Assembly (NCBI RefSeq): GCF_001485215.1
Contig: NZ_BBWW01000001.1
Coordinates: 3,348,001 to 3,412,000 of the forward strand
Direction of reading: 5' to 3'
DNA length: 64,000 nt
Source: Leptolyngbya sp. NIES-2104
GTDB lineage: Bacteria > Cyanobacteriota > Cyanobacteriia > Leptolyngbyales > Leptolyngbyaceae
Part shown: positions 1-64,000 of the stretch, piece by piece
How positions within the stretch are numbered: position 1 is the first letter of the stretch
Layout: every line of letters starts with the position of its first letter
Translations under genes and position numbers: made by a program
The notes under the pieces: model-generated
Seen by the model: the letters and a program-made list of their open reading frames with translations, nothing else
The model's database searches: none
Told to the model about the DNA's origin: nothing

Positions 1-205
1 CGTTCGCAATGTCGCGTAATCGATTGATGCTGAATCGTTTGCCCCAATAGCGTGCCACCATTACTAAACAAGCTGCCCCACAATCGGCTGCACTCTGCTG
101 CTGGAAGAAGGGATATCGCTTTGCCATGCCTCGCCAAAACTGATGAGCCTTGACTCTGGGACTTGGAAAGAAGGCTTGCTGAATCATCGGTGGTTTTGTG
201 GTCAT
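1..205 (-). CDS. C39 peptidase-domain ABC transporter, N-terminal fragment
   Basis: This partial gene continues past the left edge of the window. Its 68 visible residues contain the start of a bacteriocin-processing C39 cysteine peptidase domain: glutamines at residues 35-37, then the ADCGAACL motif with the probable catalytic Cys42, followed by MVARYWG. In this family the peptidase is fused to an ABC exporter; it cuts double-glycine leaders and exports the peptide across the inner membrane. The gene lies 143 bp downstream of a double-glycine-leader peptide on the same strand, which fits a transporter-substrate pair. The membrane and ATPase domains are outside the window, so a stand-alone peptidase cannot be excluded. 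Confidence 0.75.
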   Translation of the reverse strand, partial: MTTKPPMIQQAFFPSPRVKAHQFWRGMAKRYPFFQQQSAADCGAACLVMVARYWGKRFSINRLRDIAN

Positions 206-348
206 TGCAAGTTACTCCCGGCAAGCAGTGCAAGCAATTCGTAACGCTACTCGCTTGAAAACGCAGAGATGCATGAAATGCTTACACTACATACCATATC
301 AATCAGACTTATGATCTAAAGAACCTCACTTTGGGACAAACTTAATCT

Positions 349-675
349 TCACCCCCCCTGACCTTGTTGCTGACCTTGTTGCTGATCGTGACGGCTGCCG
401 AGATAGTAGCCAGCAGCCGCTCCAGCACCCGTTGATACTACCGTTGTTGGTAGTGGATGATTCTTCACCGCCTCGTTTGATCTACGGTAACCGTTAGCGA
501 TTCTGCTGCCAGCAGCGACTGCTCCTCTGACAACATAGGGAGCAGCGAATCTAGCAGCAATATAGATCCCCGCTAGAACAGGAAATACGCCGCCTTGAAT
601 AGAATTTTGCTCATCCTCAGAAAGAGGAATCAAAACATCTTCTGAATTAACCATTTGCTGTGCTTGATTTTGCAT
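349..675 (-). CDS. Double-glycine-leader secreted peptide (bacteriocin-like precursor)
   Basis: The 108-residue product begins with a hydrophilic leader that ends LSEDEQNSIQGG, a classic double-glycine leader; cleavage would fall after Gly29. The mature part is about 79 residues: a hydrophobic, Ala/Gly/Val-rich stretch, a basic centre, a second glycine-rich hydrophobic segment (TGAGAAAGYYLG), and a hydrophilic tail made of tandem GQQQ units ending in GG. I chose this ATG because GGAG lies 7 nt upstream; a start 27 nt earlier lacks a ribosome-binding site and would add residues foreign to such leaders. The adjacent C39 transporter is the obvious exporter. Activity (bacteriocin, signal or other) is unknown; no Cys is present, so lanthionine or disulfide formation is not expected. 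Confidence 0.75.
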   Translation of the reverse strand: MQNQAQQMVNSEDVLIPLSEDEQNSIQGGVFPVLAGIYIAARFAAPYVVRGAVAAGSRIANGYRRSNEAVKNHPLPTTVVSTGAGAAAGYYLGSRHDQQQGQQQGQGG

Positions 676-938
676 GATTTTTCTCCAATTCAACTGATTC
701 ATGTTCAAAACTGAACCGGGCTATGCCTGAGAAGCTTCTGTGATGGATAGTGGAACGATCGCTCATTCGACACAATCTCGGCAAAAATAAATTGAGTTAC
801 GTAGTGCAGCATGGCTACCTGCCAACCCAGAGAAGTGGTTGAACGATCGCAACATTAATCTCGATCGCTTCCTAAGTTGAGAAGCTCATCACTTGCTTAA
901 GAAAAAGGTTTCTCTGAAGGGTTTGTGTTCAGTGAAAC

Positions 939-1286
939 TCACCTAAATGGTGGTCTGAATCTGACTGGTGTTCTGATTTTGACTCGTGATCTGGGACGTG
1001 AACACGCTTCGTAATAGGCTCTTCTTTCTCCAGGCGCAATAAGGGCATCTAGTGGATTCGGACGACATTGTCGCTGTTGTCGTCGGATGATTGCATCTAT
1101 CTCCCTCTGAGAAAGAGGACGAGGCGGAGGTGGCTTAGGATCAAACCGTCCTCCTGCGATATGGTAAAGCTCTGTAGCAGCCCTAGCTGGCTCGATCTGT
1201 GTATTGGCAATCAGGGCGAATCCAACGATCGTAGTTGGGACAAGTCCAACGATCGCAGCAGAAATCCGAAAGTGACTTAAACGCAT
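939..1286 (-). CDS. Small exported or membrane-anchored hypothetical protein
   Basis: I do not recognise a family. The 115 residues start with a basic N-region and a hydrophobic stretch (about residues 9-27), followed by a plausible signal-peptidase site around residue 36 (EPARA-A). The mature part is proline- and arginine-rich, with the run KPPPPRP at about 51-57, and is strongly basic. A GG pair occurs near residue 46 but too far from the N-terminus and in the wrong context for a typical double-glycine leader. GGGAGAA 7 nt before the ATG supports the start. It is oriented with the neighbouring peptide and transporter, so a shared function is possible but unproven. Confidence 0.55.
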   Translation of the reverse strand: MRLSHFRISAAIVGLVPTTIVGFALIANTQIEPARAATELYHIAGGRFDPKPPPPRPLSQREIDAIIRRQQRQCRPNPLDALIAPGERRAYYEACSRPRSRVKIRTPVRFRPPFR

Positions 1287-1415
1287 TCTTGTTTCTCCCG
1301 AAGTATTAGATAAAGGCTTCGTTGCTTGATTGCGAAGGGGTTGCTCTTCTTTGATTCACGGTACTGTTTAAGATGCGATGAACATTGACCGAGCAGTGAG
1401 AACGTCACTTGATTT

Positions 1416-1925
1416 TTAATTGTTTTCGGGTGAACAATAATTTAGGCAGATGATTCCTACCAATCCTATGACGATGCTCCAAACGAAATGATCTTGTGCA
1501 AGGCTCTCAGGTGTATCTCCTCGATCGATCCGCGCCTTGCTGACACCCGTCGGGTCATACAGAACTGGAACCGCTTGATTTTCATTCGCAGACTTGTAGC
1601 AAGAATCCCAAAATTCAGAGATTTTTCCGTTGCTTGTAAAAAACTTCACCTTCAGGTCGCAACTGGATGTGCAACCAGTTCCAAAGCCGCCCGTTGCATA
1701 ACAATTCGTGACTTCTTTCCTTTGAGTGACAGTTCCAGATGTTAGAAGCGCTTTTTCGCGAAAAGCTACTTCAACTTGATAGAAATCGGGGAGCTTCACG
1801 AGCATCCATCCCGCCCCCATTAAGGGCAACCCACCGAACGGGACAGAACACAGGATTGCAAGCGTTAACTGTCTGATACGAGTCCCTGTGCCCCTCGTAT
1901 TTTTTGTAATTAGTGGCTGATTCAT
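1416..1925 (-). CDS. DUF3592-like membrane protein
   Basis: The 169-residue protein has one hydrophobic segment near residues 21-44 and a second near the C-terminus (about 147-163), with a Cys-containing soluble domain between. The middle part reads as a DUF3592 domain: a GTVTQ-type first strand, a KVKFFTSNGK hairpin, then PVLYDPTGVSKARID, the characteristic end of that fold. Four or more cysteines (in NCYATGG, GCTSSC and DSCYK) may form disulfides. Function is not established for this family. It lies upstream, on the same strand, of the small exported proteins and the C39 transporter. A GGAG is 11 nt upstream of the ATG. Confidence 0.6.
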   Translation of the reverse strand: MNQPLITKNTRGTGTRIRQLTLAILCSVPFGGLPLMGAGWMLVKLPDFYQVEVAFREKALLTSGTVTQRKEVTNCYATGGFGTGCTSSCDLKVKFFTSNGKISEFWDSCYKSANENQAVPVLYDPTGVSKARIDRGDTPESLAQDHFVWSIVIGLVGIICLNYCSPENN

Positions 1926-2050
1926 CAGGTTGAAACTCCTTCAGAGTCTACTAGGGAATGAAAGAGCAAAGCTGTTGTCAGAAGTACCTATCACCGTCTC
2001 TATTTCACCAGAATATCTAGTCGTTGAGGCTTTGAATAGGGGCAGTACAG

Positions 2051-2092
2051 TGCAGTTAAGGGCAGATACCTTAAGTTCATCGATTTGCACTA
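2051..2092. repeat. 42-nt degenerate direct repeat, copy 1
   Basis: This segment matches 3565-3606 at 34 of 42 positions in the same orientation. The two copies bracket the Ser/Thr kinase gene; this one contains the kinase stop codon. Shared blocks are TGCAGTT, GGCAGATAC and TTAA. Its origin is unknown. Confidence 0.6.
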
Positions 2093-3511
2093 TTTTTTCG
2101 CATTCAGCCAGGTCTGAATCTCATTCACCAGCCAGATAGACTCTTCTTCAGTGAGTTTCCAATTCAATCTATAATTCTGGTCGGCTCGAATGATAACTGT
2201 CCAGTCCCGGTGCGATGTATGGGTGGTAGACACTTGAGATGAAGTAATCGAAAGATATCGAATGGCTGAGAGCCTGCCTGATTCTCGTCTTATAGAAAAC
2301 CACGATCGAGTGATCACCATAAAGTGATCGCATCTCCTATCAAATTGAATCGAATTTCCACTTGCAGGAGAATCTTTTCTGTCTCTGGCTTCCCACAGAA
2401 TTTTACCGATCGAGATCAGGTAAGCCAGGATGAACCCAAGGGTGAATGCGTAAGCTCCGTCAGCGAATGGCAACAACGTAAAGCTGATAAAAGCCCAAGC
2501 GAGGTAGAAGAGGTAGAACGCAAGCGGAAGAATACTATCACTAAGATTGGGTGAACGTTCACGAACCTTGATTTTGAGAATTTGTGGAGTTTGCTCGATG
2601 ACAAGATGAGGACTGATGCGTTGAATTTTCTTCGATTGCTTAGAGGAAACAGTCTGAATTCTGTCCCGAATTGGAATCATTGAATCTATCCCTTGTTCCA
2701 GTGCTTCGCGGGCTTCACGGGCACTGGTAAACCGATTCTCCAAGGCAGGTTCGGTTAGCTTCTCTAGCCACCGGACAAAACTAGAATCTGTCATGCGATC
2801 GCGAAACTCAATCCGCAGATTGCGTTGGGGTAGATTAATCGGAGCAATTCCAGTCAGCAAATGAATTAACGTTGCTCCCAATCCGTACAAATCTGATGCG
2901 GCAACCGCTCGCCCGCCAAATTGTTCCAGTGGAGTATAACCGTAAGTGCCGACGATCGTAAACGTTGCGCCTTCGGTCGTGGCGCGATCCTGCACTGACC
3001 CAAAATCAACTAAGTAAACCTGATTGTTTGCACCCAAAATCAGATTACTCGGTTTAATATCGCGATGCAGCACCGGTGGCTTTAATTCGTGCAAATCGTG
3101 CAAAATTTGCAGAATGTCGATCGCGATTCGCCGCACTTCTTCTTCGCTAAACCGCTTACGGTCTTCGATTAATTGCTTTAGCGAGGTTCCGGGAATATAA
3201 TCTTGCACTAAGCCCCACCAACAGAATGGAGAATCAGCCTGCGGATCAACCAAGAAATAGTTGCGATAGCGTGGAATTCGAGGATGGTCAAGAGACTTTA
3301 AGATTTCCGCCTCTCGTTCAAACAGCTTTAAGTCTTGCCATTGCTGAATCTCAGTAAATACTAAGAGCTTGATAACAACCAACTCGTAGACATCGGTAGC
3401 TAAGTCTGTGGCAAGCCATGTTTGCCTCGCTTGGAACGATCGCCCTAACGGGTGTTGAAGTTGGTAACGCTCTTGCAGAACCTGATTTGCTTGAAACATA
3501 ACTTTACTCAT
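2090..3511 (-). CDS. Serine/threonine protein kinase with C-terminal membrane anchor
   Basis: A Hanks-type kinase domain covers roughly residues 13-275. The ATP-binding lysine is in VVIKLL, the catalytic loop is LHRDIKPSN, the Mg-binding motif is VDFGS, and the activation segment ends GTYGYTPLEQ. The glycine-rich loop is weak (LGRSFQARQ). Two hydrophobic segments follow (LPLAFYLFYLAWAF and FTLGFILAYLISIG), so the kinase is probably membrane-anchored with a small C-terminal domain of unknown role (FMVITRSWFSI onward). Likely starts are 3511 (MSKVMFQ) or 3499 (MFQANQ); neither has a strong ribosome-binding site. A longer reading to 3604 would translate the upstream direct repeat and is unlikely. 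The gene is divergent from the TIR/AAA gene. Confidence 0.85.
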   Translation of the reverse strand: MSKVMFQANQVLQERYQLQHPLGRSFQARQTWLATDLATDVYELVVIKLLVFTEIQQWQDLKLFEREAEILKSLDHPRIPRYRNYFLVDPQADSPFCWWGLVQDYIPGTSLKQLIEDRKRFSEEEVRRIAIDILQILHDLHELKPPVLHRDIKPSNLILGANNQVYLVDFGSVQDRATTEGATFTIVGTYGYTPLEQFGGRAVAASDLYGLGATLIHLLTGIAPINLPQRNLRIEFRDRMTDSSFVRWLEKLTEPALENRFTSAREAREALEQGIDSMIPIRDRIQTVSSKQSKKIQRISPHLVIEQTPQILKIKVRERSPNLSDSILPLAFYLFYLAWAFISFTLLPFADGAYAFTLGFILAYLISIGKILWEARDRKDSPASGNSIQFDRRCDHFMVITRSWFSIRRESGRLSAIRYLSITSSQVSTTHTSHRDWTVIIRADQNYRLNWKLTEEESIWLVNEIQTWLNAKK

Positions 3512-3564
3512 GTTTTTACAATCAGCATAGGCAAGCTTTGACTGTTTAGGCAGGAGCAGATCGA

Positions 3565-3606
3565 TGCAGTTGAAGGCAGATACATTAACTTCAGTGATGT
3601 GCATTA
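3565..3606. repeat. 42-nt degenerate direct repeat, copy 2
   Basis: This is the partner of 2051-2092 (34 of 42 identical, same orientation). It lies just upstream of the kinase gene, in the region between the divergent kinase and TIR/AAA genes. Confidence 0.6.
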
Positions 3607-3683
3607 CAACGGCTGTCTAAAACTCGATAAAGTGTGGGTAGCGATTAGTGCAACACAGACGGAACCGCTCAGTGAGGCTGATA

Positions 3684-5381
3684 ATGACCCAAAGTCGTAA
3701 AAGTCGCGGCGTTCGAGCCACAAGGGAAGGCATCGAGATTCTGGAACAGAGGCGGATCAGCAAAGGCTGGTCTCCCAAGGCACTTGCGAACCGAGCAGGC
3801 GTTTCTCTAGATACAGTGGAGCGACTGCGCGATCGTGTAGAGAAGGTGGAACGAGAGTCAGTGCGAAAGATCGTCTGTCCCTTAAATCTGCAACCCACAG
3901 ACATTATCGATCCGGATGAGTGGGATGGCAAACTTTCGATAGAAGCCGAATTAGCGCAACAGTTACGCATCGCATTGGTGGGACGAAATGTATTCATCTC
4001 TGAAGAAAAACTGCGACAGCGTGCAGACTGGTTTAAGCACTTTACTAAAGCATTAGAACAATGTGATTGTTATGTACTTCTGTTATCTCAAGCGGCGATC
4101 AGTGAGGTGGTCACAAAAGAAATTTACTTCGCTCTGGAGTTATACGATTCTCAAAATAGTCCCGCAATTCTTTGGGTTCAGGTTGGGTTAGATGTTGTGC
4201 TGAATCCCGATGTATACGACTCCTTAGCCGACTTCCCGTGGTGGAGATGGACATCAACAGAGGATACTTCTGCGATCGTTGAAGCCATTCAAAATCTATT
4301 GCCCCACTCGGCGGAGAAGAATTTGCTAACCCAAAAAAATATTTCTCCTACTGCCCCAATCGCATTACGAGAATACCCGACAGGTCAGGTGCCGCTTAGC
4401 TCTGATTTTTATATCGAACGTCCCCCGATCGAATCGAATTGTTATCAGGAAATTCTTCATCTAGGAGCGCTCATCAGAATTAAAGCGCCGAGGCAGATGG
4501 GTAAGACCTCATTGATGGCAAGGGTTCTCCATCAGGCGAGAGAGCATGACTGTCATACGGTTTGTTTAAGCTTTCAGTTAACCTCTAGTAGCGTTTTAAG
4601 TAATTTAGAGAAACTCATGCAATGGGTTTGCGGTTCTGTCGGTCAAAAGCTGGGTTTACCCAATCAGTTAGCCGAGTACTGGGACGACATTTTTGATGGC
4701 AACTATAACAGCACTACTTATTTCGAGAACTACATATTGGCAGAAACAACACGTCCCTTAGTCATTGGCTTAGATGAAGTCGATCGTGTATTTGCTTACC
4801 CAGACGTTGCGAATGATTTTCTTGGACTGTTGAGAGCTTGGTATGAAAAAGCAAGGTATGGCGATCAAGGCAGTTGGGAAAAGCTTCGGTTCGTTATCGT
4901 TCACTCTACAGATGTTTACATCCCGATGAATTCAAACCAATCGCCATTTAACGTAGGTCTTTCGATCGAGTTACCAGAGTTTACGCAAACGCAAGTTCAG
5001 AATTTAGCTCAGCGATACCAATTAAACTGGACAGATTCCCAGGTTGAGCAACTCATGAATTTAGTTGGGGGACATCCTTTCTTGGTGCGAATGGCGCTGT
5101 ATCAGGTTGCTCACGAGAACATCACGCTGGACCAGATATTGAGCCAAGCGACAACTGAATCAGGATGTTATGGTGATCATCTCCGCCATCAGCTATGGAA
5201 CTTAGAAAAGTATCCAGAGTTAGCAACAGCGTTTCATCAAGTTGTAAACACAAACGCTCCTGTTTCGTTGAAATCAGTCCTAGCATTTAAGCTTTACAGC
5301 ATGGGGCTTGTGAGATTAGAAGGCAATCATGTTGTTACGCCTCGCTGTGAGCTGTATCTTCGGTATTTTCGCGATCGCTAA
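3684..5381 (+). CDS. HTH-TIR-AAA_35 signal-transduction ATPase
   Basis: Three parts are visible in 565 residues. Residues ~10-75 form a helix-turn-helix of the type often found in front of cyanobacterial STAND proteins (GWSPKALANRAGVSLDTVERL). Residues ~85-205 resemble a TIR domain, with QCDCYVLLLSQAAISEVVTKE; the last Glu sits where TIR NADases have their catalytic Glu. The usual first TIR strand is not clear. From ~225 an AAA-like (AAA_35) NTPase follows: FYIERPPIE, Walker A APRQMGKTSL, Walker B LVIGLDEVD. The start has GAGG 6 nt upstream. It is 21 bp upstream of a second AAA_35 gene, probably co-transcribed. The role is unknown; a sensor or immune-type function is inference. Confidence 0.8.
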   Translation: MTQSRKSRGVRATREGIEILEQRRISKGWSPKALANRAGVSLDTVERLRDRVEKVERESVRKIVCPLNLQPTDIIDPDEWDGKLSIEAELAQQLRIALVGRNVFISEEKLRQRADWFKHFTKALEQCDCYVLLLSQAAISEVVTKEIYFALELYDSQNSPAILWVQVGLDVVLNPDVYDSLADFPWWRWTSTEDTSAIVEAIQNLLPHSAEKNLLTQKNISPTAPIALREYPTGQVPLSSDFYIERPPIESNCYQEILHLGALIRIKAPRQMGKTSLMARVLHQAREHDCHTVCLSFQLTSSSVLSNLEKLMQWVCGSVGQKLGLPNQLAEYWDDIFDGNYNSTTYFENYILAETTRPLVIGLDEVDRVFAYPDVANDFLGLLRAWYEKARYGDQGSWEKLRFVIVHSTDVYIPMNSNQSPFNVGLSIELPEFTQTQVQNLAQRYQLNWTDSQVEQLMNLVGGHPFLVRMALYQVAHENITLDQILSQATTESGCYGDHLRHQLWNLEKYPELATAFHQVVNTNAPVSLKSVLAFKLYSMGLVRLEGNHVVTPRCELYLRYFRDR

Positions 5382-5402
5382 CAAACGTGTAGGTATTTTT
5401 TG

Positions 5403-8400
5403 ATGAGTTCAGCACAAACCCCAACCTATCAATACCAAGTTGGGGGCAGTTTACCCCCCAATGCTCCCACTTATGTTAAGCGGCAGGCGGATCAAGATCT
5501 CTATGAGGAGTTAAAGTCAGGCGAGTTCTGTTACGTGCTCAATTCGCGGCAGATGGGCAAGTCAAGTTTGCGCGTCCGAACCATGCGCCGTCTGCAAGCG
5601 GATCAAATCATCTGTGTTGTGATTGATGTGACCGCGATCGGAACGCAACAAGTCACACCCGATCGCTGGTATGCAGGGCTAGTTAGCACGATCGTAAATA
5701 GCCTAAAGCTCGAATTAGACTTCCGAACTTGGTGGCGTGAACATGACTATCTTTCTGCGGTAAGTCGTCTAGATCTTTTCATTGAGTCTGTGCTGCTCGT
5801 TCAACTCTGCCAACCGATCGTGATTTTCATTGATGAAATTGACAGCACTCTCAGCCTGGACTTTAAAGACGATTTTTTTGCGATGATTCGATCGTGCTAC
5901 AACAAACGTGATCATGTGGCAGCATATCAACGCTTGACGTTTGCGCTACTAGGCGTAGCAACGGCTTCGGACTTAGTGCAGGACAAGAACCGTACACCCT
6001 TTAATATTGGTCGAACCATCGATCTAACAGGGTTCCAACTGCATGAAGCCCAGCCGCTCGCTGAAGGATTGACCGAGAACGTGAGCCATTCTGAAGCCGT
6101 GCTAAAAGAGATATTAGCCTGGACAGGCGGACAGCCCTTTTTAACTCAGAAACTATGTAGTTTGGTTCAAAAGAGTCCTCCTGAACTGAGCGACAACATT
6201 TCAGAGTGGATTGAGAACTTTGTCCACCAAAATGTGATTCAAAATTGGGAGACTCAGGATCAGCCAGAACATCTAAAGACGATTCGCGATCGCATCTTGA
6301 GAAACGAGAAACGGGCAGCCCAACTGCTCGGACTTTATCAGCAAATTTTGCAACAGGGTCAAGTCGCTGCCAACGGTAGTCCGGAACAGGTGGAGTTGCG
6401 GTTATCGGGCTTGGTGGTCAAGCAGCAGGAAACACTAAGCGTTTATAATCGCATCTATGCCACTGTTTTCGACCAAAAATGGGTTGATCAAGCCTTATCG
6501 GAGCTACGTCCCTATGCTAAGAAACTTACAGCTTGGGTCGCTTCTAAGCAACAGGATGCCTCCCATTTGTTACAAGGGCAAGCATTCTACCAGGCTCAAA
6601 TTTGGGCAGCCGACAAAAGCTTGAGTGTTCAGGATTATCAGTTTTTGAGTGCGAGTCAAGAGCAAGAACAACGAAAAGCGAAACGGCAGATTCGGATGGG
6701 GTCTGCCATTTTAGCCCTCTCGTTTATTGGCACACTGGCAACGCTTATGGTGGCAGATGAAGCGCTTAGGGTTGAGAAGGAGGCGAGTAGAGCGTCTAAG
6801 GTTTCACGGATTCAAACATTGAACGCGACGGCTGAACGATTACTTGGCACAAATCAGCAATTAGAAACTAAACAACTCGAAGCACTCGTCGAAAGCGTCA
6901 AGGCAAGGCGAGAGTTACAAGAGTTACAAGCGTTACAAGGCACGATTGGAGTTCCAGGCGATCTGAAAACCAAAACAGCAAGCATTCTGCAACAGGTGGT
7001 CAGCGCGATTCAGGAGTCCAATCGATTGGAAGGTCATGATGGCTCGGTCACGAGCGTGAGCTTCAGCTCTGATAAACAGCCTGATAGACAACTAATCGCG
7101 TCTGCAAGTGAAGATGGAACAATCCAACTGTGGCACCGCGATGGTCGTGAGTTCAAAACGCTCAAAGGTCATAATGGTTCGGTCACGAGCGTAAGCTTCA
7201 GCCCTGATAGACAGACGATCGCTTCTGCAAGCGAAGATAAGACGATCAAACTGTGGAATCGATCGAGCAACAAAGTTAAGACACTTCACGGACATACGGG
7301 TGCAGTGACAAGCGTGAACTTTAGTCCAGACGGACAGATGATTGTTTCTGCCAGTAAGGATAAAACGATCAAACTATGGAGTCGCTCTGGCAATGAGATT
7401 AAAACATTTAAGGGGCATGAAAGCCCAGTCACAAGCGTGAGCTTCAGCCCCGATGGACAGACGATCGCATCCGCGAGCGAAGACAAAACAATCAAACTGT
7501 GGAATCGATCGGGCAATCAACTCAGAACGCTCAAAGGGCACGAGGACAAGATTTATCAGGTCAGTTTCAGCCCTGATGGGCGAACGATCGCTTCTACCAG
7601 TTGGGACTACACCGTTAAACTCTGGAACAGATCTGGAAAACTCAAGAGTACGTTGAAAGGACATAGCGATCGCGTGATGGGTGTCAGTTTTAGCCCCAAT
7701 GGACAGACGATTGCGACAGCAAGCAGTGACAAAACGATTAAACTGTGGAATCGACAGGGCACACTGCTCAAAACATTGAAGGGGCATGAAGATCGAGTCA
7801 CAAGCCTTCAATTTAGCCCAGACAGCCAAATGATCGCTTCCGCCAGTTTCGATCAAACGGTTCGAGTTTGGAAGATTGGGGACAGCCTGCCTTTAATTCT
7901 GCAAGGACATACAGGGGAAGTGTACGGGGTTAATTTCAGCCGCGATGGTCAAATTCTTGCAACTGCTAGTCAAGACAACACAGCTAGACTTTGGAGCCGG
8001 GCAGGAAGCGCGATCGCAACTCTCAAAGGGCATAACAATCGAGTCTGGAGCGTCAGCTTTAGCCCCGATGATCGAATTCTTGCAACTGCTAGTTGGGACA
8101 AAACGATCAAACTTTGGAGCCGAGAAGGGATATTGCTTGCAACCTTACAAGGACATCAAGGCTGGGTGATGAAAGTTAGCTTTAGTCCAGACGGTCAAAC
8201 TCTTGCTTCAACTGGAAGTGATAGAAGTGTTATTCTTTGGAACTTAGGCGATAGAACAATCAAAAAGCAATGGAATAGCAACCATCAAGAGAATGTTGTG
8301 GATATCAGTTTTAGTCCAGATGGACGAACGATTGCTACTGTAAGTGATGACAAAACAGCTAAGCTTTGGGATCGAGACGGCAAACTTCTACGATCGCTCA

Positions 8401-8852
8401 CAGGACATAAAGATGAGGTTAACGGCATCAGTTTTAGCCAGAATGGAAAAATGATCGCAACCGCGAGTGACGACAAAACGGTTAAACTTTGGAAAACGTC
8501 AGATGGCAGCCTTCTACGATCGCTTGAAGGACATAATGAGCGTGTGATGACTGCGCGTTTTAGCCCGGATGGAAGTTTGATTGCAACGGCTAGCTTTGAT
8601 AAAACAATTAAGCTCTGGAAAACGTCGGATGGCAGCCTACTTCAAACTTTTTCAGGTCACACAGATTGGGTTTGGGATGCCAGCTTTAGCCCAGATGGGA
8701 AGATGCTTGCTTCAGCGGGTCGAGACAAAATGATTCGACTTTGGCGTTTAGCGAGTGCTAAACAACTGTCTGATGGGTGTGAGTGGCTCCATGATTATTT
8801 GAAGACAAATTCGCACTTAGAGGAAAGCGATCGTCACATTTGTGACAGATAA
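5403..8852 (+). CDS. AAA_35 ATPase with 14 WD40 repeats
   Basis: This 1149-residue protein begins with an AAA-like (AAA_35) NTPase: [20 protein letters not shown], Walker [11 protein letters not shown], Walker [10 protein letters not shown], then a [11 protein letters not shown] helix. A single hydrophobic segment ([17 protein letters not shown], about residue 435) and a coiled-coil-like stretch ([19 protein letters not shown]) precede the repeats. I count 14 WD40 units from ~545 to ~1120, each with a GH near its start and LW/VW at its end; 14 units fit two seven-bladed propellers. The repeats are very alike ([19 protein letters not shown]), suggesting recent duplication. It pairs with the upstream HTH-TIR-AAA gene. 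Substrate and trigger are unknown. Confidence 0.85.
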
Positions 8853-8875
8853 CGACTCTTTCACAATTTTGGTGA

Positions 8876-8913
8876 AGCTGTCAAATGACAGTGACATTGG
8901 CGGCATGACAGCT
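8876..8913. terminator. Inverted repeat after the AAA_35/WD40 gene
   Basis: AGCTGTCA and TGACAGCT form a perfect 8-bp inverted repeat with a 22-nt spacer, 24 bp past the stop codon. There is no T-run, so a terminator role is uncertain. The motif TGACA recurs several times between 8842 and 8975. Confidence 0.25.
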
Positions 8914-9100
8914 ATCAACCCTGCTTCAGAAAAAGCGATCGTAAAATGACACCTAGAAATGACAGCGATAAACCTACGACTGTTTGACATACTTCTCCGC
9001 TTGAAAGACCTAGTTTCGAGCAAATAAATGGTGAATTGCAATGGTGTTATTTCACGACTTGAGATGCTGAGATGCCCCGATTCCTGTTTGATTCTTCTCG

Positions 9101-11017
9101 CTATTGGGCAATGCCCAAACTCAAACCTGCATCAAGTAGAGCGGTTTTCAGTTGCGCGATCGCTGTTTTTCGTGCGGGGTCTGTTTCCTGCTGTAAAGTG
9201 GGCTGCTTTGAAAGCACTGCGATCGCTCGTGAACTTGGTGTACCAGCGGTTAATTGCTCAAGCTCTCTGGCGCTGAGTTGCTTTGAAGTCAGAATAATCA
9301 CAGGAATTGTATCTGTCGTTGAATCGGCTTTTAGCTGAGAAAGCACTTCAAAGCCATCAATTCCGGGCATCAACAAATCAAGTACGATCGCATTGGGTTG
9401 CTCGACTTTGGCACGATAAAGCCCCTCATATCCGTCTTTTGCTTCTACCACAGTGCAGGACAATTGAGCCAGCATTCCCGCGATCGTATAACGTGTAACC
9501 GCATCGTCATCAATCACGAGAACTTTTGGCGCAAGTTGAAAGAGCGGATCTGAAGGGATGGGTAAAGGATTGAATCCCTGATCCTGATTGTTAGAGGATG
9601 AAGCGATCGACATTGTTGAAGCAAGGTGTGATTGATGTTGAATTGGGAGTATCAGACAAAATTGAGCGCCAGCACCTAAGCGACTACTAACACTGATACT
9701 TCCTCCGAGTAACTCTGCTAATCTTTTACACAGCGGTAAGCCTAATCCAGTTCCCTTAAATCGTCGCTGCATCGGATTGTCAATTTGCACGAATTCTTCA
9801 AAAATGCGTTTCTGGTCTTCGAGTGCAATGCCGATTCCGGTATCTGAAACGATAAAGACGATCGTGTGATCGGCTCCGGGTGCTGCACTAACTCGGACTT
9901 CTCCATGCTCGGTAAACTTGAGCGCATTAGAAACGAAGTTTCGCAGAATCTGAGAGACTTTACCTTCATCAGTCTGCAAAATCGGTAAATCGATGCCATC
10001 TTCAAATACAAGCTTGACTGTACTATGTTGGCTCAATAGTGGACGCAACAGTCCGCGTAGCGCACCAAACAAATCTGCAACCTGAAAAGCAGACAGATTG
10101 ACCTCAACCTTGCCTGCTTCGACTTTTGCCAAATCAAGCAAATCATTCACTAACTCAGTCAGCGATTCTGCCGATCGATGAATAAAGGTCACTTGTTTTT
10201 CTTGTTCTTCGCTTAAATCTCCATCTAAGCGGCTTAGCAACATGTTTGAGAGATTGAGAATGCCATTTAACGGCGTGCGAAATTCATGACTGAGATCCGA
10301 GAGAAATCGTGTTTTGAGTTCACTGACTTTTTGCAGCGACTCTGCTCGATCGTTTAATTCTGCATACAGAGCGACAACTCCCCGATTTGTATCTTCTAGC
10401 TCTTGATTCAATTGAGTCAATTGCTCTTGTCGCTGACGCAGTTCTTCTAGAGTGCTAATCAATTCTTGATTTTGTTGTTGTATCTCGGTATAAGGATCTT
10501 GAGAATTTTGACGAAGTAGTTGATCGACTAATTGCCCGATCTGGTCTGGAGTGAAAACGGTCGTCTGATTTGGGAGATGCTTGATTAAGTCAACGATCGT
10601 ACCTCGTCCTAGTTCAGACTCAATCTGCACAGCATCCATTAATCGCTTTGCACCGAGTAATCCTAACCCCATGCCCGTTGAGGATTGATAGTGACCGCTC
10701 AAAATCGTAGATAAATTGCGAATCCCCGCTCCGGAGTCTGAAACGCGAATTAACAGCGATTGAACTGGCTCTTTGACGATCGCGAATTCAGCTTTCCCGC
10801 CTCCAGCATAGATAAAAGCATTTCGAGCAATTTCAGAAATCGCAGTAGCAATGCGCGTTTGCGCTTGGGGATCAAAATCAAGCTGAGCGGCAATCTGGCG
10901 GGCACGTTGACGCGCTAAAACGACATCTTGTTCGTAGCGAATTTCGACCGTGAGAATCGGCAGTCGTCCTGGCATCTGATAAAGTCGATTCGACTGACCT
11001 TCAGCAGCGTTGCTCAT
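9101..11017 (-). CDS. Hybrid histidine kinase with N-terminal RsbT-like ATPase domain
   Basis: The 638-residue protein contains, in order: an anti-sigma-type HATPase domain (about 20-150; EIARNAFIYAGGG, then GMGLGLLGAKRLMD, close to RsbT/RsbW); a coiled coil rich in Gln/Glu (about 175-235); a HisKA dimerisation domain with the phospho-accepting His in LSHEFRTPLNG; a second HATPase_c (NFVSNALKF, DTGIGI, GTGLGLPLCKRL); and a receiver domain (VLVIDDDAVTR, phospho-acceptor Asp in VLDLLMPGIDGFE, Lys in VLSKQP). Its start overlaps the stop of the SpoIIE-type gene by 4 bp (ATGA), so the two are translationally coupled. It belongs to the stressosome-like set and probably passes the signal to a two-component output. 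Confidence 0.85.
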   Translation of the reverse strand: MSNAAEGQSNRLYQMPGRLPILTVEIRYEQDVVLARQRARQIAAQLDFDPQAQTRIATAISEIARNAFIYAGGGKAEFAIVKEPVQSLLIRVSDSGAGIRNLSTILSGHYQSSTGMGLGLLGAKRLMDAVQIESELGRGTIVDLIKHLPNQTTVFTPDQIGQLVDQLLRQNSQDPYTEIQQQNQELISTLEELRQRQEQLTQLNQELEDTNRGVVALYAELNDRAESLQKVSELKTRFLSDLSHEFRTPLNGILNLSNMLLSRLDGDLSEEQEKQVTFIHRSAESLTELVNDLLDLAKVEAGKVEVNLSAFQVADLFGALRGLLRPLLSQHSTVKLVFEDGIDLPILQTDEGKVSQILRNFVSNALKFTEHGEVRVSAAPGADHTIVFIVSDTGIGIALEDQKRIFEEFVQIDNPMQRRFKGTGLGLPLCKRLAELLGGSISVSSRLGAGAQFCLILPIQHQSHLASTMSIASSSNNQDQGFNPLPIPSDPLFQLAPKVLVIDDDAVTRYTIAGMLAQLSCTVVEAKDGYEGLYRAKVEQPNAIVLDLLMPGIDGFEVLSQLKADSTTDTIPVIILTSKQLSARELEQLTAGTPSSRAIAVLSKQPTLQQETDPARKTAIAQLKTALLDAGLSLGIAQ

Positions 11018-12048
11018 AGATCTTCATTCCTCGGTTTTGCAACTAAGACAGCGACATCATCGGGCAATCCAATGCTGTTTCGGACAATCGGTCTGCGAAA
11101 ATCCCGATAGAGAATTGCGGCAATTAAAGCAGGATGACGATTGAGCAACCCTGGATAGCGATCGAACGTCCATTGTGTTCCTAATCCGTCTGAGTGCATC
11201 ACTAGAATCGACTGATTTGACCAAGGATAGGAAAGCTCAGCCACCTTGCGGACGGTTAGCCCTAGAGTCCCGTTGTAGGAAATCAGAGTGCGGCTGGTAC
11301 TGCCTGTGAGCAGGGTTGCCGAAATGTTTCCGATTCCAGCATATCGAACTTGTTGTTCACTAGGGATAATTTCAGCGATCGCGGCAACTGCTCCTCGTGT
11401 ACTGCGTAATGCTGCGTGAATCTTTTCTAAAATCTGCTGAGGAGACAAATGAGCATTGATTTGAAAGACTCGGATTGCTGCTTGTGATGCTTCGGCAGCT
11501 AAAGTGCCTGACCCTAATCCATCTGCCACTAATATCAGACATCGATCGTGCTGTTGTTCGATCGCCCAAGCATCTCCGGAGGGGTTGTCTTTGTGTTTTG
11601 GCAGATTCACCGCTCCAATTTCAAACGCTTTCATGGTTGGAGGGTCGCGCTTCGATTCTAATCGTGCGATCAAAACCGTTCCAACTTGGGGCTGCGAATA
11701 AATATCGAATTGGGTGGACAGTCTTTGAATCGCTCCTAATCCGGTTCCAGATGTTCCCGTTGTCGAGAAGCCATCTTGTAAAGATTGTGCAATGTTTTGA
11801 ATTCCTGGTGCTGAATCGATCGCAATCATTTCGATGCTTGTTGCGCCTGAGATGTCGATCGATTGAATTAAAATTTCTCCATGCTTTGCGTGTTTTACTA
11901 AGTTCTTCGCGGCTTCGGTGACGACGATCGCGACTTTTCCTTGCTCGGTTGTATCAAATCCCAACTCGATCGACATCGCGACTGCAAGCCGTCTTGCTTC
12001 GCCTACTTGACTGTCTTCGCTGATGGGTAGTGCAATGGATTCTTTCAT
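11014..12048 (-). CDS. RsbT/RsbW-like ATPase fused to SpoIIE/RsbX-type phosphatase
   Basis: Residues ~1-130 are an anti-sigma-type kinase domain (VVTEAAKNLVKHAK as N-box, DSAPGI, GTGLGAIQRL). Residues ~140-344 resemble a PP2C/SpoIIE phosphatase of the short RsbX kind: GDAWAIEQ, LILVADGLGSG with a metal-binding Asp, YAGIGNIS, ILVMHSDGLGTQW and GLPDDVAVLVAK. In Bacillus, RsbX dephosphorylates RsbR and RsbS and resets the stressosome; the fused kinase-like half suggests both reactions in one protein. The ATG at 12048 is preferred to a TTG 6 nt earlier. A ~200-bp dispersed repeat separates it from rsbT upstream. Confidence 0.8.
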   Translation of the reverse strand: MKESIALPISEDSQVGEARRLAVAMSIELGFDTTEQGKVAIVVTEAAKNLVKHAKHGEILIQSIDISGATSIEMIAIDSAPGIQNIAQSLQDGFSTTGTSGTGLGAIQRLSTQFDIYSQPQVGTVLIARLESKRDPPTMKAFEIGAVNLPKHKDNPSGDAWAIEQQHDRCLILVADGLGSGTLAAEASQAAIRVFQINAHLSPQQILEKIHAALRSTRGAVAAIAEIIPSEQQVRYAGIGNISATLLTGSTSRTLISYNGTLGLTVRKVAELSYPWSNQSILVMHSDGLGTQWTFDRYPGLLNRHPALIAAILYRDFRRPIVRNSIGLPDDVAVLVAKPRNEDL

Positions 12049-12124
12049 GAGCAATGTCCGGGAAGTGAATAATCAACGACTTGACCTCCGCCCTGAGCGT
12101 CGAACCATTGCTGATGTAAGAGAA

Positions 12125-12322
12125 TGTTTGAGAAGTTCTTGTTCGTTTCCACACCTCGCCTTGAAATGAATTTTGGGCTAATCGGCGCAAGTCCATTAGA
12201 AATGGACTAAGAACTGAAACTCGCTGCTAGTCTACTTCAGTAGACTTTCCACGGTTAGCCCGAAATTCATTTCGAGGCGGGAGTACAACGAGAGCGAAAA
12301 GACTTTCCACACTTTTCAAACA
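12125..12322. repeat. Dispersed palindromic repeat, copy 1 (full-length form)
   Basis: The core (12154-12281) has ~27-nt inverted arms around GAAATGAATTTTGGGCTAA and its complement. Two internal hairpins follow: AGTCCATTAGAAATGGACT and AGTCTACTTCAGTAGACT. Outer ends TGTTTGAGAAGTT and ACTTTTCAAACA form terminal inverted repeats, giving 198 bp. It lies between rsbT and the phosphatase gene. Confidence 0.8.
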
Positions 12323-12375
12323 TTTTCTAAACAGTACTGTATCTCTTGCACAATTCAGCCCGCCTTCAGAAAGAT

Positions 12376-12777
12376 TCACCGTTGCCAGCGAATCACCGTC
12401 ACTTGTGTTCCTTTTCCCACTTCGGACACGATTACAAATTCACTCATCAATCGTTTTGCGCCGCCGAGTCCAAGTCCGAGTCCTTTACCCGTGGTATAAC
12501 CATCCTGCAAGGCTAGTTCAATATCAACGATGCCAGGACCTTGATCTTCAAAGGTCAGCTTAAGTCCAACTTCACCGAAACGATCGACAATTTCGAGTGT
12601 CACCGTTCCGCCTTTGCCATAATCGAGTGTGTTTCGAGCCAGTTCACTCGCGGCGGTGACAATCTTGGTTTGCTCGATCAGGCTAAATCTTAGATCGATC
12701 GCCAAGGCGCGAACTCTTTGACGCACCACCACAATATCCGACTGCGATCGAATCTCAACAATCTCAGAATTGAACAT
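12376..12777 (-). CDS. rsbT: RsbT-like serine/threonine switch kinase
   Basis: The 133-residue protein is a single-domain GHKL kinase of the RsbT type: VVVRQRVRALAIDL, the N-box ASELARNTLDYGKGG, DQGPGI, and the lid GKGLGLGLGGAKRLM. In stressosomes RsbT phosphorylates RsbR and RsbS and, once released, turns on a downstream partner. GGAGGAGA directly before ATG 12777 fixes the start and lies inside the end of rsbS; the genes overlap by 14 bp, so translation is coupled. A longer open frame upstream is ignored for this reason. The order R-S-T matches the classical module. Confidence 0.85.
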   Translation of the reverse strand: MFNSEIVEIRSQSDIVVVRQRVRALAIDLRFSLIEQTKIVTAASELARNTLDYGKGGTVTLEIVDRFGEVGLKLTFEDQGPGIVDIELALQDGYTTGKGLGLGLGGAKRLMSEFVIVSEVGKGTQVTVIRWQR

Positions 12778-13156
12778 GGTTGCCAATCTCCTCCGGTGGC
12801 AAACCAAAAGAACGTTGTAAAAGCGCCATACCCGTCTCGACATCCAGAGCCGTCCGAACTCCGGTCAGTGACAATCCCAACTCAACTAGGGTGATCGCCA
12901 CCGCAGGCTGCATTCCCACAACCACCGTTTGGGCATCTAACAGTTGAGAAACCGTTGCAATGTTACTTAAAACCCGCCCAATAAACGAGTCAACAATTTC
13001 TAGTGAAGAAATGTCGATCAGAACGCCTTTCGCTCCGGTCTTAACAATGCGATTCGTGAGGTCGTTTTGCAGCTTCAATGCTAGACGATCGTGCATATCC
13101 ACCTGAATCGTCACTAAGAGAAACTGACCCATTTTGAGAATCGGAATGCCTTCCAT
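12764..13156 (-). CDS. rsbS: RsbS-like STAS-domain stressosome scaffold
   Basis: The 130-residue STAS protein begins MEGIPILKMGQFLLVTIQ and contains the phosphorylation region LIDISSLEIVDSFIG; Ser57 is the likely counterpart of the RsbS serine phosphorylated by RsbT. The helix after it (VVGMQPAVAITLVELG) is typical of RsbS. It would form the stressosome core with RsbR and sequester RsbT. It lies 26 bp downstream of rsbR and overlaps rsbT by 14 bp. Confidence 0.85.
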   Translation of the reverse strand: MEGIPILKMGQFLLVTIQVDMHDRLALKLQNDLTNRIVKTGAKGVLIDISSLEIVDSFIGRVLSNIATVSQLLDAQTVVVGMQPAVAITLVELGLSLTGVRTALDVETGMALLQRSFGLPPEEIGNHVQF

Positions 13157-13182
13157 GGCGCTACCTCACTTGGAATTCTGCT

Positions 13183-14046
13183 TTACGATCGTTCGGGTGA
13201 GACTTTCAATCCTCGCTGTTTCAGTGCGATCGCAAACGCATCTGCCAAGGTTGCTTTAGTCGTGACCGCTGAAAGATCAACTCCTAAATGTACGATCGTT
13301 TGAGCAATCTGAGGACGAATGCCGCTGATAATACAGTCAGTGCCCATTAATCGAGCCGCTGCCACCGTTTTGAGCAGATACTGTGCGACGAGTGTATCGA
13401 CGGTTGGGACTCCTGTAATGTCCAAAATCACCACTTGAGAGCCTGTTTCAACAATTTGCTGAAGTAGGGATTCCATCACAATTTGAGTCCGAGCGCTATC
13501 GAGTGTCCCAATCATTGGCAGTGCGAGAATTCCGTCCCATAGTTTCACAACTGGGGTCGAAAGTTCGAGCAATTCTTCTTGCTGGCGTTGAATCGTTTCT
13601 TCACGGGCTTTTTGATAAACTTCCATCGTCCAAAGCCCTAGCTGATCGAGCAGATGAGTCATTTCCGCGATCGCATCGACTAACAAGTCGCCTTGATGTG
13701 CAAGATTGTGGCGCAAGCGATCGAACATCGGCTTTTTGAATGAAAACACGAACAGCGCGACTTCAGACGGCATAAATCCTTGTTGAACCCGCGATCGAGA
13801 GACGTTCGCTAAAAATTGGCGCGTACTTCCCCATTCTGGCGCTTGGACATCGCTTAAATTTTGATGTTGAACTGCACTCCGGAGCAGTTGCAAGAATTCT
13901 CGACACTGCTGATCGAGTTCTCCTTGGCGAATTAATTCTGGGCGCAGTTGATTCGATGATTTTAATTCTGTCTGCCACTCTTGTAGGAGTTCGGCTTCAT
14001 TCTGTTCAAGAATCTCTGCAATTTTGCTCGTACTGCTTACTGGCAT
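13183..14046 (-). CDS. rsbR: RsbR-like co-antagonist (RsbRD N-terminal plus STAS)
   Basis: The 287-residue protein has a helical N-terminal half of the RsbRD type (about 8-145; LLQEWQTELKSS, a long helix EVYQKAREETIQRQQEELLE as linker) and a C-terminal STAS domain. In the STAS part VILDITGVPTVDTLVAQYLL and GIRPQIAQTIVHLGVDL are conserved; Thr218 (VDT) and Thr250 (AQT) are the likely counterparts of the two threonines phosphorylated in Bacillus RsbR. The N-terminal half is expected to sense or relay the stress signal and has no recognisable haem or flavin motif. It is the first gene of the R-S-T set. Confidence 0.85.
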   Translation of the reverse strand: MPVSSTSKIAEILEQNEAELLQEWQTELKSSNQLRPELIRQGELDQQCREFLQLLRSAVQHQNLSDVQAPEWGSTRQFLANVSRSRVQQGFMPSEVALFVFSFKKPMFDRLRHNLAHQGDLLVDAIAEMTHLLDQLGLWTMEVYQKAREETIQRQQEELLELSTPVVKLWDGILALPMIGTLDSARTQIVMESLLQQIVETGSQVVILDITGVPTVDTLVAQYLLKTVAAARLMGTDCIISGIRPQIAQTIVHLGVDLSAVTTKATLADAFAIALKQRGLKVSPERS

Positions 14047-14152
14047 TGTTCCCTTCCTTCCAAGTCCCGGTTCCTAGCTAACCGCAAATGCTCCATCCTA
14101 CAGAATACGTCTAAGGGCAGATCTAATTGCATTGCTGAAAAACAATATACCC

Positions 14153-16093
14153 TCACGATCGCTTCACAAGGGCGGTAATGGCTTCAAACAACTGTTCAAT
14201 ATCTAACGGTTTCGATAAATGAATGCGATATCCGGCAGCAAAAGCTTGCTGTTTTGCATCGTCATTCACATGAGCCGTTAGCGCGATCGCAGGAACGGTT
14301 TGATCAACCGATAGAGCGCGAATCTCTTGCAGCAATTGATACCCGTCTTTATGTGGCATCGAGATATCACTGATCACGATCGCGGGGCAGAACGTTTGAA
14401 AAGTCTCGATCGCTTCATCCGCAGAAGTCGCAGTTGCCACGATCGCGCCCTCATGCTCTAGATAAAATTGAACAAATTCCAAACTATCTGGCTCATCGTC
14501 AATTAGCAGCACCTTTAGCCCATTCAAACCTTGAAGGTGCTGCGAATCTAGAGACGAAGCTTGAATCAGCGGCAAACGAACGATGAAAGTCGCGCCTTGT
14601 CCTTCTCCGCCACTCGTTACAGCGATGGTACCTTCGTGCAAGTCCACCAATTCGCGAGTGATTGCCAGCCCTAATCCTAAACCGTCTTGGGATCTGGGCG
14701 CGTTCGTTTGTGCCTGCCGAAAGCGATCGAAGACATACGGTAAAAAATCTACATTGATCCCTTTTCCCGTATCACTTACGCTAATCGCTGCTTGTGATTC
14801 TTCGTAGGTGAGTGCGATCGCGATTTTTCCCTGTTCAGGGGTGAATTTCACCGCATTGATCAACAAATTCCACACGACTTGCTGTAACCGATTCGAGTCG
14901 CCCAAAACTTCATTCGCAGTGTGGTCAATGTCTGAGATCACTAGAATCTGTTTCGCTTCTGCCAGCGGGCGAATCATATCGATCGCGGCTTCCACGACTA
15001 ACCCTAACTGCGTCGAAACGCGATCGATTCTCAATTCACCCCGCACCATGCGGGAGATATCCAGCAAGTCTTCGATCAATTGCAATTGATTTTTTGCGCT
15101 GCGCTCGATCGACTGCAATGCCCGAATCAAAGTATCAGCATTCGGAGGTTTCGCTTGTAACAGCTTTGCCCAACCAAACATCGAATTGAGCGGGGCACGA
15201 AGTTCATGAGCGACAATTGCGAGAAACTCATCTTTACTGTGGTTAGCGGCTTCAGCTTCTGCACGAGCGATCTGAGCTTGAGATAAGAGTTGCTCTCGTT
15301 CTGTTTCTGCACGAACTCGATCAGTGACATCGCGCCATGCCAAGACCAGTCCATCATTCAACTTTGACGATCGCACATCATAAAATTGCATCAGCGAACC
15401 GTTATCGAGTAAGTCTAAAGGGAATGCCTCTTTAATGTTCGGTTCTCCGGTTTCGACAATCTGACAATGTTCTTTAAATACACTGCTGTCTCGGTAGCGT
15501 GGAAACACTTCAGACAAGGTTTGATCGATCGCAGTGTCGCTGAGCCAGTGGTTTTGAAGGGCAACCCGATTCAAATAGTCGATCCGAAAATCGATAATCT
15601 GTCCGGCATCATCACGAATTGCCGAAAAAATTCCAAAGCAGTCGAGTAAATTCTCGATCGAAGTCCGAAACCGTTCCTCACTTTGCTGCAATCGGCGGCG
15701 CAGTTCAGCGTTTTCGATCGCGCTTCGCATTGCCGATCGCATTTTATCCGGGTTCGTTTGCCCCTTCACAAAATAATCTTCAACGCCGTTCTTAAATGCG
15801 ATCGCGGCAGTAGTCGCATCGTTATAACAACTCACGACGACCACAGGCGGACAGGTTCCCTGAATTTGTGCTTTCAGTCGCGATAAAAACTCAAATCCGT
15901 CGCAGTCGGGCAGTTTGATATCGAGCAGAATGCCATCTGGCAGCCGATTTCGACAGAGCGCTAATCCGTCGGCAGCGGAAGGACTTTCAAGAATCGTGTA
16001 GGAGACTCCAGGATCAGCCATCAGGTACCGTCTGAAGATGTAGCGATCAGTTTCAGAATCTTCGACGATTAAAACGGTACGATGCGGTATCAT
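14153..16093 (-). CDS. Hybrid histidine kinase with receiver domains at both ends
   Basis: The 646 residues read as receiver (TVLIVEDSETDR, acceptor Asp in LLDIKLPDCDGFE), a PAS-like sensor (about 150-270, EERFRTSIENLLDCFGIFS to WRDVTDRVRAE), HisKA (IVAHELRAPLNSM, phospho-accepting His), HATPase_c (VWNLLINAVKFT, DTGKGI, GLGLGLAITREL) and a C-terminal receiver (VLLIDDEPDSLE, Asp in VISDISMPHKDGY, Lys in HLSKPLD). ATG 16093 has GGAG 5 nt upstream and is preferred to an in-frame start 66 nt earlier. It lies 106 bp upstream of rsbR on the same strand and may head the stress-response group. Confidence 0.85.
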   Translation of the reverse strand: MIPHRTVLIVEDSETDRYIFRRYLMADPGVSYTILESPSAADGLALCRNRLPDGILLDIKLPDCDGFEFLSRLKAQIQGTCPPVVVVSCYNDATTAAIAFKNGVEDYFVKGQTNPDKMRSAMRSAIENAELRRRLQQSEERFRTSIENLLDCFGIFSAIRDDAGQIIDFRIDYLNRVALQNHWLSDTAIDQTLSEVFPRYRDSSVFKEHCQIVETGEPNIKEAFPLDLLDNGSLMQFYDVRSSKLNDGLVLAWRDVTDRVRAETEREQLLSQAQIARAEAEAANHSKDEFLAIVAHELRAPLNSMFGWAKLLQAKPPNADTLIRALQSIERSAKNQLQLIEDLLDISRMVRGELRIDRVSTQLGLVVEAAIDMIRPLAEAKQILVISDIDHTANEVLGDSNRLQQVVWNLLINAVKFTPEQGKIAIALTYEESQAAISVSDTGKGINVDFLPYVFDRFRQAQTNAPRSQDGLGLGLAITRELVDLHEGTIAVTSGGEGQGATFIVRLPLIQASSLDSQHLQGLNGLKVLLIDDEPDSLEFVQFYLEHEGAIVATATSADEAIETFQTFCPAIVISDISMPHKDGYQLLQEIRALSVDQTVPAIALTAHVNDDAKQQAFAAGYRIHLSKPLDIEQLFEAITALVKRS

Positions 16094-16400
16094 ATGATCT
16101 CCAGCGTACATAGCGGCAGTGTTGCACTGTGCTAAATGGATTGGAACAGAGTAGAACAATCTTAAAGAAAAATGTCCTCTTTTGATGGGAGAGACACAAA
16201 TCTCAGCTTTTTAGCAAAGTGCGATCGCCGCCCAGCGCTTGTGTGGAAAATTCAGCGGCAAAGTTCTTACCAAAACTGTCAATCAGTCTCTATCCTACAG
16301 TAGATTTCACATCGCGCGTATCAGCCCAGAGGCAGACCGGGCAACCGGAGTAAATTCAGCGAAATCTTGCACCCATGGCAGCAAGGCGATAGTGTTTCGT

Positions 16401-19400
16401 TCATTGCACTGCCTCGCCCCGGAATGGAATTCGGGGCGAGGCAGTGCAATGAAGGGGACTGAAGAGCGTAGATTCAGCTTCTTTAGTCAGTTTCAACTGA
16501 CTTCGCACCGTTAGCCCCGAATTCCATTCCGGGGCGGGTGAATGCGATGAATGAGATGCCTGAAATAACCCTCGTTGATCATCGTGCAAGATTTCACTTA
16601 AACCAGGTTTAGAACTTTTGCTGTCCTCCACACTTGTGCTTTTAATCGCTCCGAGCAAGCCAAGCGTCTTTTCTTGAGCATCTGTAAGTCCAACGACACC
16701 TGTAATCTTCATACCCTCGTAGGGGCGCGACGATCGCCACGTTTCTGAACACGTCGCCCGCCCAAGATTCCAGAGCTTGATGGTTTCATCTTGACTACCA
16801 CTAATCAGCGTTTGGCGCTTGGCTTGCGACACATCGGCGATCGAATGAGTCAAACAAATCCCCCAGACCCAGTTTTGATGACCGACGAGCATTCTGATAT
16901 CGTCCGTGGACAAGTTCCACAGTCGAATCGTTTGATCCCGACCGCAACTTATAATCTGATCTCCCGTTTCTGTGTAAAAAAGATCTGAAACTGCTTTCGT
17001 GTGTCCGTTTAACGATCGTACAATTTTTCCCGTTGTGACATCCCAGATCCGAATCACTTGATCAAATCCACCACTGGCAAGCGTACAATCATCGGGACTA
17101 AAAGCTAATGCCCAAACCCATCCTTGATGACTCTGAAGCGTTTTCACACACTGCCAAGTGTTCACATCCCACAGCTTAATTTCTCCATCGCTGCCACTCG
17201 CTAAATATCGACCACTCCGGCTAAATGTTGCAGAAAAAATCCATCCCGTGTGATTCGTGAGCGTCTGAAGGCAACGGGAACTAGCAACATCCCAGACACG
17301 AATGGTGCTATCAGAACCGGCGCTGATGAAGTACGGTTGAGTTGGATGAAAGGCGACTTTAAAGATTCGACCGATGTGCGCCTGAAATGTTTGTAAACAG
17401 CGCTGCGTTTTGATGTTCCAGAGTTGCAAGGTTCCATCGTTACACCCACTTGCTAACAGAGTTCCATCCGAGCTAAAAGCAACCGAGTAAATTTCACCAG
17501 AAGCGCGATCGAGATGAGTTAGACACGTTCCAGAAGCAGTATCCCAGAGTGAAATCGTTTGATTCACAGCACTGGCAAGCAGTGGAGCCGTGGGACTCAG
17601 CGCGATCGCTCGAATTCGACCGTTATAGCCGTGAATTGTTCTTAAGCATTGTCCCGTTTTGACGCGCCACCATCGAATCGTTTGATCTTCAGCGCTACTG
17701 GCTAAATGCTGACTATCGGGACTAAATGCGATCGACCAAAGATGCCCGGTGTGCCCCTGCAACATTTGACAGATTTGTTTGGTCTGAACCTCCCAAAGGG
17801 TGATTAAACCCGAATCGCTGCCGAGTGCTACACTCTGACCATCTGGCGAGAAAGCGACTGTCCAGACACAACCCAGCCCAGGCATTTGAAAAAGGTGCTG
17901 ACATCTTCCGCCTTCAATCTGCCAAAGTCTTGCAGTTTGATCTTCGCTCCCGCTGACTAAGCGCGTTCCATCAGGGCTAAATGCGATCGACCAGATCGGT
18001 TGACTGTGCCCACTTAGCGTCTGCAAGATTTGTTGATTGTGAACATTCAAGAGAACGATCGTGGTTTGGTCAGAGGCGACGATCGCGAGTTTTGTTCCAT
18101 CAGGACTAAATGAAATGGATCGTCCGCCGGTTTGTTCGATCGTCGTTGCACAGCGTCCACTGCTGATGTCCCAAAGTTTTACGGTCTGATCTAAGCTTGA
18201 ACTCGCAAGCAATGTTCCATCTGAACTAAAGCACACTGCCCAAACGCTACTAGTGTGACCGATTAACGTTTGTAAGCATAATCCAGTTGCTGTATCCCAC
18301 AATCGAATCGTGTAATCTCCACTGCAACTGGCAAGCGATCGACCATCAGGACTAAATCGAACTGCCCATGTCCAACTCGAATGACCTTCAAGCGTGAGGA
18401 TCTCTTGACCATCGGACAGGTTCCACAACCGAATGGAGCCGTTTGCATCACTGGTGACAAGCCGTGTTCCATCGGGGCTAACCTCGACCCAAACCGTATT
18501 AGTTAGAGCATTGCTAAATCTAGACTGTGACAAATCAGCATGGCTAAAGTTCACTTGATGCAGTTGGATGCCTTGAAGATCCGCTTGCCACACCGAAAGA
18601 TGAGAGAAATCATATCCAGTTAGATCAAAGTTGAACTGTCGCAGTAGGTTTAGTAAATTTCCGCCTGCGTATCCAGATTGACCCTGATAGTTTGTGTGAA
18701 TTGTTTTGAGGATTGCTTGGCAGTGTTGTTCTACGCTGGATGAACAATTGAAATGCTGTTGTAGCTGATTTGCGATCGGGTGCAGAATGAATCGAATTTG
18801 GCTTTCTCGGATGTAGTCTTTTGCGCGGGCTTTGATCAAAGCATACTGATTGAATCGGTGGATCTGTTGCGTGAGGAGTTCCTGACTGATTTGCTCGATC
18901 AATTGAGCGGTGATGTACTCCATTACAACAGGCTGCTGAGTAAAGTAAGCCTCATTGCTATCTGAAGGCTTTGCTTTCTCAATCAGCGATCGCCATTTCA
19001 ATGATTCTAGCGCTTCGAGAATATCAGCTTTTGATCGCTTTGGAATGAGATCCGCTTGTAGATTAGTTGCAGAAACCGGTTCTCGATTGATTGCCAGCCA
19101 GTACATAATCTGGATCTCGATCGCTGACAGTCGCCGAATTTGTCGATCGAGCAAATTCCGAATGCCATTAAAGACGATCGCTCCTTGCTGTAAAAATTCA
19201 GCAATGTTGCCTGCAAATAAATCGAGAATTGAGGTTGCAGCAATTTTTAAGGCAAGTGGATTACCTTGGTAGCACTGAATCAAGGTTTCAGCTTCGATGC
19301 GGGTTCCTGAAAGTCCTTTTGCCTTAAGAATGTTTTGTCCAGCAATTAGATCTAGTCCAGTGAGAAACAGCGATCGTACCGGCAGGCTTTCCCCTTCAAG

Positions 19401-20222
19401 TGCTGCAACTTCAGCGGGTTTTTCTCGACTGGTCAACAGCAAACAGCTTCGATGCGAAATTTCTCCAATTCGCTGTAATAGTTCACCATACGCTTCATAT
19501 TCTGATCGATAGCTTCCCGATCGCTGTCCATCTTCTAGCGCTGCTTCAAAATTATCAAGAATGATCAGACAGCGTTTGTTCCGTAACTGTTGAATTAGCT
19601 TTGAGATAAGACTGCCAGGTTTAGTAGGTAAAGACACCTCTTGATGCTGCGATAGAACTTTAATCAGGTCTTGTAAGAGTTCTTCGAGCAACGGTGCATC
19701 TTTAAGCGATCGCCAAATTACAAATTCAAACTGCTGCTGTACCTGTTGTGCAAGTTTGACTGAAAGCGATGTTTTCCCAATACCGCCCATTCCCAGAACT
19801 GCAATTAACCGACAGTGTGCTGATTCAACTAGCCAACTCTCAATCCGTTCTAATTCGAGTGATCGTCCATGAAAATTAGAGACATCGATCGCGTCGTTCC
19901 AATCTGTATGGCGAGTGATCGGTGATTCTAGCGTATTGGTTATATCTTGAATATTCAGAGGTTGAATCTTACGATCGCGTGTCTTTTCGATCACTCGATG
20001 AATGTTATTCTTGGTCACTTTCTCGTTGAGAGCGTGTGACAGCGATCGCCATAATTCAGCGCCAACATCTTTGAGGTGTCCCGCATCATATTTGCAGGCT
20101 TGCGCCATCTCTGAATAGGTTTTGCCTTCCCAGGTGTTACGAAAGACGATTTCTTGAACTTTGGTTAACCGTTTGTGATCTAAAAGAGTTTCAATGAGAG
20201 CGATCGCAGATTCAGAATTCAT
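16401..20222 (-). CDS. NB-ARC STAND protein with 14 WD40 repeats
   Basis: The 1273-residue protein starts with a vMAP-type helix-turn-helix (LTKVQEIVFRNTWEGKTY, about 17-75). An NB-ARC NTPase follows: FHGRSLELERIESWL, Walker A GMGGIGKTSLS, Walker B CLIILDNFE, then LTSREKP and NPLALKI. Pentapeptide-like repeats (about 545-575, LSVWQADLQGIQLHQVNF) lead into 14 WD40 units, consistent with two seven-bladed propellers. The family signature RPYEGMKITGVVGLTDAQEKTLGLLGAI, which usually ends such proteins, is followed by ~60 extra residues; the last ~45 are translated from a dispersed palindromic repeat. STAND proteins of this kind switch on ligand binding; the trigger is unknown. Confidence 0.85.
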   Translation of the reverse strand: MNSESAIALIETLLDHKRLTKVQEIVFRNTWEGKTYSEMAQACKYDAGHLKDVGAELWRSLSHALNEKVTKNNIHRVIEKTRDRKIQPLNIQDITNTLESPITRHTDWNDAIDVSNFHGRSLELERIESWLVESAHCRLIAVLGMGGIGKTSLSVKLAQQVQQQFEFVIWRSLKDAPLLEELLQDLIKVLSQHQEVSLPTKPGSLISKLIQQLRNKRCLIILDNFEAALEDGQRSGSYRSEYEAYGELLQRIGEISHRSCLLLTSREKPAEVAALEGESLPVRSLFLTGLDLIAGQNILKAKGLSGTRIEAETLIQCYQGNPLALKIAATSILDLFAGNIAEFLQQGAIVFNGIRNLLDRQIRRLSAIEIQIMYWLAINREPVSATNLQADLIPKRSKADILEALESLKWRSLIEKAKPSDSNEAYFTQQPVVMEYITAQLIEQISQELLTQQIHRFNQYALIKARAKDYIRESQIRFILHPIANQLQQHFNCSSSVEQHCQAILKTIHTNYQGQSGYAGGNLLNLLRQFNFDLTGYDFSHLSVWQADLQGIQLHQVNFSHADLSQSRFSNALTNTVWVEVSPDGTRLVTSDANGSIRLWNLSDGQEILTLEGHSSWTWAVRFSPDGRSLASCSGDYTIRLWDTATGLCLQTLIGHTSSVWAVCFSSDGTLLASSSLDQTVKLWDISSGRCATTIEQTGGRSISFSPDGTKLAIVASDQTTIVLLNVHNQQILQTLSGHSQPIWSIAFSPDGTRLVSGSEDQTARLWQIEGGRCQHLFQMPGLGCVWTVAFSPDGQSVALGSDSGLITLWEVQTKQICQMLQGHTGHLWSIAFSPDSQHLASSAEDQTIRWWRVKTGQCLRTIHGYNGRIRAIALSPTAPLLASAVNQTISLWDTASGTCLTHLDRASGEIYSVAFSSDGTLLASGCNDGTLQLWNIKTQRCLQTFQAHIGRIFKVAFHPTQPYFISAGSDSTIRVWDVASSRCLQTLTNHTGWIFSATFSRSGRYLASGSDGEIKLWDVNTWQCVKTLQSHQGWVWALAFSPDDCTLASGGFDQVIRIWDVTTGKIVRSLNGHTKAVSDLFYTETGDQIISCGRDQTIRLWNLSTDDIRMLVGHQNWVWGICLTHSIADVSQAKRQTLISGSQDETIKLWNLGRATCSETWRSSRPYEGMKITGVVGLTDAQEKTLGLLGAIKSTSVEDSKSSKPGLSEILHDDQRGLFQASHSSHSPAPEWNSGLTVRSQLKLTKEAESTLFSPLHCTASPRIPFRGEAVQ
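16402..16451. repeat. Perfect 20-bp-stem palindrome at the STAND gene stop codon
   Basis: CATTGCACTGCCTCGCCCCG pairs perfectly with its complement 10 nt further on. It forms the left part of repeat copy 2 and contains the stop codon of the NB-ARC/WD40 gene. In other copies the right half continues GGGGCTAA instead. Confidence 0.8.
16414..16542. repeat. Dispersed palindromic repeat, copy 2 (GGAATGG subfamily)
   Basis: The core runs from CGCCCCGGAATGGAATTCGG to the matching arm GAATTCCATTCCGGGGCG. Internal box AGTCAGTTTCAACTGACT is a perfect palindrome; the first box is reduced to GAAGGGGACT because the left arm was replaced by a longer palindrome. The copy is translated as the C-terminus of the STAND protein. 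Confidence 0.8.
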
Positions 20223-20434
20223 TTTTCATCAAAGCCGTATCAAAATTGTTTTTATTTTCAAACCAAATTCAGGGTTATCTGCAAAAAACTACGTAAATTT
20301 TCACACTTAAGTTCTGACTTTTTCCGACTTTTTCCGACCGCCAAGCCGCAGACAAATCCTCTAATCTGAGCACACAGAATGCAAAATTCTCACGGCAGTT
20401 AGGCGCAATTAGCTTTGCAATTCGGAGAATTGTT

Positions 20435-21007
20435 ATGAATCGACTTGCTTCACAATCATTCGCGGTATTCCTTGTTCTGAGTGGCTCGGTGGGTGCAGTT
20501 TTACTAGAACACACTCCTGCGGTCGCCGGATGCAATGTGTTCGGCTGTTCTGAATCGACTGTTGCCGAATGTAATCCCTTTGGCTGTCCCAATTCACCTA
20601 GGGGACAAGCTTGCACTGCCTTTGGCTGTCCCCCTTCTCCCCAAGCTGCTCCGCCCCCCAATTCAGGAAGCTGGACTTCTAGTTCTTCGCTGCGGCAGGT
20701 GTGCAATGGAACTGGAGAGCGTGTCAATGTTGCGCTCGGCTATGAGAGCGGCATTTCTAGAGGATGGTGGACGTTATCCAATGGGGGATGCGTCACGCTT
20801 GAATCCCATCCGGTTCACGGTGCGGTCACTCACTACTATGCCAACTCCGTCCGCAAAGAAAATCGCAGTCGTTGGTATGGCGATCGCAGTCGTCAGTATT
20901 GCGTTGCCAATTCACAGTTTGAAATGGGTTCAAACGGTGGATGTCTTAATGGTGCAGAGTTTAGACCGTTTGGACTGATTAACGATGGTGTGACACTCAC
21001 CCCGTGA
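20435..21007 (+). CDS. Exported DUF1036-domain protein with CxxFGC repeats
   Basis: The 190-residue product has a signal peptide (residues 1-31, ending AVAG-C; a lipoprotein signal is unlikely because the box lacks a good -3 residue). Next come three short cysteine repeats, CNVFGCSES, CNPFGCPNS and CTAFGCPPS, and a Pro/Ser linker. From ~88 the sequence matches the DUF1036 pattern: VCNGTGERVNVALGYESG, GWWTLSNGGCVTLES, YYANSV and YCVANSQF. GGAG 8 nt before the ATG supports the start. It is the first of five genes for exported proteins in one direction; function is unknown. Confidence 0.75.
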   Translation: MNRLASQSFAVFLVLSGSVGAVLLEHTPAVAGCNVFGCSESTVAECNPFGCPNSPRGQACTAFGCPPSPQAAPPPNSGSWTSSSSLRQVCNGTGERVNVALGYESGISRGWWTLSNGGCVTLESHPVHGAVTHYYANSVRKENRSRWYGDRSRQYCVANSQFEMGSNGGCLNGAEFRPFGLINDGVTLTP

Positions 21008-21061
21008 TCGTATGTGTTTCGGTGCCGTACCTGCCTTCATTCCCTGTCTGGTTAGAATCGT

Positions 21062-24000
21062 ATGTGGTTTTTTAGAAGATCTGCCAGGATTGTCCTGAGC
21101 ATTAGTTTAGCGATTTTGTTTGCAGCACTTTCGATTCTCAGGGTGCCACAAATCGCCCTGAGCCAAATGAGTCATGCTTTGATTGCGGCGAACACTGCTC
21201 AAGAAGTTGCAGCGGAGTTTCAGCAGCGATTTATCTGTGTCAAAACTTCGGAAGAGCTTTCACTCAAGTATGTGGGAGTCATGAGTGAAGAGCAGATTCG
21301 GACCTCGATCGTGCGTCCTTTAGCAGAGCAGCTAAAACCCTGCATCGAGCAAAACCGAAACCGTATTGGCACGGTAGATGTCAGCAAATTGATTAATGTC
21401 GTTTACACCACACGGAAGCTCAATGGTACAACCGCAGTAGTCGTTGTAGGCGTTGGTGTAAGTAATAGTTCTGGTCAACCCAATCCAGGTAGAACAAATC
21501 AAAATCCTCCGGGTGGTTCTCCTCCTCAAACTCCTTCAATTAATCCTCCAGGTGGTTCTCCTTCTCAAACTCCTTCAACTAATCCTCCGGGTGGTTCTCC
21601 TCCTCAAACTTCTCCTCCAACTAATCCTGTTGAAGCACCAGGTAAGCCTCGTCCTGGAGTGGTAAAACCTGTTTCGCAAGTTGAGGGAGTTCTGCAAATT
21701 TTTTCAAGCACATTGCCGACTTGCAAAGTTGGTAATTATGATCTTTCTGGTACGTTTGATCAAAGTTTCTCTCAGCTTACGCTCACGGCTGTAAAAGGAG
21801 CGGAAAACTGTTTTACTTCACTTCCGACTCAATTCTTTTCTGCTCCCGGATTATCAGATGGAGGAGCCGCGATCGCATTTGAAAGTCCAGTTGCACCTGG
21901 AAACCGTCGAATTGCAGGCAGCGTTTCTCGAATCTATGGTTCCTTTACGGTTCCGATCGCTTATGTGGAGAGTCCAGACACCTTTGGCTTGCTCACCCTC
22001 AACTCAAAGAATACAAAGGTGATCGACCCTAGTGGAGCAACGCTGAGCAATCAGACTAAAATTCTGTCTCAGATCCCCGCTCCACCGGGTCTAAAAATGT
22101 CAGAAGTGTTGCCAGATTTATTGCCGGATGAAACGAATCCGCCAATCTGGGTAGATGACGTGCGATCAGGGAGCGAAACTCAAGGACTCACAGTTGCTAG
22201 AAATCAAATTCAAGTCGTTTACGCGGATGATGCAACTGTTGATGAATTGAATGGTGGATTAACGGCAGTAGGTGGCGGGATCATTAGTTCTTATGAAGGT
22301 GGAACCGTTGTTACGCTCAAAATTCCAGATACAGGTGATCTAGACGGGCTGGATAATGCTCGGCGCATCTTACGACTTCAGCCTAAAGTGATTACCGCTG
22401 TTCCTATCATTCGCAAGGAAATACCGAAGCCACCATCGCTATCACTGGTTGATCCATCTCCAGCCCAAGCTGCTGCTCCAACCCAACAGTTTATTCCCCT
22501 GCCGCTACAACTTGTCGGTGCGATCGGCGCGGATGGACAGCGACCTGATGCGCCTCTGGGGCGAGGTAATGTCAATTTGTTCATCATGGATTGGTTTTCT
22601 GATCCAGTGCATCCAGATGTCAATGTGATTAATCCGCTTTTTCAAAAGACTGACCAGCTACCTTTTCAACCTTATTTGGGATTCTTGGAGCGGCTTGCAT
22701 CCTCTAAAGAAAATACAAAAGCGACTGGGCTAATGGGTAAAACCTCAGACAGTGATAGAGGTTTCCTGATGGCAGGTTGGTGGTGTGACAATACTGGTTT
22801 TTTCTGTCGGCAGACAATTCAAGGAACCGGTGCTGCTCCAGTGTTCAAGTCACTTGATTCCACTGGGCATCGCAATGTTGCGCTTTTAGACAATTCCAGG
22901 GAACACCAAAATCAGAGGGATCAAAACCGCAATATTACGAACCAGAAAAATGAGCACGGTTATCTAGTTGCTGGGTTGATGGCAGCACGCAATAACAATC
23001 AAGGCGTAGTGGGAATGTATCCTGATGCGAATGCTCGTATCTTTGCCTTTAATGCAGTCGTCAGCTCCAGTCATCTTGACGATCGCTTACTTCACACCCT
23101 TCAGCACACGAATGGTCTTCACGTTATCAACTTTTCAGGTGGAGAAAAACTGACGGCAGAAGTTTCTCGTGATGAAGGAGCAGTATGGGCAACTAAGATT
23201 CGTCAGCGTAAGTTGGAAAATCGCGTTGTCTTTGTCCAATCGGCAGGTAACGATAGCAATCGTTTTAAGAACACTATCATTCCTGCTGAAAACAATGGAA
23301 CTTGGACAGCAGCCGGGCTACGAGACGATTTATCTCAAGTCACTGAGTCAAAAGTTCGAGAGTGCGAAATCATAAGCATTTGGGACAAGATTTCTGGCAA
23401 AAATGCTTGTCGTACTATTACTAGCCAAGTTAGAGCAAATATTCCTCGGCTATCAGACATTCTGGTTGTAGAGGCACTCGATCTGACAGGAGAGTATGCG
23501 TACTACTCAAATGGCGTGAGCAATCCTAGATTAGCGGTGCGAGCAATTGGACAGCATGGACAGCGTCCACAGATAAATCCACAGACGGGGCGGGTAAGCG
23601 AAGACATTAACGGAAACCCAATCACTAATGGAATAGTAGATCCATCTGTAGTGGGTACTCAAACTTGTATCGATCCCCAAAATCAACGAAATCATCTGCC
23701 AGGATTTCCATCTCTCACCAGCGATCAACGAATTGTCTGCACGGTGGGTGGCGGTACTTCCTCCGCTGCTCCTCAAGTTGCAGGATTAGCCGCATGGCTA
23801 TGGAGCCGAGAGCCACAACTCACTGCAAGCCAGGTAGCGCAACGTATTATTCAAAGCCAGACACCCTTTCAGGTTCTGAATAATGAAGGTCAGAGGGCTT
23901 TCAATCAGAACCAGGAACCCATTATGTCGCAACTGTCTGCAATTAACGTTCCTCGCACGCTCGGAATTGCTCAACTGTCTCTAACTGGACAACCCACAGC

Positions 24001-24367
24001 ACGACCAACACCCAGACCAACGCCAAGCCCAGCTAGTTCTCTAGTAGTCAAGGACATTAATCTAACGGTTAATCTCAGGGATCGCACTTGCTCACCAGGC
24101 TGTAGTGTGCGTTCACCTGAAGCGGCTGAAATTCTCGTCGATCTGCCGATCGCGACCGTTCAACAGTTCTACACCATTCCACCAGGAGATGAGCTTGCAG
24201 AGTCTTTGACGTGGGAATTTTCTCAGAACTTTGCGACGACTCCGGAGCGTCAGACTTTTGTCGTGCCGAGGACGCGAAATACCTTCAAAGTTGCTCGGTT
24301 CACGGTGAAAACAAAGCGGGGCAGAAGCGGAACGGGAACCGTTTCTATCACCGTTCGATCGCGTTAG
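21062..24367 (+). CDS. Exported subtilisin-family (S8) serine protease, large
   Basis: The 1101-residue protein has an N-terminal hydrophobic signal segment (about 6-30), a helical region, a Pro-rich linker with three NPPGGSP(P/S)QT repeats (about 150-190), a domain of unknown type, a prodomain-like region (about 378-460; QIQVVYADDATVDELN) and a subtilase domain. Candidate catalytic residues are Asp510 (FIMDWF), His632 (NEHGYLVAG) and Ser900 (GTSSAAPQVAG). The Asp-to-His gap of 122 residues is much longer than in ordinary subtilisins, and the Asp context lacks the usual D-(S/T)-G. A Pro/Thr hinge and a small C-terminal domain follow. It lies 54 bp after the DUF1036 gene. Confidence 0.8.
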   Translation: MWFFRRSARIVLSISLAILFAALSILRVPQIALSQMSHALIAANTAQEVAAEFQQRFICVKTSEELSLKYVGVMSEEQIRTSIVRPLAEQLKPCIEQNRNRIGTVDVSKLINVVYTTRKLNGTTAVVVVGVGVSNSSGQPNPGRTNQNPPGGSPPQTPSINPPGGSPSQTPSTNPPGGSPPQTSPPTNPVEAPGKPRPGVVKPVSQVEGVLQIFSSTLPTCKVGNYDLSGTFDQSFSQLTLTAVKGAENCFTSLPTQFFSAPGLSDGGAAIAFESPVAPGNRRIAGSVSRIYGSFTVPIAYVESPDTFGLLTLNSKNTKVIDPSGATLSNQTKILSQIPAPPGLKMSEVLPDLLPDETNPPIWVDDVRSGSETQGLTVARNQIQVVYADDATVDELNGGLTAVGGGIISSYEGGTVVTLKIPDTGDLDGLDNARRILRLQPKVITAVPIIRKEIPKPPSLSLVDPSPAQAAAPTQQFIPLPLQLVGAIGADGQRPDAPLGRGNVNLFIMDWFSDPVHPDVNVINPLFQKTDQLPFQPYLGFLERLASSKENTKATGLMGKTSDSDRGFLMAGWWCDNTGFFCRQTIQGTGAAPVFKSLDSTGHRNVALLDNSREHQNQRDQNRNITNQKNEHGYLVAGLMAARNNNQGVVGMYPDANARIFAFNAVVSSSHLDDRLLHTLQHTNGLHVINFSGGEKLTAEVSRDEGAVWATKIRQRKLENRVVFVQSAGNDSNRFKNTIIPAENNGTWTAAGLRDDLSQVTESKVRECEIISIWDKISGKNACRTITSQVRANIPRLSDILVVEALDLTGEYAYYSNGVSNPRLAVRAIGQHGQRPQINPQTGRVSEDINGNPITNGIVDPSVVGTQTCIDPQNQRNHLPGFPSLTSDQRIVCTVGGGTSSAAPQVAGLAAWLWSREPQLTASQVAQRIIQSQTPFQVLNNEGQRAFNQNQEPIMSQLSAINVPRTLGIAQLSLTGQPTARPTPRPTPSPASSLVVKDINLTVNLRDRTCSPGCSVRSPEAAEILVDLPIATVQQFYTIPPGDELAESLTWEFSQNFATTPERQTFVVPRTRNTFKVARFTVKTKRGRSGTGTVSITVRSR

Positions 24368-24395
24368 TTCAAACAATTTACACATGGAGAATGCT

Positions 24396-24965
24396 ATGAA
24401 ATTACGATCGCTATTTTCACTTTCCGGTTTAATCCTGGCTCAAACGCTAGTGATGACCACTGTTGCTCAAGCAAGAGATTTCTCGCTGGTTGCGCCGTTT
24501 GAATGTATCAAGCTGAAAAACGATCAGGGCGGGGCACGATTTGCCACGATCGCACTCAAAGCAAACAACGAACCCACCTCACCGCTCTTGCTGTGGAAAA
24601 CTCAGGAATTCAGTGAGTCAGGCTACACCCCTGAGCGACGTTGTTATGAAGTCACCGATCGATTAAATCGCGCCGTGGCTCAAAACGGCGGAAATGTCGG
24701 CAATCTGTGGCTAACGATCGGCATGCTCAACAATCTTCCGGTGCTTTGCTATGTGAACAATACGAATGCAGGCTGCGATCGCAGTAATGTTCTGTTCACC
24801 CTCAACAAGAAGAATGGCACTGATCCGAGTAAAGTCATCGCAAGCTTAGTCAACTTCTCTTTGAGTGGGCGCAACAGTGCCATTGAGGAAACTTCGGGCT
24901 TACCTTATGTCAATCTGGGTCAATTAATCGAAGCGGCTTCTAAACCTAATCAATCTTCTCGCTAA
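24396..24965 (+). CDS. Exported COP23-domain protein
   Basis: The 189-residue product has a signal peptide ending near residue 27 (VAQA-RDF). The rest fits the COP23 (circadian oscillating polypeptide) domain of cyanobacteria: FECIKL, LLLWKTQEFSESGYTPERRCYEV, NLWLTIGMLNNLPVLCYVN and the C-terminal VLFTLNKKN. Four cysteines are placed as in the family. ATG 24396 has GGAG 6 nt upstream; an ATG 12 nt earlier is less likely. It is followed 6 bp later by a trypsin-like protease gene, a common pairing in cyanobacteria. The molecular role is not known. Confidence 0.75.
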   Translation: MKLRSLFSLSGLILAQTLVMTTVAQARDFSLVAPFECIKLKNDQGGARFATIALKANNEPTSPLLLWKTQEFSESGYTPERRCYEVTDRLNRAVAQNGGNVGNLWLTIGMLNNLPVLCYVNNTNAGCDRSNVLFTLNKKNGTDPSKVIASLVNFSLSGRNSAIEETSGLPYVNLGQLIEAASKPNQSSR

Positions 24966-24971
24966 TGTCTC

Positions 24972-25721
24972 ATGATCAACCGTAGAACGCTGATTGCGAT
25001 CGCGATCGGTATCGCTCTATCTGCTCCTGTGCAGGCAAGAGAATCTTCAATCGAGCAACTTGCTAAGCAAGTCACTGTGAGAGTTTTAAGCGAATCTGGG
25101 AGCGGCTCTGGGGTGATTGTCGATCGCTATAATTCAACCTATGTTGTTTTGACCAATCAGCACGTTGCACCTGAAGCAATTGCTTATACGGTGTTGACTA
25201 GCGATGGCGATCGACATCCAGCCACTTTGCGGAAAATTGCTTTGTCAAATTCTTTAGATCTCGCTCTGATCGAGTTTGAAAGTCAGCAGGACTATCAAAC
25301 CGTTAAAATCGGTCGATCGGAAACTCTAAAGACTGGAGATTTGCTCTACTCCGCAGGGTTTCCGAACTATCATTTTCCTCGCGATCGCAGCTATCTCGAA
25401 TCCACTTACAACTGGGACATGAAAGCCTTTTTACTCACGAGCGGAACCTTACAAATGCAGGCTCCGAAACCGTTGTTACAAGGCTACAGCTTGGGTTATA
25501 CCAACACCGTACGGGATGGAATGAGTGGTGGACCGATTCTCGATCGTCAAGGTCGCTTAGTCGGGATCAATGGCAGACTGAGCTATCCGGTGCAGGGCGA
25601 TCGAGCCTTTCTGTTTGAAGATGGCACACAGCCTTCTAAATCTTTGATTCAACAAATGAAGCCGTTAAGCTGGGGAATTCCAGCTTCTCAGTTTCAATCT
25701 CTATTCGCAAACGCTCACTAA
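24972..25721 (+). CDS. Exported trypsin-like serine protease
   Basis: The 249-residue protein has a signal peptide (1-22, APVQA-RES) and a chymotrypsin-fold domain. The catalytic triad is visible: His64 (TNQHV), Asp96 (SLDLALI) and Ser185 (GMSGGPI). No PDZ domain follows, unlike DegP/HtrA. It is 6 bp downstream of the COP23 gene and 25 bp upstream of a related protease with TPRs; the two share the same spacing of His and Ser and are likely paralogues. Substrate is unknown; the location is periplasmic or extracellular. Confidence 0.8.
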   Translation: MINRRTLIAIAIGIALSAPVQARESSIEQLAKQVTVRVLSESGSGSGVIVDRYNSTYVVLTNQHVAPEAIAYTVLTSDGDRHPATLRKIALSNSLDLALIEFESQQDYQTVKIGRSETLKTGDLLYSAGFPNYHFPRDRSYLESTYNWDMKAFLLTSGTLQMQAPKPLLQGYSLGYTNTVRDGMSGGPILDRQGRLVGINGRLSYPVQGDRAFLFEDGTQPSKSLIQQMKPLSWGIPASQFQSLFANAH

Positions 25722-25746
25722 ATCTCTCTGCTGTGGAGTAACTTCT

Positions 25747-27306
25747 ATGCGCTTTGATCTTTCTCCGATTTTGGTCACCACAACCAGTATTGCCGCTCTG
25801 ATCATTACCATTCCCAGCACATCCTGGGCAAAGTCTGCTCAAGAAGTTGCTAAACTCGCAGTTCCAGTGACCGTACAGATTAACACTCCGCTGCTTCCTG
25901 GCGGTACAGGTGTGATCGTTGGACGACAAGGCAATCTTTACACAGTACTCACAGCGAATCATGTGGTGAAGCGTCAAGACTTACCTTACACCATACGAAC
26001 AAGTACTGGAAAAGATTACACGGTGGGTCGCGTTCAATCGCTTCAGTCTAGCGCGACTGATCCCGATCTCGCAGTCGTTACCTTTGAAACCGCAGGAAGC
26101 TATCCAGTTGCCACATTAGGCGATTCTGATCAAGCAGGAATGGGAGCCGATATCTATGTAGCAGGATTTCCGATTTCGGGCGATCGTACTGGCAGCGATC
26201 GCGATTTTGAATTTACTCGCGGATCGGTCACTAGCCGTCCATCTGCTCGACCCCAAGGCTATACGCTGCGCTACAATGCGACCACTCGTGTAGGAATGAG
26301 CGGCGGACCAGTTTTGGATGTCGAAGGGCGAGTTGTGGGAATTCATGGGCAAGGTGATATTGAAGGCTCACTGCAAACTGAAACGGGAGTCAATGTTGGC
26401 TTAAAGACTGGGTTTAACTCTGCGATTCCAACCAATACCTTTTTAGCTTTGAAGTCGCGTCTTAATGTAAGTGATACACAAATCGCGATCGACAAAACTC
26501 CGACCGAAAGTAAACCCGCTCAAATCAATTCGCCGCAAACAGCAAAAGATTACTATGTTCGTGGGTTAACTCAAAGTGATGGCAGAGATAGTCAGGCTGC
26601 GATCGAGTCTTATTCTCAGGCAGTCAAGCTTGATCCGACCAATGCTGACGTTTACTATCAGCGTGGATTGAGCCACTACAAACAAGTGCACTATCAGGAC
26701 GCTTTGAATGATTTTTCCGAGGCAATTCGGCTGAACGGGCAATTTGCTGATGCCTACTATCAACGGGCAACCGTGCGCTTTTATCTCAAAGATGCTCAAG
26801 GCGCGATCGAAGATTTCACAGCTTCTCTGCGCCTCAATCCTGATGATGTGTATGCTCATATGAATCGGGGCATCATTCGTCGCAGTTTGAAAGATGCCAA
26901 AGGAACGCTGGAAGATTTTGATCAAGTGATGAGATTAGCACCGAGTTCTAGAGCGTTCTTCAATCGCGCTTTAGCAAGAGCAATGAACAGCGATCGTACA
27001 GGCACCGTTGAAGACTTCACTGAAGCCATCAAGCTAGAGCCGACTTTTACGGAAGCCTATATCAATCGGGCGTTAGCTCGTCGTCGGTTGGGAGATCGTG
27101 AAGGTGCGATCGCAGATTTGACCAAAGTGATTGAAATGAAGCCAGAAAGCGGTGTGGCTTATTACAATCGAGGACTATTTCGCCGGGATTCAGGCGACCG
27201 AAGCGGCGCGGCTGAGGATTTGAAAACCGCGATCGACTTGTTCAAACAACAATCAGATACACTGAACTATCAAAAAGCAACCGAAGTTTTGCAGCGATTG
27301 CAGTAG
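25747..27306 (+). CDS. Exported trypsin-like protease with C-terminal TPR repeats
   Basis: The 519-residue protein has a signal peptide (1-28, SWA-KSA), a trypsin-like domain with His72 (ANHVV), Asp107 (DPDLAVV) and Ser185 (GMSGGPV), and, after a linker, seven TPR units (about 260-510; for instance ADVYYQRGLSHYK and TEAYINRALARRRLGD). TPRs probably bind partner proteins or substrates. It is the last gene of the exported-protein series and is followed by a G-rich inverted repeat before convergent tadA. Confidence 0.85.
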   Translation: MRFDLSPILVTTTSIAALIITIPSTSWAKSAQEVAKLAVPVTVQINTPLLPGGTGVIVGRQGNLYTVLTANHVVKRQDLPYTIRTSTGKDYTVGRVQSLQSSATDPDLAVVTFETAGSYPVATLGDSDQAGMGADIYVAGFPISGDRTGSDRDFEFTRGSVTSRPSARPQGYTLRYNATTRVGMSGGPVLDVEGRVVGIHGQGDIEGSLQTETGVNVGLKTGFNSAIPTNTFLALKSRLNVSDTQIAIDKTPTESKPAQINSPQTAKDYYVRGLTQSDGRDSQAAIESYSQAVKLDPTNADVYYQRGLSHYKQVHYQDALNDFSEAIRLNGQFADAYYQRATVRFYLKDAQGAIEDFTASLRLNPDDVYAHMNRGIIRRSLKDAKGTLEDFDQVMRLAPSSRAFFNRALARAMNSDRTGTVEDFTEAIKLEPTFTEAYINRALARRRLGDREGAIADLTKVIEMKPESGVAYYNRGLFRRDSGDRSGAAEDLKTAIDLFKQQSDTLNYQKATEVLQRLQ

Positions 27307-27325
27307 TCGTTTACCGATAGGAAGG

Positions 27326-27396
27326 TGGGGAGTAGGGAGTAGGGAGATAGGGAGCAATCCGAACGAGGACTCTCCCCACTCCCCACTCCCTACCCC
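27326..27396. repeat. G-rich/C-rich imperfect inverted repeat
   Basis: Tandem GGGGAGTAGGGAGTAGGGAG is followed ~20 nt later by CTCCCCACTCCCCACTCCC, forming an imperfect hairpin between two convergent genes. Similar GGGAGTGGGG tandem tracts are common in filamentous cyanobacteria. It may stop transcription from both sides, but has no T-run. Confidence 0.5.
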
Positions 27397-27456
27397 GCAA
27401 ACTCAATGCGGTTGACTAGTAGTTCACTTCCTCAGCCACGACCAAGGATTCTTTTA

Positions 27457-27948
27457 TCAACGGTTGCGTCGTTGTCGAAACCATTCCTGTAGCTGTGCTC
27501 GACACGGTGCTTCTAAAATTCCACCCAATACTCCTAGGCGATGATTCGATGCTGGACTATCCGGCAAATTCAGCACCGTCCGAACCGCGCCCGCTTTCGG
27601 ATCATCGGCTCCATACACCAGTAATCCTAATCGTGCTAAGACGATCGCGCCCGCACACATCGGACAGGGTTCGAGCGTCACATACAGCGTACAGTCGTTT
27701 AAATGCCAGCTTTGTAACACTTGCCCCGCTTGCCTCAGTGCGAGGACTTCCGCGTGAGCCGTCGGATCGAGATCGCGTTCCCGTCGATTTTCCGCCTCTG
27801 CGATGATCGTGTCGTCTTGAACCACGATCGCACCAACCGGAACTTCTCCCGCTTCTCCTGCTTGTTGAGCCAATTCCAGCGATCGCCGCATTCGATCGCA
27901 GTGTTTCAAATATTCTGCGTGATTCATTCCAACCGTCGTGAACTTCAT
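27457..27948 (-). CDS. tadA: tRNA-specific adenosine deaminase
   Basis: This cytidine/deoxycytidylate-deaminase-fold enzyme converts the wobble adenosine of tRNA-Arg(ACG) to inosine. Zinc ligands and the catalytic Glu are visible in HAEVLAL and PCPMCAGAIV. VPVGAIVVQDD and the 163-residue length fit TadA. The C-terminal region GGILEAPCRAQLQEWFRQRR is typical. A start at 27927 (MNHAEYLKHC) is an alternative 7 codons in. It is convergent with the TPR-protease gene. Confidence 0.9.
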   Translation of the reverse strand: MKFTTVGMNHAEYLKHCDRMRRSLELAQQAGEAGEVPVGAIVVQDDTIIAEAENRRERDLDPTAHAEVLALRQAGQVLQSWHLNDCTLYVTLEPCPMCAGAIVLARLGLLVYGADDPKAGAVRTVLNLPDSPASNHRLGVLGGILEAPCRAQLQEWFRQRRNR

Positions 27949-28041
27949 GAGAGCTTTAAGGGAATACTGAGGGTCAGTTGCCTTGAATCATCATTTTGAG
28001 GCAATTCAGGGTCAACTGTTCTGTATCGCGTCGCTGCCCTC

Positions 28042-29616
28042 ATGAGCTATTGCCTAAATCCCGTCTGCCCCAATCCCGAAAATCTCGCCAATACGGAGCG
28101 CTGTCAGGCTTGTGGCACTTCTCTATTGTTGCGCGATCGCTATCGTGTCCTTCATGCACTCGGACAGGGTGGATTCGGAGCAACGTTTCTGGCGAAAGAT
28201 GAATCGCTTCCAGGACAGCCCTATTGTGTGATTAAGCAACTCCGCCCCACCGCTACGGCTCCTCATGTGATGCAAATGGCGCGGGATCTATTTGAAAGAG
28301 AGGCACAAACGCTCGGTAGAATCGGCAATCATCCTCAAGTGCCGCGATTGCTCGATTATTTTGAGGCGAATCAAGAATTTTATCTCGTTCAGGAATACGT
28401 CAGCGGTTCGACGCTTCAGCAAGAAGTGAAACGCTCTGGGGCATTTAGTGAAGCAGGCGTGAAACAATTCCTCAGCGAGATTCTACCGATCATGCAGTAT
28501 GTCCACAGCCATCAAGTGATTCACCGGGATCTTAAACCTGCGAATTTGATTCGGCGATCGCAAGACTGCAAGCTGGTTCTAATCGACTTCGGGGCGGTGA
28601 AAAATCAGGTGAATGCCAGCGCCGCCAGTTTATCGGATCAAACTGCATTGACCGCTTATGCGATCGGGACTCCTGGTTTTGCGCCTCCCGAACAGATGGC
28701 GATGCGTCCGGTGTATGCCAGCGATTTGTATGCGCTGGGAGTCACTTGTATCTATTTATTAACTGGAAAATCCCCGAAAGATCTCGATTACGATCCCGCT
28801 ACAGGCGAATTGCTCTGGCAGAAACAACTTCACATCAGCGATCATTTTGCGGGTGTGTTGAAGAAAATGTTAGAAGTTTCAGTCCGGCATCGATTTCAAT
28901 CCGCGAATGAAATCTTAAGAGCGCTGGATTTAGAGCCGTATCTCGATAGTTTGGCGAACAGCATGAATAGTGTCAATTCGCGATCGACTCCTCCGAAGCG
29001 CGATCCCGATTCTCAGCCGAGTTCTCCTGCTGCTCGTGCTGCGATGGCGATTCGGGCACGCAATACGCGATCGGACTCGACGAATCTACAAACGGGTGCG
29101 GCACGCAGTCGAGTCATGGCAGCACGACCCCGTGACTCTGGAGGACGAACCAGCGGAACCACCGACAGTAAACCGCCGAATGAAGCGAAATTAGATGTCG
29201 TCACGCTGGCTAATCTTTATACCAAAGGGAAACGTGATTTTGCCTCTCACGACTTTTCGGCTTTGGTTGCACCAAAAATTAATTTATCTGGAGCAGTTTT
29301 TCATCAGTCGAATCTCAAGCAGATTAACTTACAGGGCGCGAATTTGTTCAATGCCGATTTTGGACGTGCCAGCTTAAATCGAGCAAATTTACGCGATACG
29401 AATTTGGCACAGGCGTATTTAAGTAATGCAGATTTAGAAGGGGCTGACTTACGCGGAGCCGACTTAACGCAGGCGTATTTATTAAATGCAAATCTACGAG
29501 GTGCGAATCTCTGTGGGGCAAATTTAACCGGAGCAAAACTGACCGAAGAGCAATTAGCGACGGCGAAAACAAATTGGCTGACTGTAAAACCGAATGGAAA
29601 ACGCGGAATTTTGTAG
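28042..29616 (+). CDS. SpkB-like Ser/Thr kinase with zinc ribbon and pentapeptide repeats
   Basis: The 524-residue protein starts with a Cys motif (CLNPVCPNPEN, then CQACGTSL), probably a zinc ribbon. The kinase domain (about 33-300) has GQGGFGATF, the Lys in VIKQL, the catalytic loop VIHRDLKPANL, IDFGAVK and GTPGFAPPEQ. A Ser/Arg-rich linker (about 310-385) follows. The C-terminus carries A(D/N)LXX pentapeptide repeats (about 410-500; ANLFNADFGRASLNRANL). This order is that of cyanobacterial SpkB, which has been linked to oxidative-stress tolerance; whether this is the orthologue is inference. The kinase shows all key residues and should be active. Confidence 0.85.
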   Translation: MSYCLNPVCPNPENLANTERCQACGTSLLLRDRYRVLHALGQGGFGATFLAKDESLPGQPYCVIKQLRPTATAPHVMQMARDLFEREAQTLGRIGNHPQVPRLLDYFEANQEFYLVQEYVSGSTLQQEVKRSGAFSEAGVKQFLSEILPIMQYVHSHQVIHRDLKPANLIRRSQDCKLVLIDFGAVKNQVNASAASLSDQTALTAYAIGTPGFAPPEQMAMRPVYASDLYALGVTCIYLLTGKSPKDLDYDPATGELLWQKQLHISDHFAGVLKKMLEVSVRHRFQSANEILRALDLEPYLDSLANSMNSVNSRSTPPKRDPDSQPSSPAARAAMAIRARNTRSDSTNLQTGAARSRVMAARPRDSGGRTSGTTDSKPPNEAKLDVVTLANLYTKGKRDFASHDFSALVAPKINLSGAVFHQSNLKQINLQGANLFNADFGRASLNRANLRDTNLAQAYLSNADLEGADLRGADLTQAYLLNANLRGANLCGANLTGAKLTEEQLATAKTNWLTVKPNGKRGIL

Positions 29617-29654
29617 CCAGGTCGCTATTATTAGAAAAATCATCGATCGACTTT

Positions 29655-29993
29655 ATGTTAATTGGCGTTATTGTTCTCAATCTTGCGATTGCCCTTTACG
29701 GGTTTTATCTCACCTGGCAAATGTGGAATTTGAGACGGTCATTTTCTCAAGCCGCAGATACTTTGAACCTGGCTGAACAAAATACGCATAACGTCTTAAA
29801 TGGCGCACCAGAAGGAATCGGGCGTACAGGCGGCAGTATTCGTCAATTTCACCAGAACTATCGCGCCTTAGAGCCAAGATTGCAGCAGGCTCAGAAAGCC
29901 TTGGCGGTGATTGGGATGGGACGATCGCTGATGTTTAACATGCGATTTAGCCAACGCTTAAGAAAATCTGCTACAAAACGAATGAACCGCTAG
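29655..29993 (+). CDS. Small membrane-anchored hypothetical protein
   Basis: The 112-residue product has a single N-terminal membrane segment (LIGVIVLNLAIALYGFYLTW) and a soluble helical region with a basic C-terminus (RLRKSATKRMNR). I do not recognise the family. It lies 38 bp after the kinase gene and 77 bp before the YtxH gene. Its topology resembles the two following proteins, and together they look like a small envelope or stress-related group. Confidence 0.65.
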   Translation: MLIGVIVLNLAIALYGFYLTWQMWNLRRSFSQAADTLNLAEQNTHNVLNGAPEGIGRTGGSIRQFHQNYRALEPRLQQAQKALAVIGMGRSLMFNMRFSQRLRKSATKRMNR

Positions 29994-30070
29994 AGTGCAA
30001 GATCGTCTGGCAAAATGGGGATACGGTTTGCACCGTTGAGCCACTATTTTCGAGGGAACAACCGAACATT

Positions 30071-30418
30071 ATGTCTAATCGATCCGGATCATTTTTAGGC
30101 GGCATGATTGCCGGGGCGGCGATGGGCACGATCGCAGGATTGCTGATTGCACCACGAGCCGGGAAAGAAACGCGGCAGTTGATCAAAAAATCAGCGGATG
30201 CGCTTCCTGAACTTGCGGAAGATTTATCCACCAGTGTCCAACTTCAGGCAGATCGCTTCTCCGAGTCTGCTCTGCGAAACTGGGAAGGAACACTCGGACG
30301 GCTCAAAGAAGCGATCGCGGCAGGTCTTGAAGCAACCCAACGCGAACATCAATTGCTCAATCGTGATGCCGAATCCGGGACTGACCCTAAGCCTCAAGTG
30401 CGCGATCGTTTGCGATGA
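30071..30418 (+). CDS. YtxH-domain protein
   Basis: The 115-residue protein begins with a glycine-rich membrane segment, GGMIAGAAMGTIAGLLIAPRAGKETR, the hallmark of YtxH (general-stress / GvpP-like) proteins. The remainder is helical and charged. The family occurs widely in Firmicutes and cyanobacteria; its biochemical role is not known. It lies 14 bp upstream of a DUF948 gene, a frequent partner. Confidence 0.8.
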   Translation: MSNRSGSFLGGMIAGAAMGTIAGLLIAPRAGKETRQLIKKSADALPELAEDLSTSVQLQADRFSESALRNWEGTLGRLKEAIAAGLEATQREHQLLNRDAESGTDPKPQVRDRLR

Positions 30419-30432
30419 GAGTGAGTTAAAGT

Positions 30433-31014
30433 GTGGCTGATCCGATTTTCTGGCTAGGTTTATCGATTTTACTGGTGGCGATCAGTTTGACCGCACTGTT
30501 GACGGTGGCGATTCCTGCGTTTAATGAGATGGGTCGCGCTGCTCGCAGTGCGGAAAAGCTGTTTGATACGCTGAATCGGGAACTGCCCCCGACGTTGGAA
30601 GCGCTGCGGTTGACTGGGTTGGAAGTTACGGATTTGACCGATGATATGACTCAGGGCGTTCAGAGTGCGACGCAAGTGGTGAAGCAGGTCGATCAAAGTA
30701 TTACAGGCGTGAAGGAACAAGTTCAGAAAGCGCAATCGACAAGCCGGAGTGTTGCCGCAGGATTCAAGGCAGCGTGGCGGACTTTTACCCAGCCGAATCG
30801 ATCGCGTCGATCGTCTCGATTGGCAGCGAGTCAGGAGCGACAGACCTTTTTTCGTGATGATGTTTATGCTGTCGATCGCAACGGCGATCGTCATGATCAA
30901 GCTGAACCTGTTTTAGAAGTGCATTATGAGCAGGACGAGATCGGGCGCGACGAACAATCCGAGTCGAAACTGCCTGAAACTCCCCGTCAAAATGTTCGCC
31001 GCGATTTGGATTAA
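30433..31014 (+). CDS. DUF948-domain membrane protein
   Basis: The 193-residue product starts at a GTG. Its N-terminal membrane helix (FWLGLSILLVAISLTALLTVAIPAF) is followed by a helical, Gln/Val-rich region (about 30-115; LPPTLEALRLTGLEVTDLTD), as in DUF948. The tail is charged and probably disordered. It follows the YtxH gene closely, and YtxH plus DUF948 is a recurrent pair in bacteria. Function is unknown. Confidence 0.75.
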   Translation: MADPIFWLGLSILLVAISLTALLTVAIPAFNEMGRAARSAEKLFDTLNRELPPTLEALRLTGLEVTDLTDDMTQGVQSATQVVKQVDQSITGVKEQVQKAQSTSRSVAAGFKAAWRTFTQPNRSRRSSRLAASQERQTFFRDDVYAVDRNGDRHDQAEPVLEVHYEQDEIGRDEQSESKLPETPRQNVRRDLD

Positions 31015-31018
31015 AAGG

Positions 31019-31327
31019 TTAATTATCCGGTTCTTCAAAGAGTGCGGGCAAGTCTTGGTAGCCGCTTACGATTCTGAGAATTTCAATATTCTCATCTACT
31101 AGACGATAAAAGATCAAATACTGCTCATAAGCCAAACTGCGGGAGCCAGGATAAAGTTCGTCACGCTTCCGTCCAATTTGAGGAAACTGGGCAGTTCTCA
31201 TGAGGATTGAATCAATCCCGTTTAAGAATTTTTCTGCATTATCGAGACTGCTGTTTGCCGCCCGATAATCTGCGATCGCTTCAATATCCTGAAGGGCACG
31301 CGAAGTAATACGGCAAACTCGACTCAT
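31019..31327 (-). CDS. ParE/RelE-type toxin
   Basis: The 102-residue protein fits the ParE branch of the RelE/ParE fold: RITSRALQDIEAIADYRA, FPQIGRKRDELYPGSRSLAYEQYLIFYRL and EILRIVSGYQDL. ParE proteins poison DNA gyrase; RelE proteins cleave mRNA. The start overlaps the stop of the antitoxin gene (ATGA), the usual arrangement. The stop is 5 bp from the convergent DUF948 stop. Confidence 0.8.
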   Translation of the reverse strand: MSRVCRITSRALQDIEAIADYRAANSSLDNAEKFLNGIDSILMRTAQFPQIGRKRDELYPGSRSLAYEQYLIFYRLVDENIEILRIVSGYQDLPALFEEPDN

Positions 31328-31584
31328 GAGGATTGATACCGTTGACGAATTCGCTGGCGAATCACCTCGATTTCAGTCACCGCATCTTTTAGATCTCCAC
31401 GGTTTGCTTCTGCAACTCCTAGCAGAACATCTTGCCGCAATTCATCAAATCGCCCTTGATAAATTCGATCGCGTTCGGCTAATGCTTGCAACCCAGCGAC
31501 AAGAAGTTCTTCGAGCGAGGTGTAGTTTCCGATCGCAATCTGTTGATCCGCGAATTGCTGTAAGTCGGGGGGAAGGGGCAACAT
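31324..31584 (-). CDS. ParD-like antitoxin
   Basis: The 86-residue protein resembles ParD/CC2985-type ribbon-helix-helix antitoxins: PPDLQQFADQQIAIGNYTSLEELLVAGLQAL, with a C-terminal toxin-binding helix (VTEIEVIRQRIRQRY). Such antitoxins bind the toxin and repress their own promoter. ATG 31584 and a TTG 6 nt upstream are both possible starts; AGGG lies just before. It is co-transcribed with the toxin gene. Confidence 0.75.
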   Translation of the reverse strand: MLPLPPDLQQFADQQIAIGNYTSLEELLVAGLQALAERDRIYQGRFDELRQDVLLGVAEANRGDLKDAVTEIEVIRQRIRQRYQSS

Positions 31585-31750
31585 CTGCAATTCACCCTAG
31601 AGAGTATGACAACTCTACCTTAATTGCTGGATGCTCCCTTTGGATCGCAGAAGTATATTAGAATTAGTTAAACAAATGTAAACAAAAATGAACGTTAATC
31701 AGTTAGCGTTTCATTTACGATCGCTTTATCTGTTCTTTAGGAAACCGCCC

Positions 31751-32554
31751 ATGCACACTCTTCGAGTACGCCGTCTACTGAGAGGGTTGATGGCTCTGAT
31801 TGTTGTCGTTTCTGTTTGGACGATCGCGCCTGCGGCTCAGGCTTATAACAATCCCGACCTGCTGCCCGATCACCCAACGAACGTGATTGATCTCGCGAAC
31901 GAATTGACCACCGTTCAGGAAGATAAGCTTTCAGAGGATTTATCGAAGTTTGAGGAAGAAACGGGCTGGAAATTACGAGTATTGACGCAGAACGATCGCA
32001 CTCCCGGAACAGCGGTAAAAGGATTTTGGGGACTCGATGATAAGAGCGTCTTGCTGGTAGCTGATCCCCGTGGCGGAAATTTGCTGAATTTTAGTGTGGG
32101 AGATGAGTTTTACCCGCTGCTGTCTCGGACGTTCTGGATTGAGCTTCAGACTCGATTTGGTAATCAATTTTTCGTCAGAGAGAACGGCGGAGATCAGGCA
32201 ATTATTCAAGCATTGGAATCGGTGAAAGGATGTCTGCGGCAAGGTGGCTGTAGTGTCGTTCCGGGATTGCCGCGTGAGCAGTGGTTATTGACGCTGATTA
32301 CTTCGACGGTTGGCGGATTGGTGTTTGGATTTGCGGCGCAGCCTCGGAAAGAAGGACAGGTCTTCGCTTGGCAGTGGGCACTGATTTTCTCGCCGCTGTG
32401 GGGGATTTTGTTCCTAGCGTTTGGTGTGGGTCCGGTGGTGACGCGGACTTCGGAATGGTTGCCGCTGTTTCGGAATGTGGCGGGATTCGCGATCGGTGCT
32501 TTAGTGGCGTTTTTGGCTCCGACGATTACGCGATCGTCTACCTCAGAGACTTAA
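31751..32554 (+). CDS. TPM-domain (Psb32/TLP18.3-like) exported protein
   Basis: The 267-residue protein has a signal sequence (about 1-31, APAAQA-YNN) and a TPM domain: PTNVIDLANELT, LSKFEEETGWKLRVLTQNDRTPG, SVLLVADPRGGNLLNFSVGDEF. Two membrane helices follow (about 180-245). In plants and cyanobacteria the family includes Psb32, linked to photosystem II repair; whether this is that protein is inference. ATG 31751 has AGGA 9 nt upstream and is preferred to an in-frame ATG at 31688. A terminator hairpin follows. Confidence 0.8.
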   Translation: MHTLRVRRLLRGLMALIVVVSVWTIAPAAQAYNNPDLLPDHPTNVIDLANELTTVQEDKLSEDLSKFEEETGWKLRVLTQNDRTPGTAVKGFWGLDDKSVLLVADPRGGNLLNFSVGDEFYPLLSRTFWIELQTRFGNQFFVRENGGDQAIIQALESVKGCLRQGGCSVVPGLPREQWLLTLITSTVGGLVFGFAAQPRKEGQVFAWQWALIFSPLWGILFLAFGVGPVVTRTSEWLPLFRNVAGFAIGALVAFLAPTITRSSTSET

Positions 32555-32579
32555 AATTAAGCTTGAAATGAATTCTACG

Positions 32580-32607
32580 AAGCGTCCAGGTTGGGCGCTT
32601 TTATTTT
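32580..32607 (+). terminator. Rho-independent terminator
   Basis: AAGCGTCCA and TGGGCGCTT form a 9-bp stem (one T-G pair) with a 3-nt loop, followed by TTATTTT. It lies 25 bp past the TPM gene stop. Confidence 0.75.
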
Positions 32608-32660
32608 GAGTGTAACTGTTTGAATTGCAGCTTATCTGTACACTGTATTCAGATAAGGCG

Positions 32661-32689
32661 TAAAAAAAACAGCCTATTTACAAGGCTGC
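32661..32689 (-). terminator. Rho-independent terminator, minus strand
   Basis: On the minus strand CAGCC, a 9-nt loop and GGCTG are followed by eight T residues. The TAXI lipoprotein gene ends ~220 bp upstream on that strand and could be its target. Confidence 0.55.
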
Positions 32690-32906
32690 CGAAAACGCTC
32701 CGAAGCAAGTCTTATTCTATTCAAACAGATTTTTCTAAAAATGGCTATCACACAATTTAGTGAGTTTTATTTTCGTGGTTATTACGGACATTGCAAGTTA
32801 AAAGAAAAACATTTTGCGAGAATTGTAAATTAGGACACAGTTTAGAACGAGGTTCATCATTTTTGCAAGACCGATCAAATCGTGAATTTCGTAGAGATAG
32901 AAGGGT
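32690..32906. other. Gene-free AT-rich stretch between convergent genes
   Basis: Nothing certain is seen here. A short plus-strand frame (about 32766-32908) spells TFCENCKLGHSLERG, with a CxxC pair, and could be a gene remnant; it has no start codon of its own. Confidence 0.3.
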
Positions 32907-34433
32907 TTAGGGCGCGATCGAAGATCTTTCCTCTGAACTTCGCACCTCCGGAGCCGTTCCTGCTAATGTCATCACAGACAATAGCGTCAATTCCATTAGC
33001 TCGATGTACGCCTGAATTTCGACCTGATCGGCGATCAGCATTTCACGATATTGCTGCTTTAGATAGGTTAATTTCTGAAGTGCGGCTTGCGGATCGACTT
33101 GGAGCGAAGCTTGCCAATCATCCAAAATCAGCAGTGTATTGAGCACAAATTGTTTACGCTGTTGTTCTAGAATGTTGCGACATTGTTCCGCAAAAGTCTG
33201 AGTTTTGTGCTGTACCTGCTCGTACACATCAGATGTAATCGAGCCTTCGATAAACATGAGGCGATGTTCTTGACTCAGATCTTCGATCCCCAATAAAGCT
33301 TGTTGAGCATTTTGGGGGAGGAGTAATTTGAGTTCGTTGATTCGAGTAATTGTTGCTGCGATGAGTTTTTTACAGCGATCGCGTTTCCAGCGTTGGATAA
33401 TTAAACCGATGCCACTTGTGCCAAGAAGAATTACTAAGCCAGCTTGTAAATCATTATTCGATTCAAAGTATCTCAGCCACGCATTTCGCGGATCAGCGTT
33501 TTGAGCATAGACATCTTGAGCGCCGGGATGAATATAGAGTAAGTTTTTTTGTAACAGCGATCGTGCTTCTCCGGTTTGGAGTTCAGGATAGAAGCGCGAG
33601 AACCGCCGAGAATTGTACAAAATTGACCAAGTAACTAAGCCAACAGTTTCAGCATTGACATCAGGACGAGTCACTAAAACGGTTGCGGTGGCGAGAGTAG
33701 CGATATCGCGATCGGGAATTGTAGGACGCGGACTGTAAATTCCCTGCGGAATGGTCACAGATTGATACGCCCCTGGATCACGATTGATTAAATAGTTAAC
33801 TAGTTCAGGCTCGATCGACACCAGTTGGAGTGCAGGATTTGCGGTTAATTGTTGGCGCAGAAGATCACTCGCGCCGGTACTACCGACATAGATTGTGGCA
33901 TCGAGTTGCCGAGCATTGAGCTTACGAAATGCTTCCCCAAACTGAGAACTATCTTCGCGAAGTTCAAGAGTAAAGGCTTGGCTGAGATATTCTGAAGTGA
34001 ACCGAATGCCGCTACCTTGAGCACCTACCCCAACTCGTTTGCGGTTGAGATCGGTAAGCGATCGAATCTTCGCCTCTCTCGACGCAATAATGTGAATCGG
34101 TTCATCCGCAAGAATGGCGACCGCTTGAATTTTTCCCTCACGCATCGCATTGTTGGCAACATCGAGTTGCACCAAAGCAAAATCAGCTTGGCGATCGAGC
34201 AATCGTTTTAAATTCTCGATCGACCCTTGAGACGGACGATTTTCAACGGCTAAATCGCCAGTGCGAGAAGCCGCATCACCAATCTGACTGGCTAATCGAC
34301 TGTAGTATCCTTGCGGTGTTCCGCTGGAGAGTGTGACAGATTTTGTCGATCGCTGACAGCCTGTGGTCAGTAGAACAAGTCCAACAGCACAACCAAACAC
34401 TCGTTTGAATAGAGGCAGACGCGATTTCGGCAT
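32907..34433 (-). CDS. TAXI-family substrate-binding lipoprotein with C-terminal coiled coil
   Basis: The 508-residue protein begins with a lipoprotein signal (VGLVLLTTGC-Q, lipid Cys at 26). Residues ~35-320 fit the TAXI (TRAP-associated extracytoplasmic immunogenic) family: LSSGTPQGYYSRLASQIG, GSIENLKRLLDRQADFALVQ, GAQGSGIRFT, and the C-lobe TIPQGIYSPRPTIPDRDIATL. A membrane helix (about 328-345, LQAGLVILLGTSGIGLII) and a helical C-terminal region with several Gln-rich helices follow, which is unusual for a plain binding protein. No TRAP membrane subunits are in the window. It may be a sensor or carry a solute for a distant transporter. Confidence 0.8.
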   Translation of the reverse strand: MPKSRLPLFKRVFGCAVGLVLLTTGCQRSTKSVTLSSGTPQGYYSRLASQIGDAASRTGDLAVENRPSQGSIENLKRLLDRQADFALVQLDVANNAMREGKIQAVAILADEPIHIIASREAKIRSLTDLNRKRVGVGAQGSGIRFTSEYLSQAFTLELREDSSQFGEAFRKLNARQLDATIYVGSTGASDLLRQQLTANPALQLVSIEPELVNYLINRDPGAYQSVTIPQGIYSPRPTIPDRDIATLATATVLVTRPDVNAETVGLVTWSILYNSRRFSRFYPELQTGEARSLLQKNLLYIHPGAQDVYAQNADPRNAWLRYFESNNDLQAGLVILLGTSGIGLIIQRWKRDRCKKLIAATITRINELKLLLPQNAQQALLGIEDLSQEHRLMFIEGSITSDVYEQVQHKTQTFAEQCRNILEQQRKQFVLNTLLILDDWQASLQVDPQAALQKLTYLKQQYREMLIADQVEIQAYIELMELTLLSVMTLAGTAPEVRSSEERSSIAP

Positions 34434-35113
34434 TGTTTCATTCCAGCGAACGCTCCTTTAATGATCTCTGGAATCTCTTGCTTTGGGAAATACTTGACAA
34501 CTTTTTTACCGAAAAAGTCAGGCTGTGAATGTTTAGATGTTTGGAGAGCGAAAATTAAGGTTACAAAATCTGACTTAATTTTAGCGATCGATTAATTTAA
34601 TTAATATGCTGAGAAAAGAAATCTTCGGTCAATTCATCAAATCAATGTGAGCAAGTACGGAGTGACTGTTACTTGAAGTGGCATATACGGTTATGAGTAA
34701 TTGTGATTTTCGATTTGCGTATTTTTAGTTTGAATTCAAGGTTGAAGATCGTGTGTTAGTTTGAGCGAATTAGAAAGCTTGCTCTACCGTTGCCGAAATA
34801 AGAGAATTTAGGATTTAGGCAGCGATCGAGTTTTCTCGCTTAGAGGTGGAATAGCAGATTTTTTGATACTCGATAGATTTTGCGATCGGACTACAACGCG
34901 ATCGTAGTTTCTGTCAGAAATTGAACAGGGGTTTTCTGAATACAGAGCCTGATAGGTCCATCCGGAGAATTTGTTAAAAATTGAATCGAACTGAAAAATT
35001 GCTTGACTTGACTTTAGAAAATGAATTCGTTTACTTAATAGATATTCTGGTGGTCGTGTGCGGTTCGATTCGGTTTTGTCGTGTGTTTTTTGCTGTGATT
35101 TGAGTGTTCCAGT
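34434..35113. other. 680-bp intergenic region before the polysaccharide locus
   Basis: This divergent region separates the TAXI gene (minus) from the first glycosyltransferase (plus). It is AT-rich with no convincing gene. TTGACT occurs twice at about 35003-35013, roughly 100 bp before the glycosyltransferase ATG, and may be part of a promoter, but no good -10 box is seen. Confidence 0.4.
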
Positions 35114-36232
35114 ATGTCAACTTTGGCGATTTTTGCACCGAATCTGCACGGTGGTGGTGCAGAGCGGGCGATGGTGAATTTAGCGCGTGGGTTCTCGGAA
35201 CAAGGCGTGTCCGTGGATTTGGTGTTGGTGAGAGCAGAAGGGGCTTATCTCGGTCAGGTGCCGTCAAATGTACGCGTGGTGAATCTGAATCATCAGCGCG
35301 TGCTTGCAAGTCTGTTCGATCTGGCTCGGTACTTGCAGCGTGAACGTCCTCAAGTTTTGCTGTCAACGCTTCCAGAGCCGGGAATTGCTGCGGTTTGGAC
35401 AAGGTTTTTTGCAAGAGTCTCGACCCGTATTGTGGTGAATGTGCAGAACAATACGTCGCAGGAGACGCAGAACGGGGTTGGACTATCGGCGCGATTGATG
35501 CCGCGATTGGTTCGGTGGTTTTTTCCTTGGGCGGATGCGATCGTGACCGTTTCCAAAGGGGTCGCAGATGATTTAAAGCAGATTGGATTGCCAGAATCGA
35601 ACATTCGTGTGATTCATAATCCGGTTGTGACTCCGGAACTGATTGTGCGATCGCAAGAATCGATCGATCATCCTTGGTTTGCAGAGGGTGAACCTCCGGT
35701 GATCATTGCAGTCGGAAGGTTGACGAAACAGAAAGACTTTCCCACGCTGTTAAAAGCATTTGCACAACTGCGAAAAGTGCGAAATGCGAGATTGATGATT
35801 TTGGGTGAGGGAGAAGATCGATCGACGTTAGAAGCTTTGGTGCAAAAGTTGGACATTTCTGATTCTGTTGCACTTCCGGGCTTTGTGGCGAATCCGTTTG
35901 CTTATCTTGCTAAGTCCGCAGTGTTTGTGCTGTCTTCATTGTTTGAAGGGTTGCCGACGGTATTGATCGAAGCGATGGCGGTCGGAACTCCGGTTGTAGC
36001 AACGGACTGTAAAAGTGGTCCAATGGAGATTTTAGAGAATGGAAAGTATGGGAAATTGACGCAAGTTGGGAATGTCGATGAGTTGGTGAGTGCGATCGTG
36101 GAAATGCTCGATCGACCTACTGACACGAAGATGTTGCAGCAACGAGCTAAGGAGTATTCGTTGGAGAAGTCTTTGCGGGATTATGCAGAATTGTTTGCCC
36201 TCGCTTCCTCTCCTAGCGAATCGCTCAGTTAA
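35114..36232 (+). CDS. Glycosyltransferase family 4
   Basis: The 372-residue GT-B enzyme has the acceptor-side motif FAPNLHGGGAERAMVNLA and the GT4 donor-binding part: VIIAVGRLTKQKDFPTLLKAF, LMILGEGEDR, LPGFVANPFAYLAKS and the EX7E motif in SSLFEGLPTVLIEAMAVGTPVV. Retaining transfer of a sugar from a nucleotide donor to a lipid-linked or growing oligosaccharide is expected; the sugar cannot be told. It is the first gene of the polysaccharide locus and is followed by a dispersed repeat. Confidence 0.85.
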   Translation: MSTLAIFAPNLHGGGAERAMVNLARGFSEQGVSVDLVLVRAEGAYLGQVPSNVRVVNLNHQRVLASLFDLARYLQRERPQVLLSTLPEPGIAAVWTRFFARVSTRIVVNVQNNTSQETQNGVGLSARLMPRLVRWFFPWADAIVTVSKGVADDLKQIGLPESNIRVIHNPVVTPELIVRSQESIDHPWFAEGEPPVIIAVGRLTKQKDFPTLLKAFAQLRKVRNARLMILGEGEDRSTLEALVQKLDISDSVALPGFVANPFAYLAKSAVFVLSSLFEGLPTVLIEAMAVGTPVVATDCKSGPMEILENGKYGKLTQVGNVDELVSAIVEMLDRPTDTKMLQQRAKEYSLEKSLRDYAELFALASSPSESLS

Positions 36233-36265
36233 CGTGAATTCGATAGTTTTTTGCGCTTCGTTGTT

Positions 36266-36397
36266 CGCCCGCCCCGGAATGGAATTCGGGGCTAATAAAT
36301 CGAAGTCCACTGAAGGGGACTAAAGAGCAATCATTAAGAGGTTTTTAGTCCTGAAGGGACTTCGCACTGTTAGCCCCGAATTCCATTCCGGGGCGAG
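36266..36397. repeat. Dispersed palindromic repeat, copy 3 (GGAATGG subfamily)
   Basis: Outer arms CCGGAATGGAATTCGGGGCTAA and TTAGCCCCGAATTCCATTCCGG bracket AGTCCACTGAAGGGGACT and AGTCCTGAAGGGACT. It lies between the GT4 and GH5 genes. Confidence 0.8.
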
Positions 36398-36455
36398 TCA
36401 GAATCGAAGTGAGGAGACTCATGGAACTGACGTTCAGTTAAGTAGGTTGTTTACC

Positions 36456-37598
36456 ATGATTCTTAGCAAGAGAGTTCAATTTTGGATTCTGATTGTTCTT
36501 GCGTTCGTGATTTCTCTGCTTTGGAGCTTCTATCAGTCTCAGTTGATTTATCCAGCAAATGCGGCTGTACAATCGATTCCAGCATTGGCACGAGGAATTG
36601 GATTATCCTGCTGGTTGTCGATGCCACCGGATCAAGATTTCTCGAAAGAACATTTAGATAGCTGGGTGACGGAAAAAGATTTTAAGCGGTTTGCAGATTG
36701 GGGATTGACTCATGTGCGATTACCGATCGAGCCTGAATTTTTACAGTTCAAAAGTGCACGATCCGAGCTAATTGAGAACCATATTGCTTATGTCGATCGA
36801 GCAATTCAATGGTCAAAAAAATACAATCTCGCGATCATTCTCGATATTCATCCGCTAGTACCGCTGAAGTTACAAGCAGGAACTCAATCGGATGACTACG
36901 ATCGCTTAAAACAGCTTTGGATTGCTTTAGCAAAACGCTATCGGACTCAATCGAATGCTGTGTTTTACGAACTGTTGAATGAGCCGCAGCTTGAAAGTGT
37001 TTCAACTTGGAGAAGCATTGCTCAAGGGCTAGTGAATCAAATTCGATCGATAGATACTGAACATTCGATTATTGTTTCTGGTCACTATGCTGGAGCGCAT
37101 GACTATGAGACAATGACACCGATTCAAGGCGACAAACTCATTTACACATTCCACTTTTACGAACCCATTTCGTTTACACATCAAAGTTCAGGCTGGATTG
37201 GTGGATTTGCAAAACTGCGAGATTTACCCTATCCATTCGAGCAACAGAAATTCGCGGCGGCGAAAGCGAGATCGGGATTTGATTCTGAAACTATTCGATT
37301 GCTCAATGCTTATCAATCAGAGCGATTCGATAAGCAAAAAGTCGAATCAAAGCTGCGTCCGGTGTTGAAATTTCGATCGCGCTACAACGTTCCGATTTAC
37401 TGTGGTGAGTTTGGTGTGAACCGAGATGCGCCCATGCCCGATCGAGCAAATTGGAATCGTGATGTGATTGAAATGCTGCAACGCTATCAGTTTGAGTATG
37501 CGTTTTGGGAATATCGCGGGAGCTTTGGACTGATGTCCTTTGACTCGACTGCGATTGATCCGGCGATGTTAGATGCGATCGGGTTTCGACGAAGTTAG
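36456..37598 (+). CDS. Exported GH5-family glycoside hydrolase
   Basis: The 380-residue protein has an N-terminal membrane or signal segment (about 8-24, WILIVLAFVISLLWSF) and a TIM-barrel fold of family 5 (cellulase-like): ARGIGLSCW, HVRLPIEPEF, AIILDIHP, the acid/base Glu176 in ELLNEPQ, HFYEPISFTHQ, and the nucleophile Glu318 in IYCGEFGVN. Family 5 acts on beta-glucans or beta-mannans. Within a Wzx/Wzy-type locus it may trim or release the polymer. ATG 36456 is preferred to an upstream TTG. Confidence 0.85.
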   Translation: MILSKRVQFWILIVLAFVISLLWSFYQSQLIYPANAAVQSIPALARGIGLSCWLSMPPDQDFSKEHLDSWVTEKDFKRFADWGLTHVRLPIEPEFLQFKSARSELIENHIAYVDRAIQWSKKYNLAIILDIHPLVPLKLQAGTQSDDYDRLKQLWIALAKRYRTQSNAVFYELLNEPQLESVSTWRSIAQGLVNQIRSIDTEHSIIVSGHYAGAHDYETMTPIQGDKLIYTFHFYEPISFTHQSSGWIGGFAKLRDLPYPFEQQKFAAAKARSGFDSETIRLLNAYQSERFDKQKVESKLRPVLKFRSRYNVPIYCGEFGVNRDAPMPDRANWNRDVIEMLQRYQFEYAFWEYRGSFGLMSFDSTAIDPAMLDAIGFRRS

Positions 37599-37641
37599 GA
37601 GACTGCTTGAAACGTATAGTCACTTCGCTGCGTTGTACTCT

Positions 37642-37768
37642 CGCCCTGAAATGAATTTCGGGCTAATCGACGAAAGTCTACTTCAGTAGACTAAGAGCAA
37701 GCTTCAAGTTCTTAGTCCATTTTTAATGGACTTGCGCCGATTAGCCCGAAATTCTATTTCAGGGCGGG
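37642..37768. repeat. Dispersed palindromic repeat, copy 4 (inverted orientation)
   Basis: The arms CGCCCTGAAATGAATTTCGG and GAAATTCTATTTCAGGGCG belong to the GAAATGAA subfamily. The two internal boxes come in the opposite order from copies 1 and 5 (AGTCTACTTCAGTAGACT first), so the element is inserted the other way round. Confidence 0.8.
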
Positions 37769-38042
37769 CTGTAGCTACCAACAAAGATTGCTCAAACATT
37801 TTCTTGAAATGTCGTAATATTAAGAAATCGTGAATCTATGTAAATCTGTACGGCTTTAGATAGAGAATGCAGAAGAAAGAAGCAGAGACGAGAAAAGCTA
37901 GGCACTGAGTATTGGGTTTCGGTTGGTTGGGTTTCTAAATTGCTTTTCCAGAGTAGGTCTCGTTAGAGTTTCAGAAATTTTTGACTGATAGTTTTAGGCT
38001 CAATAGAGTCTGTATCAGTTCTTTGCTCAAAGGTGTGTTCCT
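37769..38042. other. Intergenic region upstream of the GT2 gene
   Basis: No gene is seen. It holds the outer flank of repeat copy 4 (TTGCTCAAACATTTT) and the candidate promoter listed separately. Confidence 0.4.
37981..38009 (+). promoter_or_regulatory. Candidate sigma-70-type promoter of the GT2 gene
   Basis: TTGACT, a 17-nt spacer and TAGAGT lie 34 bp before the GT2 start codon. The spacing is ideal and both boxes are close to consensus. Confidence 0.5.
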
Positions 38043-39161
38043 ATGCAAGAACGAATCTCACCTGTGCGATCGACACGGCACATTTCCTCGATCCTCGCTG
38101 GGTCAAATCTCGATCGGAAACCGTTTGTGTCTTTGATTGCACCCGCCTACAATGAAGCCCTGATTTTGCAGGATAATCTTTCATTGTTGTGCGACTATAT
38201 GCGATCGCTAGAGTCGGACTATGACTGGGAGATTGTCATCGTGAATGATGGCAGTCGCGACGAAACGGGCTGGTTAGCACAGGAATTTGCTCAATCTCGA
38301 TCGAATGTTCGAGTGTTGCACCATCGCGTCAATCGGGGACTCGGACAAGCCCTGAGAACGGGATTTAGTGGTGCTCAAGGCGATTACATTGTCGTAGTAG
38401 ATCTTGATCTAAGCTATGCACCCGAACATATCGGAGTGCTGCTGAAAAAGATTCAGGACACGCAAGCAGGAGTCGTCGTTGCTTCCCCTTATATGACGGG
38501 CGGAGCAGTCTCGAATGTTCCCTGGCTGCGACGAGTGTTAAGCGTTTGGGCAAATCGATTTTTGTCGATCGCGGCGAAACGTAACTTAGCCACCTTAACC
38601 GGAATGGTGCGGGTGTACGATGCGGAATTTCTGCGATCGCTCAATCTGCGATCGGACGGTATGGAAATCAATCCAGAAGTCATTCACAAAGCGTTTTTGC
38701 TCAGAACCCGCGTCGAGGAAGTGCCCGCTCATCTTAACTGGAGAACACAGAAGAGCCAGCCGAAACAGAAACAACGTCGATCGAGCCTCAGTTCGAGCGC
38801 AAAACTAATGCGGCATACTTGGGACATTTTCTTCTCAGGTTTCCTGCTGCGTCCAGTGATGTTCTTCATTCTTCCGAGTTTGTTGTTTTTTGCAATGTCG
38901 CTTTATGCCAATGCGTGGGTGTTAATCCATTGCTGGACAAACTATCAACGCCTTGCCCAACAGGTACGATTTCCAGATGCAACCGAAGCAGTCGCGATCG
39001 CATTTCAGCAAGCCCCACATACTTTCTTTATTGGCGGAACAACCTTAGTGTTAGCAATTCAGCTTTTTAGTTTAGGTGTGTTGTCTGCACAAAACAAAAG
39101 CTATTTTGAAGAGCTTTTCTATTTAGGAACCGCAATTTACAAGCGCAACCAAGACCGTTGA
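38043..39161 (+). CDS. Membrane-bound family 2 glycosyltransferase
   Basis: The 372-residue GT-A enzyme is like dolichol/polyprenyl-phosphate sugar synthases: SLIAPAYNEALILQDNL, IVIVNDGSRDET, NRGLGQALRTGF and the metal-binding DLDLSYAP. Two hydrophobic segments follow in the C-terminal third (about 273-300 and 328-350), so it is anchored in the membrane. It may charge polyprenyl phosphate with a sugar. GTGTG before the ATG is a weak ribosome-binding site. Confidence 0.8.
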   Translation: MQERISPVRSTRHISSILAGSNLDRKPFVSLIAPAYNEALILQDNLSLLCDYMRSLESDYDWEIVIVNDGSRDETGWLAQEFAQSRSNVRVLHHRVNRGLGQALRTGFSGAQGDYIVVVDLDLSYAPEHIGVLLKKIQDTQAGVVVASPYMTGGAVSNVPWLRRVLSVWANRFLSIAAKRNLATLTGMVRVYDAEFLRSLNLRSDGMEINPEVIHKAFLLRTRVEEVPAHLNWRTQKSQPKQKQRRSSLSSSAKLMRHTWDIFFSGFLLRPVMFFILPSLLFFAMSLYANAWVLIHCWTNYQRLAQQVRFPDATEAVAIAFQQAPHTFFIGGTTLVLAIQLFSLGVLSAQNKSYFEELFYLGTAIYKRNQDR

Positions 39162-39282
39162 TTGTGATTTACGTGCAAACAGCCCCTCGTTTGCATTGAA
39201 GAAGTTCTACAGTTCCAAGGTTGAGCAAACCTTCTCAGTGGGTCTGAGTCCACGGAATTGCTTGCAGTGTTAGGAGAAAATC

Positions 39283-40500
39283 ATGGTACAAGCACCCAGA
39301 CAAACAGTTCGGTTAGAGTTACCTTCGGATCAAAATGCAAGCGGTCGGACGCTCGGCGAAGAAGAAATCGCATTGGTTGCAGAAGCGATTCGGAGCGGAA
39401 CATTAACCAGCACCAAAGGAACGTTTGTGAAAACTTTGGAGCAGCGCTTTGCAGAAATGCTCGGTGTGAAGTATGCGTATGCGTGCTCTTCGGGATCAGG
39501 AGCCGTTCATACTGCGATCGCGGCAATCGATCCTGAACCCGGTGATGAAATTATCACGACTTCAATCACGGACATGGGCGCACTGACTCCAATCCTGTAC
39601 CAAGGTGCAATTCCGGTGTTTGCTGATGTCGATCCGAAAACTTGGAACGTCACCGCAGAAACGATCGAGAAATGTATTAGCGATCGTACAAAAGCCATCA
39701 TTGTGACGCACTTGTTCGGTAATCCTTGTGACATGACCGCAATCATGGAACTAGCAAATGCTCGTGGTATTCCGGTGATTGAGGATTGTGCTCAGGCGTT
39801 TTTAGCCACTCACGCAGATCAGCCTGTGGGCACGATCGGATCAGTCGGATGCTTTAGTTTGCAGCAGGGAAAGCACATCACGACGGGTGAAGGTGGCATT
39901 GTTACGACGAACGATGAAGCTTTGGCGCGTCGGATGTTCTTGTTTATCAATAAAGCATTTGGCTATGGCGATCCGAACCCAGATCACTATTTTATTGCAT
40001 TGAATGGGCGGATGTGTGAGCTTCAAGGAGCGGTTGCAGTCGCGCAATTGTCGAAGCTGTGGGGCTGTGTGGAACATCGTCGGCTCGCAGCGAAAAAGAT
40101 GACTCAGAAGCTGCAAGGAATTGCAGGAATTGAGACTCCGTATCATGACGATCGCAATACGCACGTGTACTGGAAGTATTGTTTGCGGGTGGATAGCTCG
40201 ATCGTGCTCGATGGTGCGGTGGGACTGGCGAAGAAGCTGAAGGAGAGAGGCATTTTTTCGGCTCCGCGCTACATTCAGAAGCCTGCATTTCAGTGCATGA
40301 TTTTTGAGCAGCAGCGGACGTTTGGCAATTCTCGTTTTCCGTTTACGCTGGCGCGTCCTGAAGCGGTAGATTACACGCCCTCGAAATTTCCGGGAACGTT
40401 TGCGGGATTGGAGGCGGTGTTGGTGCTGCCTTGGAATGAAGCGTACACGGATGAGCACATCGATTACATTGCAAATGCGATTCGGGAAGCGTTGGTGTAA
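39283..40500 (+). CDS. DegT/DnrJ/EryC1/StrS sugar aminotransferase
   Basis: The 405-residue PLP enzyme has the family hallmarks: AYACSSGSGAVHTAIAAI, GDEIITTSITDMG, VIEDCAQAFLA and the Schiff-base Lys197 in LQQGKHITTGEGG. It would transfer an amino group from glutamate to a keto-sugar nucleotide. Together with the downstream Gfo/Idh/MocA dehydrogenase and hexapeptide acetyltransferase it resembles WbpE in the WbpB-WbpE-WbpD route to a 3-acetamido sugar. A repeat copy separates it from those two genes. Other 3- or 4-keto-sugars are possible substrates. Confidence 0.85.
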   Translation: MVQAPRQTVRLELPSDQNASGRTLGEEEIALVAEAIRSGTLTSTKGTFVKTLEQRFAEMLGVKYAYACSSGSGAVHTAIAAIDPEPGDEIITTSITDMGALTPILYQGAIPVFADVDPKTWNVTAETIEKCISDRTKAIIVTHLFGNPCDMTAIMELANARGIPVIEDCAQAFLATHADQPVGTIGSVGCFSLQQGKHITTGEGGIVTTNDEALARRMFLFINKAFGYGDPNPDHYFIALNGRMCELQGAVAVAQLSKLWGCVEHRRLAAKKMTQKLQGIAGIETPYHDDRNTHVYWKYCLRVDSSIVLDGAVGLAKKLKERGIFSAPRYIQKPAFQCMIFEQQRTFGNSRFPFTLARPEAVDYTPSKFPGTFAGLEAVLVLPWNEAYTDEHIDYIANAIREALV

Positions 40501-40505
40501 GAGGA

Positions 40506-40702
40506 TGTTTGACAAGTTGTCGTTCGTTGCAACGTCCCGCCCTGAAATGAATTTCGGGCTAATCGGCGCAAGTCCATTGAAATGGACTAAGAACTTGAAA
40601 ATAGCTCCTAGTCTACTTCAGTAGACTTTCCACGGTTAGCCCGAAATTTATTTCAGGGCGGGAGGCAATCGAAGCGAAGAAACTTTTTATACTTTTCAAA
40701 CA
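40506..40702. repeat. Dispersed palindromic repeat, copy 5 (full-length form)
   Basis: The core arms at 40536-40562 and 40635-40661 match at 26 of 27 positions. Boxes are AGTCCATTGAAATGGACT and AGTCTACTTCAGTAGACT. Outer ends TGTTTGACAAGTT and ACTTTTCAAACA match those of copy 1; total length 197 bp against 198. Confidence 0.85.
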
Positions 40703-40711
40703 CCCTCTAAG

Positions 40712-40759
40712 ACCCTCACCCCCGACCCCTCTCCCCAGGGGGAGCAAGAAGATTTTTTT
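40712..40759. repeat. CCCTCACCCC-type short repeat with hairpin
   Basis: ACCCTCACCCCCGACCCCTC is a motif seen between genes in many cyanobacteria. It runs into CTCCCC-AG-GGGGAG, a perfect 6-bp hairpin at 40731-40744, and then a T-run at 40753. It might attenuate transcription between the aminotransferase and dehydrogenase genes. Confidence 0.4.
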
Positions 40760-40778
40760 AGCTGTGAAATAGGTGGCA

Positions 40779-41837
40779 ATGATGAACAAGCTTAAGTTTG
40801 GATTGATTGGAGCAGGTGGAATTGCTCAGTCATACGCGCAGGCATTTGAACAATGCCAGACGGCGGAATTGGTTGCAGTGGTTGATGTTCGGATCGAGGC
40901 GGCGCAAGCGTTGGCGGAGAGATTGAACTGTCAGAGCTTCAACAGCTATCAGACAATGGCTGAAAGCATTGAGTTGGATGCGGTGATTGTTTGTACGCCT
41001 CCGGTGACACATCGAGACATCGCGGTTTATTTCTTAGAGCGGCGCGTGAATGTGCTGTGTGAAAAACCGTTGAGCGTCGATGTGAAAAGCGCGATCGAGA
41101 TGGTAGAAACCGCTGCCAAACACGGTGTGATCCTGACAATGGCTTCTAAATTCCGCTATGTCGAAGATGTGATTCGGGCGAAAAGCTTAGTCATGTCTGG
41201 CATTCTCGGTGAGATTGTTTTGTTTGAGAATGCGTTTACTTCACGGGTAGACATGGCTTCTCGGTGGAACTCGAACCCTGCGATTAGTGGTGGTGGTGTG
41301 TTAATTGATAACGGAACACACTCGATCGACATTATGCGCTACTTCCTCGGTTCACTCGCTGAAGTTCAAGTGATCGAAGGCAAACGGATTCAAAGCTTGG
41401 CGGTCGAAGATACTGTCCGAATCTTTGCCAAGAGTGCTAGTGGTGTGGTTGGTAACGTGGATCTGTCCTGGAGCATCAATAAAGAGCTAGATAGCTACAT
41501 TCGGATCTATGGCTCACAGGGGACGATCTCGATCGGCTGGAAAGAGTCGAAGTATCGCCAGTCTTCTAGTCCCGAATGGATCAAGTTCGGAAACGGCTAC
41601 AATAAAGTTCAAGCTTTTACGAGTCAGATCGAGAACTTTTCAAAAGCAATCTTAGGACAAGAAATTCTCTTGATCACGCCTCAAGACAGCATTGCATCAG
41701 TGGAAGTGATCGAAGCAGCTTACAAGTCGATGAATCGAACGCAGTGGACAGATGTATCTTACGAATCGCTGACACTGCTTGGATTTGCAACTTCACCGAC
41801 AAATGGCGATCGCGCTTTTGCCACCACTAGAAAGTAA
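40779..41837 (+). CDS. Gfo/Idh/MocA-family sugar dehydrogenase
   Basis: The 352-residue oxidoreductase has an N-terminal NAD(P)-binding fold (FGLIGAGGIAQSYAQAF, then VVDVRIEAAQALA), the conserved catalytic-loop motif CEKPLSVDV, and SGGGVLIDNGTHSIDIMRYFLG with the His/Asp region. WbpB-like enzymes of this family oxidise the 3-position of UDP-sugar acids. AGGTGG 5 nt before ATG 40779 supports the start; GTG 40773 is an alternative. It is 3 bp upstream of the acetyltransferase gene and surely co-transcribed with it. Confidence 0.85.
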   Translation: MMNKLKFGLIGAGGIAQSYAQAFEQCQTAELVAVVDVRIEAAQALAERLNCQSFNSYQTMAESIELDAVIVCTPPVTHRDIAVYFLERRVNVLCEKPLSVDVKSAIEMVETAAKHGVILTMASKFRYVEDVIRAKSLVMSGILGEIVLFENAFTSRVDMASRWNSNPAISGGGVLIDNGTHSIDIMRYFLGSLAEVQVIEGKRIQSLAVEDTVRIFAKSASGVVGNVDLSWSINKELDSYIRIYGSQGTISIGWKESKYRQSSSPEWIKFGNGYNKVQAFTSQIENFSKAILGQEILLITPQDSIASVEVIEAAYKSMNRTQWTDVSYESLTLLGFATSPTNGDRAFATTRK

Positions 41838-41840
41838 GTC

Positions 41841-42479
41841 ATGAATTTACCTGTGAATCAGATCAAGGTTCATCCGACTGCAATCATTGAATCGGATGTG
41901 TTGATCGGTGATCGCACTTCGATTTGGGACAATGTGCACATTCGATTTGGGACTCGTATCGGTGAAGAGTGCATCATCGGCGAAAAGACGTATGTTGCTT
42001 ATGGGGTTCAGATTGGCGATCGCGTCAAGATCAATGCGTTTGTGTACATCTGCAATGCGGTCACGATCGAAGATGGGGTCATGATCAGTGCGGGAACGGT
42101 GTTTACTAACGATCGTTTTCCGAGAGCCACGACTGTTGATCTTAAACAGTTGCGCCCTTCTGATCCCGATGAACATACCTTACCGACTCTCGTTCGAGAA
42201 GGAGCAACGATCGGAGCAAATTGCACGATCGGAAATGATTTAGCGATCGGGCGGTTTGCGATGATCGGAATGGGATCGCTGGTAACGAAATCGATTCCGG
42301 ACTTTCATTTAGCGATCGGGCATCCTGCAAAATCTGTGGGCTGTGTGTGTCGTTGTGGTCAGTTGCTGACTCGATTTCCGGCTGACGTGAAAAGCTTTAG
42401 TGCTGATCTCGATTGTCCTGCTTGCGGCTTACAGTACACCGTTCGCGAAGGGGTTGTTACAGAATTAACTCCGCCGTAA
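41841..42479 (+). CDS. Hexapeptide N-acetyltransferase (WbpD/WlbB-like) with zinc ribbon
   Basis: The 212-residue protein is a left-handed beta-helix acyltransferase: repeated hexapeptides such as IESDVLIGDRTSIW, GEECIIGEKTYVAYGVQIGD and GATIGANCTIGNDLAIG, with NDRFPRA where WbpD-type enzymes bind sugar nucleotide. The C-terminal 50 residues add four cysteines (CVCRCG and CPACG), probably a zinc ribbon, which WbpD lacks. It would acetylate a 3-amino sugar nucleotide made by the neighbouring aminotransferase and dehydrogenase. Acceptor identity is inference. Confidence 0.8.
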   Translation: MNLPVNQIKVHPTAIIESDVLIGDRTSIWDNVHIRFGTRIGEECIIGEKTYVAYGVQIGDRVKINAFVYICNAVTIEDGVMISAGTVFTNDRFPRATTVDLKQLRPSDPDEHTLPTLVREGATIGANCTIGNDLAIGRFAMIGMGSLVTKSIPDFHLAIGHPAKSVGCVCRCGQLLTRFPADVKSFSADLDCPACGLQYTVREGVVTELTPP

Positions 42480-42528
42480 TGCTCTTTTATCTGGGGTGTG
42501 TTCTAAAGGCTTTTCACTGTGTTGTTCA

Positions 42529-42658
42529 CCCGCCCCCGGAATGGAATTCGGGCTAACAGAACGAAGTCCACTGAAGGGGACTAAAAGCCAATTGCAATCT
42601 CCTCAGTCCGTTAAAACGGACTTCGCACCATTAGCCCCGAATTCTATTCCGGGGCGGG
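42529..42658. repeat. Dispersed palindromic repeat, copy 6 (GGAATGG subfamily)
   Basis: Boxes are AGTCCACTGAAGGGGACT and AGTCCGTTAAAACGGACT; the latter differs from the other copies but keeps perfect pairing. It lies between the acetyltransferase and oxidoreductase genes. Confidence 0.8.
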
Positions 42659-42726
42659 ACTGCAACGAAGCGCGAAGCTCTAACACCCTAGTCTCATTCA
42701 CTCACCTATCTTCCCGTTAGTTCTTT

Positions 42727-44085
42727 ATGTCAGTAAAACGCTTCGCAGCAGGATCAACTCAACGATATGCCATTGTTGGCGGCGGAATTCTTGGAATGAC
42801 GTTAGCACTCCGACTGGCTCAGCAAGGTCATTCTGTCACCTTGTTTGAAAGTGCACATCAATTTGGTGGGCTTGCGAGTGCTTGGAGACTGGGAAACATT
42901 CTCTGGGATCGGCACTATCATGTGACTTTGCTGTCTGATACTCATATGCGATCGCTGCTGACCGAACTCGGTTTAGAGCAGGAGATGAAGTGGGTTGAGA
43001 CGAAAACGGGTTTCTTCACCGATGGCAAACTGTATTCCATGTCAAACACATTGGAGTTTCTCAGTTTTCCAGCTTTGGGATTGATTGATAAGCTGAGATT
43101 GGGGTTTACGATTTGGTACGCCTCGAAAGTTAAGAACTGGAAGAAGCTTGAACAGATTCCGGTGTCTACTTGGTTGAGAAGGCTATCGGGCGATCGCACA
43201 TTTGAAAAAATTTGGCTGCCATTACTGCGATCGAAGCTTGGTGAGAACTATCAAATTGCTTCGGCTTCATTCATTTGGGCAATCATTGCGCGAATGTATG
43301 CGGCGCGGCGAACGGGTTTGAAAAAAGAAATGTTCGGTTATCTACCTGGGGGCTATGCTCGATTGTTAGCTCGGTTTGTTGAGGTACTGTCTGAACACCA
43401 GGTCGAGATGAAGGTCGGACACAGAGTAAGCCAAGTGATTCAAAGAAACGGCAAGGTAAAGCTTGAGTTTACGAACGGACACACCGAATACTTTGATCAA
43501 GCGGTGCTGACAATGGCATCCTCGATCGCGGCTCAAGTCTGTCAAGGGTTGACTCAATCGGAATACGATCGACATCGTGACATCGAGTATCAAGGCATCA
43601 TTTGTGCTTCATTGCTGCTGAAAAAACCTTTAGCAAACTACTATGTGACGAACATTACTGATTCCTGGATTCCGTTTACGGGTGTGATTGAAATGTCCGC
43701 TTTAGTGGATAAATCGGAGTTTGATCAGCGATCGCTCGTTTATCTTCCGAAGTATGTTTCCACAACTGATCCTGCTTTTGAAATGTCTGATGAGCAGATC
43801 AAAGAAGAGTTCATCCAAACACTCGTCTTAATGTATCCGAACTTCGATCGCAATAATGTTCTAGCGTTCCGAGTGTCGCGAGTTCGGCAAGTGTTTGCAA
43901 TCTCAACCTTGAACTATTCGGAAAAGTTGCCACCGATGCACACTTCGCTTTCAGGAGTGCATATCATCAATTCGGCTCACATTCTGAATGGAACCTTGAA
44001 CGTGAATGAAACGGTGCTACTGGCAGAACGAGCAGCAGCAGAACTATCGACGCGATCGCGACACTCGAATCTGGTCAATGCGTGA
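42727..44085 (+). CDS. NAD(P)/FAD-dependent oxidoreductase (amine-oxidase/PPOX-like)
   Basis: The 452-residue flavoprotein has the dinucleotide-binding motif AIVGGGILGMTLALRLAQQG and then FESAHQFGGLASAW, the FAD-binding arrangement of the protoporphyrinogen-oxidase/UDP-galactopyranose-mutase group. The C-terminal FAD contact is in VHIINSAHILNGTLNVNETVLL. Proteins of this type are frequent in bacterial polysaccharide loci, where the substrate is usually not known. A second member of the family lies at 48038. The stop overlaps the next gene. Confidence 0.75.
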   Translation: MSVKRFAAGSTQRYAIVGGGILGMTLALRLAQQGHSVTLFESAHQFGGLASAWRLGNILWDRHYHVTLLSDTHMRSLLTELGLEQEMKWVETKTGFFTDGKLYSMSNTLEFLSFPALGLIDKLRLGFTIWYASKVKNWKKLEQIPVSTWLRRLSGDRTFEKIWLPLLRSKLGENYQIASASFIWAIIARMYAARRTGLKKEMFGYLPGGYARLLARFVEVLSEHQVEMKVGHRVSQVIQRNGKVKLEFTNGHTEYFDQAVLTMASSIAAQVCQGLTQSEYDRHRDIEYQGIICASLLLKKPLANYYVTNITDSWIPFTGVIEMSALVDKSEFDQRSLVYLPKYVSTTDPAFEMSDEQIKEEFIQTLVLMYPNFDRNNVLAFRVSRVRQVFAISTLNYSEKLPPMHTSLSGVHIINSAHILNGTLNVNETVLLAERAAAELSTRSRHSNLVNA

Positions 44086-45140
44086 CCGAGAAAAAGCCCA
44101 TGAAAGTCTTAGCCTATTTTCTGTACGGCAACGATCGAGAATATCTACAAGAGCTTGAATTTAGTGTTCTATCCGCGATGCGGTTTCTTCAAAATCAGGA
44201 TGATATTGTAATTCGATTGATTTGTGATTCTGATGATGTAGCAGTCCAGATCGAGAGACTGGTTTTTTCTCCTGAAGAGTTTGCAAGCTGGACACATGAT
44301 CGTACTTACTTTTTTCGTGGCAAAATTGGCGCGTTGCTCAAAGCGATCGATCATTATCAATGTCCAGTGATTTTGCTCGATACAGATACTTTTTTCACGG
44401 ATCATCCAGCGAAACTATTCGATCGCATTTCTCCTGTTCGATCGCTGATGCACCAGTACGAATCAACCTTGAGCGAATCGCCAGAACCCGGATGGAAAAA
44501 CATTCTTGAGCATAATACTCATGGCGTTACGCCCGGATCTCCGATGTATAACTCTGGTGTAATCGGGCTTGATCCAGCCAATTGGACTTTGCTTAAAGAT
44601 GCGTTTGAAATTCTCGATCGCTTGTACAACATCTCTCCGGTGTTCAATGTTGAACAGTTCGCAGTCGGAGCAGCACTCGCGCAGGAAACAACGATTTCGA
44701 CTTGTCCAGACGTAATCGAACATTACTGGGGAGCGCAAAAAGACTTTATTCGGGTACAGATTGCAAAAGCATTAGAGCACAATCAAGCAGAACGACTTTT
44801 AGCCCAGATTCCACCGTTTCAAAGTATTTATCCAAAAGTTAGAACATGCGATCGTATCTTCACAACGTTGTCTTATTTCAAACATTGGAACAATAACTAT
44901 CGTCGCGCTCTCCTTTCCTACCGAAGTGCCTTGTTTTATGCCGCAAAAGATATTGGATACGCGAATGCTTGGGCAAGCAACGCCCTGCAAGCCTTAAAAA
45001 TCTCGAATCATCGTTCTTATCAGGCTGATTTTCAGTGCTTCCGACAAGACTCGATCGAGACGCTCACCTGGCTCAGTCCAAGCGTGAAACGAGGCTGGCT
45101 CAGATTTTGGCAGCAGATGAACTCAGGAAAATTGCTATGA
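44082..45140 (+). CDS. Putative GT-A-fold glycosyltransferase
   Basis: The 352-residue protein is weakly recognisable as a nucleotide-diphospho-sugar transferase: KVLAYFLYGNDREYLQELEF as first strand-helix, then PVILLDTDTFFTDHP, a DxD metal-binding motif, and PMYNSGVIGLDPANW, the acceptor-side feature seen in GT8/GT77-type enzymes. The start could be GTG 44082, overlapping the previous stop, or ATG 44100 (MKVLAYF). It is coupled (ATGA) to the next gene. Family assignment is tentative. Confidence 0.6.
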   Translation: MTEKKPMKVLAYFLYGNDREYLQELEFSVLSAMRFLQNQDDIVIRLICDSDDVAVQIERLVFSPEEFASWTHDRTYFFRGKIGALLKAIDHYQCPVILLDTDTFFTDHPAKLFDRISPVRSLMHQYESTLSESPEPGWKNILEHNTHGVTPGSPMYNSGVIGLDPANWTLLKDAFEILDRLYNISPVFNVEQFAVGAALAQETTISTCPDVIEHYWGAQKDFIRVQIAKALEHNQAERLLAQIPPFQSIYPKVRTCDRIFTTLSYFKHWNNNYRRALLSYRSALFYAAKDIGYANAWASNALQALKISNHRSYQADFQCFRQDSIETLTWLSPSVKRGWLRFWQQMNSGKLL

Positions 45141-47020
45141 TCACACGCTCATCAAAATCGATTACTCACGTTCATCTGTTCGCGATCGCGATTGTTGCCT
45201 TGCTGGTGATGATCCCGATTTTTGCGTATGGCATTTATGATGCTCACGATTTACCGAATTACCATTTGCGCTGGGCAAAACAGTTTTCAGATCAGTTCTG
45301 GGCAGGTGAGCTTTATCCGCGCTGGCTGTTGAATTTGAATGCGGGTATGGGAAGCCCGACCTTCTTTTTCTATAGTTCTATGCCTTACTATTTCACAAGT
45401 TTGATGCGTCCGTTGGTGTGGATGGCTGATCCATACGACTGGCATCAACTAAGTTTTGGGGCAGCGCTGGCATTAATGGCTTCAGGGATCACCGCTTATC
45501 TGTGGTTACGATCGCTGGTTTCGCCAACTGCGGCATTGATCGGCTCACTGTTTTACCTAGTTGCACCGTATCACTTAGCGATCGATCTTTATGCTCGATT
45601 TGCTTATGCGGAGTTCTGGAGCTTTGTTTGGTTTCCGCTGATTCTGTACTTTGCTCAGCGATTGGTGGAAGGTCGGAAAAAAGCCGTTGTGGGAATTGCG
45701 ATCGCGCAAACTTTCCTGATCATGACGCATCTTCCGAGCTTCCTGATTTTCACGCCTGTTCCATTTCTCTATGTTCTGTGGTTCTCAGATACAAAACAGC
45801 GATGGAGAAATGCGATCGCTTACAGTTTGGCGTTTATGCTTGCAGTTGGACTTGCTGCGGTCTATTGGTTTCCGGCGATGACCACGAAAGAATTTATTGT
45901 GCTCAAAGCTGATCCAACCCAGTACGAATTCTTTCACTACGAAGATAACTTTCTATTTTCCGGTGTGTTTCGTAAGAACCTCGGAACTTATCTTGCTTTT
46001 CTTGAAATTTCTACAGTGCTCACGATCGTTCTCGCAGTTCTGAGCTATGTGATTGGACGGCGAACGGCAAAATCGAGTTTATTTTGGATTGTGATTGCGC
46101 TTTCTGCGGGGGCAATGATGTTCTCGATTAGCAATCCGATTTGGCAGATTCTTCGCCCACTCCAAACGATCGAGCTTCCTTCACGATTTAACTTGGTTTT
46201 GACGATCGCCCTCACAGCGTTGATTGCTTTCGCCGTAAAACCGATTCGATTTCCTCAAAAAACTATCCTGAAGCTTAGTGTTTTGCTTGTAGTGGGAACT
46301 GGGTTAGCTGTGTTACTCACACTGCCAATTCGAGGAGCTTGGCTCACTTGGACAGTATCTGAGAAAGCTTGGCTAACTTTCATAGTCGTCGGACTCGCGA
46401 TCGCGTTCTCATTTGTTTTATACTCAGTTCGGCTCACTGATCATCGAGTGATTACGATTAGTCTTTTACTCGCGATCGCGCTCATGCTATCGAGCGGGTT
46501 AGTGATGAAGCGAAGCTTGTATCCCATTCCCGACCTCAATGCTGAACTTGAAATTAAACGAGATGCTGTTTTACATCGCCCGAAATGGATTCCTCCTGCG
46601 CTCTATACGACTGAAGCCCTGAAAACATTGAGCAATCAAAAATTTGGGAATAACTACACGATCGAAGCTCAGGATCAAGTCAAAATCACACAGTGGCAAC
46701 CCCGAAATCTCGGTTTACAAACCAATCTCAGCACAGAACAATGGCTAACCCTAAAACAGTTCTACTATCCGGGTTGGACAGCAACTGTAGAACAGACGAC
46801 GCTTCCCGTTCAAGCTTCTCCTGAAGGATTGCTACAGGTCAAAGTACCAGCGGGGAATTTGTCGATCGCCGTTGAATTAAAACCTTTACCTCAAGAACAA
46901 ATCGGCATTTGGCTCAGTGCGATCTCCAGTGTTCTACTGTCTGTGCTGCTATTCTGGCGGCGTTCTCAATCTTCACTATTGAAACCTGTTCCAATTCGTT
47001 CATTCACATCCGTTCGATAG
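45137..47020 (+). CDS. Multi-pass membrane protein, GT-C-like (PTPS-related family)
   Basis: The 627-residue protein has about 11-12 hydrophobic segments and a C-terminal periplasmic-type domain (about 500-605) before a last helix. The first loop reads GIYDAHDLPNYHLRWAKQFS with AGELYPRWLLNLNAGMGSPTFFFYS, the pattern of the 6-pyruvoyl-tetrahydropterin-synthase-related membrane family, whose fold is GT-C-like. The acidic HD pair in the first loop fits a GT-C metal site. It would use a polyprenyl-linked sugar. The start overlaps the previous stop (ATGA). Confidence 0.7.
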   Translation: MITRSSKSITHVHLFAIAIVALLVMIPIFAYGIYDAHDLPNYHLRWAKQFSDQFWAGELYPRWLLNLNAGMGSPTFFFYSSMPYYFTSLMRPLVWMADPYDWHQLSFGAALALMASGITAYLWLRSLVSPTAALIGSLFYLVAPYHLAIDLYARFAYAEFWSFVWFPLILYFAQRLVEGRKKAVVGIAIAQTFLIMTHLPSFLIFTPVPFLYVLWFSDTKQRWRNAIAYSLAFMLAVGLAAVYWFPAMTTKEFIVLKADPTQYEFFHYEDNFLFSGVFRKNLGTYLAFLEISTVLTIVLAVLSYVIGRRTAKSSLFWIVIALSAGAMMFSISNPIWQILRPLQTIELPSRFNLVLTIALTALIAFAVKPIRFPQKTILKLSVLLVVGTGLAVLLTLPIRGAWLTWTVSEKAWLTFIVVGLAIAFSFVLYSVRLTDHRVITISLLLAIALMLSSGLVMKRSLYPIPDLNAELEIKRDAVLHRPKWIPPALYTTEALKTLSNQKFGNNYTIEAQDQVKITQWQPRNLGLQTNLSTEQWLTLKQFYYPGWTATVEQTTLPVQASPEGLLQVKVPAGNLSIAVELKPLPQEQIGIWLSAISSVLLSVLLFWRRSQSSLLKPVPIRSFTSVR

Positions 47021-47023
47021 CTT

Positions 47024-48016
47024 ATGAACAATCTTTCTGATTCCTTGCCTTATGGTGCGCCCTGTCGCCCAGATGGAACTGCCCCGCTGAAAATGACGCG
47101 AGTTAGATGCTGCGTTTGTGAGGTGGATGACGCAAGCGCGATCGCAGTCGGTGAAGATTTTGAGTATCGCACTAGTCCAGACACGTTCTTAGCGGTGCAA
47201 TGTCGGGGTTGTGGATTGGTTTATCTCAATCCGCGTCCGGAGATTTTAGACCTCGATCGCATTTATCCGCGTGACTATCATGCTTACGAATTTTCTGCGG
47301 AGCGTTTCGGATTTGTTTACCGGGTGCGCCAACGATTAGAAGCCAAACGCTTGTTGTCTGCCTGTAAAGGTCTAGGAGCAGATGCACGAATTATTGATGT
47401 TGGGTGTGGTGATGGTTTTCACCTGCGATTGTTGCGCGACTTTGGAAAACCGACCTGGCAGCTTGAAGGCGTAGAGCCAAGCGATCTCGCTGTGAAAGCC
47501 GCAATGAATGACGGTTTAGAAATTCATCAAGGCATTGTTCAGGAATTAAATTTGCCGAAAGCCAGCTACGATCTGGCGTTTATGATTGCCACGATCGAGC
47601 ACGTCGATCATCCTGCCGAAGTACTCAACGCAGTACGATCGCTGCTAAAACCAGGCGGTCGAATTGTGATTGTGACCGATAACACCGATACGCTGGATTT
47701 CAAACTATCTAAAGCGCGTCACTGGGGCGGCTACCACTTTCCGCGACATTGGAATTTATTCAATCCGAACAATCTCAGACTGTTAGCTCAAAAGACTGAT
47801 TTGGAAGTTGAGCAACTGAGCACGATCGTTTCTCCAGTGAACTGGGTGTATTCGATTCGGAATGCGCTCGTCGATTGGAAAGCACCGAAATGGTTCATTG
47901 AGCAATTTAGTCTGCGATCGACACTCTCGCTCGGTGTGTTCACTCTGTTCGACATGGTACATCAAGCCTTGGGACACGGTGCCCTAATGAGAGCCGTTCT
48001 AAAACGCCCTTTATAA
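47024..48016 (+). CDS. Class I SAM-dependent methyltransferase with zinc motif
   Basis: The 330-residue protein starts with a Cys-rich motif, RCCVCEVDD and CRGCGLVYLNPRP, likely zinc-binding. The methyltransferase fold follows: IIDVGCGDGFHLRLL (SAM loop), LEGVEPS, YDLAFMIATIEHVDHPAEVL and LKPGGRIVIVTDNTD. Such enzymes methylate sugars or sugar acids in polysaccharide loci. It begins 3 bp after the membrane protein gene and is part of the same dense transcription unit (42727-50340). Confidence 0.8.
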   Translation: MNNLSDSLPYGAPCRPDGTAPLKMTRVRCCVCEVDDASAIAVGEDFEYRTSPDTFLAVQCRGCGLVYLNPRPEILDLDRIYPRDYHAYEFSAERFGFVYRVRQRLEAKRLLSACKGLGADARIIDVGCGDGFHLRLLRDFGKPTWQLEGVEPSDLAVKAAMNDGLEIHQGIVQELNLPKASYDLAFMIATIEHVDHPAEVLNAVRSLLKPGGRIVIVTDNTDTLDFKLSKARHWGGYHFPRHWNLFNPNNLRLLAQKTDLEVEQLSTIVSPVNWVYSIRNALVDWKAPKWFIEQFSLRSTLSLGVFTLFDMVHQALGHGALMRAVLKRPL

Positions 48017-48037
48017 AGCCTTACACGCCTCGAACTT

Positions 48038-49351
48038 ATGAATAACGAATCAAAACCCGTCGCGATCGTGGGAGCAGGCTTAGCGGGTCTTACCGCAGCT
48101 TGGTCACTCAGACAGCAAGGAGTCCCCGTCAAACTGTACGAAGCTGGAAAGCAAATTGCTGGTTTAGCAGGAAGCTTTCACGACCCAGATGGCTTTACGT
48201 ATGACTTTGGTGCACACTTTGTCACCAACCGACTCGCAGCCGCGATCGGCGTTGGTGCCCTCTGTCGAGATGTCCGCTACTATGGCGAATCCGTGTTACT
48301 TCGCGGTAAGAACTACACTTATCCTTTTGGTCTGTTGCAAGTTCCGCGCTATGTCACCAGCGGCATTTCGAGCCGTCTTCGCAAACACAAGCCCAAATCC
48401 GCCGCAGAATGGTATCGTGCTCAGTACGGGAATGCGTTAGCCAATGAAGTCGCGATCCCCATCACCGAAGCTTGGTCAGGGGCGAAAGCTGAAGATTTAG
48501 CTCCCTCAGTCGGAGACAAGCTGCAAGCAGGAATTGCTCAAACGGTTGTGCACAAATTAGTCAGCCGTTTCACTCATCGAGCCGTCACGAATGGATATAG
48601 CCATGATATGCCCGAAAATCCCCACGTTTGGCATGTCTATCCGAAAGGTGGTTTAGGATTGCTCTGTCGCAAATTGGCAGAAGATCTCGAAGGTTGTATC
48701 GAGCTTAATTCACCTGTAGAAGCGATTCTCACCGAAAACGATCGAGCCGTAGCCGTTCGAGTCAACGGTCAAGAACAACCTGCATCCGCAGTCATTAGCA
48801 CCGCTCCCTGTCACATTCTTGCCAAGCTCGTTCAAGGGTCGGATGCAGTCAAACCTCTATCACAGTTCCGTTATCGTCCGATGGTGTTTGTCAATTTACG
48901 CTTTGAAGGACGTGGCTTACTCTCTGACACTGTAGTTTGGACACCAGAACAGCACTTTCTCTTTTTCCGGCTGACAGAAACGCCGTTATCGATGCCCTGG
49001 TTAGCTCCAGAAGGCAAAACATTGATCACAGCGGACATTGGTTGTGAAGTCGGTGACAAGATTTGGCAAATGTCTGATGAAGAACTCGGAGAGCGATGTC
49101 TAGAACACATTGTCGAACTCATTCCCGATGCACGTCGTCGCTATTTCGGCTGTCGGGTTTTGAAAACGCCGATCGCTTATCCGGTGTTCTTAAACGATTA
49201 CGAAGATCACCGTCAGCGATTAGCACATTCTACCGGAATTGCAGGGCTACACAGCATCGGGCGAAACGGTGAATTCGCTCACTTGCTGATGGAAGACATC
49301 TACTGGCGTACTACGGCAAAAATGCGTCACCTTGCTGCTACTCTCAACTAA
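48038..49351 (+). CDS. NAD(P)/FAD-dependent oxidoreductase, second copy
   Basis: The 437-residue flavoprotein has VAIVGAGLAGLTAAWSLRQQG and YEAGKQIAGLAGSF at the N-terminus, as in protoporphyrinogen-oxidase-like enzymes and UDP-galactopyranose mutase. The C-terminal motif GIAGLHSIGRNGEFAHLLMED contacts FAD. It shares this design with the protein at 42727, but the sequences differ clearly, so they are distant paralogues. It lies 21 bp after the methyltransferase gene and 8 bp before a deacetylase gene. Confidence 0.75.
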   Translation: MNNESKPVAIVGAGLAGLTAAWSLRQQGVPVKLYEAGKQIAGLAGSFHDPDGFTYDFGAHFVTNRLAAAIGVGALCRDVRYYGESVLLRGKNYTYPFGLLQVPRYVTSGISSRLRKHKPKSAAEWYRAQYGNALANEVAIPITEAWSGAKAEDLAPSVGDKLQAGIAQTVVHKLVSRFTHRAVTNGYSHDMPENPHVWHVYPKGGLGLLCRKLAEDLEGCIELNSPVEAILTENDRAVAVRVNGQEQPASAVISTAPCHILAKLVQGSDAVKPLSQFRYRPMVFVNLRFEGRGLLSDTVVWTPEQHFLFFRLTETPLSMPWLAPEGKTLITADIGCEVGDKIWQMSDEELGERCLEHIVELIPDARRRYFGCRVLKTPIAYPVFLNDYEDHRQRLAHSTGIAGLHSIGRNGEFAHLLMEDIYWRTTAKMRHLAATLN

Positions 49352-49359
49352 CAATCATC

Positions 49360-50340
49360 ATGAAACAACGCAGAAAACCGATCGCAAGTTTGTCGCTCGA
49401 TCTCGACAATCAATGGTCATACATGAAAACTCACGGAGACGAAGGCTGGGAAGAGTTCCCGTCTTATCTCAATGTTCTGATTCCGCGTGTGTTGAACTTT
49501 CTAAAAGAACGCGATCTTAAAATCACCTTTTTCATTGTTGGACAAGATGCCGCATTAGAAAAAAACCAAGCTGCTCTCAAACCGATCGCTGACGCAGGAC
49601 ATGAAGTGGGGAATCATTCTTTCCTGCATGAACCTTGGCTACATTTGTACAGCGAGGAAGAGATTGATACTGAGTTAGCGATCGCAGAAAAATACATCGA
49701 AAAAGCAACCGGAGCAAGACCCGTTTGTTTCCGAGGTCCTGGATTTAGCTTGTCCCGGACGGTTCTTAAAGTGCTTGCCCGTCGCGGTTATCTCTGCGAT
49801 GCGTCCACTTTTCCAACCTTTTTAGGTCCGCTGGCTCGTGCTTACTACTTCATGACTAGTAAGCTCAGCAAAGAAGAACTCGAACAGCGTAAACAGCTTT
49901 TCGGACGCTTTCAAGATGGGTTTCGTCCCCTAAAACCGTATCGATTGCGCTTAGATTCCGGTAACTTGGTTGAACTGCCAGTCACAACGATGCCCCTATT
50001 CAAAGTGCCCATTCACGCGAGCTACATTCTCTATCTGGGTGTGTTCTCGCCAATGTTGGCAATGCTCTATTTCCGAAGTGCGATCGCGCTTTGTCGCTTG
50101 TTCCGAGTTCAACCCTCGATCTTGCTGCATCCCTTAGATTTTATGGGCTGCGACGACTTGCCAGAACTTGCTTTCTTCCCTGCGATGAACCAACCGAGCT
50201 ACAAGAAAGTAGCGATGATGAGCAAGATCATTTCTGTGCTGACCGATAACTATACAGTGCTCACGATTTCTCAACACGCTCATCAAGTGGCACGAGTCGA
50301 TAAGATGCCGCTGATGCACCCTAGCTCGATCGCACTTTAA
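49360..50340 (+). CDS. Polysaccharide deacetylase (NodB-fold)
   Basis: The 326-residue protein carries a CE4/NodB domain: the metal-binding pair in SLSLDLDNQW, ITFFIVGQDA, HEVGNHSFLH with two metal-binding His, and CFRGPGFSLS. A His near the C-terminus (LLHPLDFMG) fits motif 5. No signal peptide is apparent, so it may act in the cytoplasm on a lipid-linked or nucleotide sugar rather than on the exported polymer. It ends the dense unit that begins at 42727. Confidence 0.85.
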   Translation: MKQRRKPIASLSLDLDNQWSYMKTHGDEGWEEFPSYLNVLIPRVLNFLKERDLKITFFIVGQDAALEKNQAALKPIADAGHEVGNHSFLHEPWLHLYSEEEIDTELAIAEKYIEKATGARPVCFRGPGFSLSRTVLKVLARRGYLCDASTFPTFLGPLARAYYFMTSKLSKEELEQRKQLFGRFQDGFRPLKPYRLRLDSGNLVELPVTTMPLFKVPIHASYILYLGVFSPMLAMLYFRSAIALCRLFRVQPSILLHPLDFMGCDDLPELAFFPAMNQPSYKKVAMMSKIISVLTDNYTVLTISQHAHQVARVDKMPLMHPSSIAL

Positions 50341-50717
50341 TTGTTTTTTCGGACATAAATGTTTCCGATAATAACGATTGTGTTACCTTCATTAATGAGT
50401 AGGGAAAATGCAGCATTCAAGGCTTAATTATGCTGCATTGGTAATGAGTAGAAGTTTCACTCTGATTTCTGTTTCTGATTTGGCTGCACCGTTCACACCA
50501 GAACGCTTCTAGGCTTTTATATTTTCTCTGAATCAACGGAGCCAGAACAATCATCCAGGGTCTGCGCGATTGTTCGCGTGGTTCATCACCCATGTCATAG
50601 CGCTGCTTGCAGCGGTGTTGTTCACTTGCATTGACTGCGCTGAACAATCCGCCTCAGAGTAAAGCGCGATCGTGCTGATACCAAGCAAATTCAGACACTG
50701 AAAGATACTCAGAAATC
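50341..50717. other. 377-bp intergenic region
   Basis: No recognisable gene. A 76-codon minus-strand frame (50417-50647) has no start signal or known motif and looks spurious. The promoter of the WecG-type gene should lie here. Confidence 0.4.
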
Positions 50718-51503
50718 ATGCAGAATGAATCTCCTCCGATCCGGCGAGTGATCGGCTGTCCCGTCACGGCAATGCCGTTTGATGATCAAATTTCGCTGAT
50801 GTTGACTTGGGCAAAGCAGCATCTTAGTCGATCGGTCTGTGTTGCCAATGTTCATATGCTCGTTGAGGCTTACCGGAATTCGGGGTTTGCTACAGTTCTC
50901 CGGCAGTCCGATCTAGTGACTCCTGATGGCATGCCTTTAGTCTGGATGCTCCGTTGTTTGGGAGTGTCGAACCAAGACCGCATTGCTGGGATGGATATTT
51001 TAGTTGAGCTTTGTACTAGAGCACCTGAGCAAGATGTCAGCATCTTCTTTTTAGGGTGTCACGATGACATCTTAAATCGCATGAAGCAAAGACTATCTCG
51101 CGAGTTCCCGAATCTAAAAATTGCTGGAATTGAGCCGCTTCCCTTTCGTCCGCTCACCCCTGACGAGGATGAAGCGTTAGTTCAAAGAGTGAATGCGAGT
51201 AGAGCTGGACTTGTTCTTGTCGCATTGGGCTGTCCGAAGCAGGAAACTTGGATTGCTCAACATCGCGATCGCATTCAAGCTGTGATGGTTGGATTAGGTG
51301 GCGCGTTTCCGGTTTTTGCTGGAGTTCATAAACGTGCGCCTCGAATGATGCGATCGATTGGCTTGGAATGGCTGTATCGATTGCTGCAAGAACCGCGCCG
51401 CTTGTGGGGTCGCTACTTAGATACGATTCCTATTTTTGTGTGGTTAGCAATCAAACAGTTGCTGAGTCCTTCACAGGATATTCCAATGAAGGGTGAAGGT
51501 TAG
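50718..51503 (+). CDS. WecG/TagA/CpsF-family glycosyltransferase (GT26)
   Basis: The 261-residue enzyme matches family 26: VANVHMLVEAYRN, DLVTPDGMPLVW, the donor-site motif ALGCPKQETWI, VGLGGAFPVFAG and the C-terminal membrane-association signature KRAPRMMRSIGLEWLYRLLQEPRRL. Members add ManNAcA, ManNAc or glucose to a lipid-linked first sugar. It is separated from the rest of the locus by a dispersed repeat and ~1 kb. Confidence 0.9.
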   Translation: MQNESPPIRRVIGCPVTAMPFDDQISLMLTWAKQHLSRSVCVANVHMLVEAYRNSGFATVLRQSDLVTPDGMPLVWMLRCLGVSNQDRIAGMDILVELCTRAPEQDVSIFFLGCHDDILNRMKQRLSREFPNLKIAGIEPLPFRPLTPDEDEALVQRVNASRAGLVLVALGCPKQETWIAQHRDRIQAVMVGLGGAFPVFAGVHKRAPRMMRSIGLEWLYRLLQEPRRLWGRYLDTIPIFVWLAIKQLLSPSQDIPMKGEG

Positions 51504-51540
51504 GAGGCGTGCCTTGGAGCTTTTTCGCTGCGTTGCTTGC

Positions 51541-51670
51541 CCGCCCCGGAACGGAATTCGGGGCTAATCAAACGAAGTCCACTGAAGGGGACTTAAAAGC
51601 AATGTCGATCGCCTTCAGTCAGTTTCAACTGACTTCGCACTGTTAGCCCCGAATTCTATTCCGGGGCGGG
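51541..51670. repeat. Dispersed palindromic repeat, copy 7 (GGAATGG subfamily)
   Basis: Arms CCGCCCCGGAACGGAATTCGG and GAATTCTATTCCGGGGCGGG flank AGTCCACTGAAGGGGACT and AGTCAGTTTCAACTGACT. The copy begins 38 bp after the WecG-type gene. Confidence 0.8.
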
Positions 51671-52459
51671 AGTGACCGAAGCGGAAAGGCGTAAAATAAG
51701 CTGGGATGAGGGCAATCCTGAGCCATTCAACAGCAAGCAACTCTACCCCAAAAAGCTAATTCCCAAAAAGCTAATTGTTGTAAGCAATCACTCCATCATG
51801 CAGCCGAACTTGCCACGAAGGGACATTATTATCGTTCACTCTCACGTTCTCCGCTCGATCGACTAAAATGGCATCCCGATTCGCGATCGCAGTTGCGAGG
51901 TAGCCTGGACACTCATCGTGCCGATCGAAAACTTGCTCGATCGCACTTTCCAACAATACTGACCTGATCCCACTCCGGTGCATCTCTGGATGAAGATCAA
52001 TAAATCAAAACAAAAGGAAGCATTTTGCAGCAGAAGATTACTTGAACATGACTCAATCGTGTTGTTAGCGAAGCCTTGTAGCAATTGCGGCTTGGGGTAA
52101 TCTCGTGACTCGTTCAACTTCATAAAATTTTGGTTGATTTAAAGAGATGTCCAGTGAATCGCGATTTCACAGACCAAAGTATTGCTCTGACAAGATAGTT
52201 ATGATAAACATGAAGGGTAAACGCAAATTTTCCGCGTTATTCCACTGGACAAATTTGCAAAAAGTTGCTTTCGACCAATCCCACCGTAAGAACACTGACT
52301 GGGGAAGGGTCAACAGCCTGTGAACCTTGCTCAAGCCCTGAGTGATTTCACAGTTTTTATCTCTTCTCACATCAGCAGCGCTCAGTGATCTCTTCGAGGG
52401 TGCAAGCTCGAAATGCTGCTTCATTTACGCAACTCTCTCAATGACTTGTCACTCATCTT
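51671..52459. other. ~790-bp region with little coding evidence
   Basis: Apart from the short minus-strand frame at 51771-51983, I see no gene. The direct repeat AAAAAGCTAATT (51751 and 51764) is present. Confidence 0.35.
51771..51983 (-). CDS. Short hypothetical protein or gene remnant
   Basis: The 70-codon frame contains CPGYLATAIANRDAILVDRA and ends VPSWQVRLHDGVIAYNN. Codon use, including HIP1-type GCGATCGC, looks coding, and the sequence reads like the C-terminal part of a real protein, but no family is recognised and the ribosome-binding site is poor. It may be the remnant of a larger gene disrupted in this region. Confidence 0.3.
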   Translation of the reverse strand: MHRSGIRSVLLESAIEQVFDRHDECPGYLATAIANRDAILVDRAENVRVNDNNVPSWQVRLHDGVIAYNN

Positions 52460-52678
52460 ATGCAACTGCAAATCGAACACGTGTGTTCCCGTCCCGCGCC
52501 GCAATCTTGCGTGATCTGCGCTCATCCCTTTCAACCGAATCTTGTCAGAGTGGTGGTCTATCTCGATGACCAAGCACAAGGCGATCTTTGTCCGACTTGT
52601 TTAGCTCAAGGTGCGAGTTTCGTCCGGACTCGTCTACAAACGCAATTGTCCGATCGCATCTCCAGCCACGCCGCATAG
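52460..52678 (+). CDS. Small putative zinc-binding protein
   Basis: The 72-residue product has two CxxC pairs, CVIC and CPTC, 27 residues apart, framing VRVVVYLDDQAQGDL; this suggests a compact zinc-finger fold. No family is recognised. It lies 86 bp upstream of the sugar transferase gene. No clear ribosome-binding site precedes the ATG. Confidence 0.5.
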   Translation: MQLQIEHVCSRPAPQSCVICAHPFQPNLVRVVVYLDDQAQGDLCPTCLAQGASFVRTRLQTQLSDRISSHAA

Positions 52679-52764
52679 CTCAAAGTCGCACCCCCACCAA
52701 ATTGCAATCTACATGCACTCTACAGCTTGCAATTTGCTGACCCGTTGAAATAGGAGAGGCAGTA

Positions 52765-53430
52765 ATGAATTACCCCAAAGCGCCCGAAATGCAGTCTTTT
52801 AGGCTCTCGATCGAGCCGTCTATCCATCCCTCAACTCAATCTTGGCTCAAACGCAGCATTGATATTGTGGGCAGTTTAGTAGGTCTATTGTTTTTAGCAC
52901 TGGTGTTTATCCCGATCGTCATCGCAATCAAGCTCGATAGTTCAGGACCCGTGTTTTACAGCCAAACCCGGTGCGGATTGAGCGGGCGAACTTTCCAACT
53001 GCGAAAGTTTCGATCGATGGTGAGTGATGCTGAACGATTAAAATCGATGGTGAAAAACGAAGGAAGTAAGCTTCTGTTTAAGAACACCAATGATCCAAGA
53101 ATTACGAAAGTTGGACAATTTCTACGACGCACCAGTTTAGATGAATTGCCGCAGTTCTGGAATATTCTGATTGGCGAGATGAGCTTAGTTGGAACTCGTC
53201 CCCCCACGCTCGATGAAGTCGAACACTACAACGATCGACATTGGAAGCGATTAGAAGTGAAGCCTGGACTGACGGGCGAATGGCAGGTGAATGGACGCTC
53301 TGAGATCAAGGATTTTGAACAAGTGGTTAACCTTGATTTGCGCTATCAAGAGCGCTGGAGTGTGCGCTACGACTTGTTTCTCGTACTGAAAACGTTTCAA
53401 GTGGTGTTCGCTCGACGGGGAGCTTACTAA
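52765..53430 (+). CDS. Initiating sugar-phosphate transferase (WbaP/ExoY-type)
   Basis: The 221-residue protein is a bacterial sugar transferase that moves a sugar-1-phosphate from UDP-sugar to undecaprenyl phosphate. Visible marks are SWLKRSIDIVGSLVGLLFLAL (membrane re-entrant helix), SGPVFYSQTRCGLSGRTFQLRKFRSM, the DELPQFWNIL motif, LVGTRPP and KPGLTGEWQVNGR. It lacks the large N-terminal membrane domain of WbaP itself, so it is of the short type. Cysteine and sugar preference cannot be told. It opens the second part of the locus and is 2 bp upstream of a GT4 gene. Confidence 0.9.
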   Translation: MNYPKAPEMQSFRLSIEPSIHPSTQSWLKRSIDIVGSLVGLLFLALVFIPIVIAIKLDSSGPVFYSQTRCGLSGRTFQLRKFRSMVSDAERLKSMVKNEGSKLLFKNTNDPRITKVGQFLRRTSLDELPQFWNILIGEMSLVGTRPPTLDEVEHYNDRHWKRLEVKPGLTGEWQVNGRSEIKDFEQVVNLDLRYQERWSVRYDLFLVLKTFQVVFARRGAY

Positions 53431-53432
53431 TC

Positions 53433-54662
53433 ATGCAAAAACCCGTTCTGACGATCTTCTATCAGTTCAATCCCTGGCGTAGTAGCATTGGTGGAATTCA
53501 GACGATTATCCGATCGTTTGTAAAATATGCTCCTGATGAGTTTGAGATTTGCTTTGTAGGTACGGGTGCTGATCCCGCAGAAAAACCGCTCCAGTGGCAA
53601 GAACGCGAATATGCAGGCAAACAGATTCAGTTCATGCCATTGTTCACGCTACAAGGCGACAATCATCGAAAGCGGGTGCCGATTTCAGTCGGTTACACTG
53701 CCGCATTGTTCCGCACCTGTCTCGAATCGGACTTTATGCACTTTCATCGCATTGAGCCAACGTTAGCAACTCGATCGTGGCGCGGTGAAAAAACATTATT
53801 TGTTCACAATGACATTCGCCAGCAAACTGCTAAAACAGACAAACGAGCCAGCCTTTGGCGTAACTTTCCTGCTGTTTATTCGCTGTTAGAGCGCTCACTG
53901 GTGAAACAGTTTGACCAAATTCTGTCTTGTCACACGGGATCACTCGAACTCTACCGCGATCGCTATCCAGAACTGAGCGATCGCATTTCCTACATCAACA
54001 ATTCATTCGATGACGCAGTGTTTCAGCCGTCAAGCGATCGCATCATTCAGCGTCGATTGTTTGCCCAAAAGCTCGGACTATCCGAAGATACGCAATTCAT
54101 TCTGTTTGCTGGAAGACTTCAGCCGCAGAAAGATCCGGTGCTACTGATCCAAGCGATCGCGGCTCTCGCTCATCCGAATGCTCATTTATTGATTGCAGGA
54201 GATGGAGAGCTTGCAACAGAGATCAAAGCCGAAGCAACTCGACTGGAGGTTCGCGATCGTATAACGCTACTCGGCGCACAAACACAGCCCGAAATGGCGC
54301 ATCTCTACCAAATTGCAAACGTGTTTGTTTTGAGTAGCCGATTTGAAGGCTTGCCCGTTTCTGTTCTCGAAGCTCTCGGATCAGGAACCCCGATCGTCAC
54401 CACTGATTGTGGAGATACGCCCAGATTGCTCACATTAAATAGCGGAATTGTCTGTCTCGATCGCTTACCTACCACGATCGCTGATGCTCTCGATCGTGTG
54501 CTGTTCAATCCTGATGATTTTCCATCAGATGCCTGTGTGCGAACGGTTCAGCCGTATAGTGCGCGGGTGATTGTGAGCCAAGTCTATCGAGAGATGATGG
54601 CGCGATGGGAAGTCCGATCGCACAAACGAGTCATGCTCTCAGAAGCGCGATCGTATACTTAA
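53433..54662 (+). CDS. Glycosyltransferase family 4
   Basis: The 409-residue GT-B enzyme has PWRSSIGGIQTIIRSFVKY at the acceptor side and the donor site FILFAGRLQPQKDPVLLIQA, LLIAGDGELATEIK, LLGAQTQPEMAHLY and the EX7E motif SSRFEGLPVSVLEALGSGTPIV. A donor sugar cannot be assigned. It follows the initiating transferase by 2 bp and so may add an early sugar of the repeat unit. A ~280-bp gap with no gene separates it from the Wzc-type gene. Confidence 0.85.
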   Translation: MQKPVLTIFYQFNPWRSSIGGIQTIIRSFVKYAPDEFEICFVGTGADPAEKPLQWQEREYAGKQIQFMPLFTLQGDNHRKRVPISVGYTAALFRTCLESDFMHFHRIEPTLATRSWRGEKTLFVHNDIRQQTAKTDKRASLWRNFPAVYSLLERSLVKQFDQILSCHTGSLELYRDRYPELSDRISYINNSFDDAVFQPSSDRIIQRRLFAQKLGLSEDTQFILFAGRLQPQKDPVLLIQAIAALAHPNAHLLIAGDGELATEIKAEATRLEVRDRITLLGAQTQPEMAHLYQIANVFVLSSRFEGLPVSVLEALGSGTPIVTTDCGDTPRLLTLNSGIVCLDRLPTTIADALDRVLFNPDDFPSDACVRTVQPYSARVIVSQVYREMMARWEVRSHKRVMLSEARSYT

Positions 54663-54941
54663 CTTTTGCAAAATTGTCACAGACACGATTGCAACAAGTC
54701 ACATCAGATAGCCCCATTTTGAACAAATTTTAGGTAGCAAAAGCAACACTAAGCAAATTTCATTGTGACACTCTAAGTACACGACTGTTGTAAATTGTGA
54801 ATTCAGATGATGTAAGCTAAAGTTGCACAAAGTAGATCGTGTCTCTGTATTGAGCGATCATTAAGTAGCAGGGTTGTAGATACCATCAGGAACTGTCCTG
54901 GAATGGTTTAGAGAATTGTTCAACTTCACCCGATCCAAGCA

Positions 54942-57140
54942 ATGAGATCCAAGAACAGTAGCGACTCTGGTGCGATGTCTCTCAACGCCCTAGAGCAGAT
55001 TGACTTTCAAAATTACTGGTTAATTGTAAAACGCCGCTGGAAACCAACTGCTGCGATCTTTGCGGTAGCGTTAATAGGTTCAAGCATCATTGCTTCCCTA
55101 CAAAAGCCGAGCTATGTAGCAGATGGCAAACTACTGCTGCGAGCGAATCGTCTTCCTTCACTAACCGGTCTAGGCGGCGAATCGGCTGGACGCATCTCGA
55201 ATCTGACGATGCAAAGCAATCCGGTGCGAACAGAAGCCCAAACTGTTCTATCACGTCCGATTATTCAGCGCACCATTGATGCGCTGAAGCTAACCGATGC
55301 TTCCGGTAAACCGTTACATCCTGATTCACTCGCTCGATCGATTAAGGTCAAAGATGTTTCCGGCACAGATGTTCTCGAAATCACTTACGAAGATCAAAAT
55401 GCTGCAAAAGCGGCGGCTGTGATCAATCAAGTGATGAAAGAGTACCTTGCCAGCAATCTGCAAGACAATCGCTCTGAAGCGATCGCAGCACGAGAATTTA
55501 TCGCCGAACAGCTTCCAAAAACAGAAGCGAATGTTCGACAAGCAGAATCCGCCCTGCGTCGATTCAAAGAAGACAGCGGTGTGGCTGACATCAAAGGCGA
55601 AGAAGATCGCTTAACCGAAACAGTCGGTGAAATCGAAAAGCAAATTGCAGCAACAAACACAGAACTAGCAGAGACGGATACTCGATACGGTACGCTGTCT
55701 GGCACGTTAAACATGAGTCCAGAACGTGCGATCGACATCAATGCACTGAGCCAAGATTCTAAAGTTCAGCAATTGTCTAAACAGCTTCAAGAGACTGAAA
55801 CTCAATTAGAGCTAGAACGAACTCGATTTACCGGAAAGCATCCGGCGATCGCAAATTTAGAACAACGAGTTTCTACCCTACAAGGATTGCTCCAAGAGCG
55901 AATTACTCAAACAGTAGGAGATGGTTCAGTCTCAGAAAGTGAGCTTGCACCCGGAGACATTCGGCAAGGCTTGATGAAAGATTTTGTAAACGCTGAAGTA
56001 CAGCGTCTTTCTTTGAGTAGTCGCCTAGCTTCTTTGACGAACACTCGTGATGCTTACCGCAATCGAGTCCGACAAGTGCCCCGACTCGAACAATCGCAGC
56101 GAGAGCTTCAACGCCGTTTAGAAGCTGCACAATCGACCTATGAATCGCTGTTGAAAAAGCTTCAGGAAGTAGAACTCACCGAGAAGCAAAATGTCGGTAC
56201 GGCGCGAATTATTGAACAAGCTGCTGTGCCTGACGCTCCCGCTCGATCGACCGCAAATCTGATTATCATGATGGGCGCGGTGATTGCGACTTTGATTTCG
56301 TTAGCAGCAATTACCTTCTTAGAACTGCGCGACAAATCGATCAAAACGCTCAAAGAAGCTCGCGACCTGTTTGGATACACCTGGCTGGGAACGATTCCTT
56401 ACTTTGGTAAGCCTGTCCCGAATCGATCGAACAAACTCGAATGGTCGATTCCAGAACTTCCTGTTCGTGATGCACCGCGATCAACGGTGAGCGCTTCCTA
56501 TCGAATGCTGCAAGCAAATCTCAAATTTTTGAGCCTTGATGAAAAGCTGAAGAGCATCGTGATCACAAGTTCTGTTCCGCGTGAAGGAAAGTCTACCGTT
56601 GCAGCAAATCTGGCGGCAACCATGGCGACTTTGGGACGCAGAACATTGTTAATCGATGCTGACCTGCATCATCCGTCACAACATCACATCTGGCATCTGA
56701 CGAATGTTTCAGGCTTAAGTCACCTGATTGTCGAGCAAAATCGAGGACGCGACTCGATCGTGCCTGTGATGGATAATCTCGATGTGTTGACCTGCGGCGT
56801 GATTCCACCGAATCCATTAGCACTGCTCGATTCTAAACGGATGGCATCTTTGATCGAATCGTTCGAGCAGCAGTATGATTTCGTGATCGTCGATGCTCCG
56901 CCATTGATTGTTGCAGCCGAAGCGCTAACACTTGGAAAGATCGCTGATGGAGTGTTGCTGGTTGCGCGTCCGGGTGTGGTCGATCATGCAAGTGCAGTCA
57001 CTGCGAAAGAACTCTTAGAGCAATCGTCTCAGAATGTTCTGGGGATGGTGATCAATGGTGCTATCTCTGAAAATGAGGTGCAAAAATCCTACTACGATCA
57101 CGATGATTACATTGAAACCTCTGCGGCAGGAGTGCTCTAA
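54942..57140 (+). CDS. Wzc-type polysaccharide co-polymerase with BY-kinase domain
   Basis: The 732-residue protein has a Wzz-type N-terminus with a membrane helix (about 36-51), a long periplasmic coiled coil (about 170-440), a second helix (about 440-465) and a cytoplasmic ATPase: Walker A VPREGKSTVAANLA with Lys550, Walker A' TLLIDADLHHPS and Walker B FVIVDAPP. The C-terminus SYYDHDDY gives tyrosines 717, 718 and 723, a short Tyr cluster of the kind autophosphorylated in BY-kinases. It controls chain length and export in Wzx/Wzy systems. No Wzb phosphatase or Wza porin is near. Confidence 0.9.
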   Translation: MRSKNSSDSGAMSLNALEQIDFQNYWLIVKRRWKPTAAIFAVALIGSSIIASLQKPSYVADGKLLLRANRLPSLTGLGGESAGRISNLTMQSNPVRTEAQTVLSRPIIQRTIDALKLTDASGKPLHPDSLARSIKVKDVSGTDVLEITYEDQNAAKAAAVINQVMKEYLASNLQDNRSEAIAAREFIAEQLPKTEANVRQAESALRRFKEDSGVADIKGEEDRLTETVGEIEKQIAATNTELAETDTRYGTLSGTLNMSPERAIDINALSQDSKVQQLSKQLQETETQLELERTRFTGKHPAIANLEQRVSTLQGLLQERITQTVGDGSVSESELAPGDIRQGLMKDFVNAEVQRLSLSSRLASLTNTRDAYRNRVRQVPRLEQSQRELQRRLEAAQSTYESLLKKLQEVELTEKQNVGTARIIEQAAVPDAPARSTANLIIMMGAVIATLISLAAITFLELRDKSIKTLKEARDLFGYTWLGTIPYFGKPVPNRSNKLEWSIPELPVRDAPRSTVSASYRMLQANLKFLSLDEKLKSIVITSSVPREGKSTVAANLAATMATLGRRTLLIDADLHHPSQHHIWHLTNVSGLSHLIVEQNRGRDSIVPVMDNLDVLTCGVIPPNPLALLDSKRMASLIESFEQQYDFVIVDAPPLIVAAEALTLGKIADGVLLVARPGVVDHASAVTAKELLEQSSQNVLGMVINGAISENEVQKSYYDHDDYIETSAAGVL

Positions 57141-57142
57141 AT

Positions 57143-57168
57143 TCCATTCATGTTTAAGTGCGAATGGA
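57143..57168. terminator. Inverted repeat between the Wzc and Wzx genes
   Basis: TCCATTC and GAATGGA form a 7-bp stem around 12 nt, directly after the Wzc stop codon. There is no T-run, so it may be an RNA-processing or weak attenuation element. Confidence 0.25.
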
Positions 57169-57210
57169 TCGTCCGTTGACATGTTTTGGAAGTGATGACA
57201 GGGAAATAAC

Positions 57211-58596
57211 ATGAGTTTGCGATCGAAAGTGATGCGCGGGAGTGCCTATCTCGTGTTTCGAGAAGGGCTAGGAATGTTAATCAGCATCGGGAATGTTCTT
57301 CTGGTGACTCGTAGCATTGGTCCAACTCAGTATGGATTGTTTGCGACCGCGTTTGGATTAAGCCAATTTATTCAAACTTTTGGGCATTTGGGTGTCGGAG
57401 TTTACCTGATTCGCCAAGAAGGAGAACAATCACACAGAGACTATCACCAAGCGTTCACATTGTTACTAGGCTTGGGGGTAGCGTTTGGCTCGATCGCATT
57501 TCTCTCTGTTCCCCTGCTGCAATCCTGGTTAAACATTGACGGATTTGCGCCGCTGTTTGAATTGCTCGTTCTTTTCTCGTTTCTCACCGTCATCGATCAA
57601 GCTCCACTGGCAAAGTTAGAGCGCGATCTAGAGTTCAAGCGAATTGCTTGGGTGGAACTATTGGGACAGTTACTGATGTTCATCGTTTCGCTCAGTCTAG
57701 CGGTGAAAGGGTTTGGTGCTTGGGCACCGACGATCGGCTGGTGTGCTCAACAATTTCAGACCTGTATTTTGCTGTGGGCAGTATCGCGATTGCGTCCTAA
57801 GCTGTGTTGGGATCGCGATCGCGTTAAAGAAATGTTGTCTTACGGGTTTGGTGTCTCTGCTTCGGGCTGGGTTTGGTATCTCAAAACGTTGATCAATCCG
57901 TTGATTGTGGGACGGTTTGCAGGTGAAACCGCAGTCGGGCAGATTGCTCTGGCGCTTCGGATGTTAGATGTTTTAAGCTTTGCAAAATCAGCGACTTATC
58001 GAATCTCGATCGCGGCTCTTGCTCAAATTCAAACCGATGGACAGCGATTGAAACAAGCCATTTCCGAAGGGATGGAACTTCAGCTTTTAGCATTAGGACC
58101 GATTCTCGTGATTGCAAGCTGGATTGGTCCGATCGTGTTCCCGATTTTGTTTGGAGCAGAATGGATACCTGCAATGGCAATATTTCCGCTGCTGGGTGTT
58201 ACCTATCTCACAAATGCAGCTTTTAATTTACATTGTTCTACGCTGTATGTTCTCAAGCGAAACTGGGAAGTCACCGCGTTTCATGCCGCTTACGTGTTCT
58301 TATTTGGAATTCTGGCATTTTTCTTAGTGCCTCGGCTTGGAATCTTTGGGTATGCTTGGGCGGAAGTTTTCTCGATCGTGGCTTACTCGATTGCTCACTT
58401 GTACATTCATCGATTGATTGGAAGTCCGAACTATCAGATTGCTGTGATCTGGTGGGCTGCGTTTATTCTGGCAATGTTTAGCTATCAGTTAGGCTGGTGG
58501 GTGGTGGGCGTGTTGGGGTTTGTTCTATTGCTTCCAGAAACCCGTAGTCGTCTCACACTGTATTTCAAGCATTTCCGCGCTATCAAAACGGGGTGA
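57211..58596 (+). CDS. Wzx-type flippase
   Basis: The 461-residue protein has about 12 hydrophobic segments and the start MSLRSKVMRGSAYLVFREGLG typical of the polysaccharide-transporter (MOP) family, with TRSIGPTQYGLF and a late YGFGVSASGWVWYLKTLINPLIVGRF. It flips lipid-linked oligosaccharide repeat units across the inner membrane. GGGAAATAAC precedes the ATG. It is 15 bp from the following GT2 gene. Confidence 0.85.
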   Translation: MSLRSKVMRGSAYLVFREGLGMLISIGNVLLVTRSIGPTQYGLFATAFGLSQFIQTFGHLGVGVYLIRQEGEQSHRDYHQAFTLLLGLGVAFGSIAFLSVPLLQSWLNIDGFAPLFELLVLFSFLTVIDQAPLAKLERDLEFKRIAWVELLGQLLMFIVSLSLAVKGFGAWAPTIGWCAQQFQTCILLWAVSRLRPKLCWDRDRVKEMLSYGFGVSASGWVWYLKTLINPLIVGRFAGETAVGQIALALRMLDVLSFAKSATYRISIAALAQIQTDGQRLKQAISEGMELQLLALGPILVIASWIGPIVFPILFGAEWIPAMAIFPLLGVTYLTNAAFNLHCSTLYVLKRNWEVTAFHAAYVFLFGILAFFLVPRLGIFGYAWAEVFSIVAYSIAHLYIHRLIGSPNYQIAVIWWAAFILAMFSYQLGWWVVGVLGFVLLLPETRSRLTLYFKHFRAIKTG

Positions 58597-58601
58597 AATC
58601 G

Positions 58602-59516
58602 ATGAATCCACTCGTTAGCATTATTATCAATAACTATAACTATGCGGACTATCTCGGAGCCGCGATCGAGAGCGCTCTTTCTCAGTCTTATTCCAATATT
58701 GAAGTGATCGTCGTCGATGATGGTTCTACAGATTCTTCACGGGCGATCATTGCTCATTACGGCGATCGCATTCTTCCGATTCTCAAATCAAATGGGGGTC
58801 AAGCTTCCGCGTTCAATGCGGGATTTGCAGCGAGTCGAGGAGAGTTTATCTGTTTTCTCGATTCCGATGATGTGTTGATTCGCGATCGCGTTTCGATCGA
58901 GCTTCAAGCGCTAATTAATTCCCCTGATGCTGGATGGTCTTATCACCAATTGAGCTTTATCGATAAAGCGGGATTACCTTTAGCACAATCTCCAGAACCG
59001 TTGCCTGAAGCAATCTACAGGTTCGATTTTCGTCAAGAAATGCAGCAAGGAACACTCAATCACATTCCGCTGCCGCTTCCTGGAACTGATGGTTATTTAT
59101 ATCGTCGATCGCATTTACAGCAAATTCTTCCAATGCCTGAAGGTGAAGGCGTTTCGCTGAATGATTCGTACCTCCAATATGCCAGTTTTGCCCTTTCAAA
59201 AGGAATCGCGCTAACCGCTCAACTGCATCAACAGCGGATTCATGGAAACAATTCGTTTACCCTAAGACGCGATCGCGCCAAAGTAAAGCTTAGAGCTAAA
59301 ATCCATCTCCTCAGCGCCTACTGGCTCAGAGCAAACTTTCCAGAAATTCATCGTTACACCGATAAACTATTTTCAGTCGGTCTTGGACTGTCCTGGAAAA
59401 CAGGCGGCATTGCTCCGAACTATCAAGAGCTACCCGAAAAATACTGCACAAGTTTGCCCCTGCTCGATCGCATCAAAATTTACACCAGAGCTATTTACTA
59501 CTTCTTAAAACCATGA
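58602..59516 (+). CDS. Family 2 glycosyltransferase
   Basis: The 304-residue GT-A enzyme has VSIIINNYNYADYLGAAIESAL, EVIVVDDGSTDSS, NGGQASAFNAGFA and FICFLDSDDVL, with the DxD metal-binding site. There is no membrane segment, so it is cytoplasmic. GTG 58593 is an alternative start. The stop overlaps the ligase/polymerase gene by 4 bp (ATGA). Confidence 0.85.
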   Translation: MNPLVSIIINNYNYADYLGAAIESALSQSYSNIEVIVVDDGSTDSSRAIIAHYGDRILPILKSNGGQASAFNAGFAASRGEFICFLDSDDVLIRDRVSIELQALINSPDAGWSYHQLSFIDKAGLPLAQSPEPLPEAIYRFDFRQEMQQGTLNHIPLPLPGTDGYLYRRSHLQQILPMPEGEGVSLNDSYLQYASFALSKGIALTAQLHQQRIHGNNSFTLRRDRAKVKLRAKIHLLSAYWLRANFPEIHRYTDKLFSVGLGLSWKTGGIAPNYQELPEKYCTSLPLLDRIKIYTRAIYYFLKP

Positions 59517-60799
59517 GCCGACTCGATCGATTTGAATGGGGCTACGCGATTCTCGTTTTAATTTATTTCTCAGGCTGTCTCACCAACATCATGAACGGCT
59601 CGATTCTCTTGCCGCAAGAATCGACACCAGAGATTAACGTGATCGCGAGTCCAGTCGTCTCAGCCTTTCAGAATCTTCTGTTCCTGATTTTATTTGGCTT
59701 AATTGCGCTGCGGTTCAAACAATTTCTACCCGTTCTGATGACCCGAAAAATGGTTTGGGTGATTGTTGGAATTGCAGTGAGTTCCGTGATGTGGTCAGAA
59801 GTTCCAGACCAAACGTTTCGGCGCGGTAATCTTTTACTGTTTAGTACGCTACTCGCATTGTATTTCGCGATGCGATTTTCTTTACGGCAACAGCTTCACA
59901 TGCTCGCACAAAGCTCTGGAATTCTAGCAGTATCAAACTTTCTATTTACTGTCGCGTTCCCCAGTCAAGGAATCAATCGCGTGAATCATGCGGGCGCATG
60001 GATGGGAATTACGCTGCACAAAAATGGTTTAGCGGGGTTGATGGTGCTCAGTGCGATCGTCTTTTTCTCGATCGTCACCGACAAACGCGAACGCACTCCA
60101 GCCGCGATCGGCGGTCTTGCTCTTTCTGTGTTGTTAGTCATTCTTTCTACCTCCCGCACCGGACTTTCAGTCATGATTTTGCTGATGGCGCTGATTTATG
60201 TGTTCAAACTGCTGCAATGGCGATCGACGTTTGCGCTCCCCGCATTCCTTTCTGCCTTTTTGACGATCGGAGCTACGATCGTGCTGCTCGTCGATAACTA
60301 TGAGAAAATCCTGACTTCGATGGGCAGAGATGCCACGCTGACAGGACGCACAACGATTTGGGAAGTGGCGCTTGAACGCTGGGCGGAGCGTCCGTGGTTT
60401 GGCTATGGCTATCAGTCGTTTTGGATACCCGATCAAGGGAACTCTCTGGAAGTGCTTTACCGAATGAGTTGGCAACCTGCTCACGGACACAATGGGTTTC
60501 TCGACCTCTTAGTTGAGCTTGGAGCCGTTGGATTTTTAGCGTTTGCGATTAGTTTATTCGTAGCATTCAAACGTGCGATCGCTTGGTACAAACTGAATCC
60601 GAATGCCGTTGGAGCAATTCCCTTAGCTTCCTTTTGCTACATCATCATGTACAACCTAACGGAAAGTTCATTGCTGTTTACCCCGAATGGGATTAACTGG
60701 TTTCTCTATGTGTTAATGAGTACAGCAGTCTTAGTTCAACCCTTTCCAGTTTCCAAGTCCACAGAGTCGCATATTGCTTCATCCTTACCCAGCGTGTGA
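59513..60799 (+). CDS. Wzy/O-antigen-ligase-family polymerase
   Basis: The 428-residue protein has about 10 hydrophobic segments and the Wzy_C/WaaL signature: a large periplasmic loop with RTTIWEVALERWAERPWFGYGYQSFW and GHNGFLDLLVELGAVGFLAF. Next to Wzx and Wzc it is most likely the polymerase (ExoQ-like), which joins repeat units at the periplasmic face; ligase activity is an alternative. Its TGA stop lies inside the CRP-type palindrome at 60795-60810. Confidence 0.85.
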   Translation: MSRLDRFEWGYAILVLIYFSGCLTNIMNGSILLPQESTPEINVIASPVVSAFQNLLFLILFGLIALRFKQFLPVLMTRKMVWVIVGIAVSSVMWSEVPDQTFRRGNLLLFSTLLALYFAMRFSLRQQLHMLAQSSGILAVSNFLFTVAFPSQGINRVNHAGAWMGITLHKNGLAGLMVLSAIVFFSIVTDKRERTPAAIGGLALSVLLVILSTSRTGLSVMILLMALIYVFKLLQWRSTFALPAFLSAFLTIGATIVLLVDNYEKILTSMGRDATLTGRTTIWEVALERWAERPWFGYGYQSFWIPDQGNSLEVLYRMSWQPAHGHNGFLDLLVELGAVGFLAFAISLFVAFKRAIAWYKLNPNAVGAIPLASFCYIIMYNLTESSLLFTPNGINWFLYVLMSTAVLVQPFPVSKSTESHIASSLPSV

Positions 60800-60810
60800 T
60801 CAAGATCACA
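60795..60810 (+). promoter_or_regulatory. Candidate cAMP-receptor-protein (SYCRP1-type) binding site
   Basis: TGTGATCAAGATCACA is a perfect palindrome that matches the CRP consensus TGTGA-N6-TCACA exactly. It lies 93 bp upstream of the CpdA-like cAMP phosphodiesterase gene and overlaps the stop of the polymerase gene. Confidence 0.65.
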
Positions 60811-60903
60811 GCATCAGCGGGAAGAGATCGCAAAAGGCAACTGACACAACGAGTAAGCTAAAGAAAACGGACTCGCTTTATCTGTGTTAATCGCTCTGTG
60901 TGT

Positions 60904-61692
60904 ATGAATTCGTCACCCCTCCGAATTGCTCAAATGACTGATTTGCACTTGTTCGCCAAATCAGGTCAGTGTTTGTTAGGAATGCCGACCTTACGATCGC
61001 TCAATGCACTCATCGAGCAATTTCAACAACTCCGCCCAAAACCTGATCTATTACTGCTCACAGGCGATTTGTCACAAGATGGCACGATCGAGTCTTATGA
61101 TCGCTTACAGAGATTACTTAGTCCTCTCCAGATTCCGATCTATTGGCTCCCTGGAAATCACGATTGCATCGAAGTAATGGAGCGATCGTTAACGCAGTTC
61201 TTACCCGACAAAACCTTCGAGCAAAATGGCTGGCGGTTTTTGTTGCTCAATTCTCAAGATCCAGGCTGTGTGCATGGGCGACTCTCTGCGGAGAGTTTGA
61301 ACTGGCTCGATCGACAACTCTCGAAGCATCCAAATTTCCCAACCCTGATTTCTCTACATCATCCACCGTTTGCCGTGAATTCAACCTGGCTCGATACCAG
61401 TATCTTGCAGAACACAGCGGAATTTTTGGAGATTGTCGATCGCTATCCTCAAGTCAAGCTGATTGTTTTCGGACACATTCACCAAGAGTTTCAGCGTCAA
61501 CGCAACACGGTCACTTTCCTAGGAACGCCTTCGACTTGTATTCAATTTGCACGAGAAAGTGACGACTTTGCTTTAGGGCAAGAGCCGCCCGGATTCCGAC
61601 TGATTGAGCTTTATCCGGACGGAACCTGGACTTCACAAGTAAAGCGAGTGCAATTCAGCCATGTCCTCGATTTAGCGGCAACGGGCTACTAA
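60904..61692 (+). CDS. cpdA: CpdA-like cyclic-nucleotide phosphodiesterase
   Basis: The 262-residue metallophosphoesterase has the five CpdA motifs: TDLHLF (Asp and His), LLTGDLSQDG, LPGNHD, SLHHPPF and VFGHIHQEF. The length and order match 3',5'-cAMP phosphodiesterases, which hydrolyse cAMP to AMP and set cAMP levels. ATG 60904 is preferred to GTG 60898. A CRP-type palindrome upstream suggests feedback by cAMP. The gene is convergent with, and overlaps by 4 bp, the META-domain gene. Confidence 0.85.
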   Translation: MNSSPLRIAQMTDLHLFAKSGQCLLGMPTLRSLNALIEQFQQLRPKPDLLLLTGDLSQDGTIESYDRLQRLLSPLQIPIYWLPGNHDCIEVMERSLTQFLPDKTFEQNGWRFLLLNSQDPGCVHGRLSAESLNWLDRQLSKHPNFPTLISLHHPPFAVNSTWLDTSILQNTAEFLEIVDRYPQVKLIVFGHIHQEFQRQRNTVTFLGTPSTCIQFARESDDFALGQEPPGFRLIELYPDGTWTSQVKRVQFSHVLDLAATGY

Positions 61693-62192
61693 GATTTCTC
61701 AGTGATTCGCGAAAACCTCAGCGGTTGATCCGATCCTTCCACATCAATCAGCAAGAACGATCCGTCTAATCGAACTCGTTGCGCCTGCTGTAATGCCTCA
61801 AAAAATCTTGTTTCTTGGTTCATTAACGCGGGCGAACAGGCTTTTTTCGTTGCCCCGATCGCGCCAACTTTAAAGGCATTTCCCTGCTGTTGAAATTCTG
61901 CAAAATACTGATTACAGCCGCCTCGCCCAGTAAGCCGATTCGTACTATCAAATCGCAGCGTCGTTTGAGCACGATCGAGCACTCCAGTGCCGCTAAGATC
62001 TTCTAATAACCATTCTGTATTCGTTAGATTCATTCGATACCGATTACACCAAGCTTGTTTTGCAGGACTCCAGACTTCACGGGTGAGACAGTTATATCGC
62101 GGAACGCTTCGACTCGGTGCTGCCACACTGGGAGAAATAAGACTCATCACACCGAGGCTAGAGAGCGCTAATAAAATCAGTGCCTTCTTCAT
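61689..62192 (-). CDS. Exported META-domain protein
   Basis: The 167-residue product has a signal peptide (1-24, SVAA-PSR) and a short Cys-containing stretch, followed from ~57 by a META (HslJ-type) domain: NTEWLLEDLSG, TLRFDSTNRLTGRGGCNQYFAEF, IGATKKACSPALMNQETRFFEAL. In Escherichia coli HslJ is a heat-inducible outer-membrane lipoprotein tied to novobiocin resistance; the role here is unknown. It is convergent with cpdA. Confidence 0.8.
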   Translation of the reverse strand: MKKALILLALSSLGVMSLISPSVAAPSRSVPRYNCLTREVWSPAKQAWCNRYRMNLTNTEWLLEDLSGTGVLDRAQTTLRFDSTNRLTGRGGCNQYFAEFQQQGNAFKVGAIGATKKACSPALMNQETRFFEALQQAQRVRLDGSFLLIDVEGSDQPLRFSRITEKS

Positions 62193-62281
62193 TTAAAACA
62201 ATAGTAACAGTGAACAATTCTATGCTGTCAGCTTGTTAGAAATAGAACAGTACCGTTTCAAAAATTGATCCAATTGACTGA

Positions 62282-63736
62282 TCAACTCAATCGATCGAAC
62301 TGATACTGATAAAGCTGCTTCAATGCTCCAATAATTTTCTTCGCATAGCGCGGATCAGCAGAGTAATACGCTGCTAACTGCTCGATCTGAGGCGCAACCC
62401 CCCGCGCAATAAAACGAAACCGTGGAGTAACCGCTTCTTGTGCCAAAGGTTCGATACTGGCATAAGTTTTCAGCATCTGAATATGGGCGCGTACTCCCGT
62501 TCTCGCATTCGGAAAAGTCGCAGTTTCTGAAACTCCGACCTCTTTCAAAGCAGCAAAATTATTTTGATCGGGCTGTGCAGTTGTGCCAAAGCGGAAAAAA
62601 TTAGTTTCTAACAATGCTTGAGTAAAGGCAATATCCGCATTGACTCCTTCGATCGAAGCTTCTTCCAAATACAAATCGATGATCTCAGGAAATGCTCTGA
62701 GTGCTTGTGGATTATTTTGCTGTAAAAAAGCTTGCAGCGTTGCTTTTGAAAGATAACCCCGCCCCATCACCCGCCCGATGCGGTTCGAGTTTGGAAGAAC
62801 CGTTTCGACGACCAAAGTTCGCTCCGGCGAATTCCAACCGACAACCGCACCCGCACCCCGTAAATCGATCGCTCGAATATACGTCATGTTGCGATAGGTA
62901 ATCAGTTGCGCCGCTCTGGGACGCTTAAAATCGATCGTTAGTCCATTGAGTAACGCGATCGGTAAATACGCATTTCTTCCTAAAAGCAGTCCTTGATTCT
63001 CAGAAAGCTGTCCATTCACTCGAATCCGAATTTGGGTCGTCCGCTGTTCGATGGGTTTCGGCACAATGCCTTTTGCAATGCCTTGAGCGATCGCTTGAGT
63101 TCGATTCAAAAGAATGGTTCGATCCTGCGGACTGGTCGAAAATCCGATCGAAAGCGCGATCGCTGGAATTTTCAACTGTCTTACAAATGGCAAATTTCCA
63201 AACGCCGTTTCTGTATCCGGTCGCGCTCCTCGATTCACCAACGTAGGCACATCCCCTAAAATTTGTTTGATCAAACTTTCGGCTTGCTGTTGAAGTTTCG
63301 GATTACCTGCACGAAAAAATGCTGCGGTTCCTCTCGCATCGGGATTGAGAAACGCATCCGTTTGAATCGACAATGCTAGACTGCCAGAACTTGCGCGACG
63401 ATTAATCCACGCGATCGCGCTTGTTGAATCCAACCCGTTTGGAACTGTCTGAACCATGAGTCCTTTCGATCGCAGTTCTGCCGCTACTTGATTTTGAAGT
63501 TTGACTAACGCAGCTTGAATCTCTGGGTTACTCGCTCTAGAGGGCGTAAATAGAAAAACTTGTCTGAGTGCTTGAGTCGTTTGTGCAGGTAGTTTCGGGC
63601 GAGTTGAATCGGGCGATGCGGGGGTCACACGCTCTGGAGTGATGACTCGATCGACATTCGCCTGAGCCACCGTGTTCTGACAGAATTTGTTTTGGACATA
63701 ACTATCATCCGGGCAGTGACTCGACTCGAAAATCAT
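62282..63736 (-). CDS. Amidase_3-like plus glucosaminidase-like cell-wall protein
   Basis: The 484-residue protein seems to combine an N-terminal amidase-like half (about 75-240; NPEIQAALVKLQNQ, ALSIQTDAFLNPDARGTAAFFRAGNP, FVRQLKIPAIALSIGFST), a copper-amine-oxidase-N-like/stalk domain (about 250-325) and a C-terminal glucosaminidase-like region (about 340-480; ASIEGVNADIAFTQALLETNFFRFG, NNFAALKEVG). The catalytic amidase His/Glu set is not fully visible. No convincing signal peptide is seen; TVAQA at ~23-27 looks like the end of one, but the preceding residues are polar. The start or an upstream frameshift needs attention. Confidence 0.65.
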   Translation of the reverse strand: MIFESSHCPDDSYVQNKFCQNTVAQANVDRVITPERVTPASPDSTRPKLPAQTTQALRQVFLFTPSRASNPEIQAALVKLQNQVAAELRSKGLMVQTVPNGLDSTSAIAWINRRASSGSLALSIQTDAFLNPDARGTAAFFRAGNPKLQQQAESLIKQILGDVPTLVNRGARPDTETAFGNLPFVRQLKIPAIALSIGFSTSPQDRTILLNRTQAIAQGIAKGIVPKPIEQRTTQIRIRVNGQLSENQGLLLGRNAYLPIALLNGLTIDFKRPRAAQLITYRNMTYIRAIDLRGAGAVVGWNSPERTLVVETVLPNSNRIGRVMGRGYLSKATLQAFLQQNNPQALRAFPEIIDLYLEEASIEGVNADIAFTQALLETNFFRFGTTAQPDQNNFAALKEVGVSETATFPNARTGVRAHIQMLKTYASIEPLAQEAVTPRFRFIARGVAPQIEQLAAYYSADPRYAKKIIGALKQLYQYQFDRLS

Positions 63737-64000
63737 GTGGCATTTGTGGAATGCTGACCGTGTTTTTTGTCTTGGTAGAGAGACGAAAAAACCTGTCAAC
63801 CGAAACGACGTGAACGATTACACCCTGTTCGATCGAAATCAAGGGATAAACCCTTAAAGATTTCATAGATTCTGACTCGAATTGCTTTTGATGCAATTCG
63901 ATCGCGGTTTATTTTCGCGACTCTCGATCGCTGATGGGAAGAAGTCACGATTTAGACACAAAAAGCCTTTTATTCTACGACCTTCAACTGTCTAAATTGT

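Follow-up and report, generated by a model that had tools for sequence, protein, structure and literature searches.

The left end of the analysed window (64,000 nucleotides, G000:C1:3348001-3412000 of the 6.39 Mb genome of Leptolyngbya sp. NIES-2104) raises the question of whether a small open reading frame beside a C39 transporter encodes an exported peptide and, if so, where such a peptide would act. The left flank beyond the window was read as locus L007 (window coordinate = L007 coordinate - 13001). The initial annotation had described a 108-residue precursor with a double-glycine leader just upstream of a C39 transporter on the same strand, and this arrangement was confirmed: based on its open reading frame, codon usage and leader score, the precursor gene occupies positions 349-675 of the minus strand (108 aa, from the ATG at 673-675 through the stop codon at 349-351), with a gap of 143 nt to the downstream exporter, whose ATG lies at 203-205 on the same strand. 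The precursor ATG is preceded by GGAG (683-686, minus strand), a likely ribosome binding site, and a longer start at TTG 708 would give 119 aa. Of the 3 promoter sites that a scan returned (shuffles gave an expectation of 7.1), none lies on the minus strand; predicted terminators numbered 6 (6.8 in shuffles). The codon usage of the precursor is that of a gene: its log-odds of 0.17 per codon compare with 0.24 +/- 0.08 for pieces of long open reading frames and -0.18 +/- 0.09 for wrong frames.

The leader (589-675, minus strand, 29 codons) ends in LSEDEQNSIQGG and was assigned from the sequence, from a leader profile and from the recognition positions described in an excerpt of PMC6363468, in which Leu-12, Leu-7 and Val-4 occupy the protease groove, and an acidic or basic residue at -4 or -7, or most changes of Leu-12, abolished processing. 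The window leader exhibits Leu, Gln and Ile at -12, -7 and -4, with Glu at -8; the Gln at -7 stands where Leu is usual. Using a profile built from 38 leaders of other loci, most of them gathered with a pattern that the window leader also fits, the leader scored 12.7, the highest value among the 151 G-[GAS] sites in open reading frames of at least 35 aa in the window (runner-up 4.3). Shuffling the window 20 times gave at most 11.7, so that the leader stands clearly, though not hugely, above chance. Scored by leave-one-out, the reference leaders themselves ranged from 0.8 to 28.3, two of them reaching only 0.8 and 3.6.

The core peptide (352-588, minus strand) is, as had been noted, Cys-free and 79 residues long (8.1 kDa, pI 10.3, charge +5), contains 12 Gly (15%) and closes with the Gln/Gly tail RHDQQQGQQQGQGG. 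Its first half carries Arg at positions 13, 21, 29, 35 and 36 and reaches a helical moment of 0.63. The previous description of two glycine-rich hydrophobic segments did not fully hold for the second, which is Gly/Ala-rich, shows little helical moment and is not strongly hydrophobic. AlphaFold2 run on the single sequence returned one helix over precursor residues 20-72 as a weak fold (mean pLDDT 68.6).

Extended leftward, the C39 fragment at positions 1-205 of the window proved to be the start of a complete C39-ABC exporter gene of 743 aa (L007 10975-13206, minus strand, reaching G000:C1:3345974), with an HlyD gene downstream on the same strand (L007 9650-10918 = G000:C1:3344649-3345917, 422 aa). 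Membrane and ATPase domains are both present, so that a C39 fragment lacking any ABC domain is ruled out: Pfam E-values are 1e-41 for C39, 2.1e-46 for ABC_membrane and 2.1e-36 for ABC_tran in the exporter, and 1.5e-26 for HlyD_3 in its partner. The stop-to-stop frame of the exporter is only 745 aa and hence leaves no N-terminal extension. The reading frames of precursor, exporter and HlyD are all open. Read from an alignment to PCAT1 (4ry2), the exporter retains Q36, C42, H115 and D131, positions that we take to be the catalytic residues of PCAT1. This assignment fits the Cys-His-Asp triad that the excerpt of PMC6363468 reports for LahT. The best match to an outer-membrane OEP component in the genome lies away from the locus (G000:C1:4060982-4062199). 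A second ABC gene was not seen in the L007 open reading frame list or among 8 scanned proteins. Nor did we recognise an immunity gene: apart from precursor, exporter and HlyD, L007 9476-13899 holds 9 open reading frames of 30-48 aa, which we judged unconvincing without membrane prediction.

The initial annotation had also considered two small upstream proteins as possible members of the cassette, a proposal that comparison with another genus of the same family (G009, locus L152) did not bear out. In G009, genes for the 115-aa and 169-aa proteins lie beside a kinase 77% identical to that of the window, and window DNA from 842 up to 6499, where the compared stretch ends, aligns with G009 DNA at 78-88% identity in three pieces. 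The alignment breaks sharply at window 842 (L152 8788), between the small upstream genes and the peptide, and the export module probably has its right edge here. Past the junction, G009 exhibits a gene with weak likeness to a PPIase that stays under the Pfam cut-offs, an 850-aa C39-ABC gene, an S8 subtilase, a DUF4279 gene and, sharing 28% identity with that of the window, an HlyD-like gene. The same flank is joined to a different C39 export cluster in each of the two genera. Since the DNA common to both genera spans the small upstream genes and stops at 842 before the peptide, these genes, including that of the 169-aa protein near the locus, are most simply and probably flank; a further reading is that they serve both export clusters. 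Counting the own genome, a homologue of the 115-aa protein was found in 2 of 97 genomes and one of the 169-aa protein in 6. The 115-aa gene (939-1286) has a low codon score (-0.035), yet its product shares 79% identity with the G009 counterpart. For the Ser/Thr kinase (2090-3604; PF00069, 2.3e-27), the best match among nine relatives searched was that at 77% in another genus, with the best match in the same genus at approximately 50%. The G+C content of the module (0.474) is like that of its flanks (0.478 and 0.465) and thus gives no compositional sign of recent import.

On the left, the 121-aa gene past HlyD was read as flank because members of its family occur in 22 of 97 genomes, counting the own genome, which gave 4 matches. 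The dienelactone hydrolase on this side is present in 6 of 9 chosen relatives, and in five of these six no sign of the cassette was found around it (L157-L160, L175-L177): neither HlyD nor the 121-aa protein was matched in L157-L160, and L175-L177 resemble L007 at the DNA level over the hydrolase gene only.

The exporter itself is widespread, with matches at 1e-150 in 74 of 97 genomes, own included. Across 80 named exporter loci retained of 96 in genome_contigs, some of which overlap, tblastn detected HlyD in 80, the cNMP region in 78, the PPIase in 71, an HTH gene in 53 and an LxmK-like kinase in 20; in the 51 loci with long flanks the counts were 51, 51, 49, 30 and 14, respectively. The same searches of L007 detected HlyD and gave no match to the cNMP region, PPIase, HTH gene or LxmK-like kinase, with queries that also missed the N-terminal part of the 1041-aa L059 exporter and the weakly PPIase-like gene of L152, so that diverged forms can escape them. 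In a quick tree of 109 rows, the window exporter falls inside a set of 86 (SH-aLRT 99) whose rows are 865-1064 aa long except for the window exporter and L139 (637 aa); its terminal branch is long (0.3) and its exact position unsure. It lies far from the two short exporters that the own genome carries near CTB-family peptides, the placement of such distant long branches being unsure. A single clade of the window exporter with the short exporters of L047 and L048, a group named after the tree had been seen, was rejected (p-AU 0.0005). Exporter type changes 4 times over 107 rows (the short rows L139 and L109_21 are in the tree and omitted from this count), and whilst such counts give no direction, loss of the N-terminal cNMP domain in the window exporter is the simplest reading. 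Small open reading frames with a leader score of at least 10 were found in 39 of the 80 loci (83 peptides) and none at that score in the other 41, a count that is a description and not an independent test, since the profile was partly made from those loci. Among these relatives, a peptide of L066 scores 17.7 bits with the bacteriocin leader model TIGR01847, whose cut-off is 15.7 bits, and one of L043, from the same genus, shows a weak MccV match (0.0045) below the cut-off.

Relatives of the peptide itself were sought at several depths. At E 0.01 the own genome was the sole match in a set of 97 genomes (0 of 96 relatives), and at E 0.001 it was again the sole match in an overlapping class sample of 388 (0 of 387 others). 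Searches of genome_contigs, plasmids (E 0.01) and viral_contigs likewise returned no relatives; the contig searches detect close relatives only, and those of genome_contigs and viral_contigs may omit records very near the genome of the window. Within its own genome the peptide matches itself and one further sequence at E 0.027 (34% over residues 38-89). No Pfam or NCBIfam family covers it, and at E up to 1 NCBIfam, which includes the CTB family bacteriocin model NF038167 and the NHLP / N11P precursor models, returned 0 families. Comparison of the core with 95 distinct cores of other loci gave a best score of 50 (L053) in an Ala/Ser-rich alignment that 9 of 300 shuffles matched, and a best phmmer E-value of 0.018: these marginal similarities were not accepted, and none of the 95 appears convincingly like the window core.

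Two further C39 loci of the own genome (L140 10135-11620 and L141 3829-7892) hold 4 and 2 small double-glycine peptides, respectively, and the one peptide scanned from each matched the CTB family bacteriocin model above its cut-off. The CTB-matching peptide of L141 has the leader LSDEQQETVSGG, which also exhibits Gln at -7. A lanthipeptide was considered for the window and rejected, the core containing no Cys and L007 giving no LxmK match. Separately, cores with Lys/Arg/Gly/Ser repeats were seen on double-glycine peptides of the related C39 loci L047-L050, L132 (4383-4634) and L135 (4760-5041), those of L047-L050 with a Cys close to the end. LxmK-like kinases occur in L047-L050 (that of L047 from tblastn), those scanned scoring far under the family cut-off; a HopA1-domain gene is present in L047, L049 and L050. 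Such a pair of LxmK-like kinase and HopA1 protein is that of class V lanthipeptide synthetases.

The organisation of the locus is a known one. Wang, Fewer and Sivonen (2011; PMC3140520, excerpt) described 145 clusters and 290 precursors from the 58 genomes that they examined, with the same C39-ABC exporter with HlyD and a nearby small double-glycine precursor; given that cores showed very little conservation in these clusters, an orphan core is to be expected. Group III of that work, marked by a short-type exporter without SurA or a second ABC gene, may share the organisation of the locus; the window exporter differs in falling among long types, mostly with cNMP domain, in a tree that held no named group III reference. 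Class IIa microcins (PMC10233263, excerpt) share the double-glycine leader, the C39 exporter (PCAT) with adaptor, the core length and the Gly content: class II cores are given as 60-90 aa and microcins as Gly-rich. Thus, whilst the statement that the peptide resembles no bacteriocin stands for its sequence, its length and Gly content lie within the class II microcin range. The locus differs from class IIa microcins in that no immunity gene was recognised, the core is cationic and no sequence similarity was found; according to the same excerpt, microcin immunity proteins lack conserved features by which they could be spotted, and the 169-aa protein of the window sits past the junction at 842.

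From this evidence we infer that precursor, exporter and adaptor probably form a working peptide export cassette of known kind with a core that finds no place in described families. The leader helix would be bound by the C39 domain and cut after Gly29, and the 79-aa core would leave by way of the exporter and HlyD and then cross the outer membrane through a TolC-like channel whose gene lies elsewhere; export of the core in this manner is very likely. No modification gene was seen near the locus, and the core is presumably unmodified. The Ala/Gly-rich first stretch of the cationic core may form a helix, followed by a Gly-rich second stretch, and the peptide would most likely act on the membranes of competitor bacteria, as an unmodified class IIa microcin does. 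Such membrane action is the weaker part of the proposal, and antagonism is clearly less assured than export. For the reading as a whole, an unmodified, cationic, microcin-like and antagonistic peptide exported by a type I system, we estimate a probability of about 0.5. Against a microcin-like peptide speak the failure to recognise an immunity gene, the cationic core, the Gln at -7, the lack of a family match and the weak fold, together with the fact that EbfG, cyanobacterial double-glycine peptides with tested function, act in biofilm (PMC4997328, excerpt).

The latter peptides suggest another destination for the exported core, as a biofilm or cell-surface protein without antibacterial action, which we consider unlikely. 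The C39 exporter PteB takes part in the efficient secretion of EbfG1-4 of Synechococcus elongatus, which carry double-glycine motifs and have cores without homology to proteins from other cyanobacteria (PMC4997328, excerpt), whilst EbfG1-3 form amyloid (PMC9981879, excerpt); the likeness drawn here is one of description, and the failure to recognise an immunity gene and the Gln/Gly tail of the window core would suit such a role. However, the EbfG genes number four on one transcript (PMC4997328, excerpt), whereas the window locus has one. A decaying cassette, in which a short exporter has been left without its usual partner genes beside an orphan reading frame, would account for L007 giving no match to the cNMP domain, PPIase and HTH gene found in 51, 49 and 30 of the 51 full-flank related loci, but the open frames of all three genes, the retained catalytic residues and the normal codon usage of the peptide make decay very improbable. 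A role as cell-to-cell signal is also improbable: peptide signals are usually shorter than 79 aa, and the nearby kinase sits past the junction at 842. Exporters of this kind do carry quorum-signalling peptides as well (PMC6363468, excerpt), and it is from this that the signal reading draws its appeal.

Returning to the export of a microcin-like peptide, the different C39 clusters that adjoin one flank (kinase, 169-aa and 115-aa genes) in two genera allow the tentative proposal of an exchangeable export module, here possibly a stripped-down exporter without cNMP domain, PPIase and regulator genes that is dedicated to a new kind of taxonomically restricted core. The arrangement of genes was already known (PMC3140520, excerpt); what sets this locus apart is the orphan core combined with an exporter that lacks the cNMP domain found at the N-terminus in its nearest relatives. 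The locus adds an orphan peptide to the large class of cyanobacterial secreted peptides, the products of which are mostly unknown, and natural short exporters such as this would allow one to ask what the N-terminal domain does in export.
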